DNA of 64,000 bases from Palleronia sp. LCG004 (GTDB taxonomy: Bacteria; Pseudomonadota; Alphaproteobacteria; Rhodobacterales; Rhodobacteraceae). Below the pieces are notes generated by a model. It was given only the letters and a program-made list of their open reading frames with translations, was not told the DNA's origin and did no database searches. This document shows, piece after piece, positions 1 through 64,000 of the stretch (within the stretch, counting starts at the first letter, position 1; each line of letters begins with the position of its first letter). The position numbers were made by a program, and so were the translations under genes. The DNA is taken from positions 2,232,001 to 2,296,000 of the forward strand of contig NZ_CP136759.1 of NCBI RefSeq assembly GCF_032931615.1, given 5' to 3'.

Positions 1-660
1 CGTGCCCTGGTCGATCAGCATCGGCCCGTCGAAGCCCGCATCGCCGATCAGCAGGCTCGCGTCGTGGCGGCGGTGCGCGGCCTTGTCGTCGCCCAGATAG
101 GCGGTGAGCTGCGGCGCACCCCAATCGCTGTCGGTCGTGTTCGCCATCGGTGCAAAGGCCGAGACGCTGCGGAAACGACCCTTGAGCCCCATGGCGAGTG
201 TCAGCGCGCCGTGACCGCCCATCGAATGCCCGGTGATCGACTGACGCTCCATGTCGAGCGGAAAGTTCTCGGCCAGCAACGTCGGGAGATCGTCGGCGAT
301 ATAGCTCCACATCCTGAAATGCTTGGCCCAGTCGCCCTCGGTCGCATCGACATAGAAGCCCGCACCCTGCCCCATCGCGAAATCGTCTGCATCGGCAACG
401 CCTTCGCCACGGGGCGACGTGTCGGGAAAGACGACGGCCACGCCGGCCTCGGCGGCGACGGCCTGCGCCCCGGCCTTGGTCATCGCGTTCTCGTGCGTGC
501 AGGTGAGCCCCGACAGGAACCACAGAAGCGGCACCGGCCCCGACCGTGCTTCGGGAGGCAGGTAGAGCCCGAAGGTCATGTCGCACCCGGTCGCGTCGGA
601 GGCGTGGGTATAGACTCCCTGCGTTCCACCGAAGCTCACGTTTTCGGAAACGGTCTTCAT
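1..660 (-). CDS. fghA: S-formylglutathione hydrolase, C-terminus cut by window edge
   Basis: An esterase-D family serine hydrolase that releases formate and glutathione from S-formylglutathione, the second step of glutathione-dependent formaldehyde oxidation in the cytoplasm. The 220 visible residues carry the nucleophile elbow GHSMGGHGA, the oxyanion-region segment LLWFLSGLTCTHEN and the family stretch VFPDTSPRG. The family is about 280 aa, so the last ~60 residues, including the catalytic His, lie outside the window. The ATG is preceded by a strong GGAGG about 6-7 bases upstream. It is the last visible gene of a minus-strand pair behind the AEC transporter. The partner enzyme (class III alcohol dehydrogenase) is at 4558-5670 on the same strand. 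Confidence 0.95.
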   Translation of the reverse strand, partial: MKTVSENVSFGGTQGVYTHASDATGCDMTFGLYLPPEARSGPVPLLWFLSGLTCTHENAMTKAGAQAVAAEAGVAVVFPDTSPRGEGVADADDFAMGQGAGFYVDATEGDWAKHFRMWSYIADDLPTLLAENFPLDMERQSITGHSMGGHGALTLAMGLKGRFRSVSAFAPMANTTDSDWGAPQLTAYLGDDKAAHRRHDASLLIGDAGFDGPMLIDQGT

Positions 661-721
661 CTCGGCCCTCCTGTCGCCATTCGCGCCATGAGCTAGCGCG
701 CCCGACCTCCAGCGTAAAGCG

Positions 722-1642
722 TCAGACCAGCAACGCGAGGATCACGGTGACCGTCACGACCGAGAGCGCCGTCGAAACGAGGATCGCGGCGGAGGCACGC
801 TGCGGGGCCACGCCGTAGCTCTGCGCCAGGATGAAGACGTTGCCCGCGACCGGAAGGGCCGCGGCGGCGACCATGACCCCCGCCGCGACGGGATCGACCG
901 CGAAGACGAGGAACGCCATCGTGCCCACGGCCGCCGGATGCAGGACGAGTTTGCAGAACGACAGCCAGCCCGCGACGCTCAGCCGTTCCGCGGACTTGCC
1001 CGCCAGCGATGCGCCGATCGCGAAGAGCGCGCCCGGTGTGGCGGCGGCACCGAGGATCTCGAGGAACCTGTCGGCGGGCCCCGGGATCGGCAACGACGTC
1101 GCCGACCAGACGAGGCCCAGCGCGATCGAGACGATCATCGGGTTCCGCGCGAGGCCGACCCCTACCCCGCGCGCAAGTTCCGCAACGTCGCCCCGCCCCC
1201 GGTCCAGCGTGATGAGGACGACGATCACCGATCCGAAGAGAATGAGATCGACCGTGATCATCTGCAGGATCGGACCCACCGCCGCCTCGCCCATCAGCGT
1301 GCCGAGCATTGGAATGCCCAGGAAACCGATATTGCCGATGACGGCGCATTGCGCCTCGACCGCCGTTTCGCCCATGCCGCGACCACGGACGACGCCCACG
1401 ACCGTCGCGAGGAGATAGACGGCGAGCGTCCCGCAGAAATAGGCCAGAAGGAAGCGGACGCTCAGCACCTGCGACAGGTCGAGGCCCGCGGTGAACCGGA
1501 ACAGCAGCGCCGAGAGGGCGAAATAGAACACGAAAGAGGTGAGCGCGGCGGTGGCGGCCGCGCCGAACATGCCCACGCGTCCCGCCCCGTAGCCGAGACC
1601 GATCAGCGCGAAGAAGGGGAGGGTCTGGGCCAGCACGTCCAT
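722..1642 (-). CDS. AEC (auxin efflux carrier) family transporter
   Basis: A 306-aa inner-membrane transporter of the AEC family with about ten hydrophobic helices in two halves. Family-typical features are the start MDVLAQTLPFFALIGLGYGAG, a central NIGFLGIPMLG segment, and ALPVAGNVFILAQ near the C-terminus. Substrates of bacterial members are usually organic acids or are unknown. An open frame extends 30 codons further upstream, but the Met at 1642 matches the usual family N-terminus, whose first helix begins at residue 5. It lies 61 bp upstream of fghA on the same strand, so co-transcription is possible. A second AEC gene at 50494-51420 is only distantly similar by eye. Confidence 0.88.
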   Translation of the reverse strand: MDVLAQTLPFFALIGLGYGAGRVGMFGAAATAALTSFVFYFALSALLFRFTAGLDLSQVLSVRFLLAYFCGTLAVYLLATVVGVVRGRGMGETAVEAQCAVIGNIGFLGIPMLGTLMGEAAVGPILQMITVDLILFGSVIVVLITLDRGRGDVAELARGVGVGLARNPMIVSIALGLVWSATSLPIPGPADRFLEILGAAATPGALFAIGASLAGKSAERLSVAGWLSFCKLVLHPAAVGTMAFLVFAVDPVAAGVMVAAAALPVAGNVFILAQSYGVAPQRASAAILVSTALSVVTVTVILALLV

Positions 1643-1792
1643 CCCGAGATCGCTAGACCCGCGTCCGTCCGCACGCAATGCCCCCTCGAACCGAAGCGCG
1701 ACACCCTTCCAAGATCGCGCTGCAGGTCCCACATATGCCTTGCCCTCGCCGCCGAGCGCACGGCAGGATGACCCTCACGAGAAGGAGCGCGC

Positions 1793-2407
1793 ATGAACCG
1801 GCAGGTCGAGCTCAAGAAGGGGCGCAAATACGAGCAGGTTCTCGACGGCGCGCGTCAGGTCTTCATGGCCGACGGCTTCGAGGGGGCGAGCGTCGACACG
1901 ATCGCGAAGCGCGCAGGCGTGAGCAAGGCGACCCTCTACAGCTATTTCTCGGACAAGCGGCTGCTCTTCATGGAGGTCGCGACCTGCGAATGCGGCAAGC
2001 AGGCCGCCACCGCGATCGACACGCTCGACCTCGACGATGCGCCAGACGCGGTGCTGCGGCTGGCGGGCCACCAGATGCTGGGCTTCCTGCTGTCGGAATT
2101 CGGCCAGCGCATGTTTCGCATTTGCGTGGCCGAGACAGACCGCTTCCCCGAACTCGGGCACCGTTTCTGGGAATCGGGTCCGGGCCTCGTCGAGCGGGTC
2201 CTGCGCCGTTATTTCGAACGCGCGATCGCGCGGGGCGAACTCAGGATCGAGGACAAGGCGCTCGCCGCCCATCAATTCGCCGAGCTCTGCAAGGCCGAGC
2301 TCTTTCCCCGGCTGATCTTCGGAATGCAGACGGAGTTCAGCGAGGCCGACCGCGCGCGCGTCGTGGACGGCGCGGTCGACATGTTCCTCGCCCGCTACGC
2401 CGCCTGA
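1793..2407 (+). CDS. TetR/AcrR family transcriptional regulator
   Basis: A 204-aa DNA-binding repressor. The N-terminal helix-turn-helix lies at residues 33-55 (ASVDTIAKRAGVSKATLYSY), followed by FSDKRLLF, the classic TetR signature. The rest is a helical ligand-binding domain of the AefR-like kind. AAGGAG precedes the ATG. It is transcribed away from the AEC transporter and fghA, with a 150-bp divergent intergenic region. By the usual layout of TetR genes it may control the divergent AEC gene, itself, or the downstream MFS exporter; no operator could be assigned by eye. The stop lies 4 bp from the convergent NYN gene. Confidence 0.9.
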   Translation: MNRQVELKKGRKYEQVLDGARQVFMADGFEGASVDTIAKRAGVSKATLYSYFSDKRLLFMEVATCECGKQAATAIDTLDLDDAPDAVLRLAGHQMLGFLLSEFGQRMFRICVAETDRFPELGHRFWESGPGLVERVLRRYFERAIARGELRIEDKALAAHQFAELCKAELFPRLIFGMQTEFSEADRARVVDGAVDMFLARYAA

Positions 2408-2411
2408 GGGA

Positions 2412-3140
2412 TCAGTCGACCCGGCGCAGGTGGAGCTGGTTGCCGATCTTCTTGGTCTCGAACCGCTTCAGATCCTGAACCAGATCGCTTAGCTTTCGCT
2501 TGCCGTATGTACGGGTGTCGAAATCGGGCGTTTCGGCGATGATGTACTGGCCGAGCTGGCCCAGCGCGTACCACTCGTCGTCCTGCTCGATCTTGTCCAT
2601 CGCGCGCAGGATCAGCGGCACCGCCTCCATCGGCTCGACCTTGCCCGTCGGCGACGGCCCCGGGCCCGAAATCTCGGATTTCGGCTGCAACGGTTCGTCG
2701 ACGATGTTCTCGATCAGCAGGAAGCGATTGCAGACGTTCCTGAGCGATTCGGGGGCCTTCCGCTCGCCGATGCCGATCACGTCGAGCCCCTGTTCGCGGA
2801 TGCGATTGGCGAGCGCGGTGAAATCGCTGTCGGAGCTGACGAGGACGAAGCCGTCGAACCGACCGGTGTGCAGGATGTCCATCGCGTCGATGACGAGACC
2901 GATATCGCTGGCGTTCTTGCCGACAGTATTGGCGCTTTCCTGATGCGCGACGAGACCGAGATCGCGGACCGTGCGCGACCAATTGGCGAGACGGCCCGAG
3001 GACCAGTCGCCATAGACCCGCCGCAAAGCCGGCTCACCCAGCGAGGTGATCTCTTGCAGGATCGGCGCGGCGAACTTCGCCGGAATGTTGTCGGCGTCGA
3101 TGAGGACGGCATAGAGCTTTCGCTCGCGTTCGCTCGGCAT
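2412..3140 (-). CDS. NYN domain protein with C-terminal LOTUS/OST-HTH-like region
   Basis: A 242-aa protein with an N-terminal NYN (PIN-like) ribonuclease fold. Acidic metal-binding positions are visible as LIDADN (residues 13-18), NASDIGLVIDAMD (about 77-89) and SSDSDF (102-107). The C-terminal ~75 residues (YALGQLGQYI, then DTRTYGKRKLSDLVQDL) resemble an OST-HTH/LOTUS RNA-binding domain. Relatives (LabA/DUF88, MARF1-like) are predicted to process or degrade RNA, but the bacterial targets are mostly unknown. It is convergent with the TetR gene and divergent from the MFS gene, with no obvious operon partner. Confidence 0.85.
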   Translation of the reverse strand: MPSERERKLYAVLIDADNIPAKFAAPILQEITSLGEPALRRVYGDWSSGRLANWSRTVRDLGLVAHQESANTVGKNASDIGLVIDAMDILHTGRFDGFVLVSSDSDFTALANRIREQGLDVIGIGERKAPESLRNVCNRFLLIENIVDEPLQPKSEISGPGPSPTGKVEPMEAVPLILRAMDKIEQDDEWYALGQLGQYIIAETPDFDTRTYGKRKLSDLVQDLKRFETKKIGNQLHLRRVD

Positions 3141-3289
3141 GGGGCACCTCGATCAGCAATGCCGGACGGGCTTGGGGGAGACGGGCGGGGATGTCAACTT
3201 GGCCCGGCCGCGACGATCGTGCGCCGCGGGCTCGGGAACCGACCCCATCCCGAGGGCATTGCCCTGCAAATCCCCGGAGATCCTCCCGC

Positions 3290-4462
3290 ATGCCAGACCG
3301 ATCCGCCTGGTGGCCGTTCGTGGCCGTCAGCTTCGCGTTTTTCACCGTCATGTCGGGCGCGACGATACCGACACCCCTCTACCCCATCTATGCCGAACGC
3401 TACGGGTTCTCGCCGCTGATCATCACGACGATCTTCGCGGCCTATTCCGCGGGCGTCGTCGGCATGCTGCTGGCGACCGGCCCGTGGTCCGAACAGATCG
3501 GCCGCAAGCCGCTTCTCTATGCGGGGCTTGTCGCGACGTTCGTGGCGGGCATCGCCTTCGCCCTTGCGGACGGGCTGATCCTGCTGTTGCTCGCACGGTT
3601 CCTGCAAGGTGCCGCCGTCGGGATCTTTGCCTCGCATGCCACGGTCGCGGTGACCGAGCTTGCGCCGAAGGGGCATTCCCGGATCGGGGGGTTCGGCGCG
3701 ACCGCCGCTAATATGGGAGGGCTCGGGTCGGGTGCGATCATCTCGGGGCTCGTCATCACGTTCGTCCCCGCCCCGCTTGTGACGCCATACCTCGTCCATC
3801 TCGGCATGGCGGCGTTGTCGTTCCTGCTGATCCTGCCGGCCCCCGAGCCCGTCTCTCCGGCCGAGCATCCGCATCTGCGACCGCAAGGGATGGCGGTGCC
3901 GGAAGCGGTTCGTGGCGTCTTCGTCCCCGCGGCGCTCGCCTGCTTCGCGATCTTCATGATCTGCGGCTTCCTCGGGGCCGTCGCACCGAGCTACCTGGGA
4001 AAGATCCTCGGCCACGAGGGCGATCATATCCTGATCGGATTCGCGGCTGGCACGATCTTCCTCTTCTCGATCGCGGGCCAGGCGATCGAGGACTGGTTGA
4101 ACGACCGGATCGTCCTGCCCGTCGGCATGGGGATCATGACGCTCGGCATCGCGGCGATCACGGCGGGCTTCCTCTTCGAGAGCCTCTGGGGATTGATGGC
4201 GGCCTTCTGCTTTGCCGGGATCGGGCACGGCATCGCGTTCCGCGGCGGGCTGACGGCGCTTTCGGACGGCGCACCGGACGACAAGGTCGCAGGGGTCACC
4301 GCGACCTACTTCGTGGTCGCCTATGTCGCCATCTCGATCCCGGTCCTGGTCATCGGCGCGACGCAGGAGACGATCGGATTGCAGCCGGTCACGGTGGCAT
4401 ACGCCGTCTTCTCGACCGCGCTATCGGCGCTGGCCTTCGTCATGATCCTCAGGCGCGGATAG
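3290..4462 (+). CDS. MFS transporter
   Basis: A 390-aa major facilitator superfamily protein with twelve predicted membrane helices. The loop 2-3 motif is visible as GPWSEQIGRKPLLY, and helix 4/5 carries LLLARFLQGAAVGIFASHATV, as in drug/metabolite exporters. An open frame begins 33 codons earlier, but the Met at 3290 immediately precedes the first helix and has a purine-rich GGAGAT upstream, so it is preferred. It is the only gene on the plus strand between two minus-strand genes. The TetR gene upstream is a candidate regulator (inference). The substrate cannot be read from the sequence. Confidence 0.88.
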   Translation: MPDRSAWWPFVAVSFAFFTVMSGATIPTPLYPIYAERYGFSPLIITTIFAAYSAGVVGMLLATGPWSEQIGRKPLLYAGLVATFVAGIAFALADGLILLLLARFLQGAAVGIFASHATVAVTELAPKGHSRIGGFGATAANMGGLGSGAIISGLVITFVPAPLVTPYLVHLGMAALSFLLILPAPEPVSPAEHPHLRPQGMAVPEAVRGVFVPAALACFAIFMICGFLGAVAPSYLGKILGHEGDHILIGFAAGTIFLFSIAGQAIEDWLNDRIVLPVGMGIMTLGIAAITAGFLFESLWGLMAAFCFAGIGHGIAFRGGLTALSDGAPDDKVAGVTATYFVVAYVAISIPVLVIGATQETIGLQPVTVAYAVFSTALSALAFVMILRRG

Positions 4463-4467
4463 AGAAA

Positions 4468-4496
4468 GGGCGGGACCGCTTGTCGCGGCTCCGCCC
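4468..4496. terminator. candidate terminator between convergent MFS and adhI genes
   Basis: GGGCGG-ga-CCGC, a five-base loop, then GCGG-ct-CCGCCC: an interrupted ten-pair stem just after the MFS stop codon. It is flanked by AGAAA on the left but has no clear T-run, so intrinsic termination is plausible but not certain. It could serve both converging genes. Confidence 0.4.
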
Positions 4497-4557
4497 CCTG
4501 GCTGTTCCGAAAGTGCTTTGCATGACGCGCGGGAACGCCCCCCGCGCACACACGACA

Positions 4558-5670
4558 TCAGTACTCGACGACCGCCCGGATCGACTTGCCCGCATGCATC
4601 AGTTCGAACCCTTCGTTGATCGTGTCGAGGGTCAGCTTGTGGGTGATCATGCTGTCGATGTCGATCTTGCCCTGCATGTACCAGTCGACGATCTTCGGAA
4701 CGTCGGTACGCCCGCGCGCGCCGCCGAAGGCCGATCCGCGCCACGACCGTCCGGTGACCAGCTGGAACGGACGGGTCGCGATCTCCTGGCCCGCGCCCGC
4801 GACGCCGATGATGATCGATTCACCCCAGCCCTTGTGCGCGCATTCGAGCGCCTGACGCATGACGTTCACGTTGCCGATGCATTCGAAGGTGTAATCGGCA
4901 CCGCCGCCCGTCAGTTCGACCAGATGCGCGACCAGATCGCCCTCGACCTTCTTGGGATTGACGAAATGCGTCATCCCGTAGCGCTGGCCGAGCTCTTCCT
5001 TGTCGTCGTTGAGGTCGACGCCGACGATCATGTCGGCCCCGACCATGCGAAGCCCCTGGATGACGTTCAGCCCAATCCCGCCCAGTCCGAAGACCACGCA
5101 GTTCGATCCCGGCTCGACCTTGGCGGTGTTGACGACGGCACCGACGCCGGTGGTCACGCCGCAGCCGATATAGCAGATCTTGTCGAAGGGCGCGTCCTTG
5201 CGGACCTTGGCGAGCGAGATCTCGGGCAGGACCGTGTGGTTGGCGAAGGTGGAGCAACCCATGTAGTGATAGATCGGCGTTCCATCGAGCATGGAGAACC
5301 GGCTCGTCCCGTCGGGCATGACGCCCTTGCCCTGTGTCGCCCTCACCTTCTGGCAGAGGTTCGTCTTGGGGTTGAGGCAGTACTCGCACTCCCGGCATTC
5401 GGCCGTGTAGAGCGGGATCACGTGGTCGCCGACTTCGAGCGAGGTCACGCCCTCGCCCACCTCAACCACGACGCCCGCGCCCTCATGGCCCAGAATCGCG
5501 GGAAAGATGCCTTCGGGATCGTCGCCCGAGCGGGTGAACTCGTCGGTGTGACAGATGCCCGTCGCCTTGATCTCGACGAGGACCTCGCCGGCCTTCGGCC
5601 CGTCGAGATTGACTTCCATGACCTCGAGCGGCTTTCCGGGTTCGAGGGCGACGGCGGCACGGGTTCTCAT
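4558..5670 (-). CDS. adhI: S-(hydroxymethyl)glutathione dehydrogenase / class III alcohol dehydrogenase
   Basis: An NAD-dependent, zinc-containing dehydrogenase (370 aa, full family length) that oxidises S-hydroxymethylglutathione to S-formylglutathione, the substrate of the hydrolase at 1-660. The catalytic zinc ligand motif GICHTD (Cys40), GHEGAG, the structural-zinc four-Cys lobe ECRECEYC...C and the Rossmann motif GLGGIG are all present. The open frame runs 26 codons further upstream. The Met at 5670 gives the normal N-terminus and has AGGAG about 6 bases upstream. The gene stands alone on the minus strand; the two formaldehyde-pathway genes are about 3.9 kb apart with unrelated genes between them. 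The symbol follows Rhodobacter usage; frmA and flhA are equivalents. Confidence 0.96.
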
Positions 5671-5797
5671 GGGGCTACTCCTCGGGGTCGGTAATGGCGG
5701 CAATTCCACCCGAATTCGGCCCCTATTGCAAGCGATCCGACTGGTCAAGCGACGCCGCTGCGACTAGATCTCGGCTCCGAACCGGAGGGCATTCCCC

Positions 5798-6451
5798 ATG
5801 AAGATCGTCGCCTGCAGCCTTGCCGCGCTCCTCCTCGCCGCGCCCCTTCGGGCCGAGACAGCGCGCTTCGACGTGACGTTGGCCGGAATAGATCTCGGCG
5901 CGATCTCGGTCACGCGTGAGGGGGACGACGCGCGGATCGACAGCGTCATGGACAATACCCCGCTCGGCGTCGGCGACGGCACCTATGAGGCGAGCGTGAC
6001 AGGCGGGGCCTATCGCAGCGTCGAGGTATCGGGGGCCGAGACCCGCCGCATCGAGGTCGATTACTCGGGCGGTGCCGTTTCCCGTGTATCGGTCACCCCA
6101 GAAAGCGAGGCGACCGCCGCATCCGATCCGGCACAGGTACCCGCGGGCGTCATCGACCCAGCCCAGGGCCTCGCACGCATCGCGCTCGCCAGGGATTGCG
6201 TCGGACCGTTCCAGGTCTATGACGGCCGCCGGGTGGTCAGCGTGGGGCTGAGCGCGCGGACGCTCGATGCGGATACGCTCGTCTGCGACTATGCCTATCG
6301 CGTCACCGGCGGGCCCGGGCATCTTTCGCCCTTCCGCTTCACCGAGATCTCGTTGCGTGCGAGTTACGACCTGGAATCGGGAACGGTCACCGGCGCGCGC
6401 GACATCGCGGTGTCGGCAGGCCCGTTTACCGTTCGCCTCGTCGCCCACTGA
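5798..6451 (+). CDS. periplasmic DUF3108-like protein
   Basis: A 217-aa protein with a signal peptide (MKIVACSLAALLLAAPLRAE, probable cleavage after about residue 18-19) followed by a beta-rich domain resembling DUF3108: start ARFDVTLAGIDLGAISV, and a central conserved region PAQGLARIALARDCVGPFQVYDGRR. The function of the family is unknown; members are exported. It is followed 26 bp later by an I78-type inhibitor lipoprotein on the same strand, so the two probably form a small envelope operon. Confidence 0.7.
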   Translation: MKIVACSLAALLLAAPLRAETARFDVTLAGIDLGAISVTREGDDARIDSVMDNTPLGVGDGTYEASVTGGAYRSVEVSGAETRRIEVDYSGGAVSRVSVTPESEATAASDPAQVPAGVIDPAQGLARIALARDCVGPFQVYDGRRVVSVGLSARTLDADTLVCDYAYRVTGGPGHLSPFRFTEISLRASYDLESGTVTGARDIAVSAGPFTVRLVAH

Positions 6452-6477
6452 CCATCATCGAACCGGAGGACCCCGCC

Positions 6478-6756
6478 ATGCGCGCCATCTTGCTTCTCGC
6501 TGCCCCTGCCTTTCTTCTCGCCTGCCAGACGACGCCCGTGAGCGATGGAGGCCCAGCGCCCGACACCGCCGCCTGTGGTGCAGATGCCTTGGCCCCCTTC
6601 GTGGGCGGTCCCGTCGCGGACGCGCAGCAGGCGGCCGGGCAATCGATCACGCGCGTCTATGCCGAAGGCGATCCGGTCACGATGGACTACCTGCCCGAGC
6701 GGGTGAACATCGTCACCGACGGGTCGGGCCGCGTGATCCGGATCGCCTGCGGCTGA
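6478..6756 (+). CDS. peptidase inhibitor I78 family lipoprotein
   Basis: A 92-aa lipoprotein: the signal peptide ends in the lipobox-like FLLAC (Cys at about residue 16). The mature part has the I78 signature: CGADALAPFVGGPVADA, then GQSITRVYAEGDPVTMDY, and the C-terminal DGSGRVIRIACG with the paired cysteine. By family knowledge it may inhibit serine peptidases in the periplasm or at the outer membrane. The AACCGGAGGA upstream provides the ribosome site. It directly follows the DUF3108-like gene. Confidence 0.85.
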   Translation: MRAILLLAAPAFLLACQTTPVSDGGPAPDTAACGADALAPFVGGPVADAQQAAGQSITRVYAEGDPVTMDYLPERVNIVTDGSGRVIRIACG

Positions 6757-6765
6757 GCTAGGGGC

Positions 6766-7398
6766 TCAGCCCAGATCGGGTTCGGTCTTCGCGAAATCGG
6801 GATCGGCGCTCAGCCGCTCCCACCACTCCGCAAAGCCCCCGATCTGCAGGAGCTCGTCCTTGTGGGGCGTCATGCCCGTGTAGAACAGGATCGGTCCCAG
6901 CATGTAATCGGCCAGCGAGATCGTCGATCCCGCCAGCCATTGATCGCCCGCACGGATCTCGTCGACGAGCTTCAGGAACGTCCTGGCGTTTTTGAGCGTC
7001 TTCTCATGCGCCTCTTCGCCCGGATTGCCGATGAAATCGGGCTTGATGTGATAGAAGGCCACCCCAACGAGCGCATCGTAGCCATAGGCGTGGATCAGCG
7101 ACATGACCTCGGACATGCGCGCGATGTCCCAGGCGGTCTCGGGGACCGATGACGGCCCCTCCCGCGTCTGTTCCACATAGTTCACGATCGCGTCGGTCTC
7201 GCGCAGGCGGTGACCGTCGATGTCGAGAACCGGCACCTTGCCGAACGGGTGACGTTTCAGGTGCTCGGGCTGTCGCGGCTCGCCCTTGAGGACGTCGACG
7301 GGTACCTGATCGTACTCGACGCCCTTTCGGTTCAGAACGATCTTCACGGTCCGCACATATGTCGATCCGTCGAAGCCGTACAATGTCGTCTCTGCCAT
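6766..7398 (-). CDS. glutathione S-transferase family protein (maleylacetoacetate-isomerase-like)
   Basis: A 210-aa GST. The N-terminal thioredoxin-like domain begins TTLYGFDGSTYVRTVKIVLNRKG and contains the glutathione-binding GKVPVLDIDGHRLRETDAIV (cis-Pro and ETDAI element). The C-terminal half is helical, with TISLADYMLGPILFY carrying the conserved N-capping Asp. The substrate is not predictable. It is convergent with the I78 gene, with 9 bp between stops. Confidence 0.88.
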   Translation of the reverse strand: MAETTLYGFDGSTYVRTVKIVLNRKGVEYDQVPVDVLKGEPRQPEHLKRHPFGKVPVLDIDGHRLRETDAIVNYVEQTREGPSSVPETAWDIARMSEVMSLIHAYGYDALVGVAFYHIKPDFIGNPGEEAHEKTLKNARTFLKLVDEIRAGDQWLAGSTISLADYMLGPILFYTGMTPHKDELLQIGGFAEWWERLSADPDFAKTEPDLG

Positions 7399-7647
7399 CT
7401 CGCTCGTCTCCCTCGCTTAGGCTGCGGGGAAGGCTAGCGCGCGGCGGGGTCGGGGAAAGGGACAGGACGCGAGCCCCGATACCGCGCGACGTTGGGGGCT
7501 CTGACGCGGTACCGGGGTCACGTGCGACGATGTCGCCGGGTATCTGATGGCCTGTCGCGATGGCGATGTGATGGCGCGACGGGGGCCATTCGGCGCCGTC
7601 GCCGCGCCGACTTGCCAAACAGGCCCGCACGGCCCACCTTGTCTGAC

Positions 7648-7998
7648 ATGACATCGATGCAGCCAACGCCATTTCCCGGGCGGCCCGATCCGAACGACCG
7701 CACAGCCTTCGACCGGCACGAGCTCGGGACGATCCTCGGGCTCTACGGCCGCATGGTGGCGGCCGGCGAATGGCGGGATTACGGCATGTCCTTCCTGCGC
7801 GACGTGGCGATCTTTTCGGTCTTCCGCCGCACCGCCGAGCATCCGATCTACCGGATCGAGAAACGGCCCAAGCTGCGCGGCCGTCAGGGACAATACACGG
7901 TGATCGGAATGGACGGCCAGATCCTCAAGCGCGGCCACGACCTCAAGACCGTGCTTCGGGTCCTGGAACGCAAGCTCATCCGCGCCGTCGGAGAGTGA
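7648..7998 (+). CDS. DUF2794 family protein
   Basis: A 116-aa protein of an alphaproteobacterial family of unknown function. Diagnostic stretches are FDRHELGTILGLYGRMVAAG, EWRDYGMSFLRDVAIFSVF, and the C-terminal VIGMDGQILKRGHDLKTVLR. The frame is open further upstream, but the ATG at 7648 matches the family length. There is no convincing Shine-Dalgarno sequence. The strict conservation across the family suggests a housekeeping role, but none is established. Confidence 0.85.
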   Translation: MTSMQPTPFPGRPDPNDRTAFDRHELGTILGLYGRMVAAGEWRDYGMSFLRDVAIFSVFRRTAEHPIYRIEKRPKLRGRQGQYTVIGMDGQILKRGHDLKTVLRVLERKLIRAVGE

Positions 7999-8068
7999 CC
8001 GGGGCCAAATGCCCCCTAGTCGTCTGCGAATGCCCGCAGTTCGGGGCGGCACACCGATCGACAGCAGA

Positions 8069-8899
8069 TCAGAGGCGTCTCCGCGTGGTGACCGGCCCGC
8101 CTCCCTGCGCTTCGATCCGGGCGATTGCGTCGGATGCGGGCTCGTAGCTTACCGCCATGTGGTAGGCGTTGGCATGGATCAGGACCTCGCGATCGACCGC
8201 CATCGCGACATGCCCCCGCCAGAAGAGCAGATCCCCCCGCTCCATCGGCTCGTCGGGTTCGAGGACACGTCCGACCGCCCCCTCCTGCAGGTCGCTGTCG
8301 CCGGGACAGGGATGTCCCGATGAGATGAGGGCGGCCTGCACGAGCCCCGAGCAGTCGATCCCGTCCGCACCGTTCCCGCCCCACAGATACGGCACACCGA
8401 AGAACAGCTGCGCGACCCGCGCAGGATCCTCGAAGGGCTTGTTCGCCGGTCTCAGATGCGGTCTCGGGACATGACGCCCGTCCCAGAGCTCGAAGAACCC
8501 ATCGGACGCCGCGACCACGCGCAGCCGCGCGCCAAAGCTCAGCCGTGCGACCGGCGGCACCTTCATGTCCGGAACGGGATAAAGGTGGGACGCCGGCACG
8601 CCCACGATATGGGTGGCACTCGGAATGTCGCCCAGCGCCGCCTCGGCGACGTACCCCACATATCCGTCGCGATCGGCGCGGACGAAGGCCATGCCGTCCA
8701 CCCGCTCGTAGATCCGCACGCTGTCGCCCATCAGAAGCTGGCGATCGCGGGCGCGGGCATCCGGCGCGGCCCAGAGATCGGCGACGGGAAGGATCACGCC
8801 CGCAGCCTCGCCCTCGACATACCGGGCCGCATCGACGATGCCGCGCAGATGGGCGGCCGCGACCCGGCCGTTGGCGGGGAGGAGGCGGCGGTCGCTCAT
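8069..8899 (-). CDS. NlpC/P60 family cell-wall hydrolase with N-terminal SH3-like domains
   Basis: A 276-aa protein. Residues ~20-150 form bacterial SH3-like repeats (LLMGDSVRIYERVDGMAFVR, SFGARLRVVAASDGFFELWD). The C-terminal NlpC/P60 peptidase domain has the catalytic Cys in ADGIDCSGLVQAALI and the His in RGHVAMAVDREVLIHANAY. The family cleaves peptide bonds in peptidoglycan stems, often gamma-D-Glu-DAP. No signal peptide is visible at MSDRRLLPANGR, so it may act on imported muropeptides (inference). Its ATG overlaps the stop of the aminopeptidase gene (ATGA), so the two are translationally coupled and plausibly recycle peptides together. Confidence 0.9.
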   Translation of the reverse strand: MSDRRLLPANGRVAAAHLRGIVDAARYVEGEAAGVILPVADLWAAPDARARDRQLLMGDSVRIYERVDGMAFVRADRDGYVGYVAEAALGDIPSATHIVGVPASHLYPVPDMKVPPVARLSFGARLRVVAASDGFFELWDGRHVPRPHLRPANKPFEDPARVAQLFFGVPYLWGGNGADGIDCSGLVQAALISSGHPCPGDSDLQEGAVGRVLEPDEPMERGDLLFWRGHVAMAVDREVLIHANAYHMAVSYEPASDAIARIEAQGGGPVTTRRRL

Positions 8900-10299
8900 C
8901 CTTCGCCAAGACCGGGCAGGATCTCGAGAATGGCGCGCCCGCCCTGCCCGACGCCGCCCTTTGGACGCGCGGGGGCAGCCTGCGGCTGCCAGCCATAGAT
9001 GTCGAAATGCGCGTATCGCACGGCCCCGCCCGCGAAGCGGCGCAGGAAGAGCGCGGCCGTGATCGCCCCCGCGAAGCCGCCGGAGGGCGCGTTGTCGAGA
9101 TCGGCGATACCGGGTTCGATCATCGTCTCGTAAGGCTCCCAGAAGGGAAGCCTCCAGACCGGATCGCCCACCGCGCGTCCGGCCGAAACCATTGCGTCGG
9201 CCAGTCCGTCGTCGTCGCAGAAGAGCGCCCCGAGATCGGGTCCGAGCGCCACGCGCGCCGCCCCTGTCAGCGTCGCCATGGAGACCATGAGGTCGGGCCT
9301 TTCCTCGGCCCCGAGCGCGAGCGCATCGGCCAGGACCAGCCGCCCTTCGGCATCGGTGTTGTTGATCTCGACGGAGGGGCCCTTGCGCGATCGCAGGATG
9401 TCGCCGGGCCGGAAGGCATCGCCCGAGACCGCGTTCTCGACCGCAGGCACGAGGACGCGCAGTCGCACCTCGAGGCCCAGCGCCATGATCATGTGCGCAA
9501 GCCCCAGCACGGTCGCAGCACCGCCCATGTCCTTCTTCATGAGCGCCATCGAAGATCCGGGCTTGAGGTTCAGGCCGCCCGTATCGAAGCACACCCCCTT
9601 GCCGACCAGCGTGACCGTCGGTCCCGATGTCCCCCAGCGCATGTCGATGAGCCGCGGCGCACGGTGCGGCGCGGCCGCCCTGCCGACCGTATGGATGAGC
9701 GGCAGATCGTTCGACAGAAGCTCCTCGCCCCGGATCACGGACATCTGCGCGCCGTGCCGGGTGGCCAGATCCTCGGCCGCTGCCTCGAGCTCGGCAGGTC
9801 CCATGTCGTTGGCCGGCGTGTTGATGAGATCGCGGGTCAGCGCCTCGCCGGCCGCGATCGCCGCGATGCGATCGGGATCGCACCCCTCCGGCGGAACGAG
9901 CCGGGCCTTCGGCGGCTCGGCACCGGCGTAACGGTCGAAGACGCATCCCGCCAGAAGCCAGCCGAGCGCCGCTTCCGCCTCCGCTCCGGGGGCAAGCCCA
10001 CTCTCGATCCGCCAGTCGCCTGCGGGCAGGGCCGCACGCGCCTGGGCAAGCGGGAACCGTCCGCGCGCACGCGACGTCGCATCGCCGAGACCGAAGAGCG
10101 CGCCGCCGATCCCGCCATCGGACCCCGGAAGGAGCAGGACGCGGCCCGCCTGCCCCGAGAACCCCGCGGCAGCGATCCAGTTTCGCCGTGCATCGTCCTG
10201 CCGGCCCAGCCAGTCGCCGAAGGTATCTGCGTCGATGAGGTGAAGCGGTCGGGTATCGGCCGCGTCCTGCGGCGCGAAGCCGGTCGAGAGGTCTTTCAT
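8896..10299 (-). CDS. leucyl aminopeptidase family protein (M17)
   Basis: A 467-aa cytoplasmic metallo-aminopeptidase. The C-terminal catalytic domain holds the two-metal site: GKGVCFDTGGLNLKP (Lys/Asp ligands), MKKDMGGAATVLG, and the family signature NNTDAEGRLVLADAL. The N-terminal ~150 residues form the smaller macro-like domain. It shares an ATGA overlap with the downstream NlpC/P60 gene. The pairing suggests a role in trimming cell-wall or oligopeptide products (inference). An 81-bp gap separates it from the upstream hypothetical gene on the same strand. Confidence 0.93.
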   Translation of the reverse strand: MKDLSTGFAPQDAADTRPLHLIDADTFGDWLGRQDDARRNWIAAAGFSGQAGRVLLLPGSDGGIGGALFGLGDATSRARGRFPLAQARAALPAGDWRIESGLAPGAEAEAALGWLLAGCVFDRYAGAEPPKARLVPPEGCDPDRIAAIAAGEALTRDLINTPANDMGPAELEAAAEDLATRHGAQMSVIRGEELLSNDLPLIHTVGRAAAPHRAPRLIDMRWGTSGPTVTLVGKGVCFDTGGLNLKPGSSMALMKKDMGGAATVLGLAHMIMALGLEVRLRVLVPAVENAVSGDAFRPGDILRSRKGPSVEINNTDAEGRLVLADALALGAEERPDLMVSMATLTGAARVALGPDLGALFCDDDGLADAMVSAGRAVGDPVWRLPFWEPYETMIEPGIADLDNAPSGGFAGAITAALFLRRFAGGAVRYAHFDIYGWQPQAAPARPKGGVGQGGRAILEILPGLGEG

Positions 10300-10380
10300 G
10301 AAATCGGTGCCTCGGATATCAGGTGTCGCGCCAAGCTAGCGCGCACGGGGACCGACCGAAACCCCCGCCCCACACCAGGA

Positions 10381-10761
10381 TCAGTAACGGGCGTCCTGCT
10401 GCTGCCACCCCACCGACACCACCTGATCGCCGAGCCGGATGAGCCGCGTCACATTCGCCGCAAGCGCGGCGACGTCGTGCCCGTGCGACAGCGCGACGAC
10501 ATGCCTGCAAACGCGGAAAAGCCTGTTGAGCCCGAGCGCATGCGCCTGATCGGCCAGCCAACGCGCCTGACGGGCAACCTCGTCGAACCGGCTTTCGCGA
10601 TACGCCACGGCGAGACGATCGAAGGCCACCCCGAGATCGTCGAGAAAGGCGTCCCAGCTTTCCAGCCCTTGATCTTGGACACGGCGCATCGCCGTTTCGC
10701 TGAATCGCTCCAGGTCGCAATGCACCGCTTCGCGCGGGCACAGCACGATCATCTCGCCCAT
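10381..10761 (-). CDS. hypothetical helical protein, possibly HPt-like
   Basis: A 126-aa protein that I do not recognise with certainty. It is largely alpha-helical (RFSETAMRRVQDQGLESWDAF, VARQARWLADQAHALGLNRLF, VCRHVVALSHGHDVAALAAN), with spacing reminiscent of histidine-phosphotransfer or four-helix proteins, and a short start MGEMIVLCPREAV. The Met at 10761 is chosen because AGAAGGAGA lies about 10 bases upstream; the frame is open 11 codons further. It is first in a likely minus-strand operon with the aminopeptidase and NlpC/P60 genes. Confidence 0.65.
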   Translation of the reverse strand: MGEMIVLCPREAVHCDLERFSETAMRRVQDQGLESWDAFLDDLGVAFDRLAVAYRESRFDEVARQARWLADQAHALGLNRLFRVCRHVVALSHGHDVAALAANVTRLIRLGDQVVSVGWQQQDARY

Positions 10762-10901
10762 ATGGGGGTTCTCCTTCTGCTCTCGGCGCATCATTCTCCC
10801 GGCGGGCTAACAAAGCGTTTTTGCCCGTCGTCATGAATGCTCGAAAATGCGTAAAAGGTCAGCTATCTGAACAACGGACCAGCAACCGAGAGGATTCTCA
10901 G

Positions 10902-11549
10902 ATGATCAAGGCCAAGCCGCTTCCGACTTTCCTCACGCAGAGATTCCATGGCTGGCGCGCGACGACCTTCGCCGAGAACCAGTCCTGGTACCGACGCCTG
11001 GCCGAGGAAGGGCAGCGCCCGCGGGTCATGGTCATTTCCTGCTGCGACAGCCGTGTCCACGTGACCTCGATCTTCGGGGCCGAGCAGGGCGAGTTCTTCA
11101 TACATCGCAACATCGCCAATCTCGTCCCCCCCTACGAGCCCGACGGAAATCAGCACGGCACGTCGGCTGCGATCGAATACGCCGTCACGGCCCTGCAGAT
11201 CACGAACCTGATCATCATGGGGCATTCGCGCTGCGGTGGCGTGCGGGGATGCTACGACATGTGTTCGGGATCGGCCCCCGAGCTCGAGAAGACGTCGAGC
11301 TTCGTGGGCCGCTGGATGGACCTGTTGCGTCCGGGTTTCGAGGCGCTCGAGGACGGGGACGAGGCGGCGCGGATCGAAGCGCTCGAGAAAGGCGCCGTGA
11401 AGGTCTCGCTCGCGAACCTGATGACCTTCCCCTTCGTGGCCGAGCGCGTCGACGACGGACGGTTGAGCCTGCACGGCCTCTACAACGACATCGTCGACGG
11501 AGAACTCTTCGCCTACGAGGCCGACGCCGACCGCTTCGTCAAGGTTTGA
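10902..11549 (+). CDS. beta-carbonic anhydrase
   Basis: A 215-aa zinc enzyme interconverting CO2 and bicarbonate. Zinc ligands are seen at Cys47 in CCDSRV, His108 and Cys111 in GHSRCGGV, with the Asp49/Arg51 dyad present. The length is normal for the beta class. The frame runs 27 codons upstream, but the Met at 10902 (MIKAKPLPTFLTQRFHGW) has the usual N-terminus and GAGAGGAT upstream. It is divergent from the minus-strand aminopeptidase operon. Supply of bicarbonate for carboxylases is the usual role. Confidence 0.93.
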   Translation: MIKAKPLPTFLTQRFHGWRATTFAENQSWYRRLAEEGQRPRVMVISCCDSRVHVTSIFGAEQGEFFIHRNIANLVPPYEPDGNQHGTSAAIEYAVTALQITNLIIMGHSRCGGVRGCYDMCSGSAPELEKTSSFVGRWMDLLRPGFEALEDGDEAARIEALEKGAVKVSLANLMTFPFVAERVDDGRLSLHGLYNDIVDGELFAYEADADRFVKV

Positions 11550-11616
11550 GCATCCCCCGCGCGCGCCCGAAAGAAGGCGCGCGCATCGGCCAAGATCGCA
11601 ACATGTCCCGCTGCCC

Positions 11617-11763
11617 TCAGGCGGCGAGCGGAGGCAGCGCGATCAGCTCGTCCTGCAGTATGGCCTCGATCTCGTGCCGATCGACCCGTCGGACTGATTT
11701 GCGCGGCGCGCCGTCGCGTAGTTCGTTGATTGATTTGCGGTCGCCGAAGATAATTTGCAGCAT
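11617..11763 (-). CDS. small hypothetical protein (48 aa)
   Basis: An ORF of 48 codons starting MLQIIFGDRKSINELRDG and ending ELIALPPLAA. It is proposed because the ATG is preceded by a good purine-rich AAGGGGAA about 6 bases upstream and the composition looks protein-like (charged middle, no low-complexity). No family is recognised and no membrane segment is present. It is convergent with the carbonic anhydrase gene. The open frame extends a further 21 codons upstream, but those look non-coding. Confidence 0.4.
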   Translation of the reverse strand: MLQIIFGDRKSINELRDGAPRKSVRRVDRHEIEAILQDELIALPPLAA

Positions 11764-11970
11764 CTGGTTTCCCCTTCTTATTCCGACGCTCATTTTCGCA
11801 CGCGTCGTTGGCCCGGTTTTGACCATGAAAGGGTTGGCGATTGGTTTCCGGATTCCAGACGATTGGATGGATCACCCCGGAATACGGCAAACCCTTGTCG
11901 AGATTGCGTTTTCCGGGGCGCGAATTATCTAGGATTTAATTAGATAGCATCGCGTTTTTCGCCCTTTCAA

Positions 11971-12009
11971 CCTTGGCGATATCAAAGCCCGATTGGGCAT
12001 TCGCCAAGG
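11971..12009 (-). terminator. nested hairpin downstream of asd
   Basis: The inverted repeat CCTTGGCGA/TCGCCAAGG (9 bp) encloses a second short hairpin GCCC-gatt-GGGC. It lies 20 bp beyond the asd stop codon on the minus strand. There is no strong T-run after it, so it may end transcription only weakly or protect the mRNA 3' end. Confidence 0.45.
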
Positions 12010-12028
12010 CTGCAAGACAATACCGAAT

Positions 12029-13051
12029 TCAGGCCTTCTTGAGAACTTCCCGGCCCAGAAGTTCGGCGATCTGCACCGCATTGAGCGCGGCACCCTTCCG
12101 AAGATTGTCGCTGACACACCACAGATTGAGGCCGTTCTCGACCGTCGGATCCTGACGGATGCGGCTGATGAAGGTGGCGAAATCGCCCACGCATTCGATG
12201 GGGGTCACGTATCCACCATCCTCGCGCTTGTCGATGACCATGAGGCCCGGTGCCTCGCGCAGGATGTCGCGCGCCTCGTCCTCGTCGAGGAAATCCTCGA
12301 ACTCGATGTTGATCGCCTCGGAATGGCCGACGAAGACCGGGACCCGAACGCAGGTCGCCGTCACCTTGATCTTCGGATCGACGATCTTCTTGGTCTCGGC
12401 GACCATCTTCCATTCTTCCTTGGTCTCGCCGGAATCGAGGAACACGTCGATATGCGGGATGACGTTGAAGGCGATCTGCTTGGTGAACTTCACCGGCGGC
12501 TTGTCGTCGGTGGGGTTGTAGATCGACTTCGTCTGATCCCAGAGCTCGTCGATTCCTTCCTTCCCGGCCCCCGAAACCGATTGGTAGGTGCTGACGACGA
12601 CGCGCTTGATCCGCGCACGGTCATGCAGCGGCTTCAGGGCCACGACCATCTGCGCCGTCGAGCAGTTGGGGTTCGCGATGATGTTCTTCTTGGCATAGCC
12701 ATGAACGGCCTGGGGATTCACCTCGGGCACGATCAACGGGATGTCCGGATCGTACCGATAGAGAGAGCTGTTGTCGATGACGACACATCCGGCCTTGGCG
12801 GCACGCGGCGCGTGGATCTTCGTGGCGTCGGACCCGATGGCGAAAAGGGCCATGTCGAAGCCGGTGAAATCGAACTGCTCGAGATCCCTCGTCTTCAGCG
12901 TCTGGTCGCCATAACTGATTTCCGTGCCCTGCGACTTGCGCGACGCAAGCGCCACCACCTCGTCGGCAGGAAACTGGCGCTCGGCCAGGATATTCAGCAT
13001 TTCGCGGCCCACATTGCCTGTGGCCCCGGCGACGGCGATCCGATAGCCCAT
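12029..13051 (-). CDS. asd: aspartate-semialdehyde dehydrogenase
   Basis: A 340-aa enzyme that reduces aspartyl phosphate to aspartate semialdehyde with NADPH, the branch point to lysine/DAP, threonine and methionine. The N-terminal Rossmann motif GATGNVG (residues 9-15), the catalytic Cys130 in NPNCSTAQ and the substrate-binding TYQSVSGAGKEG are present. Full length. It is a single minus-strand gene; three further DAP-pathway genes (dapD, dapE, dapF) lie within the next 22 kb. A hairpin follows the stop. Confidence 0.96.
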   Translation of the reverse strand: MGYRIAVAGATGNVGREMLNILAERQFPADEVVALASRKSQGTEISYGDQTLKTRDLEQFDFTGFDMALFAIGSDATKIHAPRAAKAGCVVIDNSSLYRYDPDIPLIVPEVNPQAVHGYAKKNIIANPNCSTAQMVVALKPLHDRARIKRVVVSTYQSVSGAGKEGIDELWDQTKSIYNPTDDKPPVKFTKQIAFNVIPHIDVFLDSGETKEEWKMVAETKKIVDPKIKVTATCVRVPVFVGHSEAINIEFEDFLDEDEARDILREAPGLMVIDKREDGGYVTPIECVGDFATFISRIRQDPTVENGLNLWCVSDNLRKGAALNAVQIAELLGREVLKKA

Positions 13052-13176
13052 GACGATCCTCGCTGGTGAAAGACGCGTCCCCTTAGACCATAGCCGAGCC
13101 CGGCGAAAGGGCGGACGATGGACAAACGCCGGATCGCGCTACTATCCTGGTTATCGAACCCTAGGAGAGTTGGCCC

Positions 13177-13254
13177 ATGTATTTCATCGTCCTGATCATC
13201 CTCGTCATCCTGCTCGCCGTGACGGTCCTCGGCTACATCTCGACGGGCCGCTGA
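13177..13254 (+). CDS. 25-aa single-pass membrane peptide
   Basis: A very short ORF, MYFIVLIILVILLAVTVLGY followed by ISTGR: essentially one transmembrane helix with a basic end. It has a clear AGGAGAG ribosome site about 7 bases before the ATG, unusual for a chance ORF. It sits between the divergently oriented asd start and the 3' end of the phosphoesterase gene. No function can be assigned; single-helix peptides of this type often bind larger membrane complexes. Confidence 0.55.
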   Translation: MYFIVLIILVILLAVTVLGYISTGR

Positions 13255-13275
13255 TACCGGGGGCGGGCGCCGCGC

Positions 13276-14073
13276 TCAGGCGACCGGCGGAAGCGGAACC
13301 CGCCCGCGGCGCTCGCTCAGCGTGAATGCATTTCCGCCGTCGAGTGCGACGGGCACGAGCGGATTGCCGTAGCCCGCGCCGCCATCGACGTTGATGCGGT
13401 TGCCGTAATTCTCCGGCGCGTCGAGCGCGGTGTGTCCGTGAACGACCATTTTGCCGTGATCGCGCGTATCCTCAAGCCAGCCCTCGCGAATCCAGAGCAG
13501 ATCGTCCTCGTCCTGCTCCTCGAGAGGGATGCCGGGGCGCAAGCCCGCATGGACGAAGAGGTATCCATCCTCGACATGCCAGAGCGGCCGCTGCGCGAGA
13601 AACTGCAGATGCGATTGCGGCACCGCCTCGCGCGCGCGGATGATCAGTTCCTGCGGATCCAGCAGATCGCCCGCCACCTGATAGGATGCGAGCGTCTCGA
13701 TCCCGCCATTGGCCTGATGGAGAAACGCGGCCCCTTCCCCACCGAGCCCGTAGGAACCGAGCGTCGACGGGCCGCCGAGCCGCTTGTTCATCCAAGACAA
13801 CCCCGACTTGATGCGGTCGTCGTTCTCGAGCCCGTCCGTCAGGAACCGCTCGAACATGCGGTCGTGATTGCCCTTGACGCAAACCCAGTTGCGACCCTCG
13901 GCCAGCCCTCCGATCAACCTGTCGAGGACACCGCGGCTGTCTGGTCCGCGATCGGTGTAATCTCCCAGGAAAACGATGCGGGCGTCGCGCCCGCCGTCAT
14001 TCTCGACGAGCGAGAGCGCCCGGTCGAGTTCGCCGGATTGACCGTGAATGTCGCCGATCGCATAGATCGTCAT
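13276..14073 (-). CDS. metallophosphoesterase / PPP-type protein phosphatase
   Basis: A 265-aa calcineurin-like phosphoesterase. The metal-binding motifs follow in order: GDIHGQ (residues 6-11), GDYTDRGPDS, GNHDRMFERF, and a late VVHGHTALD. This order and spacing match bacterial serine/threonine (lambda PPase/PrpA-like) phosphatases and ApaH relatives; the physiological substrate is not known. The frame is open far upstream, but the Met at 14073 directly precedes TIYAIGDIHG. It lies 103 bp downstream of serA on the same strand. Confidence 0.88.
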   Translation of the reverse strand: MTIYAIGDIHGQSGELDRALSLVENDGGRDARIVFLGDYTDRGPDSRGVLDRLIGGLAEGRNWVCVKGNHDRMFERFLTDGLENDDRIKSGLSWMNKRLGGPSTLGSYGLGGEGAAFLHQANGGIETLASYQVAGDLLDPQELIIRAREAVPQSHLQFLAQRPLWHVEDGYLFVHAGLRPGIPLEEQDEDDLLWIREGWLEDTRDHGKMVVHGHTALDAPENYGNRINVDGGAGYGNPLVPVALDGGNAFTLSERRGRVPLPPVA

Positions 14074-14176
14074 CGTCGCCCTTCCTTCGTGATGCCGAAG
14101 GGGCGACTGCGCGCCGCCCCCTCTTTGCTTTTCAAAATACGCACGGCCCGCCATGGGCCACAAGCGGACCGGCGAC

Positions 14177-15772
14177 CTATTCGACCGCGAATTGCAGCGG
14201 ACGGATCTGCTGGAAGAGCCCCGTGTCGCGCAGTTTCCCCAGAACGTCCTGCGGTGGCTGTTCGTCGAGATAGAGCAGGGCGATCGCCTGTTTGCCACGC
14301 TCCGACCGGCCCAGCGTGAAGTTCGCGATATTGACGCCGTTCTGCCCGAGCGTCTGGCCGAGCGTGCCGATCACGCCCGCACGGTCCTCGTTCGTGGTAT
14401 AGAGCATGTGCGCACCCACTTCGGCGTCGATGTTGATGCCCTTGATCTGGATGAAGCGCGGCTTGCCATCGCTGAAGACCGTGCCCGCGATCGAGCGTTC
14501 GCGCGTCGGCGTCTGCACCAGGATCTTGATGTAGCCCTCGAAGACGCCGGTCTGATCCTGGGTGGTCGTCGCGATCTCGATTCCGCGATCGCGCGCCAGG
14601 ATAGGTGCCGAGACCATGTTGACGTCGGGATTGACCGACCGCATCAGCCCCGCGATGGCAGAAATGTTGAGCGCGGCGGTGTTCATCGTCGCCGCCCGGC
14701 CGTCATAGGTGATGGTGATCCGTTCGATCCCCTCCTCGGTCAGCTGGCCGCAGAAGGCCCCCAGATGCTCGGCGAGCTTCAGCCAAGGCCCCATGATCTT
14801 GGCCTCTTCGGCGGTGACCGACGGCATGTTGAGCGCGTTCGTCACGGCCCCCGTCAACAGGTAATCCGACATCTGCTCGGCCACCTGCAGCGCCACGTTC
14901 TCCTGCGCCTCCGTGGTCGATGCCCCGAGATGCGGGGTCACGACGACGTTCTCGAGCCCGAAGAGCGGGGAATTCGTCGCGGGTTCCTCGGCGAATACGT
15001 CGAAGCCCGCGCCCGCGACGCGGCCCTCCTTGATCGCCTCGGCCAGTGCCTCCTCGTCGACGAGCCCGCCCCGCGCGCAGTTCACCACACGGACGCCCGG
15101 TTTCAGCTTGGCGATGTTCTCGCGCGACAGGATGTTTCGGGTCTTGTCGGTCAGCGGCACGTGCAGCGTGATGAAATCGGCGGCCCCGAGAAGCTCGTCG
15201 AGCTCGACCTTGCGCACGCCCAGCTGGTCGGCACGCTCCTCTGTCAGGAAGGGGTCATAGGCGATGACCTTCATCCTGAGCCCGCGCGCGCGGTCGATGA
15301 CGACCGAGCCGATATTGCCCGCGCCGATCACGCCCAGCGTCTTGGCGGTCAGCTCCACCCCCATGAAACGCGACTTTTCCCACTTGCCGGAATGGGTCGA
15401 GGCATTCGCCTCGGGGATCTGGCGGGCGACCGCCATCATCAGCGAAATCGCGTGTTCGGCCGTGGTGATCGAGTTGCCGAAAGGCGTATTCATCACGATC
15501 ACGCCCTTCTTCGAGGCGGCCGGAATGTCGACATTGTCGACACCGATCCCGGCGCGGCCGATCACCTTCAGCCGGCCGGCCTTTTCGAGCAGCGTCGGCG
15601 TGACCTTGGTGGCCGAACGGATGGCGAGGCCGTCATACTGGTCGATCACCTCGGCGAGCTTGTCCTTGTCCTTGCCGATAGAGGGATCGAACGTGACGTC
15701 GATGCCGCGGTCGCGGAAGATCTGGACGGCGGTGTCGCTGAGCTTGTCGGAAACGAGAACTTTGGGGGCCAT
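14177..15772 (-). CDS. serA: D-3-phosphoglycerate dehydrogenase
   Basis: A 531-aa enzyme for the first committed step of serine synthesis (3-phosphoglycerate to 3-phosphohydroxypyruvate, NAD-linked). It is the long form: substrate/NAD domains with GAGNIGSVV and the NCARGGLVDE and HLGAST elements, an intervening ASB domain, and a C-terminal ACT domain (about 455-531) that normally binds serine as feedback inhibitor. The ATG at 15772 has GGAG 8 bases upstream; a GTG three codons earlier overlaps that site and is rejected. It lies 111 bp downstream of serC, same strand. Confidence 0.96.
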   Translation of the reverse strand: MAPKVLVSDKLSDTAVQIFRDRGIDVTFDPSIGKDKDKLAEVIDQYDGLAIRSATKVTPTLLEKAGRLKVIGRAGIGVDNVDIPAASKKGVIVMNTPFGNSITTAEHAISLMMAVARQIPEANASTHSGKWEKSRFMGVELTAKTLGVIGAGNIGSVVIDRARGLRMKVIAYDPFLTEERADQLGVRKVELDELLGAADFITLHVPLTDKTRNILSRENIAKLKPGVRVVNCARGGLVDEEALAEAIKEGRVAGAGFDVFAEEPATNSPLFGLENVVVTPHLGASTTEAQENVALQVAEQMSDYLLTGAVTNALNMPSVTAEEAKIMGPWLKLAEHLGAFCGQLTEEGIERITITYDGRAATMNTAALNISAIAGLMRSVNPDVNMVSAPILARDRGIEIATTTQDQTGVFEGYIKILVQTPTRERSIAGTVFSDGKPRFIQIKGINIDAEVGAHMLYTTNEDRAGVIGTLGQTLGQNGVNIANFTLGRSERGKQAIALLYLDEQPPQDVLGKLRDTGLFQQIRPLQFAVE

Positions 15773-15806
15773 GTCAGGCACTCCTTCGAAAGGATCGCGA
15801 ACTCAT

Positions 15807-15867
15807 GCCCCGGGCCTGACCCGGAGCTTCGCGGAAAGGGAGAGAGGCCCCGGGCCAGGCCCGGGGC
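15807..15867. repeat. GC-rich inverted repeat in the serC-serA gap
   Basis: A perfect 12-bp inverted repeat (GCCCCGGGCCTG at 15807-15818; CAGGCCCGGGGC at 15856-15867) with a 37-bp spacer, and a second self-complementary GGCCCCGGGCC inside it. It looks like the CCCGGG-type palindromic intergenic repeats often seen in alphaproteobacteria. Located between serC and serA, it could attenuate or process the operon mRNA. Confidence 0.6.
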
Positions 15868-15883
15868 GAAACGGTCACGGATG

Positions 15884-17035
15884 TCAGGCGGCGGCGCGCC
15901 GGTCGAGCTCGGCATGATAGGCCCAGTCGATCCATGGCATCAGCGCCTCGAGATCCGCAGTCTCGATCGTGCCACCGCACCAGATCCTGAGGCCCGGAGG
16001 CGCATCGCGATAGCTGCCGACATCGAGCGCGACGCCCTCGGCGTCGAGACGCTTGACGACGGCCTTCGCGAAATCCGCGTCGCCCGCGACCGCCGGATCG
16101 GTGAAGGCAAGGCAGACCGACGTGTTGGACCGTGTCGCGGGATCAGTGGCGAGGTTGCCGATCCAGTCGCGCCCCTCGCAGAAATCCCAGACGACATTCG
16201 CGTTGCGGTTCGCGCGATCGAACAGACCGTTCAGGCCACCCACCGAACGTGCCCAGGCGAGGGCCTGGAGATAATCCTCGACGCAAAGCATCGAGGGCGT
16301 GTTGATCGTCTCGCCACGGAAGATCCCCTCGTTGAGCTTGCCGCCCTTCGTGAGGCGAAAGATCTTGGGCAGGGGCCACGCTGGGGTGTAGCTTTCGAGC
16401 CGTTCGACGGCGCGGGGGCTCAGGATCAACATGCCATGCGCGGCCTCGCCGCCCAGCACCTTCTGCCACGAGAAGGTCACGACATCGAGCTTGTCCCAGG
16501 GCAGATCCTGCGCGAAGGCGGCCGACGTCGCGTCGCAGAGCGTGAGACCGGCGCGGTCGGCGGGAATCATGTTGCCGTCCGGCATGCGGACGCCGCTCGT
16601 CGTGCCGTTCCAGGTGAAGCAGACGTCGCGGTCGTAATCGAGCGCGGACATGTCGACGATCTCGCCGTACTCGGCCTCGTGGACGCGCGCGTCGAGTTTC
16701 AGCTGCTTGACCGCATCCGTGACCCAGCCGGAACCGAAGCTCTCCCAGGCGACCATCTCGCAGGGGCGTTCGCCCAGCATGGTCCACATCGCCATCTCGA
16801 AGGCACCGGTATCGGAGGCCGGCACGATGCCGATACGATATCCGTCCGGAACGCCCAGCATCTCGCGCGTCTCGTCGATCGCCTGGGCGAGCTTCGACTT
16901 GCCGATCGAGGCGCGATGCGAACGGCCGAGCGGCGCGTCAGAGAGCGTCGAAAGATCGAATGTAGGGGGTTTGGCACAGGGGCCGGATGAAAAGCGCGGA
17001 TTGCCCGGCCGCGCGGCCGGAAGCGACGTCGCCAT
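15884..17035 (-). CDS. serC: phosphoserine aminotransferase
   Basis: A 383-aa PLP enzyme that transaminates 3-phosphohydroxypyruvate to phosphoserine, the second serine-synthesis step. The PLP-lysine is in [18 protein letters not shown], and the alphaproteobacterial-type start [16 protein letters not shown] is present. The Met at 17035 is preceded by GGAAGGA, 8 bases upstream. It is the first gene of the serC-serA operon. Its leader contains a structure that can mask the ribosome site (see 17044-17077). Confidence 0.95.
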
Positions 17036-17043
17036 TACTGGTA

Positions 17044-17077
17044 TCCTTCCAGATATATGCCCTTCGTTGGGGAAGGG
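17044..17077 (-). promoter_or_regulatory. structured serC 5' leader, candidate serC RNA motif
   Basis: On the minus-strand transcript the leader has a hairpin CCCTTC-cccaac-GAAGGG (17077-17060) just upstream of the ribosome site GGAAGGA (17050-17044). The 5' arm contains CCTTCC, which can pair either with GAAGGG of the hairpin or with the GGAAGG of the ribosome site. These are mutually exclusive folds that would switch translation. A conserved 'serC' RNA motif is known upstream of serC-serA operons in alphaproteobacteria; I cannot align to its covariance model, so identity is an inference from position and structure. Confidence 0.55.
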
Positions 17078-17550
17078 TGTCCCGCCGCCGCACATACGGA
17101 CAGTTCGACGGAGAGGCAAGAGATTCCGATTGCGAAGTGTTCGTCCCTCGCAAGACATGCAGACCCCCGCATTCTGCAATGAAGCGGAGACCGCTTCGGC
17201 ATTCGTCACGCACCGGGATATTTCGCATCGGACGCCGGGATGTGAATCGAGGAGCCTGGGCAGGACGGTCGCGACGGTGCAGCCCTGAGAAAAACAGCGG
17301 AACCTTTTTTCCGAGCGCGACCGAGCCAGCGGAATCCGCCTTCCTGTCCTTGGGCCCACAAGCGCGCGGGCCTCCGGTCCGGTATGCTCCCGGAATCACC
17401 GATCCTCGAACCGGGGGCGACGATACCCTCGGCCATTCCCCTTTTTCCCGATTGTCCGAGGGTTGGTGCCCGACCCGGGCGACGGAGCGGTGTCCGTCGG
17501 CCGCAGGACGGGATATGGACGCCTCGAATGTCAGCAAGCGGAGCGCGCCC
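17078..17550. other. long divergent intergenic region between serC and serB
   Basis: About 470 bp without a convincing gene. It must hold the promoters for the serC-serA operon (leftward) and serB (rightward). A perfect 7-bp hairpin GAAGCGG-aga-CCGCTTC is at 17181-17197, and a weaker CGGAA...TTCCG element lies around 17298-17313. Open frames crossing the region have no ribosome sites or recognisable composition. Confidence 0.5.
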
Positions 17551-18423
17551 ATGCATGTCGTCACCTTGATCGGAAACCCCTTGGACCCGAGTTTCGCCCA
17601 TGCGTTGCGCGATGCCTGGGGCGGCGGCGAGGTGATCTGGCTGTCGCCGGACCGGGCTGCGGAATTCGCGATGGCGCAACTTCCCGGCAATCTCGGCGAG
17701 GTTCGGGATCAGGCACACGGGATGCGGATCGACCTCGTCGTGCAGCCCGCCGAAGGACGCCGCAAGCGTGTGCTTCTGGCCGACATGGACAGCACCATGA
17801 TCGGGCAGGAATGCATCGACGAATTGGCCGACATGGCGGGCGTCGGAGCCGAAGTATCGGAAATCACGGCGCGGGCGATGAACGGAGAGCTCGATTTCGA
17901 GGGAGCGCTCCGCGCGCGCGTTGCCCTTCTCGAAGGGCTCGACGCGGATGTGATCGAGCGGGTCTGGCAGGAGCGCATCACGCTGACGCCCGGCGGCGAG
18001 ACGTTGCTGGCGACGATGAAGGCCGGCGGGGCCTATTGCGCGTTGGTCTCGGGCGGCTTCACGGCCTTCACCGAGCGGGTGGCGCGCAGGCTCGGCTTCG
18101 ACGAGCATCGTGCGAACGGCCTGCCCGTCGAGGCGGGTCGGATCACGGGCAAGGTGGCGGAACCGATCCTCGGCCGGGAGGCCAAGGTCGCGGCGCTGGA
18201 GGAGATCTGCGCGAGAATCGGCGTCCCGGTCGCGGACGCGATGGCGGTGGGCGACGGCGCGAACGATCTCGGCATGCTGCAGCTCGCCGGGGCGGGTGTG
18301 GCGCTCCATGCGAAGCCCGCGGTCGCGGCGCAGGTCCAACGGCGTGTGGATTTCGCCGACCTGACGGCCCTGCTCTATCTGCAGGGCTATTCCGACGCGG
18401 AGTTCGTGCGGCAACAACGATGA
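17551..18423 (+). CDS. serB: phosphoserine phosphatase
   Basis: A 290-aa HAD-family phosphatase for the last serine-synthesis step. The HAD nucleophile motif is LLADMDSTMIGQECIDELAD, motif II lies in LVSGGFTAFTERVA, and motif IV in AVGDGANDLGMLQLAG. The N-terminal ~75 residues are the ACT-like domain of SerB proteins. The Met at 17551 has GGAG about 8 bases upstream; an in-frame ATG at 17515 is an alternative that would add 12 residues. It is divergent from serC-serA, so the whole serine pathway is clustered here. Confidence 0.95.
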   Translation: MHVVTLIGNPLDPSFAHALRDAWGGGEVIWLSPDRAAEFAMAQLPGNLGEVRDQAHGMRIDLVVQPAEGRRKRVLLADMDSTMIGQECIDELADMAGVGAEVSEITARAMNGELDFEGALRARVALLEGLDADVIERVWQERITLTPGGETLLATMKAGGAYCALVSGGFTAFTERVARRLGFDEHRANGLPVEAGRITGKVAEPILGREAKVAALEEICARIGVPVADAMAVGDGANDLGMLQLAGAGVALHAKPAVAAQVQRRVDFADLTALLYLQGYSDAEFVRQQR

Positions 18424-18471
18424 GTGGAGGCTCCGGACGCGTCAGGAGCCCCTGTTCGGGCAGCGATCGCC

Positions 18472-19458
18472 TCAGATCGGAAAGCCCTCGGCAGCACGGA
18501 CACGTCCGACCTCGAGGCCGGCGCGGTTGAGGATCGGTGCATCGAGATAGCGTCTCGCGGCCGGGTGCGTCGCGTCGAGCACCCCCAGATGGACGAGAAG
18601 CGCCGTGATCGCGGCCTCCGACGCGCGCGTCGCGCCGTCCACGACCTTGAGCGCGACGCCCAGCCGCTGCTCGGGCAGCATCGCGACGAAAACGGCCTCG
18701 GCCCCCGTCTTTACGGCGACGCGCCCGCCCATCGCGCGCATCAGATCGGTACAGGCGCGGGTTTCGCCAGCGACCAGATCGGGGTGCAGGCACATCGCGT
18801 CCCTCAGCCGCGCCATCGCGTCGCCCCGTGCGCCCTGCCCTTCCCGGGCGGCCGCGAAGCACGCCATGGCGCGGGCGAGGCCATGCACGCTTGTCGCGAA
18901 ATTCGGGGCCGAACAGCCGTCGATGCCGAAACCCGGACTGTCCATTCCGGTCAAGTCCTCGTGAGCGTCGCGGACCGCGCGCTGCACCGGATGATCGGGA
19001 TCGACGTAATCGGGCCCCGCATTCAGGTGCTGTGCGAATGTCAGAAAACCCGCATGCTTTCCCGAACAATTGTTGTGGACCTGACAGGGGCTCTCGCCCT
19101 CTCGGATCATTCGCAGTTTCAGGTCCTTGTCGCGGCTGACCTCGGTCCCGCAGAGGAGATCGTCGTCCCCCAGACCGAGATCCGCGAGCCAGGCGCGCAC
19201 CTTCTCGACATGGACCGGAGCGCCCTGATGCGACGCGCAGGCAAGCGCCAGCCGTTCGGTGGGCAGGCGGATGCCCGCCTCAACCATCGGCAGGGCCTGC
19301 ATCATCTTGCAGGAGGATCGGGGATAGATGGTCGCGTCGGGGTCGCCCCAGGCGGCGACGACTTCGCCCCTTTCGTCACAGACGACGGCATGTCCGCAAT
19401 GCCACGATTCGCGCAGATCGCCGCGCCAGAGTTCGATCATATTCCGGGGGTCGGTCAT
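18472..19458 (-). CDS. asparaginase family protein (Rhizobium etli AnsA type)
   Basis: A 328-aa protein of the 'L-asparaginase II' family typified by R. etli AnsA, unrelated to the E. coli type. Landmarks are the start MIELWRGDLRESWHCGHAVV, the serine-lysine-type element IYPRSSCKMMQALPMVE, ASHQGAPVHVEKV, and NNCSGKHAGFLTFAQHL with MDSPGFGIDGCSAPNFA. It hydrolyses asparagine to aspartate and ammonia; aspartate feeds the asd pathway nearby (context only). It is convergent with serB; a short GGCTCC/GGAGCC dyad lies between the stops. Confidence 0.88.
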   Translation of the reverse strand: MTDPRNMIELWRGDLRESWHCGHAVVCDERGEVVAAWGDPDATIYPRSSCKMMQALPMVEAGIRLPTERLALACASHQGAPVHVEKVRAWLADLGLGDDDLLCGTEVSRDKDLKLRMIREGESPCQVHNNCSGKHAGFLTFAQHLNAGPDYVDPDHPVQRAVRDAHEDLTGMDSPGFGIDGCSAPNFATSVHGLARAMACFAAAREGQGARGDAMARLRDAMCLHPDLVAGETRACTDLMRAMGGRVAVKTGAEAVFVAMLPEQRLGVALKVVDGATRASEAAITALLVHLGVLDATHPAARRYLDAPILNRAGLEVGRVRAAEGFPI

Positions 19459-19629
19459 GGGGGCCTTTCAACTCTGGGCGATTTTTCGTCGGGGGGGCTT
19501 CCAAAAAACGACGATCTGCCATTATGGTCTCACCGCTTGAACGAGAATGGAACCGCTGGCGTCAAGATCCCGGAAGACGGATCGGGCGCAGAAACGAACC
19601 GAGGCAGACGGTTGGAGGCTTTGAGAGAC

Positions 19630-20145
19630 ATGAGAGCGATCCTCGCAGGACTTATCGCAGGTGCCACATTGACGGGCCCCGCGGCGGCTCAGGACGAATC
19701 CACCAACCGCGTCGCGGTCGAGACCGCATGGAGCGTCTTCGTCGAGGACGATCCGCAGGAATGCTGGTCGGTCAGTCGGCCGACCGAGACCCGCAACACC
19801 CGCGGCGGCGAGGTGGTCGAGGTCACGCGCGGCGATATCCTGCTGTTCGTCACGTTCCGCCCCGGCGGCGGCGCGGGCGAAGTGTCGTTCACCGGCGGCT
19901 ATCCCTTCGCCGGCGATTCGGATGTCGAGGTCGATATCGGCGGGACGACCTTCCAGATGTTCACCGACGGCGAATGGGCCTGGCCGAGATCGGCCTCCGA
20001 CGACGCGGCGATCATCGCGGCGATGCGTGGCGGCGCGGAAGCGGAACTGACCGCACGGTCGAGCCGCGGCACCCAGACCGAGGATACGTTCTCGCTCTTC
20101 GGGTTCACCGCTGCGCTCGAGGAAGCGGAGAACCGCTGCGGCTGA
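19630..20145 (+). CDS. invasion-associated locus B (IalB) family protein
   Basis: A 171-aa exported protein: signal peptide MRAILAGLIAGATLTGPAAA cleaved about residue 20, then the IalB-like domain with WSVFVEDDPQECWSVSRP, ILLFVTFRPGGGAGEVSFT and a C-terminal Cys (ENRCG) able to pair with the Cys of ECWS. The name comes from Bartonella; most alphaproteobacterial members are periplasmic proteins of unknown role and the name does not imply virulence. GGAGG lies 11 bases before the ATG. It is followed by a strong hairpin terminator. Confidence 0.83.
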   Translation: MRAILAGLIAGATLTGPAAAQDESTNRVAVETAWSVFVEDDPQECWSVSRPTETRNTRGGEVVEVTRGDILLFVTFRPGGGAGEVSFTGGYPFAGDSDVEVDIGGTTFQMFTDGEWAWPRSASDDAAIIAAMRGGAEAELTARSSRGTQTEDTFSLFGFTAALEEAENRCG

Positions 20146-20205
20146 GGTTGCGGCGTGAGGGGCCGGCCCCTCCTGCACCCCCGAGCATTCGAAGACAGAC
20201 GACGG

Positions 20206-20238
20206 AGCGGCCGCCCGGGGCTTTATCGGGCGGCCGCT
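20206..20238 (+). terminator. strong hairpin terminator after the IalB gene
   Basis: A perfect 12-bp stem AGCGGCCGCCCG/CGGGCGGCCGCT with a nine-base loop, followed by a short T stretch. It lies 60 bp beyond the stop of the IalB-like gene and 40 bp before rlmN, so it probably insulates the two genes. Confidence 0.75.
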
Positions 20239-20277
20239 TTGGCCTATATGGGATGATCCTGCGACGCGAGGCCGCCC

Positions 20278-21453
20278 ATGACCGATATGCTACAGAACCC
20301 GATCACCCAGGACGTCCTGACGCTTCCCCGGAAGGTCGAAGAGGGCGATCGCCGCAACCTCGTGGGGCTGACCCGCGACGCACTTCGCGAGGCGTTGATC
20401 GGGGCGGGCACCCCCGAACGTCAGGCCAAGATGCGCGCGGGCCAGGTCTGGCAATGGATCTACCAGAAAGGTGTGCGCGACTTCGACGCGATGACGAACC
20501 TCGCCAAGCCCTACCGCGAGCTGCTGCGCGAGAACTTCGTCGTCGAGGTCCCCGAGATCGTGCGCCGCGAAGTATCCTCCGACGGGACGCGCAAATACCT
20601 TCTCAGGATCGCCGGCGGGCACGAGGTCGAGGCCGTCTATATCCCCGAGGAGTCCCGCGGGACGCTCTGCGTGAGCTCTCAGGTCGGCTGCACCCTGACC
20701 TGCTCGTTCTGCCATACCGGCACCCAGCGACTGGTCCGCAATCTCACCGCCGGAGAGATCGTCGGTCAGATCATGGTCGCCCGCGACGACCTCGGCGAAT
20801 GGCCCGCCCCCGGGCGGAATCCCAAGGACGAACAGCGCCTGCTGTCGAACATCGTTCTGATGGGTATGGGCGAGCCGCTCTACAATTTCGACAACGTGCG
20901 CGATGCGATGAAGATCGCGATGGATGGCGAGGGCATCTCGTTGTCACGTCGGCGCATCACGCTGTCGACCAGCGGCGTCGTGCCGGAAATCGCCCGCACG
21001 GCGGCGGAGATCGGCTGCCTTCTGGCCGTGTCGTTCCACGCGACGACGGACGAGGTGCGCGACAAGCTCGTCCCGATCAACAAGCGCTGGAACATCGAGA
21101 CGCTGATCGCCGCCTTGCGCGAATACCCGAAGGCCACGAATTCCGAGCGTATCACCTTCGAATACGTCATGCTCAAGGGCGTGAACGACAGCGACGAGGA
21201 TGCGCACAGGCTCATCGAGCTGATCCGCGGGATCCCCGCCAAGATCAATCTCATCCCGTTCAACGAATGGCCCGGAGCCCCCTACGAGAGGTCGTCGAAC
21301 AACCGTATCCGGGCCTTCGCCGACATCGTCTACAAGGCCGGATATGCCTCCCCCATCCGCACCCCGCGTGGCGAGGATATCATGGCGGCCTGCGGGCAGC
21401 TCAAATCCGACAGCGAACGCGAGAGGAAATCGCGCCGCCGCGCCGAGGCCTGA
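20278..21453 (+). CDS. rlmN: dual-specificity rRNA/tRNA adenine-C2 methyltransferase RlmN
   Basis: A 391-aa radical-SAM enzyme that methylates C2 of A2503 in 23S rRNA and A37 of some tRNAs. The iron-sulfur motif [11 protein letters not shown] (CxxxCxxC), [14 protein letters not shown], and the C-terminal catalytic Cys in [15 protein letters not shown] are intact. The N-terminal helical domain with [15 protein letters not shown] is typical. It stands between a strong upstream terminator and the small DUF2945 gene. Confidence 0.96.
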
Positions 21454-21543
21454 TCCCGCCTTCACCGGTGCGACATCCGTGACCGGAACGATTTCGCCCG
21501 CCCGTGCGTCGACGCCCCACGAAACAGTGGAGCGAAGATCACC

Positions 21544-21762
21544 ATGGCAAAGCATTACGAGGAAGGCGACAAGGTCGAGTGGGACTGGGGCAACGGTACC
21601 GCCACCGCGACCGTGAAGCAGAAATACACGCAGAAGCGTACGCTCAAGATCGACGGGAACGAAGTCACCCGCGATGCCGATGACGACGATCCGTCATACA
21701 AGCTCGAGCAGGATGACGGATCGATCGTCCTGAAATCGCACAGCGAATTGCGCAAAGCCTGA
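21544..21762 (+). CDS. DUF2945 family small protein
   Basis: A 72-aa hydrophilic protein. The pattern KHYEEGDKVEWDWGNGTATATV, then KIDGNEVTRDADDDDPSYKL and a C-terminal HSELRKA matches DUF2945 ('hypervirulence-associated TUDOR-like' domain), a small beta-barrel of unknown bacterial role. Upstream GTGGAGCGAAG serves as ribosome site. It is convergent with the LOG gene, with 3 bp between stops. Confidence 0.85.
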   Translation: MAKHYEEGDKVEWDWGNGTATATVKQKYTQKRTLKIDGNEVTRDADDDDPSYKLEQDDGSIVLKSHSELRKA

Positions 21763-21765
21763 TCG

Positions 21766-22611
21766 TCAACGTCCCGGGATGGTGTCGCGTGTTTCGTCGG
21801 CACCGTCCCAATTTTCCATCGCCTCGATCGCGTCCGATGCGGTCTCGACGAATCTGAACAGGTCCAGATCGGCCTCCGCGATGGTGCCGGCCTCGGCCAG
21901 GGCCCCGAAGTCGATGATCCGGTTCCAGAACGCCTTGCCGAACAGAAGGACCGGAATGCGCTGCATCCGGCCTGTCTGGATCAGTGTCAGCGCCTCGAAC
22001 ACTTCATCGAGCGTCCCGAATCCGCCCGGAAAGACGCAGATCGCCTTGGCCCGCAGCAGGAAATGCATCTTGCGGATCGCGAAATAGTGGAAGTTGAAGC
22101 AGAGACCCGGCGTGACATAGGCGTTCGGGGCCTGCTCGTGCGGCAACACGACGTTCAGTCCGATCGACCGCCCACCGGCTTCGCTCGCCCCGCGATTGCC
22201 TGCCTCCATCACGCCGGGTCCGCCGCCCGTCACGATGACGTCTTCGCGGCCACCGCCTTCGAGGCTCCTCAGCGTGACGAGCCGGGCGAATTCCCGCGCC
22301 TCGTCATAGAATGACGACAGCTCGGCAAGCGTCTTCGTCCTCGCCAGATCGCGGTCGGCGGGTGCGGGAATGCGCGCTCCGCCGAAGATCACGATGGTCG
22401 AGACGATATCCTCGTCGTTCATCGCGAGCTCCGGCTTCAGCAATTCGAGCTGGAGCCTGACCGGCCGGAGTTCCGCACGCCCCAGGAAATCCTCGTCGGC
22501 GAAGGCGAGCCTGTAGGAGGGCGCACGTGTCTGCGGGGTATCGGGGATTTCGTGCGCGGTCTCGATATCCTCCTGCGCCTCGCGCAGGGGCGACGTCTTT
22601 CGATCTGTCAT
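21766..22611 (-). CDS. LOG family protein (TIGR00730-like)
   Basis: A 281-aa Rossmann-fold protein. The diagnostic motifs are GGGPGVMEAGNRGA and FPGGFGTLDEVFEALTL (PGGxGTxxE), shared with cytokinin-activating LONELY GUY phosphoribohydrolases and with bacterial nucleotide 5'-monophosphate nucleosidases of PpnN type. It has a longer N-terminus (~75 residues) than plant LOG enzymes. The likely chemistry is hydrolysis of the N-glycosidic bond of a nucleoside monophosphate; the substrate cannot be decided. Confidence 0.87.
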   Translation of the reverse strand: MTDRKTSPLREAQEDIETAHEIPDTPQTRAPSYRLAFADEDFLGRAELRPVRLQLELLKPELAMNDEDIVSTIVIFGGARIPAPADRDLARTKTLAELSSFYDEAREFARLVTLRSLEGGGREDVIVTGGGPGVMEAGNRGASEAGGRSIGLNVVLPHEQAPNAYVTPGLCFNFHYFAIRKMHFLLRAKAICVFPGGFGTLDEVFEALTLIQTGRMQRIPVLLFGKAFWNRIIDFGALAEAGTIAEADLDLFRFVETASDAIEAMENWDGADETRDTIPGR

Positions 22612-22675
22612 GCCGTCCTCCAGTCAGGAGCGACAGACCTAGGAAGATTTGGGCTCAAGTCCAAGGCGCAAGGTA

Positions 22676-22699
22676 AAAGGGCACCCGAAGGTGCCCTTT
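22676..22699 (-). terminator. intrinsic terminator of the VPLPA-CTERM gene
   Basis: A perfect 10-bp stem AAAGGGCACC/GGTGCCCTTT around a four-base loop, followed on the minus strand by TTTTACC. It sits 24 bp past the stop of the VPLPA-CTERM gene and separates it from the LOG gene. A textbook rho-independent terminator. Confidence 0.85.
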
Positions 22700-22722
22700 C
22701 CAAGTACGGACCATCGGAGTGA

Positions 22723-23313
22723 TCAGGCTTTCGACTTGCGGCGGCGCAGCGCACCGAGACCGCCGAGACCGCCCATCCCCGCGAGGAGGAGGATACCGGC
22801 CGCAGGCAGCGGAACGGCAGCGACGTTGAACGCGTCGAGGTCGAAACCGTCACGACCGGACCCGGGCTCGGACTGGTCGACGAAGCGGATCTGGCTGAAG
22901 GCACCGGCGAATTCCAGACGGCTCGTCCCGCCGAGCGGCACGCCGTCGAAGTTGCCCTTGTTGCTCACGGTGCCGATCAACTGGAAGTCGTCGTCATTGC
23001 CGACGTAGACTTGGGCGACCTCGTCCGAATAGCTCGAACCGAATGTAACCTCGATGGCGGACAACGGACCGGTAAAGTCGGGCGAGATCCAGAAGGTCGC
23101 GGAACCGCCCAGGCCGAGGGCGAAGAAATCCCCGTCGCCCATCGAGCTGAGTTCGACGTTGTCGAGGTTACGCCGATCGCCCGCACCGCAGGTAACGCCT
23201 GCAGGCGCCACGTTCCCGAGGGCGCAATCCGCCTCGCGATCGGTAATTGTGAGAGCGTTCGCCGCCCCGCTCACAGCCATGAAAATCGCTGCTCCGATAA
23301 TAGTATACTTCAT
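22723..23313 (-). CDS. VPLPA-CTERM sorting-domain surface protein
   Basis: A 196-aa exported protein. The N-terminal signal peptide ends ...SGAANA (about residue 20). A beta-rich body has CALGNVAPAGVTCGAGD with two Cys. The C-terminal tail VPLPAAGILLLAGMGGLGGL followed by GALRRRKSKA is a complete VPLPA-CTERM sorting signal: short motif, hydrophobic helix, basic end. By family knowledge such proteins are processed by an exosortase and usually linked to extracellular polysaccharide or biofilm. No exosortase gene is in this window. GGAGGG precedes the ATG, and the ~300 bp upstream (23314-23612) is AT-richer and gene-free. Confidence 0.88.
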   Translation of the reverse strand: MKYTIIGAAIFMAVSGAANALTITDREADCALGNVAPAGVTCGAGDRRNLDNVELSSMGDGDFFALGLGGSATFWISPDFTGPLSAIEVTFGSSYSDEVAQVYVGNDDDFQLIGTVSNKGNFDGVPLGGTSRLEFAGAFSQIRFVDQSEPGSGRDGFDLDAFNVAAVPLPAAGILLLAGMGGLGGLGALRRRKSKA

Positions 23314-23612
23314 TTCAAATACCCTCCGATGCTGTCGGCGGGCGGCAATCGCCCGCCGAGTGCGTTTGATTTTATGGGTAATGATCGCGCTTCGTTCAAC
23401 ATTTATTTACGACTTTGGGGTCGCTCGCGAACGAAGCGCCAAAACTGTATTTCACCTTATTATCAAGGCTCTACTCCCCCACCGGTTGATTCGTTTCGCG
23501 GGTCACAACTGGATCGACCAGTCCCGAATCCGGCCGCTTACCTGGCGCGGCTCTTGCTTCCCCTTCCTGCTGACCTATAGAGCCCGGGATCATCAGTCCC
23601 GAAGGAGCCCGG

Positions 23613-24437
23613 ATGCCCCACGATCACCTCGAAGCCGCGATTTCCACAGCGTGGGAAGACCGCGAGACGATCTCGTCCAGCACGGGCGGGGAGACCCGCG
23701 AGGCGATCGAGGAGACGCTTGATGCGCTCGATCGCGGCACTCTGCGTGTGGCCGAGAAGCGCGGCGACACTTGGCACGTGAACCAGTGGGCCAAGAAGGC
23801 CGTGCTTCTGGGTTTCCGGATCCGCGACATGGAGATGCAGGCGGGCGGACCGCAAGGCGGCGGCTGGTGGGACAAGGTGGACAGCAAGTTCGCCGCCTGG
23901 GGCGAAGAGCGCTGGCGCGAGGCCGGTTTCCGTGCCGTGCCGAACTGCATCGTCCGTCGTTCCGCCCATATCGCGAAGGGCGTCGTGCTGATGCCCTCCT
24001 TCGTGAATGTCGGTGCCTATGTCGACGAGGGCACGATGGTCGATACCTGGGCGACGGTCGGGTCCTGCGCGCAGATCGGCAAGAACGTGCATCTCTCGGG
24101 CGGCGTGGGCATCGGCGGCGTGCTCGAGCCGCTGCAGGCGGATCCCACGATCATCGAGGACAACTGCTTCATCGGGGCGCGTTCGGAGGTCGTCGAGGGT
24201 TGCATCGTGCGCGAAGGCTCGGTCCTCGGGATGGGTGTCTATATCGGCAAGTCGACCAAGATCGTGGACCGCGAAAGCGGCGAGGTCTTCATGGGCGAAG
24301 TGCCGCCCTACTCCGTCGTCGTGTCGGGTTCGATGCCCACCAAGAACGGTTTGAACCTCTATTGCGCGGTCATCGTGAAGCGTGTCGATGCGCGTACGCG
24401 GGCAAAGACCGGGATCAACGAGCTTCTCCGCGACTGA
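23613..24437 (+). CDS. dapD: tetrahydrodipicolinate N-succinyltransferase
   Basis: A 274-aa enzyme of the succinylase branch of DAP/lysine synthesis that transfers succinyl from succinyl-CoA to tetrahydrodipicolinate. The N-terminal helical domain is followed by a left-handed beta-helix of hexapeptide repeats ([20 protein letters not shown] through [18 protein letters not shown] turns). GAAGGAG lies 7 bases upstream of the ATG. It pairs functionally with dapE (26553-27689), the desuccinylase two steps later. Its 3' side is a 315-bp gap with several hairpins. Confidence 0.96.
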
Positions 24438-24547
24438 GGAATCGGCCCAGGCAAGGCTTTCGCAACCCAAGGTAGAGCACCCTTGCCAGCCACGCCCAAA
24501 ACACGTGCAGAAACACTCTGTTCTTGATCGAAACCCACTATTTCTTC

Positions 24548-24717
24548 GCGGAAAACGCCATTTTCCGCTAGGATGAGAAGACGGCTTCCGATGAGGGGGC
24601 CGCAATTTCGATCACCAGATTTATTGAACGGGATCGCCGCTTTCGCAAGGAAGCGGCGATCTCGTCTCATCCTTCGACCGCTCCGCCGCAAAGCGATGTG
24701 AACCAAATCGCTTTGCG
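24548..24717 (+). promoter_or_regulatory. cluster of three hairpins between dapD and the cation antiporter
   Basis: The 315-bp gap 24438-24752 holds no gene but has three perfect dyads: GCGGAAAA/TTTTCCGC (24548-24568), GATCGCCGCTT/AAGCGGCGATC (24632-24661) and CGCAAAGCGAT/ATCGCTTTGCG (24687-24717). None has a proper T-run. The last ends 35 bp before the antiporter start, which lacks a clear ribosome site. Options are dapD mRNA end, a regulatory leader, or a small RNA. Confidence 0.45.
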
Positions 24718-24752
24718 CGTCGTTGCCGCTGCGCAATGACCGATCTGACTTC

Positions 24753-25784
24753 ATGAATTTAGACACCCTGCCCCTCGTATGGGTGCTTGCGATCTTCGCC
24801 GCGGCGGCCCTCGTGGTCGTCGGAGCGTCGATCAAGGCCACGCATCTCGCCGACATCATCGCCGACCGCACCCGGATGGGCGAAGCGATGGCCGGTGGAC
24901 TGATCCTTGGCGGGGCCACATCGCTCGCCGGGGTCGTCGTCTCGGTCGATGCCGCGGCCGGGGGCGATGCAAGTTTCGCTTTCTCGAACGCCGTCGGCGG
25001 GATCGCCGCGCAGACCGTGTTCCTCGCGCTGGCCGATATCCTGCACAAGCGTGCCAATCTGGAACACGCCGCGGCGGAACCCGCGAACCTGTTCCAGGCC
25101 GTCATGCTCATCATCCTGCTGAGCCTGCCGATCTGCGCCATCGCCGGCCCCGAGATCGCCTATTTCGGCGTGCATCCGGCATCGGTCGCACTGTTCCTCG
25201 CCTATATCGCCGGGACCAAGCTCGCTTCGGACGTGAGCGAAACCCCGATGTGGAAGCCGGTCCAGACCTCCGACACCCGCAACGACGAACCCGAGGAAGA
25301 CAGCGATCCGTCGAAATCGGCGATGAAGCCCGCGCTCGTCTTTGCGGGACTTGTCGCGATGATGGGGCTCGGCGGCTGGGTCATCAGCCAGATCGGCGGC
25401 AGTTTCATCTCGCGCTTCGGCCTCGCCTCGAGCCTCGTGGGGTCGCTCATCACCGCGGTCGTGACCTCGCTGCCGGAGCTTGTCACCACGCTCGTCGCCG
25501 TGCGCCGAGGGGCGCTGCAACTGGCAGTGGGCGGGATCATCGGCGGCAACACGTTCGACACGCTCTTCCTCGTGGCCTCCGACGTCGCCTATCGCGACGG
25601 CTCGCTCTATCACGCGATCGAAGGCAACGACCTCTACTGGCTCGGAACCGGCCTGCTGATGACGGCGATCCTGCTTGCAGGCCTCATCCTCCGCCAGCGC
25701 GAGGGACCGGGCCGCATCGGCATCGAATCCGTGCTGATGATCGGCATCTATCTCACCGCGCTCTGCGTCGAGGTTTTTGCATAG
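24753..25784 (+). CDS. sodium/calcium antiporter family protein (CaCA superfamily)
   Basis: A 343-aa inner-membrane cation antiporter with about ten helices in two inverted halves. The two alpha-repeats are visible: LGGATSLAGVVVSVDAA in the first half and VVTSLPELVTTLVAVRRGAL in the second (the TSLPEL core), followed by GGIIGGNTFDTLF. A central acidic loop (DEPEEDSDPSK) joins the halves. The ATG at 24753 is chosen from family N-termini; a TTG at 24723 is the alternative, and neither has a good Shine-Dalgarno. It follows the hairpin cluster. Confidence 0.88.
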   Translation: MNLDTLPLVWVLAIFAAAALVVVGASIKATHLADIIADRTRMGEAMAGGLILGGATSLAGVVVSVDAAAGGDASFAFSNAVGGIAAQTVFLALADILHKRANLEHAAAEPANLFQAVMLIILLSLPICAIAGPEIAYFGVHPASVALFLAYIAGTKLASDVSETPMWKPVQTSDTRNDEPEEDSDPSKSAMKPALVFAGLVAMMGLGGWVISQIGGSFISRFGLASSLVGSLITAVVTSLPELVTTLVAVRRGALQLAVGGIIGGNTFDTLFLVASDVAYRDGSLYHAIEGNDLYWLGTGLLMTAILLAGLILRQREGPGRIGIESVLMIGIYLTALCVEVFA

Positions 25785-25870
25785 CGGGTCACGGAACCGA
25801 GAGGACCGGGCGACGTTCTCTGGAGACCTCTCCGCGTTTTGGCGGACCTATAGACACGAAAGGAAATTCC

Positions 25871-26125
25871 ATGGGCTGGCTTGCAGCTATCATCGTCGGG
25901 GGCCTCGCTGGCTGGTTGGCAGAGCAATTCATGAAGTCCAACATGGGACTTCTGATGAACATCATCGTCGGTATTATCGGCGCGATCCTGTTCAACTTCA
26001 TCTTCGGAACCCTGCTGGGTCTTTATGCTGCCGGCGCAAGCTTCAGCATCGGCTACCTGGTCGCCGGTTTCATCGGGGCCTGCATCCTGATCTGGATCGT
26101 ACGGATGGTGCGCGGACGCGCCTGA
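25871..26125 (+). CDS. GlsB/YeaQ/YmgE family membrane protein
   Basis: An 84-aa protein with three hydrophobic helices and the glycine-rich pattern of the transglycosylase-associated/YeaQ family: GWLAAIIVGGLAGWLAEQFM, NIIVGIIGAILFNFIFG, and YLVAGFIGACILIWIVRMV. Members are often stress-induced inner-membrane proteins of unknown mechanism. AAAGGAAA precedes the ATG. A terminator hairpin follows at 26152-26176. Confidence 0.88.
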   Translation: MGWLAAIIVGGLAGWLAEQFMKSNMGLLMNIIVGIIGAILFNFIFGTLLGLYAAGASFSIGYLVAGFIGACILIWIVRMVRGRA

Positions 26126-26151
26126 CCCTCGATCTACGGGATCCTTTGATT

Positions 26152-26176
26152 GGCCGCGCCCTCACCGGGCGCGGCC
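26152..26176 (+). terminator. intrinsic terminator after the GlsB-like gene
   Basis: GGCCGCGCCC/GGGCGCGGCC, a perfect 10-bp stem with a five-base loop, followed by TTCTTGTT. It lies 26 bp past the stop codon. Confidence 0.8.
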
Positions 26177-26218
26177 TTCTTGTTGACACCACACGACTTT
26201 CCATCGAAGCAGGCGCGC

Positions 26219-26560
26219 ATGGCACGTTCGCAATTCGTCTACACACTGGTTGTCGAAGTCGGTCGCGCGCCGGGCGACGGTCTGCCCGACGGCGCGACGG
26301 GGGCGGCACTCATGTGCTATGCCTCCGGCATCGACGAGGCCGAGGCCGTGCGCGAGACCGTCGCACTCCTCAAGCAGGCCGAGATGTCACCGCTTGACGT
26401 CACGGGGTACGGCACGGTCGAGGACAGGCTCGCCGAAGGCCACGAGATCGACGACGAGGAACGCGCCCTGATGGAGCGTGCCCGGTCCGAGAACGCCGTC
26501 ATCGTGGCGCAGATGACCCCCTTCTTCGACGATGCAAAGGCAAAGGGCGGGAATGGCTGA
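26219..26560 (+). CDS. conserved hypothetical protein upstream of dapE
   Basis: A 113-aa acidic, soluble protein starting MARSQFVYTLVVEVGRAPGD; no family recognised. It contains YASGIDEAEAVRETVALLKQ and GYGTVEDRLAEGHEIDDEER, a ferredoxin-like alpha/beta pattern. The last codons overlap the start of dapE by 8 bp, so the two are translationally coupled. Open frame extends 23 codons upstream through the terminator hairpin, which argues for the Met at 26219. A role in lysine synthesis would be guilt by association only. Confidence 0.7.
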   Translation: MARSQFVYTLVVEVGRAPGDGLPDGATGAALMCYASGIDEAEAVRETVALLKQAEMSPLDVTGYGTVEDRLAEGHEIDDEERALMERARSENAVIVAQMTPFFDDAKAKGGNG

Positions 26561-27689
26561 GATCGATCCCGTCGAACTTACGGCAGAACTCATCCGCTGC
26601 CCGTCGGTCACGCCCGTCGAAGGCGGCGCGATCGATCTCCTGCATCGCCTTCTCGATGATGCCGGTTTCGTCTGTACCCGCATCGACCAGGGGGGCATCG
26701 CCAACCTTCATGCGATCTGGGACCGGGGCGGAAAGATCCTCGGCTTCAACGGACATACGGATGTCGTTCCGGTGGGCGATCCCGCAGCCTGGACGCACGA
26801 TCCGTTCGGTGCCGAAATGTCGGATGGCCTCGTCTACGGACGCGGAGCCTGCGACATGAAATCGGGCGTGGCGGCCTTCGTCGCCGCCGCGATCGAACAT
26901 GCCGGGGCGGGCAGACCGGGCTCCATCGCCATTGCCATCACCGGGGACGAGGAAGGTGACGGAATCCATGGCACGCCCGCCATCCTCGACTGGATGGACC
27001 GGACGGGCGCACGCATGGATGCCTGCATCGTGGGCGAACCCACCTGTCCCGAGACGATGGGCGAGATGATCAAGGTCGGTCGCCGGGGCTCCATGACCGT
27101 CTGGCTTACCGCCACGGGCCGGCAGGGCCATTCGGCCTATCCGCAGAACGCACGCAACCCGATCCACGCGATGGTGGCGCTGCTCGATCGTCTGATCGCC
27201 TTCGACCTGCCCGATGCCTCCGACCTTTTCGATCCGACGAGCGTGCAGGTCACCGGCTTCGATACCGGGAACGCGGCCAACAACGTCATTCCCGGCCAAT
27301 GCCGCGCGATGGCGAACATCCGCTTCAACGACGCGCATCGCTCCTCCGACCTGTCGGAATGGATCGCGGACGAAATCGCGGCCGTCACCCGGGCGACCGA
27401 TGTCGAATTCTCGACCGAAACCAAGGTCTCGGGCGAAAGCTTCGTCACCGAGGAAGGCGACTTCTCGCGCCTCATCGCCCGCGCGGTCGAGGCCGAGACC
27501 GGTATTTCGCCGATCCTGTCGACCAGCGGCGGCACGTCGGATGCGCGCCATATCCGCGCGCATTGCCCCGTGGTCGAGGTGGGGCTGGTGGGTCGGACGA
27601 TGCATCAGGTCGACGAATACGCATCCATCGACGACATCCGGACGCTGAAGGCGATCTATTCCCGCATCCTGGACGCGTACGCACGATGA
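26553..27689 (+). CDS. dapE: succinyl-diaminopimelate desuccinylase
   Basis: A 378-aa M20-family di-zinc hydrolase that releases succinate from N-succinyl-LL-DAP. Metal and catalytic motifs: GFNGHTDVVPVGD, RGACDMKSG, GDEEGDG, and VGEPTCPETMG. The lid domain follows. It overlaps the upstream hypothetical gene by 8 bp and the downstream GNAT gene by ATGA, forming a three-gene operon. The Met at 26553 is preceded by AAAGGGCGGG; an earlier in-frame ATG at 26532 lies deep in the neighbour. Confidence 0.95.
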   Translation: MAEIDPVELTAELIRCPSVTPVEGGAIDLLHRLLDDAGFVCTRIDQGGIANLHAIWDRGGKILGFNGHTDVVPVGDPAAWTHDPFGAEMSDGLVYGRGACDMKSGVAAFVAAAIEHAGAGRPGSIAIAITGDEEGDGIHGTPAILDWMDRTGARMDACIVGEPTCPETMGEMIKVGRRGSMTVWLTATGRQGHSAYPQNARNPIHAMVALLDRLIAFDLPDASDLFDPTSVQVTGFDTGNAANNVIPGQCRAMANIRFNDAHRSSDLSEWIADEIAAVTRATDVEFSTETKVSGESFVTEEGDFSRLIARAVEAETGISPILSTSGGTSDARHIRAHCPVVEVGLVGRTMHQVDEYASIDDIRTLKAIYSRILDAYAR

Positions 27690-28105
27690 CGGCAGATATC
27701 GGCGTGACCGAGGACATCGCGCTCTGTCACGCGCTGCGCCGTGCCGTCTTCATCGAAGAGCAGCGCATTGCCGAGGCGGAGGAATGGGACGATCTCGACG
27801 GCGAGGCGGTGCATCTTCTGGCCTCGCTCGACGGTGTGCCGGTCGGCACCGCGCGCCTGCTTTCGCTGGGCAAGACGATGCGGATCGGCCGCATCTGCGT
27901 CCTGCACGCCCATCGGGGCAAGGGGATCGGCCGGCAGCTCGTCGAACACGCGCTCGACGTCGCGCGCGATCGGGGCATGTCGGATGCCGCGCTCGGCGCG
28001 CAGGTCCACGCGCTCGACTTCTACCGGACGCTGGGCTTCGTGGCCGAGGGTGAGGTCTACGACGATGCGGGCATTCCCCATCGCGAGATGACGCGCCCCC
28101 TCTGA
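27686..28105 (+). CDS. GNAT family N-acetyltransferase (ElaA-like)
   Basis: A 139-aa acetyltransferase. The acetyl-CoA loop is ICVLHAHRGKGIGRQLVEHAL (Arg-x-x-Gly-x-Gly type), with the N-terminal CHALRRAVFIEEQRI and the C-terminal ALDFYRTLGFVAEGEVYDDA motif typical of ElaA/YjcF relatives. The substrate is unknown. ATGA overlap with dapE shows co-translation. It is 37 bp upstream of the RNase R gene. Confidence 0.88.
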   Translation: MTADIGVTEDIALCHALRRAVFIEEQRIAEAEEWDDLDGEAVHLLASLDGVPVGTARLLSLGKTMRIGRICVLHAHRGKGIGRQLVEHALDVARDRGMSDAALGAQVHALDFYRTLGFVAEGEVYDDAGIPHREMTRPL

Positions 28106-28142
28106 CCCTGTTGCCCGGCCCCGCCCCGTGATAGCGGAAGGC

Positions 28143-30401
28143 ATGGCTCAGATACCCAGCAAGCGACAGATCCTCGACTGGATCTCGGAAAACCCCACGC
28201 AGACGGCGAAGCGCGACATCGCGCGCGCCTTCGGCATCAAGGGCGCGGACCGCATCGACCTCAAGCGCCTCCTGCGCGAGCTCGAGGATGAGGGCCATCT
28301 GCGAAAGCGCGGCAAATCGTACCGCGACCCCGAAGCGCTGCCTCCGGTCTCGGTCTGCGAGGTGGGCGCGCCCGACCGCGACGGCGACCTCTTCGCGCGG
28401 CCGCTCGAATGGCATGGCGACGGGCCGGAGCCGCGTATCCTGATCGTCTCGCGCGATGCGGATCCGGCGGTCGGCGCGGGCGACAGGGTGCTCCTGCGTC
28501 TGCAGGAGGTCCGGGCCGAGGATCACCGCTACGAAGGGCGGCTCATTCGCAAGATCGACCGCGGCACGCGCCGGATGCTCGGGATCTTCCGGGCAGGCTC
28601 CGAAGGCGGGCGTATCGTCCCGATCGACAAGGGTCAGGACCGCGAGTGGATGGTGGGCCCCCGCGATGCGGGCGGTGCCGAGGAGGGCGAGCTCGTCGAG
28701 GCGGAACAGGCCGGACCTCCGGGCCGGATGGGTCTGCCGCGCGCCCGCATCGTCGCGCGCCTCGGCGACCCGAGCGCACCGCGCGCGGTCTCGCTCATCG
28801 CGATCCATCAGCACGGCATTCCCGACGACTTCCCGGACGAAGTCATCGCCGAGGCCGAGGCCGCCGAACCCGTGGGCCTTAAGGGCCGCGAGGATCTGCG
28901 GCACCTGCCCCTCGTCACCATCGACCCGAGCGACGCGCGCGACCACGACGATGCCTGCTTCGCCGAGCCCGATCCAGATCCGAAAAACCCCGGCGGCCAT
29001 GTCGTCTGGGTCGCGATCGCCGATGTCGCGCATTACGTGCGCCCGGGATCCGCGCTCGACCGCGAGGCGCGGCTGCGCGGTAACTCGACCTATTTCCCCG
29101 ACCGTGTCGTGCCGATGCTCCCCGAGGCGCTGTCGGGCGATCTCTGCTCGCTTCACGAGGGGGCGGACCGGGCCTGTCTTGCCGTGCGGATGGTGCTCGA
29201 CGCCGAGGGCACCAAGATCGGACATGCCTTCAGGCGCGGTCTGATGCGCTCGCCCGCCTCGCTCAGCTACGAGGAGGTTCAGGCCGGCCGCGACGGGGCA
29301 CCGTCCGACAGGGTCGCGCCCCTCATGGAGGGCGTGATCGACCCGCTCTACGCGGCCTATCACGCGCTCAAATCCGCGCGAGAGCGTCGCCAGCCGCTGG
29401 ATCTCGACCTGCCCGAACGGCAGATCGTGCTGTCGCCCGAGGGCCGCGTGACCAGCGTCGAGTTCCGCGACCGACTCGATGCGCACAAGCTCATCGAGGA
29501 ATTCATGGTCCTCGCCAATGTCGCCGCCGCCGAGGAACTCGGAAAGCGCAAGTCGCCCCTCCTCTACCGCGTCCACGAAGAGCCGAGCCCCGAAAAGATG
29601 GATTCGCTGCGCGAGGTCGCGCAGGCGGCGGGCTTCTCGCTTGCCAAGGGACAGGTCCTGCAGACCCGGCATCTCAACCGCCTTCTCGCGCAGGCGGCGG
29701 ATGGCGAATTCTCCGAGCTCATCAACATGAGCACGCTGCGCTCGATGACGCAGGCCTATTACAGCCCCGAGAATTACGGCCATTTCGGCCTCGCGCTCAG
29801 GAACTACGCGCATTTCACCTCGCCCATCCGGCGCTATGCCGACCTCGTGGTGCATCGCGCGCTGATCTCGGCGCATGGCTGGGGCGATGACGGGCTCGAT
29901 CCCGACGAGGTCGAGCGGCTGGAGGAGACGGCCAAGCAGATCAGCGATACCGAGCGGCGGTCGATGGTGGCCGAGCGCGACACGACCGACCGCTACCTCG
30001 CGGCCTATCTTTCCGAACGAGTCGGATCCGAGATGGGCGGGCGGATCTCGGGCGTTCAGAAATTCGGGCTCTTCGTCAAGCTCGACGAGACGGGTGCCGA
30101 CGGCCTCGTGCCCGTGCGTTCGATCGGGCGGGAATTCTATGTCTTCGACCCGGAGGCGCACACGCTGATGGGGGCCGATAGCGGCCTCACCCTCGCGGCC
30201 GGTCAGCGGGTGACCGTGCGCCTCGCCGAGGCGGTGCCGGTGACGGGCGGCCTGATGCTCGAATTGCTGGCGATCGAGGGCGACCCCCTTCCGCGTGGCG
30301 GCGGAAAGCCGCCCCGCCGCGGCCCGCCCAAACGCGCGAAGGGCAAGTCGAAGGCCAAGGCCGAGAAAGCCAAGCGCAAGGTCAAGCGGACACGGCGCTA
30401 G
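28143..30401 (+). CDS. rnr: ribonuclease R
   Basis: A 752-aa 3'-5' exoribonuclease of the RNB family that degrades structured RNA. An N-terminal helix-turn-helix (about 1-70, TQTAKRDIARAFGIKGADR), cold-shock domains, the RNB catalytic core with TIDPSDARDHDDACFAEPDP (four Asp), SPIRRYADLVVHRAL, an S1 domain (about 625-705), and a strongly basic Lys/Arg tail of some 35 residues (PPRRGPPKRAKGKSKAKAEK and on). The ATG at 28143 is preferred over the GTG at 28128. The basic tail is typical of RNase R and may assist ribosome/tmRNA association. Confidence 0.95.
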   Translation: MAQIPSKRQILDWISENPTQTAKRDIARAFGIKGADRIDLKRLLRELEDEGHLRKRGKSYRDPEALPPVSVCEVGAPDRDGDLFARPLEWHGDGPEPRILIVSRDADPAVGAGDRVLLRLQEVRAEDHRYEGRLIRKIDRGTRRMLGIFRAGSEGGRIVPIDKGQDREWMVGPRDAGGAEEGELVEAEQAGPPGRMGLPRARIVARLGDPSAPRAVSLIAIHQHGIPDDFPDEVIAEAEAAEPVGLKGREDLRHLPLVTIDPSDARDHDDACFAEPDPDPKNPGGHVVWVAIADVAHYVRPGSALDREARLRGNSTYFPDRVVPMLPEALSGDLCSLHEGADRACLAVRMVLDAEGTKIGHAFRRGLMRSPASLSYEEVQAGRDGAPSDRVAPLMEGVIDPLYAAYHALKSARERRQPLDLDLPERQIVLSPEGRVTSVEFRDRLDAHKLIEEFMVLANVAAAEELGKRKSPLLYRVHEEPSPEKMDSLREVAQAAGFSLAKGQVLQTRHLNRLLAQAADGEFSELINMSTLRSMTQAYYSPENYGHFGLALRNYAHFTSPIRRYADLVVHRALISAHGWGDDGLDPDEVERLEETAKQISDTERRSMVAERDTTDRYLAAYLSERVGSEMGGRISGVQKFGLFVKLDETGADGLVPVRSIGREFYVFDPEAHTLMGADSGLTLAAGQRVTVRLAEAVPVTGGLMLELLAIEGDPLPRGGGKPPRRGPPKRAKGKSKAKAEKAKRKVKRTRR

Positions 30402-30465
30402 GCCGCCGTCACGCGGGCGAGCCCGCGTCCGGCCATGCGTATTTCAGAAAGCAAAGAGGGGCCGA

Positions 30466-31377
30466 TCAGTCCTCCGCGGCGGCGGGGCCGAGATGGTCCT
30501 TGCCGCGGGCCCGGGCGAGTTCGACCTGACGGTGGCGTTCGCGGAAACGGGCCCGCTGAGCCTCGGTGTATTCCTCAGCGCAATGCGCGCAACGCGCCCC
30601 CTCCTCGAAAAGCGGATGCGCGCGATCCTCGGGGCCCAGGGGGCGGCGGCAGGCATGGCAGATCGTGGCCGTACCGGGGGCGAGCCCGTGGCCGACCGTG
30701 ACGCGGCCGTCGAAGACGAAGCATTCGCCCCGCCAGCGGCTCTCCCTCTCCGGCACCTCTTCGAGGTACTTGAGGATGCCGCCCTTGAGGTGCGAGACAT
30801 CCTCGACCCCCTCGGACCGGAGATAGGCGGTCGCCTTTTCGCAGCGGATCCCCCCGGTGCAGAACATCGCGATCCGCTTGCCCGCGTAGCGGTCGCGGTT
30901 GGCCCGCCACCAGGCGGGAAAGTCGCCGAAGGCCGCGGTGCCCGGATCGACGGCCCCCTCGAAGCTGCCCATCGCGACCTCGTAGGCATTGCGCGTGTCG
31001 ATCACCGCGACGTCCGGCGCGGCGATCAGCGCGTTCCACTCGGACGGATCGACGTAATGGCCCGCCATGTCGGGATCGACCGGCACCCCCATCGTCACGA
31101 TCTCGCGCTTGAGGCGGACCTTGAGCCGGCCGAAGGGCATCTCGGCGGCGGCGCTCTCCTTCCAGTCGAGATCGGCGCAGCCGGGCCAGTCGCGGATATG
31201 GGCAAGCGTCGCCTCGATGCCCGCGCGGGGGCCCGCGATGGTTCCGTTGACGCCTTCGGATGCGACGAGGATCGACCCCCTGACGCCATGGCACGCGGCC
31301 AGATCGCGCAGCGGTGCACGCAGCGCGTCGGGATCGCGAAGGGGTGCGAAGGCGTAGAAGGCGGCAACGACGAACAT
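30466..31377 (-). CDS. trhO: tRNA uridine-34 hydroxylase TrhO (rhodanese domain)
   Basis: A 303-aa rhodanese-family protein. The N-terminal acylphosphatase-like part has [20 protein letters not shown]. The rhodanese domain follows with [15 protein letters not shown] and the active-site loop [15 protein letters not shown]. The C-terminal region carries the Cys pairs CHACRRPL and [13 protein letters not shown]. It makes 5-hydroxyuridine at tRNA wobble position 34 (established for E. coli YceA/TrhO). Single minus-strand gene, convergent with rnr and divergent from pncA. Confidence 0.92.
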
Positions 31378-31484
31378 CGGGCGGGTGATACGCCCCGGCC
31401 GGCGGCGTCACAAGCCCGGCCGGTTGACTTGCCGCCTGCCGCCGGCCCAATTGGCCAGAGCACGCAACCGGAGGAACGGACACG

Positions 31485-32087
31485 GTGAAGGACAGATCGC
31501 ACGCATTGCTGGTCATCGACATGCAGAACGATTTCTGCCCCGGAGGCGCGCTCGCCGTGCCGGGCGGAGACGCGCTCGTCCCGCGCATCAACGCGGCGAT
31601 GGACGAGTTCGCGACCGTGATCCTGACGCAGGACTGGCATCCGGCCGGCCATTCCTCCTTCGCGTCCTCGCATCCGGGACGCGATCCGATGGAAACGGTC
31701 GAGATGCCCTACGGCCTGCAGATCCTCTGGCCCGATCATTGCATCCAGGGCTCTCACGGGGCAGCGTTCCATCCGGACCTCAGGACAGATGGCGACCTGA
31801 TCGTCCGCAAGGGGTTCAACCCGGCGATCGACAGCTATTCGGCCTTTTTCGAAAACGACCACGAGACGCCCACCGGCCTTGAAGGGTATCTCAGGACACG
31901 GGGCATCTCGAAGGTGACGATGGTGGGCCTCGCGCTCGATTTCTGCGTGAACTCGTCGGCGCTCGACGGGGCGCGGCTCGGCTTCGAGGTCACCCTGCGC
32001 GAGGAACTGAGCGCCGCGATCGATCTCGACGGGTCGCGGGAGGCTTCGATGGACGCGATGCGGCGCGCGGGCGTGGCGATCGCCTGA
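31485..32087 (+). CDS. pncA: nicotinamidase
   Basis: A 200-aa isochorismatase-fold amidase converting nicotinamide to nicotinate for NAD salvage. The catalytic triad is visible: Asp in VIDMQNDFCPGGALAVPGG, Lys in DLIVRKGFNP, Cys in GLALDFCVNSSALDG. Metal ligands are in LTQDWHPAGHSSFAS. The start codon is GTG with GGAGGA about 10 bases upstream. The stop overlaps the start of the DMT transporter (TGATG), so the two genes are coupled. Confidence 0.93.
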   Translation: MKDRSHALLVIDMQNDFCPGGALAVPGGDALVPRINAAMDEFATVILTQDWHPAGHSSFASSHPGRDPMETVEMPYGLQILWPDHCIQGSHGAAFHPDLRTDGDLIVRKGFNPAIDSYSAFFENDHETPTGLEGYLRTRGISKVTMVGLALDFCVNSSALDGARLGFEVTLREELSAAIDLDGSREASMDAMRRAGVAIA

Positions 32088-32959
32088 TGGATGCCCGCTC
32101 GATCGTCCTCAGCATCGCCTTCGCGGCGATGTGGGCGTCGGGCTTCACTTCCGCCAAGTTCATCGTGGCCGATGCGCCGCCCCTGACGGCGCTGGCGCTG
32201 CGCTTTGCCATCTCGGGCATCCTCGCCGTCGCGATCGCGGGGGCGATGGGACAGGGCTGGCGGCTCGACCGCCGGCAATGGCGGCTGACGATCCTTTTCG
32301 GTCTCTGCCAGAACGCGCTCTATCTGGGCCTGAATTTCATGGCGATGCGCACCATCGATGCCGGGCTCGCCTCCATCATGGCCAGTACCATGCCGATCTG
32401 GGTCGCGCTCTTCGGCTGGGCGGCCCTGGGCGAGCGTCTGCGCCCCGCGACGGTGCTGGGCCTCCTGGCCGGGTTCACGGGCGTCACGATCATCATGGGA
32501 AGCCGCATCTCCGGCGGCGTCGATCCGGGCGGCCTCGGGCTCTCGGTGCTGGCCGTGATGGCCCTGACGGTGGCGACGCTGTCGCTCCGGGGGGCGTCCT
32601 CGGGCGGCAACGTCCTGATGGTCGTGGGCCTGCAGATGCTGGTGGGAGCCGCGGCCCTGGCCATCGCTGGCCTCGTCTTCGAGCCGTGGGAGGTGAACTG
32701 GTCGACCTCGCTGGTCGTGGCCTTCGTCTATACCACCCTCGTTCCCGGTCTGGCCGCCACGTTCGTCTGGTTCGTCCTGGTGCGTCAGATCGGACCGGTC
32801 CGGGCGGCGACGTTCCACTTCCTGACACCGTTCCTCGGCGCGGCGATGGCGGCAGCCCTGCTCGACGAGGATGTGAGCGCGCTCGATCTGTTCGGTGTCG
32901 CGATCATCATGCTCGGCATTCTGGCGGTTCAGTTGTCGCGACCGCGATCACGCGTGTGA
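32087..32959 (+). CDS. DMT family transporter (EamA domains)
   Basis: A 290-aa inner-membrane protein with ten predicted helices in two EamA repeats: ASGFTSAKFIVADAPPLTAL in the first and VPGLAATFVWFVLVRQIGPV in the second. The substrate is unknown; RhtA/YdcZ-like members export amino acids or metabolites. TGATG overlap with pncA. Its 3' side meets the tRNA-Lys gene on the other strand. Confidence 0.88.
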   Translation: MDARSIVLSIAFAAMWASGFTSAKFIVADAPPLTALALRFAISGILAVAIAGAMGQGWRLDRRQWRLTILFGLCQNALYLGLNFMAMRTIDAGLASIMASTMPIWVALFGWAALGERLRPATVLGLLAGFTGVTIIMGSRISGGVDPGGLGLSVLAVMALTVATLSLRGASSGGNVLMVVGLQMLVGAAALAIAGLVFEPWEVNWSTSLVVAFVYTTLVPGLAATFVWFVLVRQIGPVRAATFHFLTPFLGAAMAAALLDEDVSALDLFGVAIIMLGILAVQLSRPRSRV

Positions 32960-32994
32960 TGCGATCCGGGACCGGTCTTCGAAGGGGGGTGGAA

Positions 32995-33070
32995 TGGTGA
33001 GCCCGCAGGGGTTCGAACCCTGGACCTACTGATTAAAAGTCAGTTGCTCTACCAACTGAGCTACAGGCTC
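32995..33070 (-). tRNA. tRNA-Lys (anticodon UUU)
   Basis: A 76-nt cloverleaf with CCA encoded. The acceptor GAGCCTG pairs with CGGGCTC (one G-T), D-arm TAGCTCAGTTGGTAGAGC, anticodon loop CTTTTAA on stem ACTGA/TCAGT, T-arm CAGGG-TTCGAAC-CCCTG, discriminator A. It lies just upstream of, and opposite to, the lysine-pathway gene dapF. Confidence 0.97.
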
Positions 33071-33172
33071 ACGAGGCGGGTGACTAAAGCCGCCTTTCTG
33101 GACCGTCAAGCGAAAAACTGTCTCGTCACGCTTCGCTTTTCAGCGGCCTCCGGGAGGATTATAGGGCGAGCC

Positions 33173-34003
33173 ATGAAAAAGCCGTCCTCCGACCTGCCCT
33201 TCATGAAGATGCACGGGCTCGGCAACGATTTCGTTGTCATCGACCGACGTTCCGGCGGACGGGCCGTCGATGCACGCCTTGCGCGCGCGCTCGGCGACCG
33301 GCATCGCGGGATCGGCTTCGACCAGCTCGCAACGATCGAGGCCGAGGACGGCGTGGATGCGCGGCTCGTCTTCTGGAATGCCGACGGGACGCTTTCGGGG
33401 GCCTGCGGCAACGCCACGCGCTGCATCGCGCGCTATCTGATCGAGGAGGGCCGCTCGGAGGTCACTCTCAGGACCGATCGCGGAGATCTCGTGGCACGCG
33501 ACGCGGGCGAAAAGTTGACAGCCGTCAACATGGGTCCGCCGCTTCTCGACTGGCGGGAGATTCCGCTGGCCGAGGCCGTCGACACCGACAGGCTGCCCTT
33601 GCCCGGCGACCCGGTGGCGACCGGCATGGGCAACCCCCATTGCACCTTCTTCGTCGAGGATGCCGAGGCCGTGGACCTCGGGGCCATCGGAGCCGAATAC
33701 GAACATCACCCGCTCTTTCCGGAACGCACCAACGTCCAGGTCGCGCATCTCGTCGGGCCCGATCACCTGCGGATGCGCGTCTGGGAGCGTGGCGTGGGCG
33801 TCACGCTGGCCTCCGGCTCCTCCTCCTGCGCGGTCGCGGTCGCCTCGGCACGACGCGGGCTCACGGGTCGGCGGGTCGCGATCGACCTCGATGGCGGGCG
33901 GATCGTCATCGACTGGCGCGAGGACGGCGTCTGGATGACCGGGCCGACGGCCCATGTCGCCGATGGCGTGATCCGCGCCGCCTGGATCGGAGCAGTGACA
34001 TGA
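33173..34003 (+). CDS. dapF: diaminopimelate epimerase, second catalytic Cys replaced by Ser
   Basis: A 276-aa enzyme converting LL-DAP to meso-DAP for lysine and peptidoglycan. [14 protein letters not shown] and the first active-site Cys (Cys78, in [11 protein letters not shown]) are normal, as are [11 protein letters not shown] and WERGVGVT. At the second catalytic site, where the family has ACGTG/ACGSG, this protein reads [12 protein letters not shown]: Ser214 stands where the Cys should be, with a Cys five residues later. The base sequence is unambiguous here, so it is a real substitution in this read. The gene is coupled to mtaB by ATGA overlap. The Met at 33173 follows GGGAGGATTATAG. 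Confidence 0.9.
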
Positions 34004-35295
34004 ACGCGCCTGTCTTCTCGAACCATGGCTGCCGGCTGAATGCCTACGAGACCGAGGCGATGAAGGCCCTCGCCCGCGAGGCGGGGCTCGAGGACGCGGT
34101 CGTCGTCAACACCTGCGCCGTCACGGCCGAGGCGGTGCGCAAGGCCCGCAAGGATATCCGCCGCCTCGCGCGCGAGAATCCGGGCGTGCCTCTCATCGTG
34201 ACGGGCTGCGCCGCACAGACCGAAGCCGAGCGCTTCGCCGCCATGCCCGAGGTCACCCGCGTCATCGGCAACGCGGAGAAGATGCGCCCCGAAACATGGT
34301 CCGGCCTCGCCCCCGACCTCATCGGCACGACCGAGCGGGTGCAGGTCGACGACATCATGTCGGTGACCGAGACGGCCGGGCATCTCATCGACGGGTTCGG
34401 CACCCGAAGCCGCGCCTATGTCCAGGTGCAGAACGGCTGCGACCACCGATGCACCTTCTGTATCATCCCCTATGGGCGCGGCAATTCGCGATCCGTCCCC
34501 GCGGGCGTCGTGGTCGAGCAGATCGCGCGCCTTGCCGCGCATGGCTATGCCGAGGTGGTGCTGACGGGTGTCGATCTCACCTCGTGGGGGGCGGATCTGC
34601 CGGGGCATCCGCGGCTCGGGGATCTCGTGAGGCGAATCCTGAAGCTGGTCCCGGACCTGTCGCGCCTCAGGATCAGTTCGATCGATTCGATCGAGGCCGA
34701 CCCGGCGCTGATGACCGCGATCGCCGAGGAAGAGCGGCTGATGCCGCATCTCCACCTGTCGCTCCAGCACGGCTCGGACCTCATCCTGAAGCGGATGAAG
34801 CGGCGGCACCTGCGCGGCGACGCCATCGCCTTCTGCGAGGAAGCGCGCAGGCTCCGCCCCGACATGACCTTCGGCGCGGACATCATCGCGGGCTTCCCGA
34901 CCGAGACCGAGGCCCATTTCGAGGACAGCCTCGCGCTCGTCGATGACTGCGACCTGACATGGCTGCACGTCTTTCCCTATTCCGCGCGCGAGGGCACGCC
35001 CGCCGCCCGCATGCCCGCCATCGACGGCGCGACGATCAAGGAGCGTGCGGCGCGGCTCCGCGCGGCGGGAGACCGGGCGGTCGAGCGTCATCTCGCGGCC
35101 CAGACGGGCGTGACGCACCAGGTCCTGATGGAGAGCGCCCGCATGGGCCGCACCGCGCAATTCGCCGAGGTGCGCTTCGACGCCAACCGCCCGGTCGGGG
35201 ACATCGTGTCGGCGCGGATCGCCGGGCATCGCGACGCACATCTCCTCGCGGTCCGAGATCGGGGCTTTCCCCCCGACGGCAAGCCGCTAGAGTAA
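34000..35295 (+). CDS. mtaB: tRNA t6A37 methylthiotransferase MtaB
   Basis: A 431-aa radical-SAM methylthiotransferase that turns t6A37 into ms2t6A37 in tRNAs reading ANN codons. The UPF0004 domain supplies three Cys ([22 protein letters not shown]). The radical-SAM cluster motif is [23 protein letters not shown]-terminal TRAM-like region follows. ATGA overlap with dapF. The neighbouring tRNA-Lys(UUU) is a known type of substrate for this modification (family knowledge), a neat but possibly chance association. Confidence 0.93.
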
Positions 35296-35322
35296 GCGCA
35301 GAACCCGGACCCGGAGGACGCG

Positions 35323-35925
35323 ATGGAACTCTTCTACAGTCAGGCATCGCCCTTCGTGCGCAAGGTGATGGTCCTCCTGCACGAGGCCGACAAGCTCGAC
35401 GCGGTCACGCTTCGCCAGGTGAGCATGACACCGCTCGCCCCCGATGCGGGACACAGCTCCATCGCGCCGCTGGGCAAGATCCCGACGCTGACCCGGCCGG
35501 ACGGCCCCGCCCTGTTCGACAGCCGCGTCATCACCCGGTATCTCGACGAGCGGTTCGGGACGGGCCTCTATCCAGACGCACGGCTCTGGGAGACGCTGAC
35601 GCTCGAGGCACTGGCCGACGGGATCATGGATGCGAGCGTTCTCATGGTCTACGAGGGGCGCACGCGGCCCGAGGAAAAGCGCCACGAGCCTTGGGTCGAT
35701 GCCCAATGGTCCAAGATCGGCCGGGCGCTCGACGCGATCGAGGAACGCTGGATGAGCCATCTTTCGGGGCGTCTCGACATGGGTCAGGTCGCGGTGGCCT
35801 GCGCGCTCGGCCATCTCGATTTCCGACACGCAAGCCGCAACTGGCGCGCGACCCGCCCGAACCTCGCCGCCTGGTCAGAACGTCGCGCCGAACGCCCGTC
35901 GTTCAAGGCAACCCGCCCGGAGTGA
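35323..35925 (+). CDS. glutathione S-transferase family protein
   Basis: A 200-aa GST. The N-terminal domain is MELFYSQASPFVRKVMVLLH with the glutathione-site LGKIPTLTRPDGPALFDSRV. The C-terminal helical domain contains MGQVAVACALGHLDFR with the conserved N-cap Asp region. GGAGG lies 6-7 bases upstream of the ATG. It is the last chromosomal gene before the tRNA-Ser island; the 175 bp between it and the left attachment repeat hold nothing recognisable. Confidence 0.88.
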   Translation: MELFYSQASPFVRKVMVLLHEADKLDAVTLRQVSMTPLAPDAGHSSIAPLGKIPTLTRPDGPALFDSRVITRYLDERFGTGLYPDARLWETLTLEALADGIMDASVLMVYEGRTRPEEKRHEPWVDAQWSKIGRALDAIEERWMSHLSGRLDMGQVAVACALGHLDFRHASRNWRATRPNLAAWSERRAERPSFKATRPE

Positions 35926-36100
35926 CGCCGACCGCCCTGCTCGGCTCCGACGGTTTGCGGGACGCATCGTGTCCGACCGGGATCCGGCAGTGCGTGACCG
36001 ACGGCACCGACTCTGCGACCCAGATCAAGGCCGATCGGGCCGGGAAAGCGCATCACGCCCGCGGCAAGCCCTGCGCTGCCATGCGTTGTTCCGATGAAGA

Positions 36101-36118
36101 TGGCGGAGGAGGTGGGAT
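36101..36118. repeat. left attachment site: 18-bp copy of tRNA-Ser 3' end
   Basis: TGGCGGAGGAGGTGGGAT is identical to 45112-45129, the last 18 nt (CCA, discriminator, acceptor strand and part of the T-arm) of tRNA-Ser on the minus strand. Flanking bases differ on both sides, so the repeat is exactly 18 bp. Confidence 0.9.
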
Positions 36119-36178
36119 ATTCCGCCCCCGCGCCTCAACTTCCTTTTCCCCTTGATTGCATAGCGATGGCGATGGCAA

Positions 36179-37501
36179 ATGTGTGTGGGAACTGTGTGTG
36201 GAAGCGCCTTGGCCAAGTATATTCAGAAGCGTCGACGTCGCTGGTATGCGACCCTTGATATTCCAAAGGATCTCCGCTCGCATTTCGGCGGAAAGCCTCG
36301 TTTCGTCGAGAGCTTGAAGACGGAAAGCCAGACCGAAGCGGAGCGCCGCTGTCCATTGCTGATTATTCGATGGAAGGCGGAGATTGAGGCTGCCCGCACC
36401 GGCGATACTGCGCCGTTACAGCATCTTCGAGAGGCTGCACTGGATTGGCGTGATCTCTTCGACACTACGCCGCATGGCGAGCAGAGAGATGCGTACGCAA
36501 TGATCCTTCAAGATAAGGCGGAAGCTGCCGAGCAGGAACGTCAGGGGGCTGGGAAGGCGCTCTACAAACTGGCGACGCGGCAGTGGCTCGAAACGAGTGA
36601 GAACGTAGAAGACTGGCTGACGACACTAGAGAACGAGCCGAAGACCATCGACATGAAACGGTCAGACCTCAAGCGTTTCGCGGGAAGGTTCAAGCTGACC
36701 AAGAGTGTTCAGCGAAAACACGTTCAGCGATGGGTTCACGACCTGCAGAACGAAGACGGCCTCAAGCTCGCTACCGTCCGCCGGATAGTCTCAGCCGCAC
36801 GGGGATACTGGGATTACCTGCAGCGCCTCGATGTTGTCAGAGACGACGTTGATCCATTCCACAAGGTGGTGCCGAACCGAAAGAGAAGCAGCAAGTCCAC
36901 AGCCGCGGACAAACGCCAGACGTTCTCCGCTTCGGCTGTCGTTGCTCTACTCTTCGCTGCGGTGGAACAGGGTGATCGCGACCTTGGCTTCCTGATCTGG
37001 CTTGGTATGTGGACGGGCTGTAGAATTGAGGAACTATGTGCCCTTCGCGTTTCCGACGTTTCCGGGGACCGCTTCACCGTCAGCGACGCAAAGTCCGAAG
37101 CAGGATTGCGAGAGGTGCCAATCCACTCTCAGCTGCTACCAGCAATAAGGTACTTGTGCGATAGCAGCTCTGACGGCTTCGTGCTCTCAGGTCTGACCTT
37201 CAATAAATACCAAGACAGATCCAACGCGGTCGGCAAACGCTTCGGTCGCTTGAAGACGAAGATGGGCTTCGACAAGACCCACGTATACCACTCGCTGCGG
37301 AAGACTGTTGCCACTCAGCTTGATGCCGCAGGTATCCCCGAAACTGTCAGCGCGAGGATTGTTGGCCACGACCTCAAGACCATGACTTACGGCCTTTACT
37401 CTGGCGGGGTTCCATTTGAGACGAAGCGACAAGCACTAGAAGCTCTCAGCTACCCCTTGCCGGATAACTCTCATGCGGAGTTGTGGAAAGGGGCGGAATG
37501 A
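36179..37501 (+). CDS. int: tyrosine recombinase / phage-type integrase (element 1)
   Basis: A 440-aa integrase with a short N-terminal segment (RRRRWYATLDIPKDLRSHFG, typical of alphaproteobacterial island integrases), a SAM-like core-binding domain (about 140-240) and the catalytic domain. The catalytic residues are seen as Arg in WTGCRIEELCALR, HSLR in YHSLRKTVATQ, His in VGHD and Tyr in TYGLYSGG. The ATG at 36179 lies inside the left arm-type repeat; the in-frame TTG at 36209, with GGAAG just upstream, may be the real start (430 aa). It begins 61 bp from the left attachment repeat and is intact. Confidence 0.9.
   Translation: MCVGTVCGSALAKYIQKRRRRWYATLDIPKDLRSHFGGKPRFVESLKTESQTEAERRCPLLIIRWKAEIEAARTGDTAPLQHLREAALDWRDLFDTTPHGEQRDAYAMILQDKAEAAEQERQGAGKALYKLATRQWLETSENVEDWLTTLENEPKTIDMKRSDLKRFAGRFKLTKSVQRKHVQRWVHDLQNEDGLKLATVRRIVSAARGYWDYLQRLDVVRDDVDPFHKVVPNRKRSSKSTAADKRQTFSASAVVALLFAAVEQGDRDLGFLIWLGMWTGCRIEELCALRVSDVSGDRFTVSDAKSEAGLREVPIHSQLLPAIRYLCDSSSDGFVLSGLTFNKYQDRSNAVGKRFGRLKTKMGFDKTHVYHSLRKTVATQLDAAGIPETVSARIVGHDLKTMTYGLYSGGVPFETKRQALEALSYPLPDNSHAELWKGAE
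36181..36204 (+). repeat. arm-type integrase binding repeat, left end of element 1
   Basis: Two GTGTGTGG units spaced 13 bp (36181, 36194) within a 24-bp segment that matches 40710-40733 except for one indel each way. It lies 62 bp inside the left attachment site. The paired arrangement and symmetric position suggest accessory integrase binding sites (inference). Confidence 0.6.
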
Positions 37502-37523
37502 AGCGTGCGCCGCTTGCGCCCCT

Positions 37524-38078
37524 CTAAGCGTCACTGAGGACCCTGTAGACGCTCCGCTCGGAAACCCCCAGCTCGTCGGCGATCTCCTTCCTCGTGCGCC
37601 CTGCATCGCTCAGGCGGCGCATGTCGTCAGCCTTCGCCCGGGCAGTCGGCGCTCTGCCCTTGTACTTCCCGTCAGCCTTCGCCTTCGCGATGCCTTCGCG
37701 TTGCCGCTCCAGCATAATCTCCCGCTCGAACTGAGCGATGCCGCCCAGCATCGTCAGCATCAGACGGCCGGTCGGCGTCTTCGTGTCAAGGTTCAGGTCG
37801 AGCACGTGAAGTGCGGCACCCTTGGCTTCGAGCGCGGCAGTGATTTCTAGCAGGTGCGCTGTCGAGCGGGCCAGCCTGTCGAGTTTCAACACGGCAAGTG
37901 TGTCTCCCTCCCGCACGTAGTCCAGAGCTTCAGCCAGCCTGTCGCGCTTCGCTGTGTCCACCGAGGAGACTTGTTCAGCAAAGATCCTCTCGCATCCTGC
38001 CGCCTCCAACTCCCGGCGCTGGGCGTCCAGTCCCGCTTTCTGATCAAGGGTCGAGGTTCGGGCGTATCCGATCTTCAT
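37524..38078 (-). CDS. serine recombinase (resolvase/invertase family)
   Basis: A 184-aa small serine recombinase. The catalytic Ser is in MKIGYARTSTLDQKAGLDAQ, with the arginines of LKLDRLARS and QFEREIMLERQREG. The C-terminal helix-turn-helix (DAGRTRKEIADELGVSERSVYRV) binds DNA. Resembles Tn3-type resolvases and DNA invertases; it is of full length. Convergent with the integrase, 22 bp apart. The DNA upstream of its start is rich in dyads (38101-38192) and could be its recombination site. Confidence 0.92.
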   Translation of the reverse strand: MKIGYARTSTLDQKAGLDAQRRELEAAGCERIFAEQVSSVDTAKRDRLAEALDYVREGDTLAVLKLDRLARSTAHLLEITAALEAKGAALHVLDLNLDTKTPTGRLMLTMLGGIAQFEREIMLERQREGIAKAKADGKYKGRAPTARAKADDMRRLSDAGRTRKEIADELGVSERSVYRVLSDA

Positions 38079-38100
38079 GGTAGTCGTCCTTCTGTCATAA

Positions 38101-38192
38101 GTATCTAAGACCTAATGGCAGATACCATGCCATAATGTCAAACCCACTCTTGTGTCAGTCTGTGGCAGCGGGAAACAACCCTGTCACAAGAG
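38101..38192. promoter_or_regulatory. dyad-rich region upstream of the serine recombinase, candidate res/operator site
   Basis: Within 92 bp just upstream of the recombinase start: GTATCT/AGATAC (38101-38125), ATGGCA/TGCCAT (38115-38133) and CTCTTGTG/CACAAGAG (38147-38192). Resolvases typically bind several dyads beside their own gene. No second copy of the full site was found in the window. Confidence 0.4.
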
Positions 38193-38301
38193 CAAGCCCC
38201 AAAGGCATGTCGTATGCCGACTAACGGTTCGCGGACAATCGAGCGCATCCCGCAGTCGCTGCCGCTATATCCTTAGTTAGAAGCTGATTAAGGAGACTAG
38301 T

Positions 38302-38511
38302 ATGCTTCCCTATTCCCGCGATGGTAGCACCTTCGATCACTCTTGCCGCTACAAGGACGGCCTCTTCCGGATCGGCGCGAAGGGGCGCGAGGACAAGGTG
38401 GCCAGCTATTCGGCTGCCCTCGCGTTGCTTGCTGCCATGCCTGTGGCTCGCTGGCGTAGACCTAACAGGAACGGCAACTTCGGGATCGTTCGCGGTTGCC
38501 ACTGGGCTTAA
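38302..38511 (+). CDS. small hypothetical protein in element 1
   Basis: A 69-aa basic ORF, MLPYSRDGSTFDHSCRYKDG onward, ending NGNFGIVRGCHWA. It has an excellent AAGGAGA ribosome site 6-7 bases upstream, the main reason for calling it. No family recognised; the two Cys and several aromatic residues are scattered. The 150 bp after it (38512-38661) contain nothing clear. Confidence 0.6.
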   Translation: MLPYSRDGSTFDHSCRYKDGLFRIGAKGREDKVASYSAALALLAAMPVARWRRPNRNGNFGIVRGCHWA

Positions 38512-38661
38512 AGAGCCATCACAACAGGAGTCGGGGCAGCTACAGTGCCCCGGCCACCCCCGGAAAAGGCGATGGGGGAACGTGCTCTCCGCCGCTTATG
38601 AAATAAGGCGCTCAGATTTCTGTGGTGAAAACCTCCGTGGGTCCCATGAGGACCTGCGGGC

Positions 38662-39426
38662 TCAGTAGGGCCAACCCTCTACAGCGTCCTCGCGCCACCA
38701 GTCGGCAAGGATGCGTGTCTTCTGTCCAAGGCGCTTCTCAAGCATCTTGATGACAGCCTCGATCTGGATCTCCGCCATGTTGCCGATGTCCTTTCCGACT
38801 CTGTCATCTAGCCTTCGTGCGCGTTCCTCGACCATGGCATCCCGGTCGTCGTCGGTAAGCTCTTTTCCGGCTAAGTCCTTCAGCGCTGCTAAGGCTCCCC
38901 ACCAAGTCTCAGGTAACGGCTTATCCGCCTCCAGCAGTCGCCTCCGTGAGCGCCGCATGTTCCCGACGGTGCCGTCCGCTGCTCCTGTGCTCTCGACCAG
39001 CACCCTCTTGCTGTAAGTATACGCGCCGCTGCAATCAGTCTGGCACGCCAACCGCCACGTCGCGTTGTTCTTCTCGGTTGCAGTCATAGGAAGGCGAGCC
39101 TTCGCGTTCTCCCGAAGCGCATGAAGCCGTGCCGCCTCCGCTGATCCTTCCCAGACTATAGCGGGCACCTTGTTCACGCCTGCCCGTTTGTACGCCTGAC
39201 GCCGGTGGTGGCCGTCAACTACTACAAGCTTGCCGTTCTTCGCGTCTCGCCACAGGTCGACCCTGTCGACGCTCCCTTTCCGCCGGATCGCTTCCGCAAT
39301 CTCCTCAACGTGGTGGTTCTCGTACTCATTGTCGCGATACTGAAATTCATCCGGGCGAGCATGGATTTCACTCAGCTTCACAGTGCGCTTGGTTGGCCGC
39401 GTAAGCCTTTGTTCTACAGTGGTCAT
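38662..39426 (-). CDS. ParB/sulfiredoxin-fold protein without a ParA partner
   Basis: A 254-aa protein. Residues ~15-110 form a ParB-N-like domain: VKLSEIHARPDEFQYRDNEY, IAEAIRRKGSVDRVDLW and the diagnostic VVDGHHRRQAYKRAG. The middle has a putative helix-turn-helix (about 125-185) and the C-terminus MAEIQIEAVIKMLEKRLGQK is helical. ParB-fold proteins can be CTPases, nucleases or regulators; with no ParA or obvious parS, plain partitioning is unlikely. No strong ribosome site is seen upstream. A 236-bp gene-free gap (39427-39662) lies before the next gene. Confidence 0.8.
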   Translation of the reverse strand: MTTVEQRLTRPTKRTVKLSEIHARPDEFQYRDNEYENHHVEEIAEAIRRKGSVDRVDLWRDAKNGKLVVVDGHHRRQAYKRAGVNKVPAIVWEGSAEAARLHALRENAKARLPMTATEKNNATWRLACQTDCSGAYTYSKRVLVESTGAADGTVGNMRRSRRRLLEADKPLPETWWGALAALKDLAGKELTDDDRDAMVEERARRLDDRVGKDIGNMAEIQIEAVIKMLEKRLGQKTRILADWWREDAVEGWPY

Positions 39427-39662
39427 TTCTGCTGGTCCGGTATCTGTTCAGGGTGGTTCGCCGGTCCAGTGCCCTATGCAGGATGACATGCCTGAGGTTG
39501 CATACCTCAGCGGCTCACTTGGCCGCCCCGAGGTTACCCCGGAGGGCAACCCCGAGGACGCACTCAGGACCAGCAAGAGAGAGACTGAGGACGCCTTGGC
39601 ATTGTGCGGTGGCCGTCACCACCACGTCATCCTCACGGTTCTCCCTGCAATGGTGGGTCCTT

Positions 39663-40592
39663 TTAGTCCCTATCATCTGTTTGCCCACTGGCGCGAAGAT
39701 GCTCCGTTGGAAATCCAAGGCCAGACAGAGTACTGTACATACGGTGCGTATCTGCGGTTGCAGATGCCTGAAGGACGTACTCGACGTCCCGTTGCATAGC
39801 GACGTCGCTCTCGGCTCCCCACAAAGAGCTTCTAAGCGCTTTCATCGCTCGTTCAAGACAAAGGTCAGCGCAGTAAAAGGCCCACTTATCACCGAACTCG
39901 TCAAAACCCTTCTGAGCTTCCGGAAGCACTTGCAGAATTTTACCACGTATCGAGCCGAAGCTGAAAAAATCCCTAGGATCTATGGAGTTAGCCATAAAAT
40001 TAATGAGGGTGACCGCGTAAACCACTACCATCTCATAAGCCTCGACATTCTGCACCACCTCTTCGGGTAAGAACACATCTCGCCTGAATTTTCCTCTTGC
40101 CCTGTCTTTGTGTCTATTCAACCATTCATCGACCGCCGCAGACTTGGACAGCAGCGCGAATAGCTTCGCAGTTTCATCTAGGCCCGCGTCCGCGATCAGC
40201 TCTTCGTACTTAATAATCTTCAGCATCTCTATGCAGACGCCCATACCGTTCAAGTGTTCGAAAGTCGCCACCAGTTCCTCGGCCACTTCTACCTTTTTTT
40301 CTTGAAGCGCCGCGTTCCTTTCGCGTCGTGAAGTCGCAAGTTCCCGGCGAAAAAATGCCCGCTGCTCTATAAGCTCTTGCTGCTCGGCTGTGTGCCGCAT
40401 CTCGATTGCTTTGAGTTTCGCCTTGACCTCCTCAAGCTCGGCGGATGCTCTAAGGTTGATACGTGCTGCAAAGTGCTTTCCGATGCTGTCTCGAAAGAGC
40501 ACCAACACTGCAATCGCGATGGCGGCAGCTATGCCAGACTGCAGGATCGCTGTAAGCCAAGTAGAAATGTTGCTCGTGTCGGGTAAAGACAT
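39663..40592 (-). CDS. membrane-anchored coiled-coil protein, unknown function
   Basis: A 309-aa protein: one N-terminal transmembrane helix (about residues 14-32, SGIAAAIAIAVLVLF), then a long charged coiled coil (about 45-105, ASAELEEVKAKLKAIEMRHT and on), then a ~200-residue helical domain (DETAKLFALLSKSAAVDEWL, VYAVTLINFMANSIDPRDFF). No family is recognised. AGGAG lies 8 bases upstream of the ATG. It is the gene nearest the inner attachment site of element 1 and its largest cargo. A defence or superinfection role is conceivable from location, not shown by the sequence. Confidence 0.75.
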   Translation of the reverse strand: MSLPDTSNISTWLTAILQSGIAAAIAIAVLVLFRDSIGKHFAARINLRASAELEEVKAKLKAIEMRHTAEQQELIEQRAFFRRELATSRRERNAALQEKKVEVAEELVATFEHLNGMGVCIEMLKIIKYEELIADAGLDETAKLFALLSKSAAVDEWLNRHKDRARGKFRRDVFLPEEVVQNVEAYEMVVVYAVTLINFMANSIDPRDFFSFGSIRGKILQVLPEAQKGFDEFGDKWAFYCADLCLERAMKALRSSLWGAESDVAMQRDVEYVLQASATADTHRMYSTLSGLGFPTEHLRASGQTDDRD

Positions 40593-40709
40593 CAGTTGCT
40601 CCTACTGAATCGTCTTAGAAACCGGCCAGAGGAACATCAAAGACTTCGAAGCTCGCTTGGTCAACTACACTCAGCTGCGCAAGCATGACGCTAACACCAT
40701 GGGATCAAC

Positions 40710-40733
40710 GTGTGTGGAACTCGTGTGTGGAAG
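40710..40733 (+). repeat. arm-type integrase binding repeat, right end of element 1
   Basis: Two GTGTGTGG units spaced 13 bp (40710, 40723), matching 36181-36204 and in the same orientation. It is 60 bp inside the middle attachment site, mirroring the 62 bp at the left end. Confidence 0.6.
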
Positions 40734-40793
40734 GTCGACCGACAAATCTCATAAGTCATTAAATTATAACGAATTTATTCTCGAATTGAGATT

Positions 40794-40815
40794 TGGCGGA
40801 GGAGGTGTCCTCCGC
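40794..40815. repeat. middle attachment site with overlapping hairpin
   Basis: TGGCGGAGGAGGTG (40794-40807) matches the first 14 bases of the 18-bp tRNA-Ser repeat. It overlaps a perfect palindrome, GCGGAGGA-ggtg-TCCTCCGC (40796-40815-ish), absent from the two outer copies. This is the apparent junction between the two elements. Confidence 0.75.
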
Positions 40816-40870
40816 ACCTTTCCGCTAGACATCTGACGAGGTTGATTAATTTCAACCAATTTCAAAATCA

Positions 40871-40888
40871 TACCACAAAAAATACCAC
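40871..40888. repeat. paired TACCAC arm-type repeats, left end of element 2
   Basis: TACCAC at 40871 and 40883, spaced 12 bp, 63 bp inside the middle attachment site. The same pair with the same spacing is at 44969/44981. On the integrase strand both read GTGGTA, sharing a GTGG core with the element 1 repeats. Confidence 0.5.
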
Positions 40889-41312
40889 GCCGCGCCGAGA
40901 TTGGCGGCAGCTTGGCGGGCCATGGGCGCAGGCAAGCATCGCGCTCAACGCCGGTCGGTCCACCTCTACTCTAGCCGTCACCAAGGGTCCCAGCAAAAAG
41001 GTTGCGATGATGCATCTCGCGTTGCCCGGGGGGGGGCGTGACAATCTGCGAGACCGACGCCTGAAGGGGACCGACGCCCCATGCCGCGTATCTGCTAACG
41101 CAGTAATTCGGTTGCTCAAGCCAACAAGTGCTGCGCCGATTTTCGGTCCACTACGCGCGCGCGTGCGAGGGTCCGTTAAACACCGTTATGAAGCGGCGCA
41201 TGGCGGCCGTCATCGTCCGACCGCAAACCATCAAGTGCGCCGGGGTTCGGTCCCGCTTGAAAATGGATCGTGGACCACGAACGCTGACGCATGGGGAGTG
41301 GTATCTATAAGT

Positions 41313-41403
41313 GTTCCGATCCAGAACCGATGCGATTTCCCGAAAGCGCCCCCACAGGTTCTATTTTGGAACCAAGTAGAACGCATCGGTTCTGATACGG
41401 AAC
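41313..41403. repeat. 22-bp imperfect inverted repeat with AGAACC words
   Basis: Arms at 41313-41334 and 41382-41403 match at 19 of 22 positions, including a perfect 12-bp AGAACCGATGCG/CGCATCGGTTCT. The 47-bp spacer has its own GGTTC...GGAACC hairpin. It begins 3 bp beyond the stop of the minus-strand operon, so it may be a terminator. It could also be an iteron-like replication site, since more AGAACC words follow to about 41440. Confidence 0.6.
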
Positions 41404-41405
41404 CG

Positions 41406-41819
41406 TCAGCCCGCGTTCTGGTCCATTCCAGAACCGCGTTCTGTTTTTGGCAGACGGTAGTTGCGCCACTCGTTCGACGCGGGTTCCTGGCCTTTAATCT
41501 TCTGGACCGGCTTGGTCGTCAGCCGCCATTCGTGGGCTTTCCTATGATACCAGTTGCCCTCAGATTCCAGCCTCAACAGTCCCTTGTCGATCAGCTCGTC
41601 ATACGCGCGCTGGACGGTTGCCTTTCCTATACCCAGCGCGCGGCCCGCCTCCGCAAACGACAGCCTAACGTTACCGTTGTTCGATCCGTTGTAGCGGGTG
41701 TGGAGTTCGAGAAAGACACGGACGGCTGCGCCCGACAGGCTGCGCCATGCGTCACTCTTCAGTAGGGCGTATGGGAGGGGCGCGTATTGCCCCTCCCGAT
41801 GCTTCCTTGCTCTACCCAT
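41406..41819 (-). CDS. winged-helix DNA-binding protein, replication-like (element 2)
   Basis: A 137-aa protein with a GntR/RepA-like winged helix: VRLSFAEAGRALGIGKATVQ followed by RAYDELIDKGLLRLESEGNW. The N-terminus (PYALLKSDAWRSLSGAAVRVFLELHTRY) resembles the start of plasmid/phage replication initiators and their regulators. The Met at 41819 overlaps the end of the upstream gene by 8 bp, indicating coupling. No catalytic Rep motif is seen, so it is more likely a regulator or accessory factor. Its coding end borders the inverted repeat. Confidence 0.7.
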   Translation of the reverse strand: MGRARKHREGQYAPLPYALLKSDAWRSLSGAAVRVFLELHTRYNGSNNGNVRLSFAEAGRALGIGKATVQRAYDELIDKGLLRLESEGNWYHRKAHEWRLTTKPVQKIKGQEPASNEWRNYRLPKTERGSGMDQNAG

Positions 41820-42150
41820 GGGCAGTGCGCCCGTGCGCGGGTTTACCGCCCAGAGCGCCGCCCAGCGCGCCATCCATGACCTTTCGGCGCAATGGCTGGG
41901 CCGAGCGCGGGAAACGCAATGCGACCACGTGGCAGGCTTTGGACAGGCGGTAGTGCGCGATCCGCTCAGGCCCCACGTAATCGGTCGTGATGGGCCAGCC
42001 GTAGGACGCGCGGAGCCGGTGAACGATTGCGCCCAAGCGCCAGCCGCGCACCTCTCCAATCTCGTCCAGATGGGTGATTGTGCGCCCTTGTAGCAGCGCG
42101 TGACAGGTCCAGTAGATCTGGGTTGGGTTGCTGTGCCAGTGTTCAGACAT
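41812..42150 (-). CDS. helix-turn-helix-type small protein (element 2)
   Basis: A 112-aa protein, start MSEHWHSNPTQIYWTCHALL, with THLDEIGEVRGWRLGAIVHR LRASYG-type spacing that resembles phage winged-helix domains built to read 'Leu...Gly...Arg-Leu...Leu-Arg...Gly'. The C-terminus is a glycine/alanine-rich tail (MDGALGGALGGKPAHG). AGAGGA lies about 10 bases before the ATG. It overlaps the next gene by 8 bp. I do not recognise a specific family with certainty. Confidence 0.6.
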   Translation of the reverse strand: MSEHWHSNPTQIYWTCHALLQGRTITHLDEIGEVRGWRLGAIVHRLRASYGWPITTDYVGPERIAHYRLSKACHVVALRFPRSAQPLRRKVMDGALGGALGGKPAHGRTAHG

Positions 42151-42333
42151 GGGCGATACGTCCTCTGTCAAGGATGACGGGCTGTATGGAATTGCTAAGG
42201 TTGCACCAACGGAAGCGGCGTTCCTTTGGACTTGCCGAGACCCTGCCCGATATGTCATCAACTGGACTTGTCACGGTGGCAGTTGATGTCACTCGGAAAG
42301 CCCCGACCCCGCCTGCGGAGTTGGGGTTTTTCA

Positions 42334-42567
42334 TTACGCGGCCTCGGAGTTAGGGTCAGTGCGCTGGGCGCGCAGATAGGCGTTCAGGTCAGTACCGTGG
42401 TAGCCAATACGCCGCCCGATGCGGATGAATGCGGGGCCGCGATTGCGGTGCCGCCATTGTGCGAGTTTTTCGACGCTGCCAAAAATACGCATTTCGGAAT
42501 CTTCGGGAAAGAAAATTCGGTCGCTGTCCAGTATATCACTGGCAGCACGTTTTGTTTCGTCGCCCAT
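42334..42567 (-). CDS. AlpA/excisionase-like DNA-binding protein
   Basis: A 77-aa MerR-like/HTH_17 protein: the core FGSVEKLAQWRHRNRGPAFI then RIGRRIGYHGTDLNAYLRA is the standard AlpA/Xis pattern (helix-turn-helix, wing, then 'W/Y-L' end). GAGGA precedes the ATG by about 10 bases. Such proteins regulate integrase genes or act as recombination directionality factors in P4-like islands, which fits its place in a small integrase-bearing element. About 180 bp without a gene separates it from the next gene downstream. Confidence 0.8.
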   Translation of the reverse strand: MGDETKRAASDILDSDRIFFPEDSEMRIFGSVEKLAQWRHRNRGPAFIRIGRRIGYHGTDLNAYLRAQRTDPNSEAA

Positions 42568-42676
42568 GCCGGTCGATCCTCGGTTGCTTCTGATGCCTCC
42601 AAATTACCGCGGGGTTTCACCGCTTGTCACGAGCGACATTCTTGCGCTTAAGCAGTTTCCGAAATCCGGAAAACGC

Positions 42677-43774
42677 TCAAGCCTTTTTTCGGAAAATCGC
42701 GTCATACCGAGACTTGTATTGCTCTTCGGAGCGAATAATTATCCCGTACGTATCTTTAGTCTTTTGAGACTTGGGCATTCTTCGAACAGCGCTAGCGTTA
42801 GCGTAGGCCTGCTTGAAAATTGCTTCCTCACTCATCTGCGGATAGACATCGGCAAGTGCCTCCAGCTCTTGCATCAAACAATCAAGGTTCTCTTTTTTCG
42901 CTCGACCGGAAGCATCAGCACCTTTCTTGCCGCGTAGATAATTTGCTTTTGCGGAACGGATACCTTTTAAAGCTGCAGCTTCGTAACTGAACTTCCATCG
43001 GTAATGCTCAACCATTCTACCTAGCCCCATAGCACGGCCAAACATGTACATTCTAATTTGACCGGCCAATTGCTTAGATAAAGGGCTGTCTCGCTGCCCG
43101 TCCTGGACAAAACTTTCAAAAGCCGACAATTCATCTAGAATTTTGAATTCGAACCACTGCTTTGAAAATACGGACTCAAGGTCTGATAACTTATGAGCGA
43201 TAAGTTCTTGAAGCAGATCATATGGGCTTCTAGACTTTTTTGGGACTTCTTCATAATCCACAAAATCGAGTGGGTAGCTCTGATCTACAATCTTAAATGC
43301 CTTAGCAACTTCCTCTTGCGAGAAGTGAGTTGAATTTAGCTTGGCTGCACGAACTACGCGCAAAGCCCAATTAAGCTCAACAGCTCTCTCAATCAGAATA
43401 TCGAAATACTCTCGTAAACTTTCATGGTCGAAGTTATTCCGGCATTGCTGAACAATAAATTGCCACAACTCGTGACGGTTGAAATCGAAAAACTCCAATT
43501 CCCACCACTGAGGGGCAGAATAAACCTGATTTCTATCCAGATATTCGCTTAGTTCACGCACTCGAACGCTGTTGGCAACGTTTTCGGAAAGAACGTTTTG
43601 CAGTTCATCCTTAGCGCGAGGAGGAAGATTCATATGAGTTCGGAACAACCATTCCTGTGTCGTCTTGCCGAGCTGAACCGAAAAGCCTCCAGCTTCCCCA
43701 TTCAAGAACGGGTTAAGTTCATCAGATAGAATCTTATTTAGTCTTTCGGTTTCCTCTGGAGTAAACTGATCCAT
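42677..43774 (-). CDS. unrecognised 365-aa cargo protein coupled to the integrase
   Basis: No family recognised. The protein is soluble, acidic-to-neutral and mostly helical, with an aromatic-rich middle (YSAPQWWELEFFDFNRHELW) and a basic C-terminus (SAKANYLRGKKGADASGRAK; ending YKSRYDAIFRKKA). No membrane segment, Walker, nuclease or HTH motif is evident. Base composition is markedly AT-richer than neighbours, suggesting separate acquisition. GGGAGG stands 4 bases before the ATG at 43774, which overlaps the integrase stop (TGATG), so it is translated with the integrase. The position, between integrase and control genes of a tRNA-borne element, is where defence or other accessory cargo commonly sits. 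Confidence 0.8.
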   Translation of the reverse strand: MDQFTPEETERLNKILSDELNPFLNGEAGGFSVQLGKTTQEWLFRTHMNLPPRAKDELQNVLSENVANSVRVRELSEYLDRNQVYSAPQWWELEFFDFNRHELWQFIVQQCRNNFDHESLREYFDILIERAVELNWALRVVRAAKLNSTHFSQEEVAKAFKIVDQSYPLDFVDYEEVPKKSRSPYDLLQELIAHKLSDLESVFSKQWFEFKILDELSAFESFVQDGQRDSPLSKQLAGQIRMYMFGRAMGLGRMVEHYRWKFSYEAAALKGIRSAKANYLRGKKGADASGRAKKENLDCLMQELEALADVYPQMSEEAIFKQAYANASAVRRMPKSQKTKDTYGIIIRSEEQYKSRYDAIFRKKA

Positions 43775-44961
43775 CACACCTCCCTATTGTTGTTTTTCGA
43801 GAACAGCCTCGACCAAGCATCCATAGTGACCCGTCTACGCTCCAGTAGGTCCGACCGCGCATAAGCACGCTCCACATCTGTTCCAACCTGATGCGCTAGC
43901 GCTGCTTCCGCGACCTCGCGCGGCGCGTTCGCCACCTCGGACGCCCAATCCCGAAAGCTGCTACGGAAGCCGTGGACGGTGAAGGCATCGCGTCCCATGC
44001 GGCGCATCAGCATTAGCATGGACATGTTCGACAGGGGCTTGTGCCGCTTCTGGCCCTCAAACACGTAATCCGACGCCGTGGCCCGCATCTCGCGCAAGAT
44101 TGCTAGCATCTCGTCCGTTAGGGGAACGCGGTGCTGAACGCCGCCCTTCATTCGCGCGCCCGGTATGGTCCAGAGACGCGCTTCAAGATCCACCTCGTCC
44201 CACGTCATGCCTAGAACCTCGGACGTGCGACAGGCGGTCAGGATGGTGAATTGAAGCGCCCGCGCCGCCGTGGCCGTGCGCGCGCCTAGTTCGGCGTAGA
44301 ACGCGGGAACGTCCGCGTAGGGCATCGCATCATGGTGCTGCGCCCGGACCCTTACTTTTGGCAGCACGTGGGCTTCCTTGACTGCCGTGACGGGGTTCTC
44401 CCCCGACCGGAGGCCCTTGGACCGCGCCACGTCCAGAACCGCCTTGAGGCGCTGGGCCAGCCGCTTGGCCGTTTCATGCTTCGTGGTCCAGATGGGGGAC
44501 AGGCACATCAGGATTTCGGGTTGCCCGATACTGTCCACCGGCATCCGCCCGATCTTGGGGAATGCATAATCCCGAAGGGTATTCAGCCATTGATCGCCGT
44601 GCTTGGGGTTCTTCCACGTGGGAAGGCGGTCAATATGGACCTGACGCGCCAGTTCCTCGAACGTGGGAACGTCCATCTGAGCGTTGAAACGGGGATTGAG
44701 GCCCCGCTTTGCCATGCGACGATATTCGAGCGCCCGCTCGCGGGCTTGGTTCAGGGTGACGACATCAGCGCCGCCCAAGCCAAAGTCTGTTCGGAGCGGT
44801 GCGCCCGCGCGATTCTTCTGCCCTTTGATGGTGACACGCACGATCCAGCGCCGCGCGCCGGAGGGGTCCACTACCAGATAGAGGCCCGCGCCATCGCCGT
44901 GCCGTCCTGGCCCGTGATTCTCCACCAGCCGTTTCGTCAGCTTTCCGCCCAGCGCCGCCAT
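43774..44961 (-). CDS. int: P4-type tyrosine integrase (element 2)
   Basis: A 395-aa integrase of the tRNA-targeting P4 class. An N-terminal arm-DNA-binding DUF4102-like domain (HGDGAGLYLVVDPSGARRWI) precedes the core domain (about 95-180) and the catalytic domain. Catalytic residues: Arg in ILTACRTSEVLGMTW, HGFR in VHGFRSSFRDW, His in ALAHQVG and Tyr in ERAYARSDLLERR. It is intact. It reads away from the tRNA-Ser 150 bp to its right, the usual layout. Paired TACCAC repeats lie between its start and the tRNA. Confidence 0.93.
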   Translation of the reverse strand: MAALGGKLTKRLVENHGPGRHGDGAGLYLVVDPSGARRWIVRVTIKGQKNRAGAPLRTDFGLGGADVVTLNQARERALEYRRMAKRGLNPRFNAQMDVPTFEELARQVHIDRLPTWKNPKHGDQWLNTLRDYAFPKIGRMPVDSIGQPEILMCLSPIWTTKHETAKRLAQRLKAVLDVARSKGLRSGENPVTAVKEAHVLPKVRVRAQHHDAMPYADVPAFYAELGARTATAARALQFTILTACRTSEVLGMTWDEVDLEARLWTIPGARMKGGVQHRVPLTDEMLAILREMRATASDYVFEGQKRHKPLSNMSMLMLMRRMGRDAFTVHGFRSSFRDWASEVANAPREVAEAALAHQVGTDVERAYARSDLLERRRVTMDAWSRLFSKNNNREV

Positions 44962-44968
44962 ACGTCCC

Positions 44969-44986
44969 TACCACATTCCGTACCAC
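44969..44986. repeat. paired TACCAC arm-type repeats, right end of element 2
   Basis: TACCAC at 44969 and 44981, again 12 bp apart, 125 bp from the tRNA attachment site and just upstream of the integrase start. Matches the pair at 40871/40883. Confidence 0.5.
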
Positions 44987-45111
44987 ACAAGGAAAGCGTA
45001 GCAGACAAAACGAATGAAAGCGAACAAAACCCGAAACAGGGCATATCCCTAAAGAAAACTGTGGGTTAGGCCGGTGTAGACTGCCATATGATATTGGGGA
45101 AAATTGGTCAG

Positions 45112-45201
45112 TGGCGGAGGAGGTGGGATTCGAACCCACGGTGCGCATTCACGCACGTCGGTTTTCAAGACCGGTGCAATAGACCACTCTGCCACTCCTC
45201 C
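45112..45201 (-). tRNA. tRNA-Ser (anticodon UGA), attachment site of the island
   Basis: A 90-nt class II tRNA with encoded CCA. Acceptor GGAGGAG/CTCCTCC, discriminator G, anticodon loop CTTGAAA (UGA), long variable arm (GTGCG...CGCAC), T-loop TTCGAAT. Its last 18 nt (45112-45129) are the right attachment site, identical to 36101-36118; the gene is left intact by the integration. Confidence 0.97.
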
Positions 45202-45364
45202 GTGCGGGCGTGCTAGCGCGTGCGGCGGGATTTTGGAAGGGCGCTTGGCGGCGGGGCAGCGGATCTTTTCAGTACCTGTGGCCGGCGTTATGGTCGCGGG
45301 CGAGACCGGGTCGCGGCGGAGGCTTTCCGCCTCGACGCGGCCCCGGACAATCGAAGGAGCCAAG

Positions 45365-45877
45365 ATGTCCAAGCGGGAGATGTGCCGCCCGATCCTGCGG
45401 GCCGCGACGATCGGATCGGTGCTGATGCTCGCAGGCTGCGTCGGCGGGTCTGCGGATCGCGACGGCCGGGCGGCGCGTGACGGCACGGAGATCCCGACCA
45501 CGCCTGCCGCCGCCAGCGGGCCGGACGTGGAGGCACCCGAAGTCTTTCAGGCGCGCGCGGAGGGCCTCTGGGACGGCCGGCCGTCGCTCGGCGGGATCTG
45601 GGTCGCGCATCCCGATGTCGACACGCCGGAACGGGTGATCATCCGCAACGTCGAGACCGGCAGCGTGACGACCGGCGCGCTTTTCCGGCGCGAACGAGAG
45701 ATCCCCGGGCCCGTCCTGCAGGTCAGCAGCGATGCGGCCGCGGAACTCGGGATGCTGGCAGGTGCGCCCGCGACGCTCGACGTGACGGCATTGCGCCCGG
45801 CACCCGCCGGGGACAGGCCGGAAGGCGCGCCGGACGACATCGCGGACGCGCCCGCCGAAGAGGTCGAGGGGAGCTGA
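45365..45877 (+). CDS. RlpA-like (double-psi barrel) lipoprotein
   Basis: A 170-aa lipoprotein: lipobox LMLAGC about residue 25. The body (GGIWVAHPDVDTPERVIIRN, VETGSVTTGAL, VLQVSSDAAAELGMLAG) follows the RlpA barrel layout 'VxVxNxxTGxxV...LSxxAAxxLGM', but the catalytic Asp/His context of lytic RlpA enzymes is not evident. It is probably a structural or glycan-binding relative. AAGGAG precedes the ATG. The position next to a D,D-carboxypeptidase gene supports a cell-wall role. The frame upstream runs through the tRNA and is not coding. Confidence 0.65.
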   Translation: MSKREMCRPILRAATIGSVLMLAGCVGGSADRDGRAARDGTEIPTTPAAASGPDVEAPEVFQARAEGLWDGRPSLGGIWVAHPDVDTPERVIIRNVETGSVTTGALFRREREIPGPVLQVSSDAAAELGMLAGAPATLDVTALRPAPAGDRPEGAPDDIADAPAEEVEGS

Positions 45878-45991
45878 GACAAGACGGATGTCTCGCGAAT
45901 GTGATGGCGCGCTGGGTGGGGGATGCCTCTTCCTCAGCGCGGCGATAGGCCATAGGGTCGGGACCGAGACGAGGACCAAGGGGACGCTCAG

Positions 45992-47155
45992 ATGACGATC
46001 ATGAGACTGGCTCTGGCGATCCTGGCCGTGGCGACGGCCGGATCGGCGCAGGCGCAATTCGATACGAGCGCCAGCTCGGCCTACGTCTATGACGTCGGAA
46101 CCGAAACGGTGCTGATGGAAAAGCAGTCCGACGTGCCGCTTCCGCCCGCCTCCATGTCGAAGCTCATGACGCTCTACATGCTGTTCGACGCGCTGCGCGA
46201 CGGACGCGTCAGCATGGATACGCGGTTCGGCGTAAGCTCGCGCGCGACCTCCCTCGGCGGATCGTCCATGTATCTGACCGAGGCCGACCGTCCGACGGTC
46301 GAGGAACTGATCCAGGGGATCATCGTGCAATCGGGCAACGATGCCTGCGTGGTGGTGGCCGAGGGCCTTGCCGGAAGCGAGGAGGCCTTCGCGACGATGA
46401 TGACGCAGCGCGGCCAGGAGATCGGCATGACGCAGTCGACCTTCGCCAACGCCTCCGGCTGGCCGGATCCCCGGCATCGCATGTCGATGCACGATCTGGG
46501 CGTGCTGGCCACGCATCTGATCACCGAGTTTCCCGAATATTACGGCTATTTCTCGCAAGAGAGTTTCGCCTTCGACGGACGGGTTCCGGCCAATCACAAC
46601 AACCGAAATCCGCTTCTGGGGCTCGGCATCGGGGCCGACGGGCTCAAGACCGGGCACACGCAGGAGGCGGGATACGGTCTCGTCGGGTCGGCGGCCCAGG
46701 GGGATCGTCGGATCGTCTTCGTCATCAGCGGACTTTCCTCGACCAACGAACGCGCCGAGGAAGCCGAGCGCATCGTGAACTGGGCCTTCCGCCAGTTCGT
46801 CGAGCGCCAGATCGTCTCGCAGGGGCAGGCCGTCGCGACGGCGGATGTCTGGCTCGGGCAGACGAACGAGGTGGGATTGGTGACGCGCGACGGCGCGAAG
46901 ATGCTGGTCCCCGCCCTCTCGCAGGACAGCATCGTCGCAGAGGCGCATTTCACGGGTCCGATCGAGGCTCCGATCGAGGATGGTCAGGAACTCGGGTCGC
47001 TCGTCATCCGGGTGGATGGCCTGCCCGATTCCGAGATCCCGCTCCTGGCCGATCGCGCCGTCGCGGCGGCGGGCTTCGTGCCGCGGCTCAAGACCGCGGC
47101 GGGTGTCCTGCTCGACCAGGCGATCGGAGCCGCCGGCGCCGCCCGCGCGGAGTGA
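45992..47155 (+). CDS. dacC: D-alanyl-D-alanine carboxypeptidase (PBP5/6 type)
   Basis: A 387-aa exported serine carboxypeptidase (S11) that removes the terminal D-Ala of peptidoglycan stem peptides. Signal peptide to about residue 24 (AGSAQAQ). SxxK in PPASMSKLMTLYM, SxN in VQSGNDACVVVAEG and KTG in DGLKTGHTQEAGYG are intact; a C-terminal PBP5 beta-domain and amphipathic end follow. First gene of a run of six overlapping or nearly abutting genes. Its stop overlaps the tmk start (TGATG). The symbol is a family-level choice. Confidence 0.93.
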   Translation: MTIMRLALAILAVATAGSAQAQFDTSASSAYVYDVGTETVLMEKQSDVPLPPASMSKLMTLYMLFDALRDGRVSMDTRFGVSSRATSLGGSSMYLTEADRPTVEELIQGIIVQSGNDACVVVAEGLAGSEEAFATMMTQRGQEIGMTQSTFANASGWPDPRHRMSMHDLGVLATHLITEFPEYYGYFSQESFAFDGRVPANHNNRNPLLGLGIGADGLKTGHTQEAGYGLVGSAAQGDRRIVFVISGLSSTNERAEEAERIVNWAFRQFVERQIVSQGQAVATADVWLGQTNEVGLVTRDGAKMLVPALSQDSIVAEAHFTGPIEAPIEDGQELGSLVIRVDGLPDSEIPLLADRAVAAAGFVPRLKTAAGVLLDQAIGAAGAARAE

Positions 47156-47766
47156 TGCCTGACGGCCTTTTCCTGAGTTTCGAGGGTATCGACGGATCCG
47201 GCAAGTCCACGCAGGCGCGCCGTCTGGCCGAACACCTGCGCGGACATGGTCGCGAGATCATCCTCACCCGCGAGCCCGGCGGATCGCCCGGTGCCGAGGA
47301 GATCCGCCGCCTGCTGCTCGAAGGAACGGTTGATCGCTGGTCGGCCGAGACCGAGCTCCTGCTCTTCACGGCGGCACGACGCGATCATCTGGAACGCACG
47401 ATCCGGCCCGCGCTCGATCGCGGGGCCGTCGTGATCTGCGATCGCTTTGCCGACAGTACGCGGATGTACCAAGGCCTGTCGCGCGGGGATCTTCGCGCGC
47501 ATGTCGATGCGCTCCACGAGGCGATGATCGGAACCGAGCCGGACCGCACCTTCCTGATCGACATGGATCCCGAAAGGGGCCTTGCCCGGGCGCTCGGGCG
47601 GGCAGGACCCGAGGAGCGGTTCGAGAGCTTCGGGACAGAGCTTCAGGCGAAGATGCGCGCGGGCTTCCTCGCACTCGCCCGGGAATTTCCCGAGCGCATC
47701 GCCGTGATCGACGGAGATGCTTCCGAGGACGAGGTCGCGGCCCGCATTCTCGCGTCGCTGCCATGA
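47155..47766 (+). CDS. tmk: thymidylate kinase
   Basis: A 203-aa kinase phosphorylating dTMP to dTDP. The P-loop is FEGIDGSGKSTQARRLAEHL, DRFADSTRMYQG corresponds to the DR(Y/F) motif, and the LID region contains GRAGPEERFE. The ATG at 47155 overlaps the carboxypeptidase stop; the codon before it is GTG, a less likely start. Its own stop overlaps holB (ATGA). Confidence 0.95.
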   Translation: MPDGLFLSFEGIDGSGKSTQARRLAEHLRGHGREIILTREPGGSPGAEEIRRLLLEGTVDRWSAETELLLFTAARRDHLERTIRPALDRGAVVICDRFADSTRMYQGLSRGDLRAHVDALHEAMIGTEPDRTFLIDMDPERGLARALGRAGPEERFESFGTELQAKMRAGFLALAREFPERIAVIDGDASEDEVAARILASLP

Positions 47767-48884
47767 GCGAGGAGACGCAATACGAACCGGATCGGGTCGA
47801 GGGTGTCGCGCATCCGCGCCTTACCCGGGCCCTCTATGGCCAGTCCGAGGCAGAGGTGGCGTTCCTCGCGGCCTACAATTCGGACACGCTGCATCATGCG
47901 TGGCTTCTCACTGGGCCGCGCGGGGTGGGCAAGGCCACGCTCGCCTGGCGCATGGCGCGGTTTCTGCTGTCGCAACCCGCGGCCGACGGCATGTTCGGGG
48001 CGGAGCCGGCTTCGAGCCTCGATACGCCCGAGGATCATCCGGTCGTCCATCGCGTCGCCGCCCTGGGCGAGCCGCGGCTCTTCCTCATGCGGCCGGGCGT
48101 CAATCCGTCGACCGGCACACCCAGACGCGACATCACGGTGGACCAGTCCCGGAAGCTCAGGGATTTCCTGCATCTCAGCGCGGCGGATGGCGGACGCCGG
48201 GTCGTCGTGATCGACAGTGCCGACCAGATGAACGTGCCGGCCGCGAACGCACTTCTCAAACTGCTGGAGGAGCCTCCGGCGCTCACGACCTTCCTGCTCG
48301 TCAGCCATGCGCCCGCGACGCTGCTTCCGACGATCCGCTCTCGGTGCCGGACGCTAGCCTGCCGGCCCCTCGCGCCCGACGATCTGGCCTCGGCCCTCGA
48401 ACGGGCGGGCCTCTCGACCGAGGTTCCGGCGCTCGTCCTTGCCGAACTCGCCTCGGGGTCGGTGGGGGAGGCCGCCCGGCTTCTGAACGAGGATGGCCCC
48501 GCGACCTATGCGCGTCTCGTGAAGCTGTTCGAGAGCTGCCCGGACATGGACCGTCAGGCGCTCCTTTCGTTGACGAACGGGATCACGGTCGCGGCGGGAC
48601 AGACGCGGATGGATATCCTCGTCCGGCTGATCGAACTCATGCTCTCGCGGCTCGCCCGCCATGGCGCAGGTGCCCCGCCCCAATCCGAGGCCGCGCGCGG
48701 CGAGGCGCAACTCCTCGCGCGGCTCGCCCCCGACGTGGAGGCGGCGCGCCGCTGGGCGGCGCTTCATCAGGCCGCGATCGCCCGGCTCGATCAGGGGCGG
48801 CGGGTCAACCTTGACCCCTCCGCCCTCATCCTCGATACGGGGGCGAGCATCAACGACACGGGCCGCGACATCCTCTCGCGTTAG
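47763..48884 (+). CDS. holB: DNA polymerase III subunit delta'
   Basis: A 373-aa clamp-loader subunit. The AAA+ Walker A is LTGPRGVGKATLAWRMARFL and the sensor/Walker B region VVVIDSADQMNVPAANALLK LLEEPP-type sequence is typical, with the SRC motif in IRSRCRTLACRPL. The central zinc-finger of E. coli delta' is not obvious. ATGA overlap with tmk; the tmk-holB-tatD order is conserved across many bacteria. Confidence 0.93.
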   Translation: MSEETQYEPDRVEGVAHPRLTRALYGQSEAEVAFLAAYNSDTLHHAWLLTGPRGVGKATLAWRMARFLLSQPAADGMFGAEPASSLDTPEDHPVVHRVAALGEPRLFLMRPGVNPSTGTPRRDITVDQSRKLRDFLHLSAADGGRRVVVIDSADQMNVPAANALLKLLEEPPALTTFLLVSHAPATLLPTIRSRCRTLACRPLAPDDLASALERAGLSTEVPALVLAELASGSVGEAARLLNEDGPATYARLVKLFESCPDMDRQALLSLTNGITVAAGQTRMDILVRLIELMLSRLARHGAGAPPQSEAARGEAQLLARLAPDVEAARRWAALHQAAIARLDQGRRVNLDPSALILDTGASINDTGRDILSR

Positions 48885-48905
48885 GTCCGGATCATCGGGG
48901 CCGCC

Positions 48906-49703
48906 ATGACACCCAGGATAACCGACAGCCATTGCCATCTGGACTTTCCGGATTTCGAGGGCGAACGCGCCGAGATCGTCGCCCGCGCGGCCGAGATGGG
49001 CGTGGCGCGGATGGTCACGATCTGCACCAAGCTGCGGCAGGCCCCCGAGGTTCGCGCCATAGCCGAGGCGCATGCGCCCGTCTTCTGGGCCGCCGGAACC
49101 CATCCGATGAGCGCGGCGTCCGAACCCATGGCGCGCGTGGAGGAACTCGAGGCGCTGGCCGAGCATCCGAAGATGGTCGGCATCGGCGAGACCGGGCTCG
49201 ACTACCATTACACCGCCGACAGCGCCGAGGTTCAGCAGGAAAGCCTGCGCCTCCATATCGAGGCGGCGCGGCGCACAGGTCTGCCGCTCATCATCCATGC
49301 GCGCGACGCGGACGAGGACATGGCCCGGATCCTGACGGAAGAACACCGCGCCGGGGCCTATGGCTGCGTCATGCACTGCTTTTCCTCAAGCGCGGCCTTG
49401 GCCGAGGCGGCGCTCGGGCTCGGCTTCTATCTCTCGATGTCGGGCATCGCGGCCTTCCCGAAGAGTGGCGCGCTGCGCGAGATCTTCGCCGCCGCGCCGC
49501 GCGACCGGATCCTCGTGGAGACCGACAGCCCCTATCTCGCCCCCCCGCCCCATCGCGGGAAGCGGAACGAGCCGGGCTATACCGCGCATACCGCCCGCAA
49601 GGGGGCCGAGGCGCTCGGGCTCGACTATGCGGAATTCGCCGCCTTGACCGAGTCGAATTTCGAGCGCCTGTTCGCCAAGGCCGCCGCCTGGAAACCCGAA
49701 TGA
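48906..49703 (+). CDS. tatD: TatD family metal-dependent DNase
   Basis: A 265-aa TIM-barrel hydrolase. The metal-binding DSHCHLDF (residues 7-14), GETGLDYHY, a middle IHARDADEDM, and the C-terminal ETDSPYLAPPPHRGKRNEP are all present. Family members (YcfH/TatD) are 3'-5' exonucleases or DNA-repair nucleases. It follows holB by 21 bp and overlaps the MBL gene (ATGA). Confidence 0.93.
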   Translation: MTPRITDSHCHLDFPDFEGERAEIVARAAEMGVARMVTICTKLRQAPEVRAIAEAHAPVFWAAGTHPMSAASEPMARVEELEALAEHPKMVGIGETGLDYHYTADSAEVQQESLRLHIEAARRTGLPLIIHARDADEDMARILTEEHRAGAYGCVMHCFSSSAALAEAALGLGFYLSMSGIAAFPKSGALREIFAAAPRDRILVETDSPYLAPPPHRGKRNEPGYTAHTARKGAEALGLDYAEFAALTESNFERLFAKAAAWKPE

Positions 49704-50497
49704 GCGATCTGCGCTTCACCATCCTCGGCTGCGGCTCGTCGGGTGGCGTGCCACGGCTCGGCGGGATCTGGGGCGAATGCGACCCCGACAATCGCAAGAA
49801 CCATCGTCGCCGCTGCTCGATCCTGGTCGAGCGGACGGGGGCGGGGGGCACCACGCGGGTCCTGATCGATGCCTCGCCGGATCTGCGCGCGCAACTGCTC
49901 GACGCGGGCGTGGGAGAGCTCGACGGGGTGGTCTTCACGCACCCCCATGCCGATCACTGTCACGGGATCGACGACCTGCGCATGGTCGTCTTCAACACCC
50001 GTCGCAAACTGCCCGTCTGGGCGGACGGCCCCACGAGCGACAGCCTCACCGCGCGCTTCGGATACGCGTTCCGGACACCGCCCGGGTCGAGCTATCCGCC
50101 GATCCTAGATCTCAATCTCATCGACGGGCCCGTCGAGGTCACCGGGGCCGGCGGTACGGTCACGCTCACGCCGTTTCCCGTGACCCATGGCGCGATCACT
50201 GCGCTGGGCTTTCGCGTCGGTGACGTGGCCTATCTTCCCGACGTCTCGGAAATCGGGGCGGATGGCTGGGCCGCGCTCGGCGATCTCGACATCTGGATCG
50301 TGGATGCGCTGCGTCGCTCGCCGCATCCCAGCCATTCGCATCTCGACAACACGCTCGGCTGGATTGCACGCGCCGCCCCCCGGCGAGCCGTTCTGACCAA
50401 CATGCATGTCGATCTCGATTTCGAGACGGTCCGCGCCGAGACCCCCCCGAATGTGGAGCCCGCCTTCGACGGCATGATCCTGAGCCCCGGGGAATGA
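49700..50497 (+). CDS. MBL-fold metallo-hydrolase (PhnP-like)
   Basis: A 265-aa metallo-beta-lactamase-fold phosphodiesterase. The signature THPHADHCHGIDDLR gives the metal ligands, with VTHGAITALG, LPDVSEIG and a final SHSHLDNTLGW. The N-terminal CGSSGGVPRLGG is typical of PhnP-type phosphodiesterases. A substrate cannot be assigned. ATGA overlaps on both sides (tatD, AEC). Confidence 0.9.
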   Translation: MSDLRFTILGCGSSGGVPRLGGIWGECDPDNRKNHRRRCSILVERTGAGGTTRVLIDASPDLRAQLLDAGVGELDGVVFTHPHADHCHGIDDLRMVVFNTRRKLPVWADGPTSDSLTARFGYAFRTPPGSSYPPILDLNLIDGPVEVTGAGGTVTLTPFPVTHGAITALGFRVGDVAYLPDVSEIGADGWAALGDLDIWIVDALRRSPHPSHSHLDNTLGWIARAAPRRAVLTNMHVDLDFETVRAETPPNVEPAFDGMILSPGE

Positions 50498-51420
50498 GCG
50501 CGCTCGTCGACGTCGTCCTGCCCGTCTTCATCCTGATCACGGCGGGCTACGTGGCGACATGGCGCGGGCTTTTCGCCGACAGCGCGGTCGACGGGCTCAT
50601 GGCCTTCACGCAAGGCTTCGCCATTCCCTGCCTGCTTTTCCAGGCGATCGCGACGATCGACCTCGGCGACGAGTTCAGCCTGGATATCCTCGTCCCCTTC
50701 TATGTCGGCGCGGTCGCGGGTTTCGCGACCGGGATCGTCGGGGCGCGTGCCTTCGGCCGCAACTGGGAGGATTCGGTCGCGATCGGCTTCTGCGGCCTGT
50801 TCTCGAACTCCGTCCTGCTCGGGCTGCCAATCGCCGAGCGCGCCTTCGGAAGCGACAGCCTGCGGTTCAACTATGCGATCATCGCCGTGCATGCGCCCTT
50901 CTGCTATCTGCTGGGCGTCACGGTGATGGAGCTCGTCCGGGCGCGTGGGCAATCGCTGGCGGGGCTTCCGGCGAAGGTCACGCGTGCGATGTTCAACAAC
51001 TCGCTCGTCATCGGGATTGCACTCGGCTTCGTCGTCAACCTCACCGGCCTGACGATCCCGCGGATTCTCGACGATGCGTTGCAGATGATGATCCGGGCCG
51101 CGCTGCCCGCAGCGCTCTTCGGGCTGGGCGGCATTCTCTTCCGCTACAAGCCCGAGGGCGATCTGAAGCTCATCGGGCTCGTATGCTTCTGCTCTCTCGT
51201 GCTGCATCCGGGGGTGACATACCTGATCGGCTCGGCGATCGGCCTCGGCACCGTGCCGCTGCGCGCGGCGGTGATCACCGCCGCCATGGCCCCCGGCGTC
51301 AACACGTACATCTTCGCGAATATCTACGGCGCGGCACAGCGCACCGCCGCGTCGGGCGTGCTGGTCGGGACGGTCGTCTCGATCGTCAGCGTCTGGGCGT
51401 GGCTCGTGATCCTGCCCTAG
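50494..51420 (+). CDS. AEC family transporter
   Basis: A 308-aa membrane transporter of the auxin efflux carrier family with about ten helices: VVLPVFILITAGYVATWRGL at the start, CGLFSNSVLLGLPIAERAFG in the middle, and MAPGVNTYIFANIYGA near the end, all family hallmarks. Last gene of the dac-tmk-holB-tatD-MBL operon, overlapping the MBL gene by ATGA. Its TAG stop is interlocked with the stop of the convergent permease gene through a shared CTAG. Confidence 0.88.
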   Translation: MSALVDVVLPVFILITAGYVATWRGLFADSAVDGLMAFTQGFAIPCLLFQAIATIDLGDEFSLDILVPFYVGAVAGFATGIVGARAFGRNWEDSVAIGFCGLFSNSVLLGLPIAERAFGSDSLRFNYAIIAVHAPFCYLLGVTVMELVRARGQSLAGLPAKVTRAMFNNSLVIGIALGFVVNLTGLTIPRILDDALQMMIRAALPAALFGLGGILFRYKPEGDLKLIGLVCFCSLVLHPGVTYLIGSAIGLGTVPLRAAVITAAMAPGVNTYIFANIYGAAQRTAASGVLVGTVVSIVSVWAWLVILP

Positions 51421-52268
51421 CCGGGGCTCATCCCGCGCATCCTCTCCGACCGGCGGCGCAACAATTCGACCGTCGTCAGGAGGGCGATCGAGATCGCGAC
51501 GAGGATCGAGGCCACCGCGAGGATCGTCGGCGAAATCTGCTCTCGCAGACCGATGAACATCTGCCATGGCAGGGTCTTCTGCTCGGCCGAGCCGACGAAG
51601 ATCACGACGACCACCTCGTCGAAGGAGGTGATGAAGGCGAAGAGACCGCCCGACACGACCCCGGGCAGGATGAGGGGCATCTGCACCTTGAAGAATGTGC
51701 GCACCGGCCCTGCCCCGAGATTGGCCGAGGCCCGCGTCAGCGAGCGGTCGAACCCCACGAGCGTCGCCGTCACCGTGATGATGACGAAGGGAATGCCGAG
51801 CGCGGCATGGGCCAGGACGACACCGATATAGGTCCCCTGCAGACCGATCCGGCTGTAGAAGAAATACATCCCCGCAGCCGAGATGATGAGCGGCACGATC
51901 ATGGGCGAGATGAGGATCGCCATGATCGCACGGCGTGCGGGCACGTGGCTCTGCGACAGGCCAACGGCGGCGAGGGTGCCGAGCGCCACCGACAGGATGG
52001 TCGCCGCCGGCGCGATCTTGACCGAGTTCCAGAGCGCGGCCTGCCATTGGGCGTTCTGGAAGAAGTCGCGGTAATGACGCAGCGAATACGCCTCGGAATC
52101 GAAGGCGAGCATGCCCGGTGTGAACGTGAAGAAGTTCTCGGCATTGAACGACAGCGGGATGATCGTGACGATCGGGGCGATCAGGAAGAAGAAGATCAGC
52201 CCGCAGATCACCCGGAAGGTGTAGAACCAGAGCTTCTGGCCCGGCGTCGCATAGGGAGGCAGTTCCAT
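51417..52268 (-). CDS. polyamine-type ABC transporter permease (PotC/PotI-like)
   Basis: A 283-aa inner-membrane permease with six helices. The N-terminus (FYTFRVICGLIFFFLIAPIV TIIPLSFN-type) and the cytoplasmic EAA loop (FDRSLTRASANLGAGPVRTFFKVQMP) match PotC/PotI. It forms the transporter with the PotB-like permease (52281-54029), the binding protein (54424-55572) and the ATPase (55655-56755). Putrescine or spermidine is the usual substrate, but related systems take other amines. The stop shares CTAG with the AEC gene. Confidence 0.9.
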   Translation of the reverse strand: MELPPYATPGQKLWFYTFRVICGLIFFFLIAPIVTIIPLSFNAENFFTFTPGMLAFDSEAYSLRHYRDFFQNAQWQAALWNSVKIAPAATILSVALGTLAAVGLSQSHVPARRAIMAILISPMIVPLIISAAGMYFFYSRIGLQGTYIGVVLAHAALGIPFVIITVTATLVGFDRSLTRASANLGAGPVRTFFKVQMPLILPGVVSGGLFAFITSFDEVVVVIFVGSAEQKTLPWQMFIGLREQISPTILAVASILVAISIALLTTVELLRRRSERMRGMSPG

Positions 52269-52280
52269 CGGTGCGTCTCC

Positions 52281-54029
52281 TTATCCGAGGCTCACGTTGT
52301 CGATCCCGACGAGCCGGTCGTAGAGGTAGTAGAGCACCAGCACCACGACCAGCAGGATCGTTCCGAGCGCGGCGGCCAGCCCCCAGTTCAACGATGTCGA
52401 GATATGATACGCGATCCGGTTCGAGATGAACGTGCCGGTCGTTCCACCGACGAGTTCGGGCGTGATGTAGTAGCCGATCGACAGGATGAACACGAGGATG
52501 CAGCCCGCGCCGATCCCCGGCACCGATTGCGGGAAGTAGACCCGCCAGAATGCCGTCCAGTTCGTCGCGCCGAGCGATTTCGCGGCGCGTACGTAATGCG
52601 GCGGGATCGTCTTCATCACGGAGTAGAGCGGCAGGATCATGAAGGGCAGCAGGATATGCGTCATCGCGATGATCGTGCCCGTCTGATTGTTGATGAGCGC
52701 GAGCCGCCCCGCATTCGAGATCACGCCGAGCCAGACGAGAATGTCGTTGATGACGCCTTGCTGTTGCAACAGCACCTTCCACGCGCTCGTGCGCACCAGA
52801 AGCGAGGTCCAGAACGGCAGCAGCACGAGGATCAGGAGAAGGTTCGACGTCCGCATCGGCAGGTTCGAGAGAAGAAACGCGATCGGATAGCCGAGCAGCA
52901 CGCAGCTTCCCATGATCATGAGCGACATGAAGAGCGTCCGCTCGAAGAGCAGGATGTAGATCTGCTGGCCTTCCGGCTGACGTTCGATCCCGTCGGGCGT
53001 CAGTCGCAGATCGACCGCGGTCAGGAAGTAACCTGCCGTATAGGGATCGGAGAACGCCTTGATCGTTCCCCAGATTTCCGGATCCGCCCAATCCTCGTCG
53101 ATCTCCTCCAGGAAGAAATCGCGCACGGACATCGTCTCGAATCCCGGCACGGCTTCGCGCGCGGCCGAGAGCAGGGATGCAGCCTCGCCCTCGTATCCCT
53201 CGCCCCGACCGGCCGAAAGATCCTCGTAGAGAGCCTGGTACACGATGTTCCAGGGTTCCTCCTCGGCCGGGCTGTCCTCGTCCTCGACCTGGATGACACG
53301 TGCGAAATCGTCGTAGATCGCGGCGGTGCGCGGCAGGGCATCGGTCGCAAGGTCGCTGAGCTCGAAGGCCGGCTCGGGATCCTCGAACCGCAGGGCGCGC
53401 CGCTCGTCGCGGGTCTCGGCGGCCTCCTGCGCGGCTTCGGCCTCGGCCTCGGCGGCGAGCCAGTCCTCACGTTCGTCGAGCCAGTCCTCGGACGCCATCA
53501 GCGTCATCCAGGTCGCGGGGTCTTCCCACGCCTCGTTCAGCTCGACGAACTGGTCGGTGTAGATCTCTCCGATCTCGTCGACATCGCGGCCCGTCTGCCG
53601 GAACAGCGAGGAGATGCCCGTCGTCTCGTAGTTGAGACGGCTGCCGACGCGTGTGTGGTTGCGCCGTTCGCTCGCCACGACGAAATCGGCCCCGAGCGCG
53701 CGGAACGCCTCCTCGTCGGGGGTGCCGGTACCGTCCCAATCCTGGAGGGCCTGCACGGTACGGGGCAGGTTCTCGCTCACGATGTCGTTCTCGACCGAGC
53801 GGAACAGCATGTCGACGATCGGTGCCACGAAGGTCACCAGGACGAAGATGAGCAGCGGCGCGATCAGTGCCAGCGCCCGCAATTTCTGAGCGCGCAATGC
53901 GCGGTTGAGCGATCGCTTCAGCGGCGTGCCGTCGGCGGCGACCATCTCGGCGCGGTCGGCGTCCCGCAACGCGTTGTCGGGGGTCGCGCCGGTAAAGGCG
54001 TCGGGCCCCGTGGCGCTCGACCGCGTCAT
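52281..54029 (-). CDS. polyamine-type ABC transporter permease with large periplasmic insertion (PotB/PotH-like)
   Basis: A 582-aa permease, nearly twice the usual ~300 aa. Helix 1 is at about residues 51-75 and helix 2 at about 366-388; between them lie some 290 residues facing the periplasm, with an acidic/alanine-rich helical stretch (EDWLAAEAEAEAAQEAAETR). The remainder has the normal five helices and the EAA loop (AAKSLGATNWTAFWRVYFPQ). It is not a fusion to another recognisable domain. 12 bp upstream of the second permease. Confidence 0.9.
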   Translation of the reverse strand: MTRSSATGPDAFTGATPDNALRDADRAEMVAADGTPLKRSLNRALRAQKLRALALIAPLLIFVLVTFVAPIVDMLFRSVENDIVSENLPRTVQALQDWDGTGTPDEEAFRALGADFVVASERRNHTRVGSRLNYETTGISSLFRQTGRDVDEIGEIYTDQFVELNEAWEDPATWMTLMASEDWLDEREDWLAAEAEAEAAQEAAETRDERRALRFEDPEPAFELSDLATDALPRTAAIYDDFARVIQVEDEDSPAEEEPWNIVYQALYEDLSAGRGEGYEGEAASLLSAAREAVPGFETMSVRDFFLEEIDEDWADPEIWGTIKAFSDPYTAGYFLTAVDLRLTPDGIERQPEGQQIYILLFERTLFMSLMIMGSCVLLGYPIAFLLSNLPMRTSNLLLILVLLPFWTSLLVRTSAWKVLLQQQGVINDILVWLGVISNAGRLALINNQTGTIIAMTHILLPFMILPLYSVMKTIPPHYVRAAKSLGATNWTAFWRVYFPQSVPGIGAGCILVFILSIGYYITPELVGGTTGTFISNRIAYHISTSLNWGLAAALGTILLVVVLVLYYLYDRLVGIDNVSLG

Positions 54030-54032
54030 GGT

Positions 54033-54320
54033 TCAGGTCCCCTCGACGAGAATGATGGTGCTTTCGGCGCAGCGCCGGCGGATATCGGCGACTTCCTGGT
54101 ATTCGGGGTCGTTGTAGGCAGCCTTGGCGGCCTCGTAGCTGTCGAATTCGATCACGACGTGACGGCCCATCTCCTCGCCCTCGGGCGTCTCGGACTGGCC
54201 GCCCCGCACGATGAAGCGCGCGCCGTGCTTCTCGAGCACGGGGGTGTCGCGACGGACATATTCGGGATAGCCGTCCGGATCCGTCACCTTGATATGACCG
54301 ACGATATAACCCTTGGGCAT
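54033..54320 (-). CDS. DUF1330 family protein inside the polyamine transporter operon
   Basis: A 95-aa ferredoxin-fold protein. MPKGYIVGHIKVTDPDGYPE, HGARFIVRGGQSETPEGEEM and VVIEFDSYEAAKAAYNDPEY are DUF1330 hallmarks. The family is of unknown function (antibiotic-monooxygenase-like fold). It lies 3 bp before the large permease and 103 bp after the binding-protein gene, so it is co-transcribed with the transporter, suggesting a link to the imported amine (inference). Confidence 0.88.
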   Translation of the reverse strand: MPKGYIVGHIKVTDPDGYPEYVRRDTPVLEKHGARFIVRGGQSETPEGEEMGRHVVIEFDSYEAAKAAYNDPEYQEVADIRRRCAESTIILVEGT

Positions 54321-54423
54321 GATTGCCTCCCTGACGGCGTTAAATTTTCAGCGGATAGGCGGGGCCGGTTCTGGCCCCGCAGGATCGGAGGGCGCGCAAG
54401 GGCGCGCCCTCCCGAAGGTTCGA

Positions 54424-55572
54424 TTACTGGGCGAGCCAGGCCTGGAACTTGGCGTCGAGATCGTCGCGGTAATCCGCCCACCATTCGTAGTTCTGCACGA
54501 AGGCGTTCGACGCGTTGTCAGGGTTGGTCGGCATGTGCGGGGCCATGTCGATGCCGAGCTCGGCATGCTGACCGACCAGCGGAGCCGACGAGGAGCGGGC
54601 CGGACCGTAGCTGATGTACTTCGCCTGATCAGCGAGACGCTGCGTGTCGGTCGCGAACCACAGGAAGTCCTTCACGCGGTTCAGGTCCTCTTCGGCGAGG
54701 CCTTCGGGAATGATCCAGCCGTCGAGATCGTAGGATTGCGCATCCCACATCATGCTGACCGGCTGATCCTGCTCGGCGATGAGGCTGAAGAGGCGACCGT
54801 TGTAGGTCGAACCGAAAACCACCTCGCCGTCGGCCAGAAGCTGCGGCGTATCGGCACCGGCGGTCCACCACACGGTGTCGTCCTTGATCGTGTCGAGCTT
54901 GTCGAAGGCGCGCTGCTGGCCTTCATCGGTCTCGAGCACGTCGTAGACCTCGTCCATCGCGACGCCGTCGCAGATCAGGGCCCATTCCATGTTATTGTGA
55001 GGACGCCGCTCGAGGCTGCGCTGGCCGGGGAAGGTCTCGAGGTCGAAGACATCGCAGATCTCCGTCGGTTCCTGGCCGTTCCAGGCCTCGACGTCGTTGC
55101 GATAGCCGAACGTGTAGGAATAGGCGATCTGCGGGATGAAGCAGTCGCTGACAAGCATCTCGTCGCCGAAATCCTCGCTGGCGGACGTGCCGTCCGGCGC
55201 GGGGGCCGCGAGATCGTCCATGTCGACCTCCATCGCGAGGCCCTCGTCGCAGAGGCGCATCGCGTCGGCGGCGGTCACGTCGACGAGATCCCAGGTGATG
55301 TTGTTGGCTTCGGCCTGTGCGCGCATGCCGGCCACCGCCTCGGCGGAGCTTTCGTCCCAGGTGACGGTCACATCGGGATGCATCTCGAGATAGGGCTCGA
55401 CATAGGCCTTGAGTTGGCTCTCCTGATAGGCACCGCCCCAGGAGACGATCGTCATCTCGTTGGACATCGGCTCGCCTGCGACGGGGCTGTCGGGGGTCTC
55501 GGACTGTGCCAGAGCACCTGTGGCGGCAACGGCGAACGCTGCCGAACTCATCATGATCGTTTTCAGTTTCAC
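54424..55572 (-). CDS. polyamine-type ABC transporter substrate-binding protein
   Basis: A 382-aa periplasmic binding protein of the PotD/PotF class. Signal peptide TIMMSSAAFAVAATGALAQ, then NEMTIVSWGGAYQESQLKAY, the typical start. AFDKLDTIKDDTVWWTAGAD and EVVFGSTYNGRLFSL are family stretches. The start is GTG at 55572, chosen for AAGGAG 8 bases upstream; the frame continues upstream to an ATG at 55665, which would overlap the ATPase gene. Confidence 0.9.
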   Translation of the reverse strand: MKLKTIMMSSAAFAVAATGALAQSETPDSPVAGEPMSNEMTIVSWGGAYQESQLKAYVEPYLEMHPDVTVTWDESSAEAVAGMRAQAEANNITWDLVDVTAADAMRLCDEGLAMEVDMDDLAAPAPDGTSASEDFGDEMLVSDCFIPQIAYSYTFGYRNDVEAWNGQEPTEICDVFDLETFPGQRSLERRPHNNMEWALICDGVAMDEVYDVLETDEGQQRAFDKLDTIKDDTVWWTAGADTPQLLADGEVVFGSTYNGRLFSLIAEQDQPVSMMWDAQSYDLDGWIIPEGLAEEDLNRVKDFLWFATDTQRLADQAKYISYGPARSSSAPLVGQHAELGIDMAPHMPTNPDNASNAFVQNYEWWADYRDDLDAKFQAWLAQ

Positions 55573-55654
55573 GTCTTTATCTCCTTGTTTTTTCTTGCCT
55601 TCGCGGTGTTCACCGCCGTCCGGGTCGGTTGCCCGGATCGCGTTGCGCGCAGCA

Positions 55655-56755
55655 TCATGGATCAAGCGCGCGACAATCCTCCGGCAACCAGCCGATCTTG
55701 ACCTTCTGACCGGGCTTCAGCCGGGTCTGGTCCGCGCGGTTGCGCGTCTTGACGATGAAGTCGTCCCGCCCGGCAACCTTCAGGCGGGTCCGGAAGACAT
55801 CGCCCATGTAGATGAATTCGAGCACCTCGGCATCGAGCGTCAGGGCCCGTTCACCCCAATCGGGGTCGAACTCGACCCGCTCGGGCCGGATCGAGACGAG
55901 CGTCCTGTCACCGACCTTGTTCACGTTGACCGGAACGGCGTCGATTTCCTCTCCGCTCGCATCCAGCCGCACGACGCAGCGCCCGTTCTCGAGCGAGACG
56001 ACCTTGCCGAGCAACGTGTTGTTCTCACCGATGAACTGCGCGACGAAGCTGTTCTGCGGCTGCTCGTAGAGCGCGTCCGGCGAGGCCAGCTGCTGGATCC
56101 GCCCGTCGTCGAAGACCGCCACGCGATCCGACATGGTCAGGGCCTCAGTCTGGTCGTGCGTGACGTAGACGACCGTGATGCCCAGATCGTGGGCGAGACG
56201 CGTGATCTCGAATTGCAGCGTCTCGCGAAGCTGCTTGTCAAGCGCGCCGAGCGGCTCGTCCATCAGCACGAGCTCCGGTTCGAACACAAGGGCCCGCGCC
56301 AGCGCGATCCGCTGCTGCTGTCCGCCCGAAAGTTGCGCCGGACGGCGGCCGCCGAAATCGCCCATCTGGACCATGTCGAGGGCGCGCTTGATCTTTTCTT
56401 CCCGCTCGGACTTGCCGATCTTCCGCACTTCGAGAGGGAAGGCGAGGTTCTCGGCCACCGTCATGTGAGGGAAGAGCGCGTAGTTCTGGAACACCATCCC
56501 GATGCCGCGCTTGTGGGGCGGGATGTCGTTGATCTCGGCCCCGTCGAGCCGGATCTCGCCATGCGTGGCGGTCTCGAAGCCCGCGAGCATCATGAGGCAG
56601 GTGGTCTTTCCCGACCCCGAGGGCCCGAGCATGGTCAGGAACTCGCCCCGGCCGATCGACAGGTTCAGATCCTTGACGACGAGAGTCTCGCCATCATAGC
56701 TCTTTTGCACACGTTCGAACTCGACGAACGCCTGATTGCTCTTGCCCTCTGGCAA
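55655..56755 (-). CDS. polyamine-type ABC transporter ATP-binding protein (PotA/PotG-like)
   Basis: A 366-aa ATPase. Walker A GPSGSGKTT, Q-loop MVFQNYALFPHMTV, signature LSGGQQQRIALARAL, Walker B LVLMDEPLGALD, H-loop VYVTHDQTEALTM, then a C-terminal TOBE domain (about 280-366). A TTG at 56755 is taken as start because GGGAG lies 8 bases upstream; an ATG at 56836 is the alternative, but would add 27 atypical residues. First gene of the operon, divergent from gph. Confidence 0.92.
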   Translation of the reverse strand: MPEGKSNQAFVEFERVQKSYDGETLVVKDLNLSIGRGEFLTMLGPSGSGKTTCLMMLAGFETATHGEIRLDGAEINDIPPHKRGIGMVFQNYALFPHMTVAENLAFPLEVRKIGKSEREEKIKRALDMVQMGDFGGRRPAQLSGGQQQRIALARALVFEPELVLMDEPLGALDKQLRETLQFEITRLAHDLGITVVYVTHDQTEALTMSDRVAVFDDGRIQQLASPDALYEQPQNSFVAQFIGENNTLLGKVVSLENGRCVVRLDASGEEIDAVPVNVNKVGDRTLVSIRPERVEFDPDWGERALTLDAEVLEFIYMGDVFRTRLKVAGRDDFIVKTRNRADQTRLKPGQKVKIGWLPEDCRALDP

Positions 56756-56880
56756 CAGATCATCTCCCTTTAGGTGGCCGTCATTGTCGCGACCTTGAGC
56801 AGAACTAAACTCATCGACCGACCACAATGCAAGCAAGTCGCGCAGTTTTTCGCGTTTCCCCTACGGGAGCCACGCGATCT

Positions 56881-56897
56881 GCGGGCGCTTCGCCCGC
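56881..56897. promoter_or_regulatory. hairpin in the divergent potA-like/gph promoter region
   Basis: GCGGGCG-ctt-CGCCCGC, a perfect 7-bp stem with a three-base loop, 41 bp before the gph start. It could be an operator, a leader hairpin or a pause site; no T-run follows. Confidence 0.4.
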
Positions 56898-56938
56898 CAT
56901 GCGGACATTCGAGGCGGACCGTGAACGGAAGGGCGCGA

Positions 56939-57589
56939 ATGGGCACCATCATCTTCGATCTGGACGGAACGCTGATCGATTCAGCACCCGACATTCATGC
57001 GACGCTCAACCGGGCGCTTGGGCCGCTCGGCGTGCCGGAGCTTTCCCTCGAACGGGTGCGCGGCTTCATCGGACGCGGCGCGCCGGTTCTGGTACGCCGC
57101 GCATGCGACGCGCTGGATGTGCCGCCGGACGCACGGGACGAGGTTCTCGAACGCTTCCTCGCCCGCTATGAAAACGCGGTCGAGCTGACGCAGCCCTACG
57201 ATCAGGCGTTCGAGGCGCTCGATGCGGTTCGGGCGCGGGGGCACCGGCTCGGGCTCTGCACGAACAAGCCGATCGCCGCGACGCAGTACGTTCTGGAGCA
57301 TTTCGACCTGGCGCGGCGGCTCGACGCGGTGATCGGCGGCGACAGCCTTGCCGTGAAGAAACCCGACCCCGCGCCCCTGCGCATGGCGATGAGTGCGCTC
57401 GGGGCCGAGCACTGCCTTTATGTCGGAGACAGCGAAACGGATTGCGAAACGGCCGAGAACGCGGGGATGCCCTTCGCGCTCTTCACGAGGGGCTACCGCA
57501 AGACCGCACCCGAGGGGCTGCCCAATCGCGCGGCGTTCGACGATTGGAGCGACTTTCCCGCGATCGCCGAGACGATCATTTCAGAATGA
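56939..57589 (+). CDS. gph: phosphoglycolate phosphatase (HAD family)
   Basis: A 216-aa HAD phosphatase. Motif I FDLDGTLIDSAPDIHATLN, motif II LGLCTNKP, the Lys of motif III VKKPDPAPL, and motif IV YVGDSETDCETAENAG are intact; the cap domain lies at about 15-85. It removes 2-phosphoglycolate produced by DNA repair or photorespiration. The Met at 56939 is used (GGAAGGG upstream). It ends 30 bp before tRNA-Leu on the other strand. Confidence 0.9.
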   Translation: MGTIIFDLDGTLIDSAPDIHATLNRALGPLGVPELSLERVRGFIGRGAPVLVRRACDALDVPPDARDEVLERFLARYENAVELTQPYDQAFEALDAVRARGHRLGLCTNKPIAATQYVLEHFDLARRLDAVIGGDSLAVKKPDPAPLRMAMSALGAEHCLYVGDSETDCETAENAGMPFALFTRGYRKTAPEGLPNRAAFDDWSDFPAIAETIISE

Positions 57590-57619
57590 CATGGGGGAGT
57601 TGAGACCCGAGCGGAGAGA

Positions 57620-57705
57620 TGGTGCGGTTGAGAAGACTCGAACTTCCACGGGTGTTACCCCACAGCGACCTCAACGCTGCGCGTCTACCATTCCGCCACA
57701 ACCGC
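57620..57705 (-). tRNA. tRNA-Leu (anticodon GAG)
   Basis: An 86-nt class II tRNA with encoded CCA. Acceptor GCGGTTG/CAACCGC, discriminator A, anticodon loop TTGAGGT on stem CAGCG/CGCTG giving GAG, long variable arm, T-loop TTCGAGT. No copy of its 3' end is seen elsewhere in the window, so it does not bear an element here. Confidence 0.97.
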
Positions 57706-57853
57706 ATCTCTCGCGCTCGGGTGGCGGCTACTTAGCGAAACGGATTGGGCTTGTGAAGGGGGTTTTCCCAAATCTTTTCGCAGCTCTGGCGGAGGGTTCG
57801 CCCGCCTTGTAAAAGCGGCGGCGAACGCAGGCATCCGGCGAGGAACAGGCGAC

Positions 57854-58525
57854 ATGGTCGAATGGAAGGTTTCCCCCGATCCGGTCGCCTACGAGGACGC
57901 CCTGTCGGAAATGGAAAGTCGGGCGGCGGCGATCCGCGAGGGGCGCGCGGCCGAACGGATCTGGCTGCTCGAACATCCGCCGCTCTATACGGCGGGCACC
58001 TCGGCGAAAGTGGAGGATCTGCGCGAGCCGGACCGCTTTCCCGTGCATCAGGTGCGACGTGGCGGGCAATATACCTATCACGGGCCGGGTCAGCGCGTCG
58101 TCTACGTCATGGTCGATGTGGGCGCGCGGGGCCGCGACGTCCGGCGATTCGTGGGACAGCTCGAAGCCTGGGTGATCGCGACGCTTGCCGAGTTCGGCGT
58201 GACGGGCGAGTTGCGGCCGGGACGCGTGGGCGTCTGGGTCGTCCGGCCCGAACGGCCCCCTGCCCCCTCCGGCGCGCCGGCCGAGGACAAGATCGCCGCG
58301 ATCGGCGTCAAGCTCACGAAATGGGTGAGCTTTCACGGCATTTCGATCAACGTGGAGCCGGATCTGGGCCATTTCGACGGGATCGTCCCCTGCGGGATCA
58401 GCGATCACGGGGTCACTTCCCTTGTCGATCTGGGCCTGCCGGTGACGATGGCCGATCTCGACGTCGCGCTCTTTCGCAACTTCGAGGGCATCTTCGGCGA
58501 GGCACCGCAGATCGTCGGCGCCTAG
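57854..58525 (+). CDS. lipB: lipoyl(octanoyl) transferase
   Basis: A 223-aa enzyme moving octanoyl from acyl carrier protein to lipoyl domains. [18 protein letters not shown], the catalytic Lys in [12 protein letters not shown], and the catalytic Cys in [15 protein letters not shown] are present. Its TAG stop shares CTAG with the convergent tadA stop. A 148-bp gap separates it from tRNA-Leu. Confidence 0.95.
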
Positions 58526-58977
58526 CGACGCTCGCGAAAGAACCCGCGCAGCAGCGCTTCCGCCTCGGGCGCAGCGATCCCGTCGTAGATTTCCGGCGCG
58601 TGATGGGTCTGAGGGTGCGAAAAGACCCGTGCGCCCTGCGCCACGCCGCCCGATTTCGGGTCCGCCGCACCGTAATAGAGCCGCGCGATCCGCGCCGCGG
58701 CGATAACGCCCGCGCAGGCGGCGCAAGGCTCCAGCGTGACGTAGAGGTCGCATCCCGGAAGCCGTTCGGCCCCCGAAGTGACACAGGCCGCGCGGATCGC
58801 CTGAACCTCGGCATGGGCCGAGGGGTCGCGGAGCGCCCGCGTCTCGTTGCCCGCCGCGCCGAGAATCGTACCGTCCGGACCCACCACGACAGCCCCGACG
58901 GGGACCTCCCCCCGGGCGGCCGCCGCACGGGCCTCGGCCAGTGCCAGATCCATGAAGGAACGAAAGGGACTTTGCAT
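58522..58977 (-). CDS. tadA: tRNA-specific adenosine deaminase
   Basis: A 151-aa zinc deaminase converting A34 to inosine in tRNA-Arg(ACG). Catalytic/zinc motifs are HAEVQAI (His and Glu) and PCAACAG (two Cys), after [14 protein letters not shown]. The Met at 58977 is preferred by length; an ATG at 59007 overlaps the divergent rluB start and would add 10 residues. Neither has a good ribosome site. Convergent stop shared with lipB. Confidence 0.92.
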
Positions 58978-59005
58978 GGAGGGGTGATCGCCATATGCGG
59001 GGGAC

Positions 59006-59800
59006 ATGGCAAGCCCCACGACACCCCCCGGCGAACGTATCGCCAAGGTCATCGCCCGTTCGGGCCGCGCCTCGCGGCGCGTGGCCGAGACACTGATCGC
59101 CGACGGCCGCGTGCGCGTGAACGGCAAGGCGATCTCGAGCCCGGCGCTCAACGTCACGCCAACCGACCGGATCGAGGTCGACGGCACCCCCATCGACGCG
59201 CCTGAACCGCCGCGCCTCTGGCTCTATCACAAGCCCGAAGGCCTCGTGACGACCGAGCGCGACGAGAAGGGGCGCCGCACAGTCTTCGACGCGCTGCCCG
59301 AGGAAATGCCCCGGGTCCTCAGCGTGGGGCGGCTCGATATCGCATCCGAGGGACTGCTCCTCCTGACCAATGACGGCGAGCTCAAACGCCGGCTGGAGTT
59401 GCCGTCGACCGGATGGCTCCGGAAATATCGCGTGCGCCTGAAGGGAAGTCCGAAGGACGAGGATTTCGCCCCGCTGCGCCGCGGCCTCGTGATCGACGGG
59501 GAACGGTTCCAGCCGATGACCGTCTCGCTCGATCGGCAGCAGGGGGCCAATGCCTGGGCAACGGTCGCTCTTCGCGAGGGAAAGAACCGCGAGATCCGCC
59601 GTGCGATGGACGAGGTGGGGCTGCCGGTCAACCGGCTGATCCGGGTCTCCTACGGGCCGTTCAGGCTCGGCGATCTGAAGCCCGGCATGGTCGAGGAGGT
59701 GAAACCGCGCGTGCTGCGCGACCAGCTCGGGCTCGGAAATGAGGGCGAGGCGAAGCCCAAGCCCAAACGCCAGCGGCGCAGGCGCGACGGCACAGCCTAG
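59006..59800 (+). CDS. rluB: 23S rRNA pseudouridine synthase (RluB/RsuA family)
   Basis: A 264-aa enzyme: N-terminal S4 RNA-binding domain ([20 protein letters not shown]), then the synthase domain with the catalytic Asp in [20 protein letters not shown] and [17 protein letters not shown] basic C-terminal tail ([11 protein letters not shown]) follows. Sequence favours RluB (U2605) over RsuA or RluE by the motif pattern, which is moderately sure. Its ATG overlaps the possible tadA ATG head to head. Confidence 0.88.
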
Positions 59801-59915
59801 CCGTCCGCCCTAAAAATTCCGGCGCGCCGACTTATCTGGATGGATGATCGGGCCCGGCGCGCAGAAATGTTTCGCGCGCGAGACATTCGCCCGCGACGAG
59901 GGAGGTGCATGCGTC

Positions 59916-60119
59916 ATGGCGAGACTGGTTCTGGTGGCCGCGATCGTATTGGCCCTCTGGGCGCTCATCGTCGGGGCCGAATCGCTCTGGCGCAGGATCG
60001 CGAGCAGGACCGGTACATTTGCCCAGAGATCCGAGCCCGGAGACGCCCTGATGCGTAAGACATCCTTCCTGATCCTCGTCGCGCTGATCTTCTACGTCTC
60101 GCTCTGGGGCGGCGCATGA
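59916..60119 (+). CDS. small membrane protein upstream of xpaC-telA
   Basis: A 67-aa protein with two membrane helices (ARLVLVAAIVLALWALIVGA and TSFLILVALIFYVSLWGGA) around a basic loop RRIASRTGTFAQRSEPG. GGAGG lies about 11 bases upstream of the ATG at 59916. It is followed 16 bp later by the XpaC gene, so it belongs to that operon. Function unknown. Confidence 0.7.
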   Translation: MARLVLVAAIVLALWALIVGAESLWRRIASRTGTFAQRSEPGDALMRKTSFLILVALIFYVSLWGGA

Positions 60120-60135
60120 CCGGACCGGAGGCATC

Positions 60136-60978
60136 ATGAGCGACGAAACACGCGGCACGTGGCGCGGACGGCGACGCAGTCGCGTGGGCGCGCGGGTCAA
60201 CGCGCTCTTCATCGCGCCGGTACCGCTGGTCTTCCGTGCCTTCGGATCGGACCCTATGGGCCTGTTCCTGAACCTGCTGGCCTTCGGCGCGCTGATGGGT
60301 GCCGCCTGGCTTACCCGCGAGGGGCTCAGGGCCGAGGATGCCTACGACGCCCGCGCGGTCGCACGGCGGCCGACATTGCCGCGCAAGCTGCTCGGTGCGG
60401 GGATCACCGGCGGGGGGCTTGCGCTGGCGGGGCTCGCGGGTGGCGATCCGGTCGCCGCGGTCATCTTTGCGGTCCTCGGAGTCGTCCTGCACGTTCTGGC
60501 CTTCGGTCCCGATCCGATGCGCGACAAGGGCGGTCCCGGGCTCGACAGGTTCCAGTCGGATCGCATCGCCCGCGCGGTGGACGAGGCGGAGGCCTATCTG
60601 GCCGAGATGCGGCGTCTGATCGAGCCGCTGGGCGATCGCGGCCTCTCGTCGCGGGTCGAAGGATTTTCGGCGACGGCCCGCAGGCTCTTTCGTCTGGTCG
60701 AGGCCGATCCGCGGGAATTGTCTGGGGCGCGGCGCTGGCTCGGGGTCTACCTGTTGGGCGCACGCGACGCGACGGAGAAGTTCGCGGCGCTCTATTCGAG
60801 ACGGCGTGACAAGGACGCGCGCGCCGATTATGTCGCGTTGCTGGACGATCTCGAAACCGGCTTTGCCAGACGAACCGAAACGATGCTTCTCGACGACCGC
60901 TCAGATCTCGATGTCGAGATCGAGGTGCTGCGCGACCGTCTGGCGCGCGAAACGCTCCACCACGAGGACGAGAGCTAG
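60136..60978 (+). CDS. XpaC-like 5-bromo-4-chloroindolyl phosphate hydrolysis family protein
   Basis: A 280-aa protein with three N-terminal hydrophobic segments (about 40-60, 86-104, 106-123), then a helical cytoplasmic domain with DRFQSDRIARAVDEAEAYLA and a charged end. It matches the XpaC family, which regularly stands before TelA. The enzymatic name comes from a screen; the true role is unknown. 16 bp after the small membrane protein and 9 bp before telA-like gene. Confidence 0.82.
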   Translation: MSDETRGTWRGRRRSRVGARVNALFIAPVPLVFRAFGSDPMGLFLNLLAFGALMGAAWLTREGLRAEDAYDARAVARRPTLPRKLLGAGITGGGLALAGLAGGDPVAAVIFAVLGVVLHVLAFGPDPMRDKGGPGLDRFQSDRIARAVDEAEAYLAEMRRLIEPLGDRGLSSRVEGFSATARRLFRLVEADPRELSGARRWLGVYLLGARDATEKFAALYSRRRDKDARADYVALLDDLETGFARRTETMLLDDRSDLDVEIEVLRDRLARETLHHEDES

Positions 60979-60987
60979 GAGAGCCCG

Positions 60988-62133
60988 ATGTCCAAGCCCG
61001 CCCGCACGATGCCCCGCGCCCCCGAACTCGACACGGATCGCGCCCCCCTGCCCGAGCCCGGCACCGGCCCCGTAAGCTATCGCGACGCGGATCCCGAAAC
61101 GCGCGCCGCGATCGAAACCCGGCTTCGGCAGATCGACATGGACGACAGCGGATCCATCATCGGCTTCGGCAGTGCCGCGCAGGCCGAATTGCAGAAGATC
61201 AGCCAGAGCATGCTGGCCGACGTGCAGAACAAGGATCTGGGCCCCGCGGGCGACAATCTGCGTTCCATGGTCGCCGCGCTCAGGGGCTTTTCGGTGGCCG
61301 AGCTCGACCTGCGGCGCACGCGCACGCTCTGGGAAAAGGTGACGCGCCGCGCCGCCCCGGTTGCACGGTTCAAGGCCCGCTTCGAGGAGGTCCAGAGCCA
61401 GATAGACGAGATCGCGGACAATCTCCAGACGCACGAGCATCAGTTGCTGAAGGACATCAAGTCGCTCGACAAGCTCTACGAGAAGACGCTCGCCTTCTAC
61501 GACGAGATCGGAATCTATATCGCCGCCGGGGAAGAACGGCTGCGCCGCCTCGACGAGGAGGAGATCGCCGCACTCGAGGCCGAGAGTGATGCGCATGGCG
61601 ATGTGGTCGCGGCGCAGAGGCTGCGCGACCTGCGCGGTGCGCGTGACGATCTGGACCGCCGGGTGCACGATCTGCGGCTTACCCGGCAGGTGACGATGCA
61701 GTCTCTTCCCTCAATCCGGCTGGTGCAGGAGAACGACAAGTCGCTCGTGGCCAAGATCAACTCGACCCTCGTGAACACGGTCCCCCTGTGGGAGACGCAG
61801 CTTGCGCAGGCCGTCACCATCCGTCGCTCGGAGGAGGCAGCGGATGCGGTCCGCGAGGCGACCGACCTGACCAACGAACTCCTGACCTCGAACGCAAAGA
61901 ACCTTCGCCGGTCGAACACGAAGGTCCGGGAAGAGATGGAGCGCGGCGTCTTCGACATCGAGACGGTGAAGGCCGCCAATGCCGAACTCATCGCGACGAT
62001 TGAGGATTCGCTCGCGATCGCCGAGGAGGGCCGCTCGCGGCGCGCCACGGCCGAGGACGATTTGCGCGGCATGGAGGCCGAGCTTCGGGCCACGCTTTCG
62101 GACGCGTCCGACCCGAAGATGCCGCGGGGATAG
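60988..62133 (+). CDS. TelA family toxic-anion resistance-like protein
   Basis: A 381-aa soluble helical protein. SAAQAELQKISQSMLADVQ, KFKARFEEVQSQIDEIADNL-type coiled coil, MQSLPSIRLVQENDKSLVAK and NTVPLWETQLAQAVTIRRS are strong TelA signatures. The name comes from tellurite resistance of plasmid Kil/Tel loci; the genomic role is thought to be envelope stress, unproven. It follows XpaC and precedes the DUF2927 lipoprotein by 2 bp. Confidence 0.9.
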   Translation: MSKPARTMPRAPELDTDRAPLPEPGTGPVSYRDADPETRAAIETRLRQIDMDDSGSIIGFGSAAQAELQKISQSMLADVQNKDLGPAGDNLRSMVAALRGFSVAELDLRRTRTLWEKVTRRAAPVARFKARFEEVQSQIDEIADNLQTHEHQLLKDIKSLDKLYEKTLAFYDEIGIYIAAGEERLRRLDEEEIAALEAESDAHGDVVAAQRLRDLRGARDDLDRRVHDLRLTRQVTMQSLPSIRLVQENDKSLVAKINSTLVNTVPLWETQLAQAVTIRRSEEAADAVREATDLTNELLTSNAKNLRRSNTKVREEMERGVFDIETVKAANAELIATIEDSLAIAEEGRSRRATAEDDLRGMEAELRATLSDASDPKMPRG

Positions 62134-62135
62134 CC

Positions 62136-63095
62136 ATGCGCCTTGCGCCTTTCGGAATGCTGGCCCTGGGCCTCGGTTTGCTCGCGGCCTGCGGTGGGGG
62201 CCGACCGGTCGACCCGGTGCCCCGCCCCGTGGAGCGCCCGGCACGACAGGCCCCCGCCCCCGCGCCGCCTCCGGAACCCGTCATAGAGCCGGCCGACCGC
62301 GCCGAGCTGAGGGATTACTACCGCCGGATCGAGAACGGCCTCGTCGCGCAGGGCCTGCTGCGGCAGGATGGCGGGGGCCCGGATACCCCGTACGACGCCG
62401 AACGCCTGGCCGAGACCTTCGTGCGGGTCGCCCTTTATCAGGAATACGACACAAGTTCGGGACGTCTGGTCCAGCGCGAGACGCCGAGCAGACTGCATCG
62501 CTGGGAAGGACCCATCCGGATCGAGACGCGGTTCGGCCCCTCCGTCACGGACGCGGTCAAGGCCCGCGACCGCAACGAGATCGTGGCGCTCGCCAACCGG
62601 CTCGGACGGGCGAGCGGGCATCCCGTATCGGTGGTGCCGGAGAACGGGAATTTCACGGTCTTCACGCTTCACGAGGATGAACGCCTTGCGCTCGGGCCGG
62701 AGCTTCGCAGGCTCGTGCCCGGCCTTTCGAACGCCGCGCTTTCCTCGGTCGTGGCGATGCCGCGGTCGAGCTATTGCGTGGTCTTCGCGCTCGATCCGAG
62801 CGATACCGGTCGTTACACGCGGGCGATCGCGATCGTCCGGGCCGAGCATCCCGACCTGCTGCGGCTGTCGTGCCTGCACGAGGAAATCTCGCAAGGTATG
62901 GGCCTGCCGAACGACTGGTCGGCCGCGCGACCCTCGATCTTCAACGACGACGAGGAATTCGCGCTGCTGACGAACATGGACGAGCAGATGCTCGAGATCC
63001 TCTACGATCCGCGTCTCGCACCCGGCATGACCGTCGAAACGGCCGCGCCCATCGTCGATACGATCGCGGCCGAAATCATGGGTGGCCCCAGCTGA
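62136..63095 (+). CDS. DUF2927 lipoprotein
   Basis: A 319-aa exported lipoprotein: lipobox LLAAC (Cys at about 20), a proline-rich linker (RQAPAPAPPPEPVIEP), then the DUF2927 domain with LHRWEGPIRIETRFG, SYCVVFALDPSDTGRYTRAI and LSCLHEEISQGMGLPND, whose HEE is a possible metal/catalytic site. Alphaproteobacterial members stand next to XpaC/TelA, as here. It is convergent with the PqiC gene, with no gap between the two stops. Confidence 0.88.
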   Translation: MRLAPFGMLALGLGLLAACGGGRPVDPVPRPVERPARQAPAPAPPPEPVIEPADRAELRDYYRRIENGLVAQGLLRQDGGGPDTPYDAERLAETFVRVALYQEYDTSSGRLVQRETPSRLHRWEGPIRIETRFGPSVTDAVKARDRNEIVALANRLGRASGHPVSVVPENGNFTVFTLHEDERLALGPELRRLVPGLSNAALSSVVAMPRSSYCVVFALDPSDTGRYTRAIAIVRAEHPDLLRLSCLHEEISQGMGLPNDWSAARPSIFNDDEEFALLTNMDEQMLEILYDPRLAPGMTVETAAPIVDTIAAEIMGGPS

Positions 63096-63647
63096 TCAGA
63101 GCCCGTCGCGGGCGATGAGCTGCGCGAGCTGATCGATCACCTCGGCCTTGGCAGCCGCGATGGCCGGCGAGGTCGGCGTGACGATCGGGGCGCTCAGGTC
63201 GAACCTGCGGGCGGTGTCGCGCCGCTCGCCATCGACGGAAGCCACGAAATACTGTCCCGCGATGCGGTAGCGGCCGGTATTCTCGGGCAGAGCACGGGAG
63301 AACCGCACTTCGATCCGCGCATCGGGGTTCTCGTAGAAGGGCCACGGCTCGGAGGCGACGCGCGCCCGGGTGAGCGCGGCCAGCCGGAAGGCGAGACCCT
63401 CGGTAAAGGCGCGCTGCGGGTCATCCGCCCAGAGCAGGTCCGTATCGCCCACGAGAGCACCGTCCTCGTCCTCGACATAGATGATGTCCTGCTGCGCATA
63501 GGTCGGCAGCGAGACGTCGCGGATCTCGACCGAGCCGTAGCTCACAGGGATCTGCGCCGTCTCGGCGACTTCGGGCAGTTCGTAGCGCAACTGCGTTCCG
63601 CCACAGGCGCTTAGGAGAAGAGCGAAGGCAAGGGTCAGGCGTTTCAT
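63096..63647 (-). CDS. PqiC-like ABC-type transport auxiliary lipoprotein
   Basis: A 183-aa lipoprotein: signal MKRLTLAFALLLSACGG, then LRYELPEVAETAQIPVSYGS, the domain of membrane-integrity-associated transporter subunit PqiC (YmbA/DUF330). Such proteins link an inner-membrane MCE complex to the outer membrane for lipid transport. It follows the MlaD-like gene by 3 bp on the same strand. Confidence 0.88.
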   Translation of the reverse strand: MKRLTLAFALLLSACGGTQLRYELPEVAETAQIPVSYGSVEIRDVSLPTYAQQDIIYVEDEDGALVGDTDLLWADDPQRAFTEGLAFRLAALTRARVASEPWPFYENPDARIEVRFSRALPENTGRYRIAGQYFVASVDGERRDTARRFDLSAPIVTPTSPAIAAAKAEVIDQLAQLIARDGL

Positions 63648-63650
63648 CGA

Positions 63651-64000
63651 TTACCGTCCGAAAAGAAGGGAATTGGGAGCGCGTTCGATCTGTCGCGCCA
63701 GCGAATCGATGGAGGATGCGGCCTCCTGAACCTCGCGAAGGGTGCTGCGCGCCTGCGCGCCCAGCGGTCCGTTGGCCTCGTACCCCGCGATCACCGCCTG
63801 CGTCCGCGCCAGCAGCGCGTTGGTGCTGTCGAGAAGGGTCGGAAGCTCGTCGGACGCACGGCGGATCGCGTCGGCCGCCTGCTCAGCCGAGGCGAGCGTC
63901 TGGTTCGCGTTCTCGACGAGGCCGCCTTCCTGCACCTCGATCAGCAGGCGCTGGACCTCTTCGAGCGTGTCCGCAAGCGCACCGGGAAGCCTTTGGGTGT
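63651..64000 (-). CDS. MlaD/PqiB-family MCE protein, N-terminus beyond window
   Basis: The last 116 codons of a larger gene: a helical coiled-coil stretch (TLASAEQAADAIRRASDELP, EANGPLGAQARSTLREVQEA, ending APNSLLFGR) typical of the C-terminal region of PqiB/MlaD-type MCE proteins. The MCE domain itself is not in view. Its 3-bp spacing before pqiC supports the assignment. Incomplete at its 5' end. Confidence 0.8.
   Translation of the reverse strand, partial: TQRLPGALADTLEEVQRLLIEVQEGGLVENANQTLASAEQAADAIRRASDELPTLLDSTNALLARTQAVIAGYEANGPLGAQARSTLREVQEAASSIDSLARQIERAPNSLLFGR

Follow-up and report, generated by a model that had tools for sequence, protein, structure and literature searches.

Positions 36101-45111 of the window, the whole 64,000-nucleotide stretch of the Palleronia sp. 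LCG004 chromosome analyzed here, very probably hold two independent integrative elements arrayed in tandem at the 3' end of a single tRNA-Ser(UGA) gene. Each half represents its own family, with its own integrase, doublets, core length and near-fixed spacing, and both ends of both elements are present. Tandem arrays at tRNA genes are an already known kind, and the usual way to call them is by their repeats and integrase genes. Here relatives reveal the junction rules of each family, and the middle junction can be read at single-base level. How far each copy stays identical to the tRNA appears to be determined by the element lying tRNA-proximal to it, and each end can be assigned to its element by the doublet spacing.

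Layout of the array and its attachment sites

The array comprises the following features.
45112..45201, minus strand: tRNA-Ser(TGA), the integration target (ARAGORN; anticodon UGA)
45112..45129, plus strand: right attachment core, within the intact tRNA (ARAGORN, exact repeat)
36101..36118, plus strand: element 1 left attachment core, matching 18 bp at the tRNA-Ser 3' end (exact repeat)
40794..40807, plus strand: middle attachment core, 14 bp followed by TCC (exact repeat)
36101-40793: element 1, with its own integrase, doublets and core
40794-45111: element 2, 4,318 bp between the cores at 40794 and 45112

The original prediction, made from the letters of this DNA, held that the 3' end of the tRNA is repeated as 18 bp and 14 bp besides the tRNA itself. 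Both matches are exact: 36101-36118 equals 45112-45129, and 40794-40807 equals 45112-45125. The left core of element 1 (18 bp, 36101..36118) is followed by ATTCCGCC. No further exact match of at least 12 bp to 45100-45201 was found elsewhere in the window on either strand. With up to three mismatches allowed, the 18-mer has exactly three sites in 64 kb, against a mean of 0.09 and a maximum of 1 in 100 shuffles; the chance expectation for the 14-mer across the 9-kb interval, calculated from base composition only, is ~4e-5. The GC content of the two halves is 56.7% and 56.1%, compared with ~66% on both flanks. At the middle core, element 1 ends on its right side and element 2 begins on its left.

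One intact tyrosine integrase per half, at opposite outer ends, had likewise been proposed, and both reading frames are indeed open, match tyrosine-recombinase models and read inward. Their description as unrelated was only partly accurate: the N-terminal domains differ (DUF6538 versus Arm-DNA-bind_3), but the recombinase domain is common to both, with 22% identity over 160 aa. As worded in the available part of the Islander paper (PMC4383910), each member of a tandem has its own tDNA fragment and its own integrase gene; here the fragments are 18 bp long at 36101 and 14 bp long at 40794, and each member has one integrase gene. Beyond that definition, each member also occurs solo at the same kind of site elsewhere (Roseivivax, Nioella, genome G213 and others).

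Element 1 and its family

Element 1 carries the following genes and doublets.
36179..37501, plus strand: tyrosine integrase, DUF6538 + Phage_integrase (Pfam PF20172, PF00589)
36181..36201, plus strand: left doublet, GTGTGTGGN5GTGTGTGG, starting 80 bp past the core start
37524..38078, minus strand: small serine recombinase / DNA invertase (Pfam PF00239, E 1.3e-41; PHROG DNA invertase)
38662..39426, minus strand: ParB-N domain protein (Pfam PF02195, E 8.3e-8)
39663..40592, minus strand: 309-aa protein, presumed cargo (no family match)
40710..40730, plus strand: right doublet, starting 84 bp ahead of the middle core

Based on the family alignment, the TTG at 36209 is likely the true start of the integrase. 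Among the 60 family-1 loci surveyed, homologues of the serine recombinase were found in 39 and of the ParB-N protein in 8. The 309-aa protein has none in these loci; a protein search returned one homologue besides itself, and it shows weak sub-threshold matches to one Pfam and one NCBIfam model, with no family otherwise assigned. The left doublet motif did not arise in any of 100 shuffles, and the doublets of each half lie at both of its own ends and nowhere else in the 64 kb, even with one mismatch. The left doublet of element 1 probably represents integrase arm sites.

The right-end spacing of 84 bp, start to start from doublet to tRNA, recurs in Palleronia pelagia (L039) and in L054, L159, L160 and L168. 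Overall, a right-end doublet lies at most 150 bp from the tRNA in 12 of the 64 other element 1 loci (nine at 84-86 bp, three at 64 or 89 bp), a count that leaves out L175, L178 and L182, which duplicate the genomes of L160, L039 and L161. That either half might be found alone in relatives was confirmed, each occurring solo next to tRNA-Ser. Solo copies of element 1 are present in Roseivivax (L168, 4,785 bp), Nioella (L167, 6,702 bp) and Roseovarius nubinhibens (L170, 6,924 bp), as well as in P. pelagia and in genome G008 (L054).

Family-1 cores are unbroken for at least 17 bp in 26 of the 29 loci whose two ends both fall within the fetched DNA, the window included, and identity stops at 17 bp in 13 of 25 cores. 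The three exceptions are L039, whose first three bases differ; L194, mismatched at bases 11 and 12, within the putative element 1 overlap described below; and L214, where no family-1 core was found and the integrase match is partial. The 29 comprise the window, four loci from separate searches, the 20 of the 60 surveyed loci that show a core and a tRNA in the fetched DNA, and L163, L039, L194 and L214. Among the 60, 33 are without a downstream tRNA in the fetched DNA, and in L169, L191, L197 and L215 the contig begins too close to the integrase to show a left core. The survey sought only the layout integrase, element, tRNA; in a further check, none of the 60 loci had a tRNA in the 1 kb upstream of the integrase. 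The target is tRNA-Ser in 18 of the 20 loci where it could be placed, and this integrase type spans alpha-, beta- and gammaproteobacteria. Weaker integrase relatives in genomes G003 and G012 (25-30% identity) were left out of the counts; these genomes show ~20-bp repeats ~15 kb from a tRNA.

Element 2 and its family

Element 2 carries the following genes and doublets.
40871..40888, plus strand: left doublet, TACCACN6TACCAC, starting 77 bp past the core start
41406..42059, minus strand: winged-helix protein, start uncertain (weak PHROG replication initiation match, E 7.5e-6)
41812..42261, minus strand: 149-aa conserved element 2 protein (homologue in 4 of 35 family-2 stretches)
42334..42567, minus strand: small HTH_17 (AlpA/excisionase-like) protein (PF12728, E 8.7e-5, below Pfam's cut-off)
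42677..43777, minus strand: 366-aa protein (orf366), presumed cargo, in the slot between the HTH gene and the integrase
43774..44961, minus strand: tyrosine integrase, Arm-DNA-bind_3 + Phage_int_M + Phage_integrase (Pfam)
44969..44986, plus strand: right doublet, starting 143 bp ahead of the tRNA

Integrases 66-84% identical to that of element 2 occur in other genomes, mostly adjoining tRNA genes. Homologues of the small HTH_17 protein were identified in 28 of the 35 family-2 stretches and of the winged-helix protein in 8. For orf366, 16 homologues besides itself were found, occupying the same slot in L142 and L126, with no match in Pfam, PADLOC or PHROG.

In 31 of the 35 other family-2 stretches, the distance from the right doublet to the tRNA is 142 or 143 bp. 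At the left end, the solo relatives L133, L134, L136, L149 and L153 have a core of exactly 14 bp followed by TCC and a doublet starting 77 bp past the core start. The sixth relative with this spacing, L124 of genome G213, is a solo element 2 of 4,343 bp whose left core matches in 13 of 14 bp and continues with TCT. A 14 bp + TCC left end also marks one element whose integrase is more distant (42%). As read from these sequences, the 14-bp middle match of the window is the usual family-2 core length and not an eroded 18 bp. The exact left doublet was not found in 28 of the 35 element 2 stretches within the fetched DNA, several of them cut by contig ends, so the left ends of element 2 at tRNA genes rest on six relatives, of which one has a mismatch. 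Two stretches of L136 were searched for a CRISPR repeat array, and none was found.

Homologues of the element 2 integrase occur in 6 of the 60 family-1 loci; four are partial or distant (L172, L205, L219 and L220), and the other two belong to stacks of the opposite order, in which element 1 adjoins the tRNA and element 2 is distal. In Boseongicola (L190), where the element 2 integrase is split over two frames, the middle core is 19 bp and the element 2 doublet starts 143 bp ahead of it; in Phaeobacter sp. HF9A (L179), the corresponding values are 55 bp and 142 bp. The distal end of element 2 was not seen in the fetched stretch of either stack. None of the relatives examined carries both elements in the window order.

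Proposed strand exchange and order of arrival

Two successive insertions leaving three attachment sites, the reading first put forward, are supported by the solo halves in relatives, by the doublets that each element carries at its family spacing and by the 14-bp family-2 core. An invariant 9-kb unit, named beforehand as the contrary outcome, was not seen among the relatives, all of which lie outside the window species. Two putative overlaps suggest how the insertions might have been ordered.
36111..36117, plus strand: predicted 7-bp overlap GGTGGGA of the element 1 integrase (TGGCGGA-N3-(N7)-N3-TCCGCC symmetry, 17-bp identity limit)
40801..40807, plus strand: predicted 7-bp overlap GGAGGTG of the element 2 integrase (GGCGGA-N7-TCCGCC symmetry in some relatives)

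Both integrases may recognize a common half-site, TGGCGGA, with strand-exchange overlaps shifted by 3 bp. An entering element would restore the whole tRNA and displace the resident away from it. Since each entry would push the resident outward, the tRNA-proximal element would be the latest arrival, and a common half-site combined with a 3-bp shift between the overlaps would make stack position a record of arrival order. Element 1 would thus have entered first and element 2 second, and the relatives suggest element 2 as the last arrival. Element 2 would be able to excise alone (40794 x 45112, 4,318 bp). The middle site facing the element 1 integrase would read GGTGTCC, with three of the seven overlap bases changed, so that element 1 would be locked until element 2 leaves, or could exit jointly with it as a 9,011-bp circle. 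As long as element 2 stays in place, the integrase of element 1 would not be expected to yield a 4.7-kb circle. We give this overall reading, of two mini-element families sharing one tRNA-Ser target and a common half-site, with 3-bp offset overlaps, arrival-ordered stacking and the newer element locking the older, a chance just short of even, lowered slightly by the L194 mismatches inside the predicted overlap. If the overlap offset is true, tRNA arrays would constitute an arrival record from which excision order could be predicted, and with the lock the rule would be last in, first out.

The reverse history, in which element 2 came first and element 1 was then inserted at its distal junction, would yield an identical final sequence order. 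The core is common to both elements over 14 bp, and in L194 the left core departs from its own tRNA at two bases within the predicted overlap, which is also consistent with such an event. We nevertheless regard it as unlikely: 26 of the 29 family-1 cores are unbroken for at least 17 bp, the predicted overlap differs from the distal junction of element 2 at three of seven bases, and in both stacks with a distal element 2 (Boseongicola and Phaeobacter) element 1 is tRNA-proximal.

Less probable still is entry of a ready-made composite, two parts fused beforehand and inserted together as a 9-kb unit via the outer sites. All 18 bp of the outer cores at 36101 and 45112 match, which would allow a 9,011-bp unit to move, and whole-composite excision is reported for the Streptococcus agalactiae tandem (PMC5704250, available part). 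However, no examined relative has both elements in the window order, each is found alone, and at the middle junction the right end of element 1 meets the left end of element 2, both with correct spacing; even if true, this origin would merely shift the accretion to an earlier host. A deletion derivative, in which a larger island lost its middle, the two integrases are coincidental and the 14-bp match is a relic, is hardly credible: although five other family members of measured length (8.6-12.9 kb) exceed element 2 (4.3 kb), each half retains its two ends, with doublets at family spacing, and has a solo counterpart of similar size (Roseivivax, 4,785 bp; G213, 4,343 bp).

Chromosomal neighbourhood

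An empty tRNA-Ser site joined directly to the GST gene had been proposed as a check. In 10 of 10 genus relatives with a fetched GST region, GST is followed by petABC and not by this tRNA. The gene order in all ten is dapF-mtaB-GST and then petABC (Pfam identities; the gene with Radical_SAM and UPF0004 domains we take to be mtaB). With GST and this tRNA lying apart in the examined relatives, the check is unworkable. The petB gene of the window genome maps to the opposite strand at C1:2,884,444, and petA starts ~618 kb from GST. The chromosome around the array is rearranged relative to relatives, for which a single inversion is one possible account. The left flank (35926-36100) had no match in any fetched relative DNA, and the genes left of the islands have no consistent neighbour among relatives, so the ancestral left flank could not be named; with that flank unmatched and the locality rearranged, the original empty site was not seen.

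Mobility class and comparison with known systems

No relaxase or conjugation gene, as an IME or ICE would carry, was found among the ten ORFs scanned with Pfam. The halves differ from a CIME, which keeps its att sites and has lost its integration genes, in that both retain an open integrase. PHROG returned no match to phage structural genes, which a prophage would carry, or to phage packaging or hijacking genes in nine window proteins. With no transfer, relaxase or capsid gene among the ORFs scanned, cell-to-cell movement presumably relies on something else. A plasmid search with the 9.1-kb region gave a single 43-bp match, to a Segatella record and within the tRNA part. Phage searches returned 256 records for the element 2 integrase, all below 60% identity, and 8 for the element 1 integrase, none over more than 80% of its length.

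Table 1 of the Islander paper (PMC4383910), in its available part, lists 125 under 'Tandems >= 2' and 3,919 islands in all; compared with those tandems, the members here are very small, and relatives give separate rules for core length and spacing. The closest layout is the ICE-IME accretion at a tRNA-Lys gene of S. agalactiae, which, in the available part of PMC5704250, has the same succession of attL, element, chimeric attI, element, attR and tRNA and two very different tyrosine integrases; there, excision occurs both for the tRNA-proximal element and for the composite as a whole. The present array differs in that no relaxase or conjugation gene was found, both integrases look intact, and its excision is a prediction. 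The Dehalococcoides ssrA islands, bounded by a 20-bp direct repeat and thought to be mobilizable but not conjugating according to the available part of PMC3146451, are similarly stacked behind one RNA gene, but many of them share a characteristic integration gene cluster, whereas two distinct integrase families are present here. The 'Charybdis' ocean elements, as presented in the available part of PMC12324425, were considered as an identity and set aside as different.

Literature searches at the level of titles returned no prior description of either element family, and DUF6538 was mentioned in none of the papers searched. P4-like and PICI satellites depend on a helper phage and are small elements with int, AlpA-like and replication-type genes. 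Element 2 is similarly small and may resemble them in gene content, with int accompanied by an HTH_17 protein that scores below the Pfam cut-off and by a protein with a weak replication-initiator match.

Attachment sites and end signals of the island

The island beside tRNA-Ser comprises two halves, whose relevant features are as follows.
36101-40793, element 1 (left half), beginning with the left core
36179-37501, plus strand, element-1 integrase
39663-40592, minus strand, 309-aa protein of element 1
40794-45111, element 2 (right half), beginning with the middle core
42677-43777, minus strand, orf366, a 366-aa protein of element 2
43774-44961, minus strand, element-2 integrase
45112-45201, minus strand, tRNA-Ser(TGA), containing the right core

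The three tRNA-Ser 3'-end copies of the original prediction are real. Read on the plus strand, the end of the gene (TGGCGGAGGAGGTGGGAT) recurs exactly over 18 bp at 36101-36118, and 14 bp of it are present at 40794-40807. No further exact match of at least 12 bp to the tRNA stretch occurs in the 64-kb window, and shuffled sequence yielded 0.09 sites against the three observed. Genome-wide, the 18-mer was found at 11 sites with up to three mismatches, the outer two copies being the only exact ones. GC content is 56.7% and 56.1% in the two halves versus about 66% in both flanks.

The direct-repeat family listed first for the interval is found slightly inward of the left and middle tRNA copies, at 36178 and 40707. 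Its doublet, GTGTGTGGN5GTGTGTGG, starts at 36181 and 40710 (0 in shuffles) and nowhere else in the 64 kb, even allowing one mismatch. A distinct doublet, TACCACN6TACCAC, has its only two sites at 40871 and 44969 (0.04 in shuffles); each half therefore has a doublet of its own at both its ends. The element-1 right doublet starts 84 bp before the middle core, not before the tRNA, and the element-2 left doublet starts 77 bp after its core start (40794 to 40871). The doublets resemble arm-type integrase sites and are putative ones. GTGGTA lies inside the doublets of both integrase families (36181-36201, 40871-40888 and relatives) in many members, in the same orientation relative to the integrase gene, despite just 22% identity between the two window integrases over their common part.

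Relatives of element 1

Relatives of the element-1 integrase (family 1) were searched in 295 family genomes (E<=1e-30), with matches in seven including the window's own, and in a named genome collection, which gave 60 loci. Both the left core and the tRNA lay within the fetched DNA in 20 of the 60, targeting tRNA-Ser (18), tRNA-Glu (1) and tRNA-Asp (1). In these and the window, the integrase gene occupies the end far from the tRNA and points toward it, the one layout that the target search covered; a check of the 1 kb upstream of the integrase found a tRNA in none of the 60 loci. Core identity to the tRNA, in 25 cores including the window's, is 17 bp in 13, 18 bp in six, 19-20 bp in three and 52-55 bp in three; a further locus, L163, has 18 bp. 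An unbroken core is lacking at L039 (first three bases differ, the match continuing after them), L194 (Azospira oryzae; two mismatches to the nearby tRNA-Ser(GGA), at bases 11-12) and L214 (no core found). Of 64 other family-1 loci, 12 have a relaxed element-1 doublet close to the tRNA; its start precedes the tRNA by 84-86 bp at nine of them and by 64 or 89 bp at three.

Stand-alone counterparts at tRNA-Ser(TGA) include those of Roseivivax sp. GX 12232 (4,785 bp, with the window's gene order of integrase, serine recombinase and ParB), Nioella sediminis (6,702 bp) and Roseovarius nubinhibens (6,924 bp). All three loci share the small ORF beyond the tRNA (45365-45874 in the window). Of the 60 loci, 39 contain a serine-recombinase homologue and 8 a homologue of the ParB-like gene.

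Relatives of element 2

Relatives of the element-2 integrase (family 2; E<=1e-30, many distant) are present in 168 of the 295 genomes, the window's own included, and the TACCAC doublet stands beside the integrase in all 30 loci among the matches listed, window included. In 35 longer stretches, largely the same loci, the right doublet starts 142 or 143 bp from the tRNA in 31; of the other four, L127 and L154 yielded no tRNA, L149 yielded no right-end doublet match, and L156 has a partial integrase match. Targets comprise tRNA-Ser(TGA, GGA, GCT), tRNA-Arg(ACG) and tRNA-Met(CAT).

A left doublet was found in seven of the 35 stretches. In six it identifies a left end with a tRNA-like core, and the interval from core start to doublet start is 77 bp, the spacing also seen in the window. 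Five of these cores (L133, L134, L136, L149, L153) match the tRNA over exactly 14 bp and continue with TCC; the core of L124 matches at 13/14 bp and continues with TCT. In genome G026, an element whose more distant integrase (42%) lies at the end away from the tRNA likewise shows 14 bp and TCC. The 14-bp middle copy is therefore a normal element-2 left end, not a decayed copy. The seventh left doublet belongs to L127 (G026:C1:3261200-3277000), a non-tRNA site with an 81% identical integrase and a palindromic 15-bp stretch, CGGACAGACAGTCCG, near either end.

L124 is a stand-alone element of 4,343 bp whose helix-turn-helix, 149-aa and winged-helix genes are homologous to those of element 2. Each half exists alone in relatives, and together with the end signals of each half this makes the simplest reading the right one: two successive insertions at one tRNA, leaving three att sites. 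Tandem arrays at tRNA genes are already known: Table 1 of Islander lists 125 tandems with at least two members (PMC4383910). Added here are the end-by-end evidence, a core-length rule, and a predicted order of arrival and excision that is open to test.

Core geometry and order of insertion

The more symmetrical cores read TGGCGGA-N13-TCCGCC in family 1 and GGCGGA-N7-TCCGCC in family 2, the right half-site being missing in some members. If each integrase has a 7-bp overlap centred between the half-sites, as this geometry would suggest, the stretch shared with the tRNA should be 17 bp long for family 1 (7+3+7) and 14 bp long for family 2 (7+7), or slightly longer by chance; the observed lengths mostly fit. 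The L194 mismatches fall inside the proposed overlap and fit this rule poorly.

Under this rule, the element on the tRNA side of any att copy would determine how many bases that copy shares with the tRNA. Two reversed stacks agree with this. In Boseongicola aestuarii (L190), the core is 19 bp long, with the start of an element-2 doublet 143 bp ahead of it; an element-1 integrase and then tRNA-Ser(TGA) follow this core, and the element-2 integrase is split over two frames. In Phaeobacter sp. HF9A (L179), where tRNA-Ser(GCT) is the target, the corresponding values are 55 bp for the core and 142 bp for the doublet start. The element-2 distal end was not found within the fetched stretch of either. 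From both stacks, the newcomer seems to enter at the tRNA, which would place element 1 first and element 2 second in the window. The middle site (GGTGTCC) would mismatch the element-1 overlap (GGTGGGA) at 3/7 positions, and element 1 is accordingly predicted to stay locked in for as long as element 2 remains. A precedent in S. agalactiae fits: excision is described there for the element next to the tRNA and for the composite as a whole (PMC5704250).

Cargo genes

Scans of window ORFs (ten with Pfam, nine with PHROGs) detected no transfer or phage structural genes. Larger element-2 relatives carry type III restriction-modification genes between their att cores: restriction and methylase in L133 and L134, and a restriction subunit in the L149 island. 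L133 also has a second ORF resembling a recombinase, about 340 aa long. A 12.0-kb family-2 element at tRNA-Ser(TGA) (L136:2951-14981, genome G297) holds pieces of Cas1 and Cas9 between its cores, Cas9 being spread over two reading frames that overlap, with no repeat array in the two stretches checked. The solo element-1 relative L054 (G008) carries a DNA methylase; its element-1-type integrase is in two pieces with a 310-aa ORF in between.

orf366 occupies the slot between the HTH gene and the integrase; in seven other elements, different genes with no family match above cut-off fill this slot. Neither orf366 nor the 309-aa protein matched a PADLOC model; by analogy with the cargo of relatives, a defence role for both may be guessed.

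Chromosomal neighbourhood

The empty tRNA-Ser site joined to the GST gene that the original prediction envisaged was not seen, nor was the GST-tRNA-Ser neighbourhood in any relative examined: the order dapF, mtaB, GST, petABC holds in 10/10 genus relatives with the GST region fetched. The 175 bp between GST and 36101 had no match in the fetched DNA. In the window genome, petABC lies about 618 kb from GST on the other strand (G000:C1:2884444-2885796), which puts one boundary of a large rearrangement between GST and the island, within 35323-36100. Elsewhere in the window, a serC leader RNA (Rfam RF00517) lies at 17036-17087 on the minus strand.
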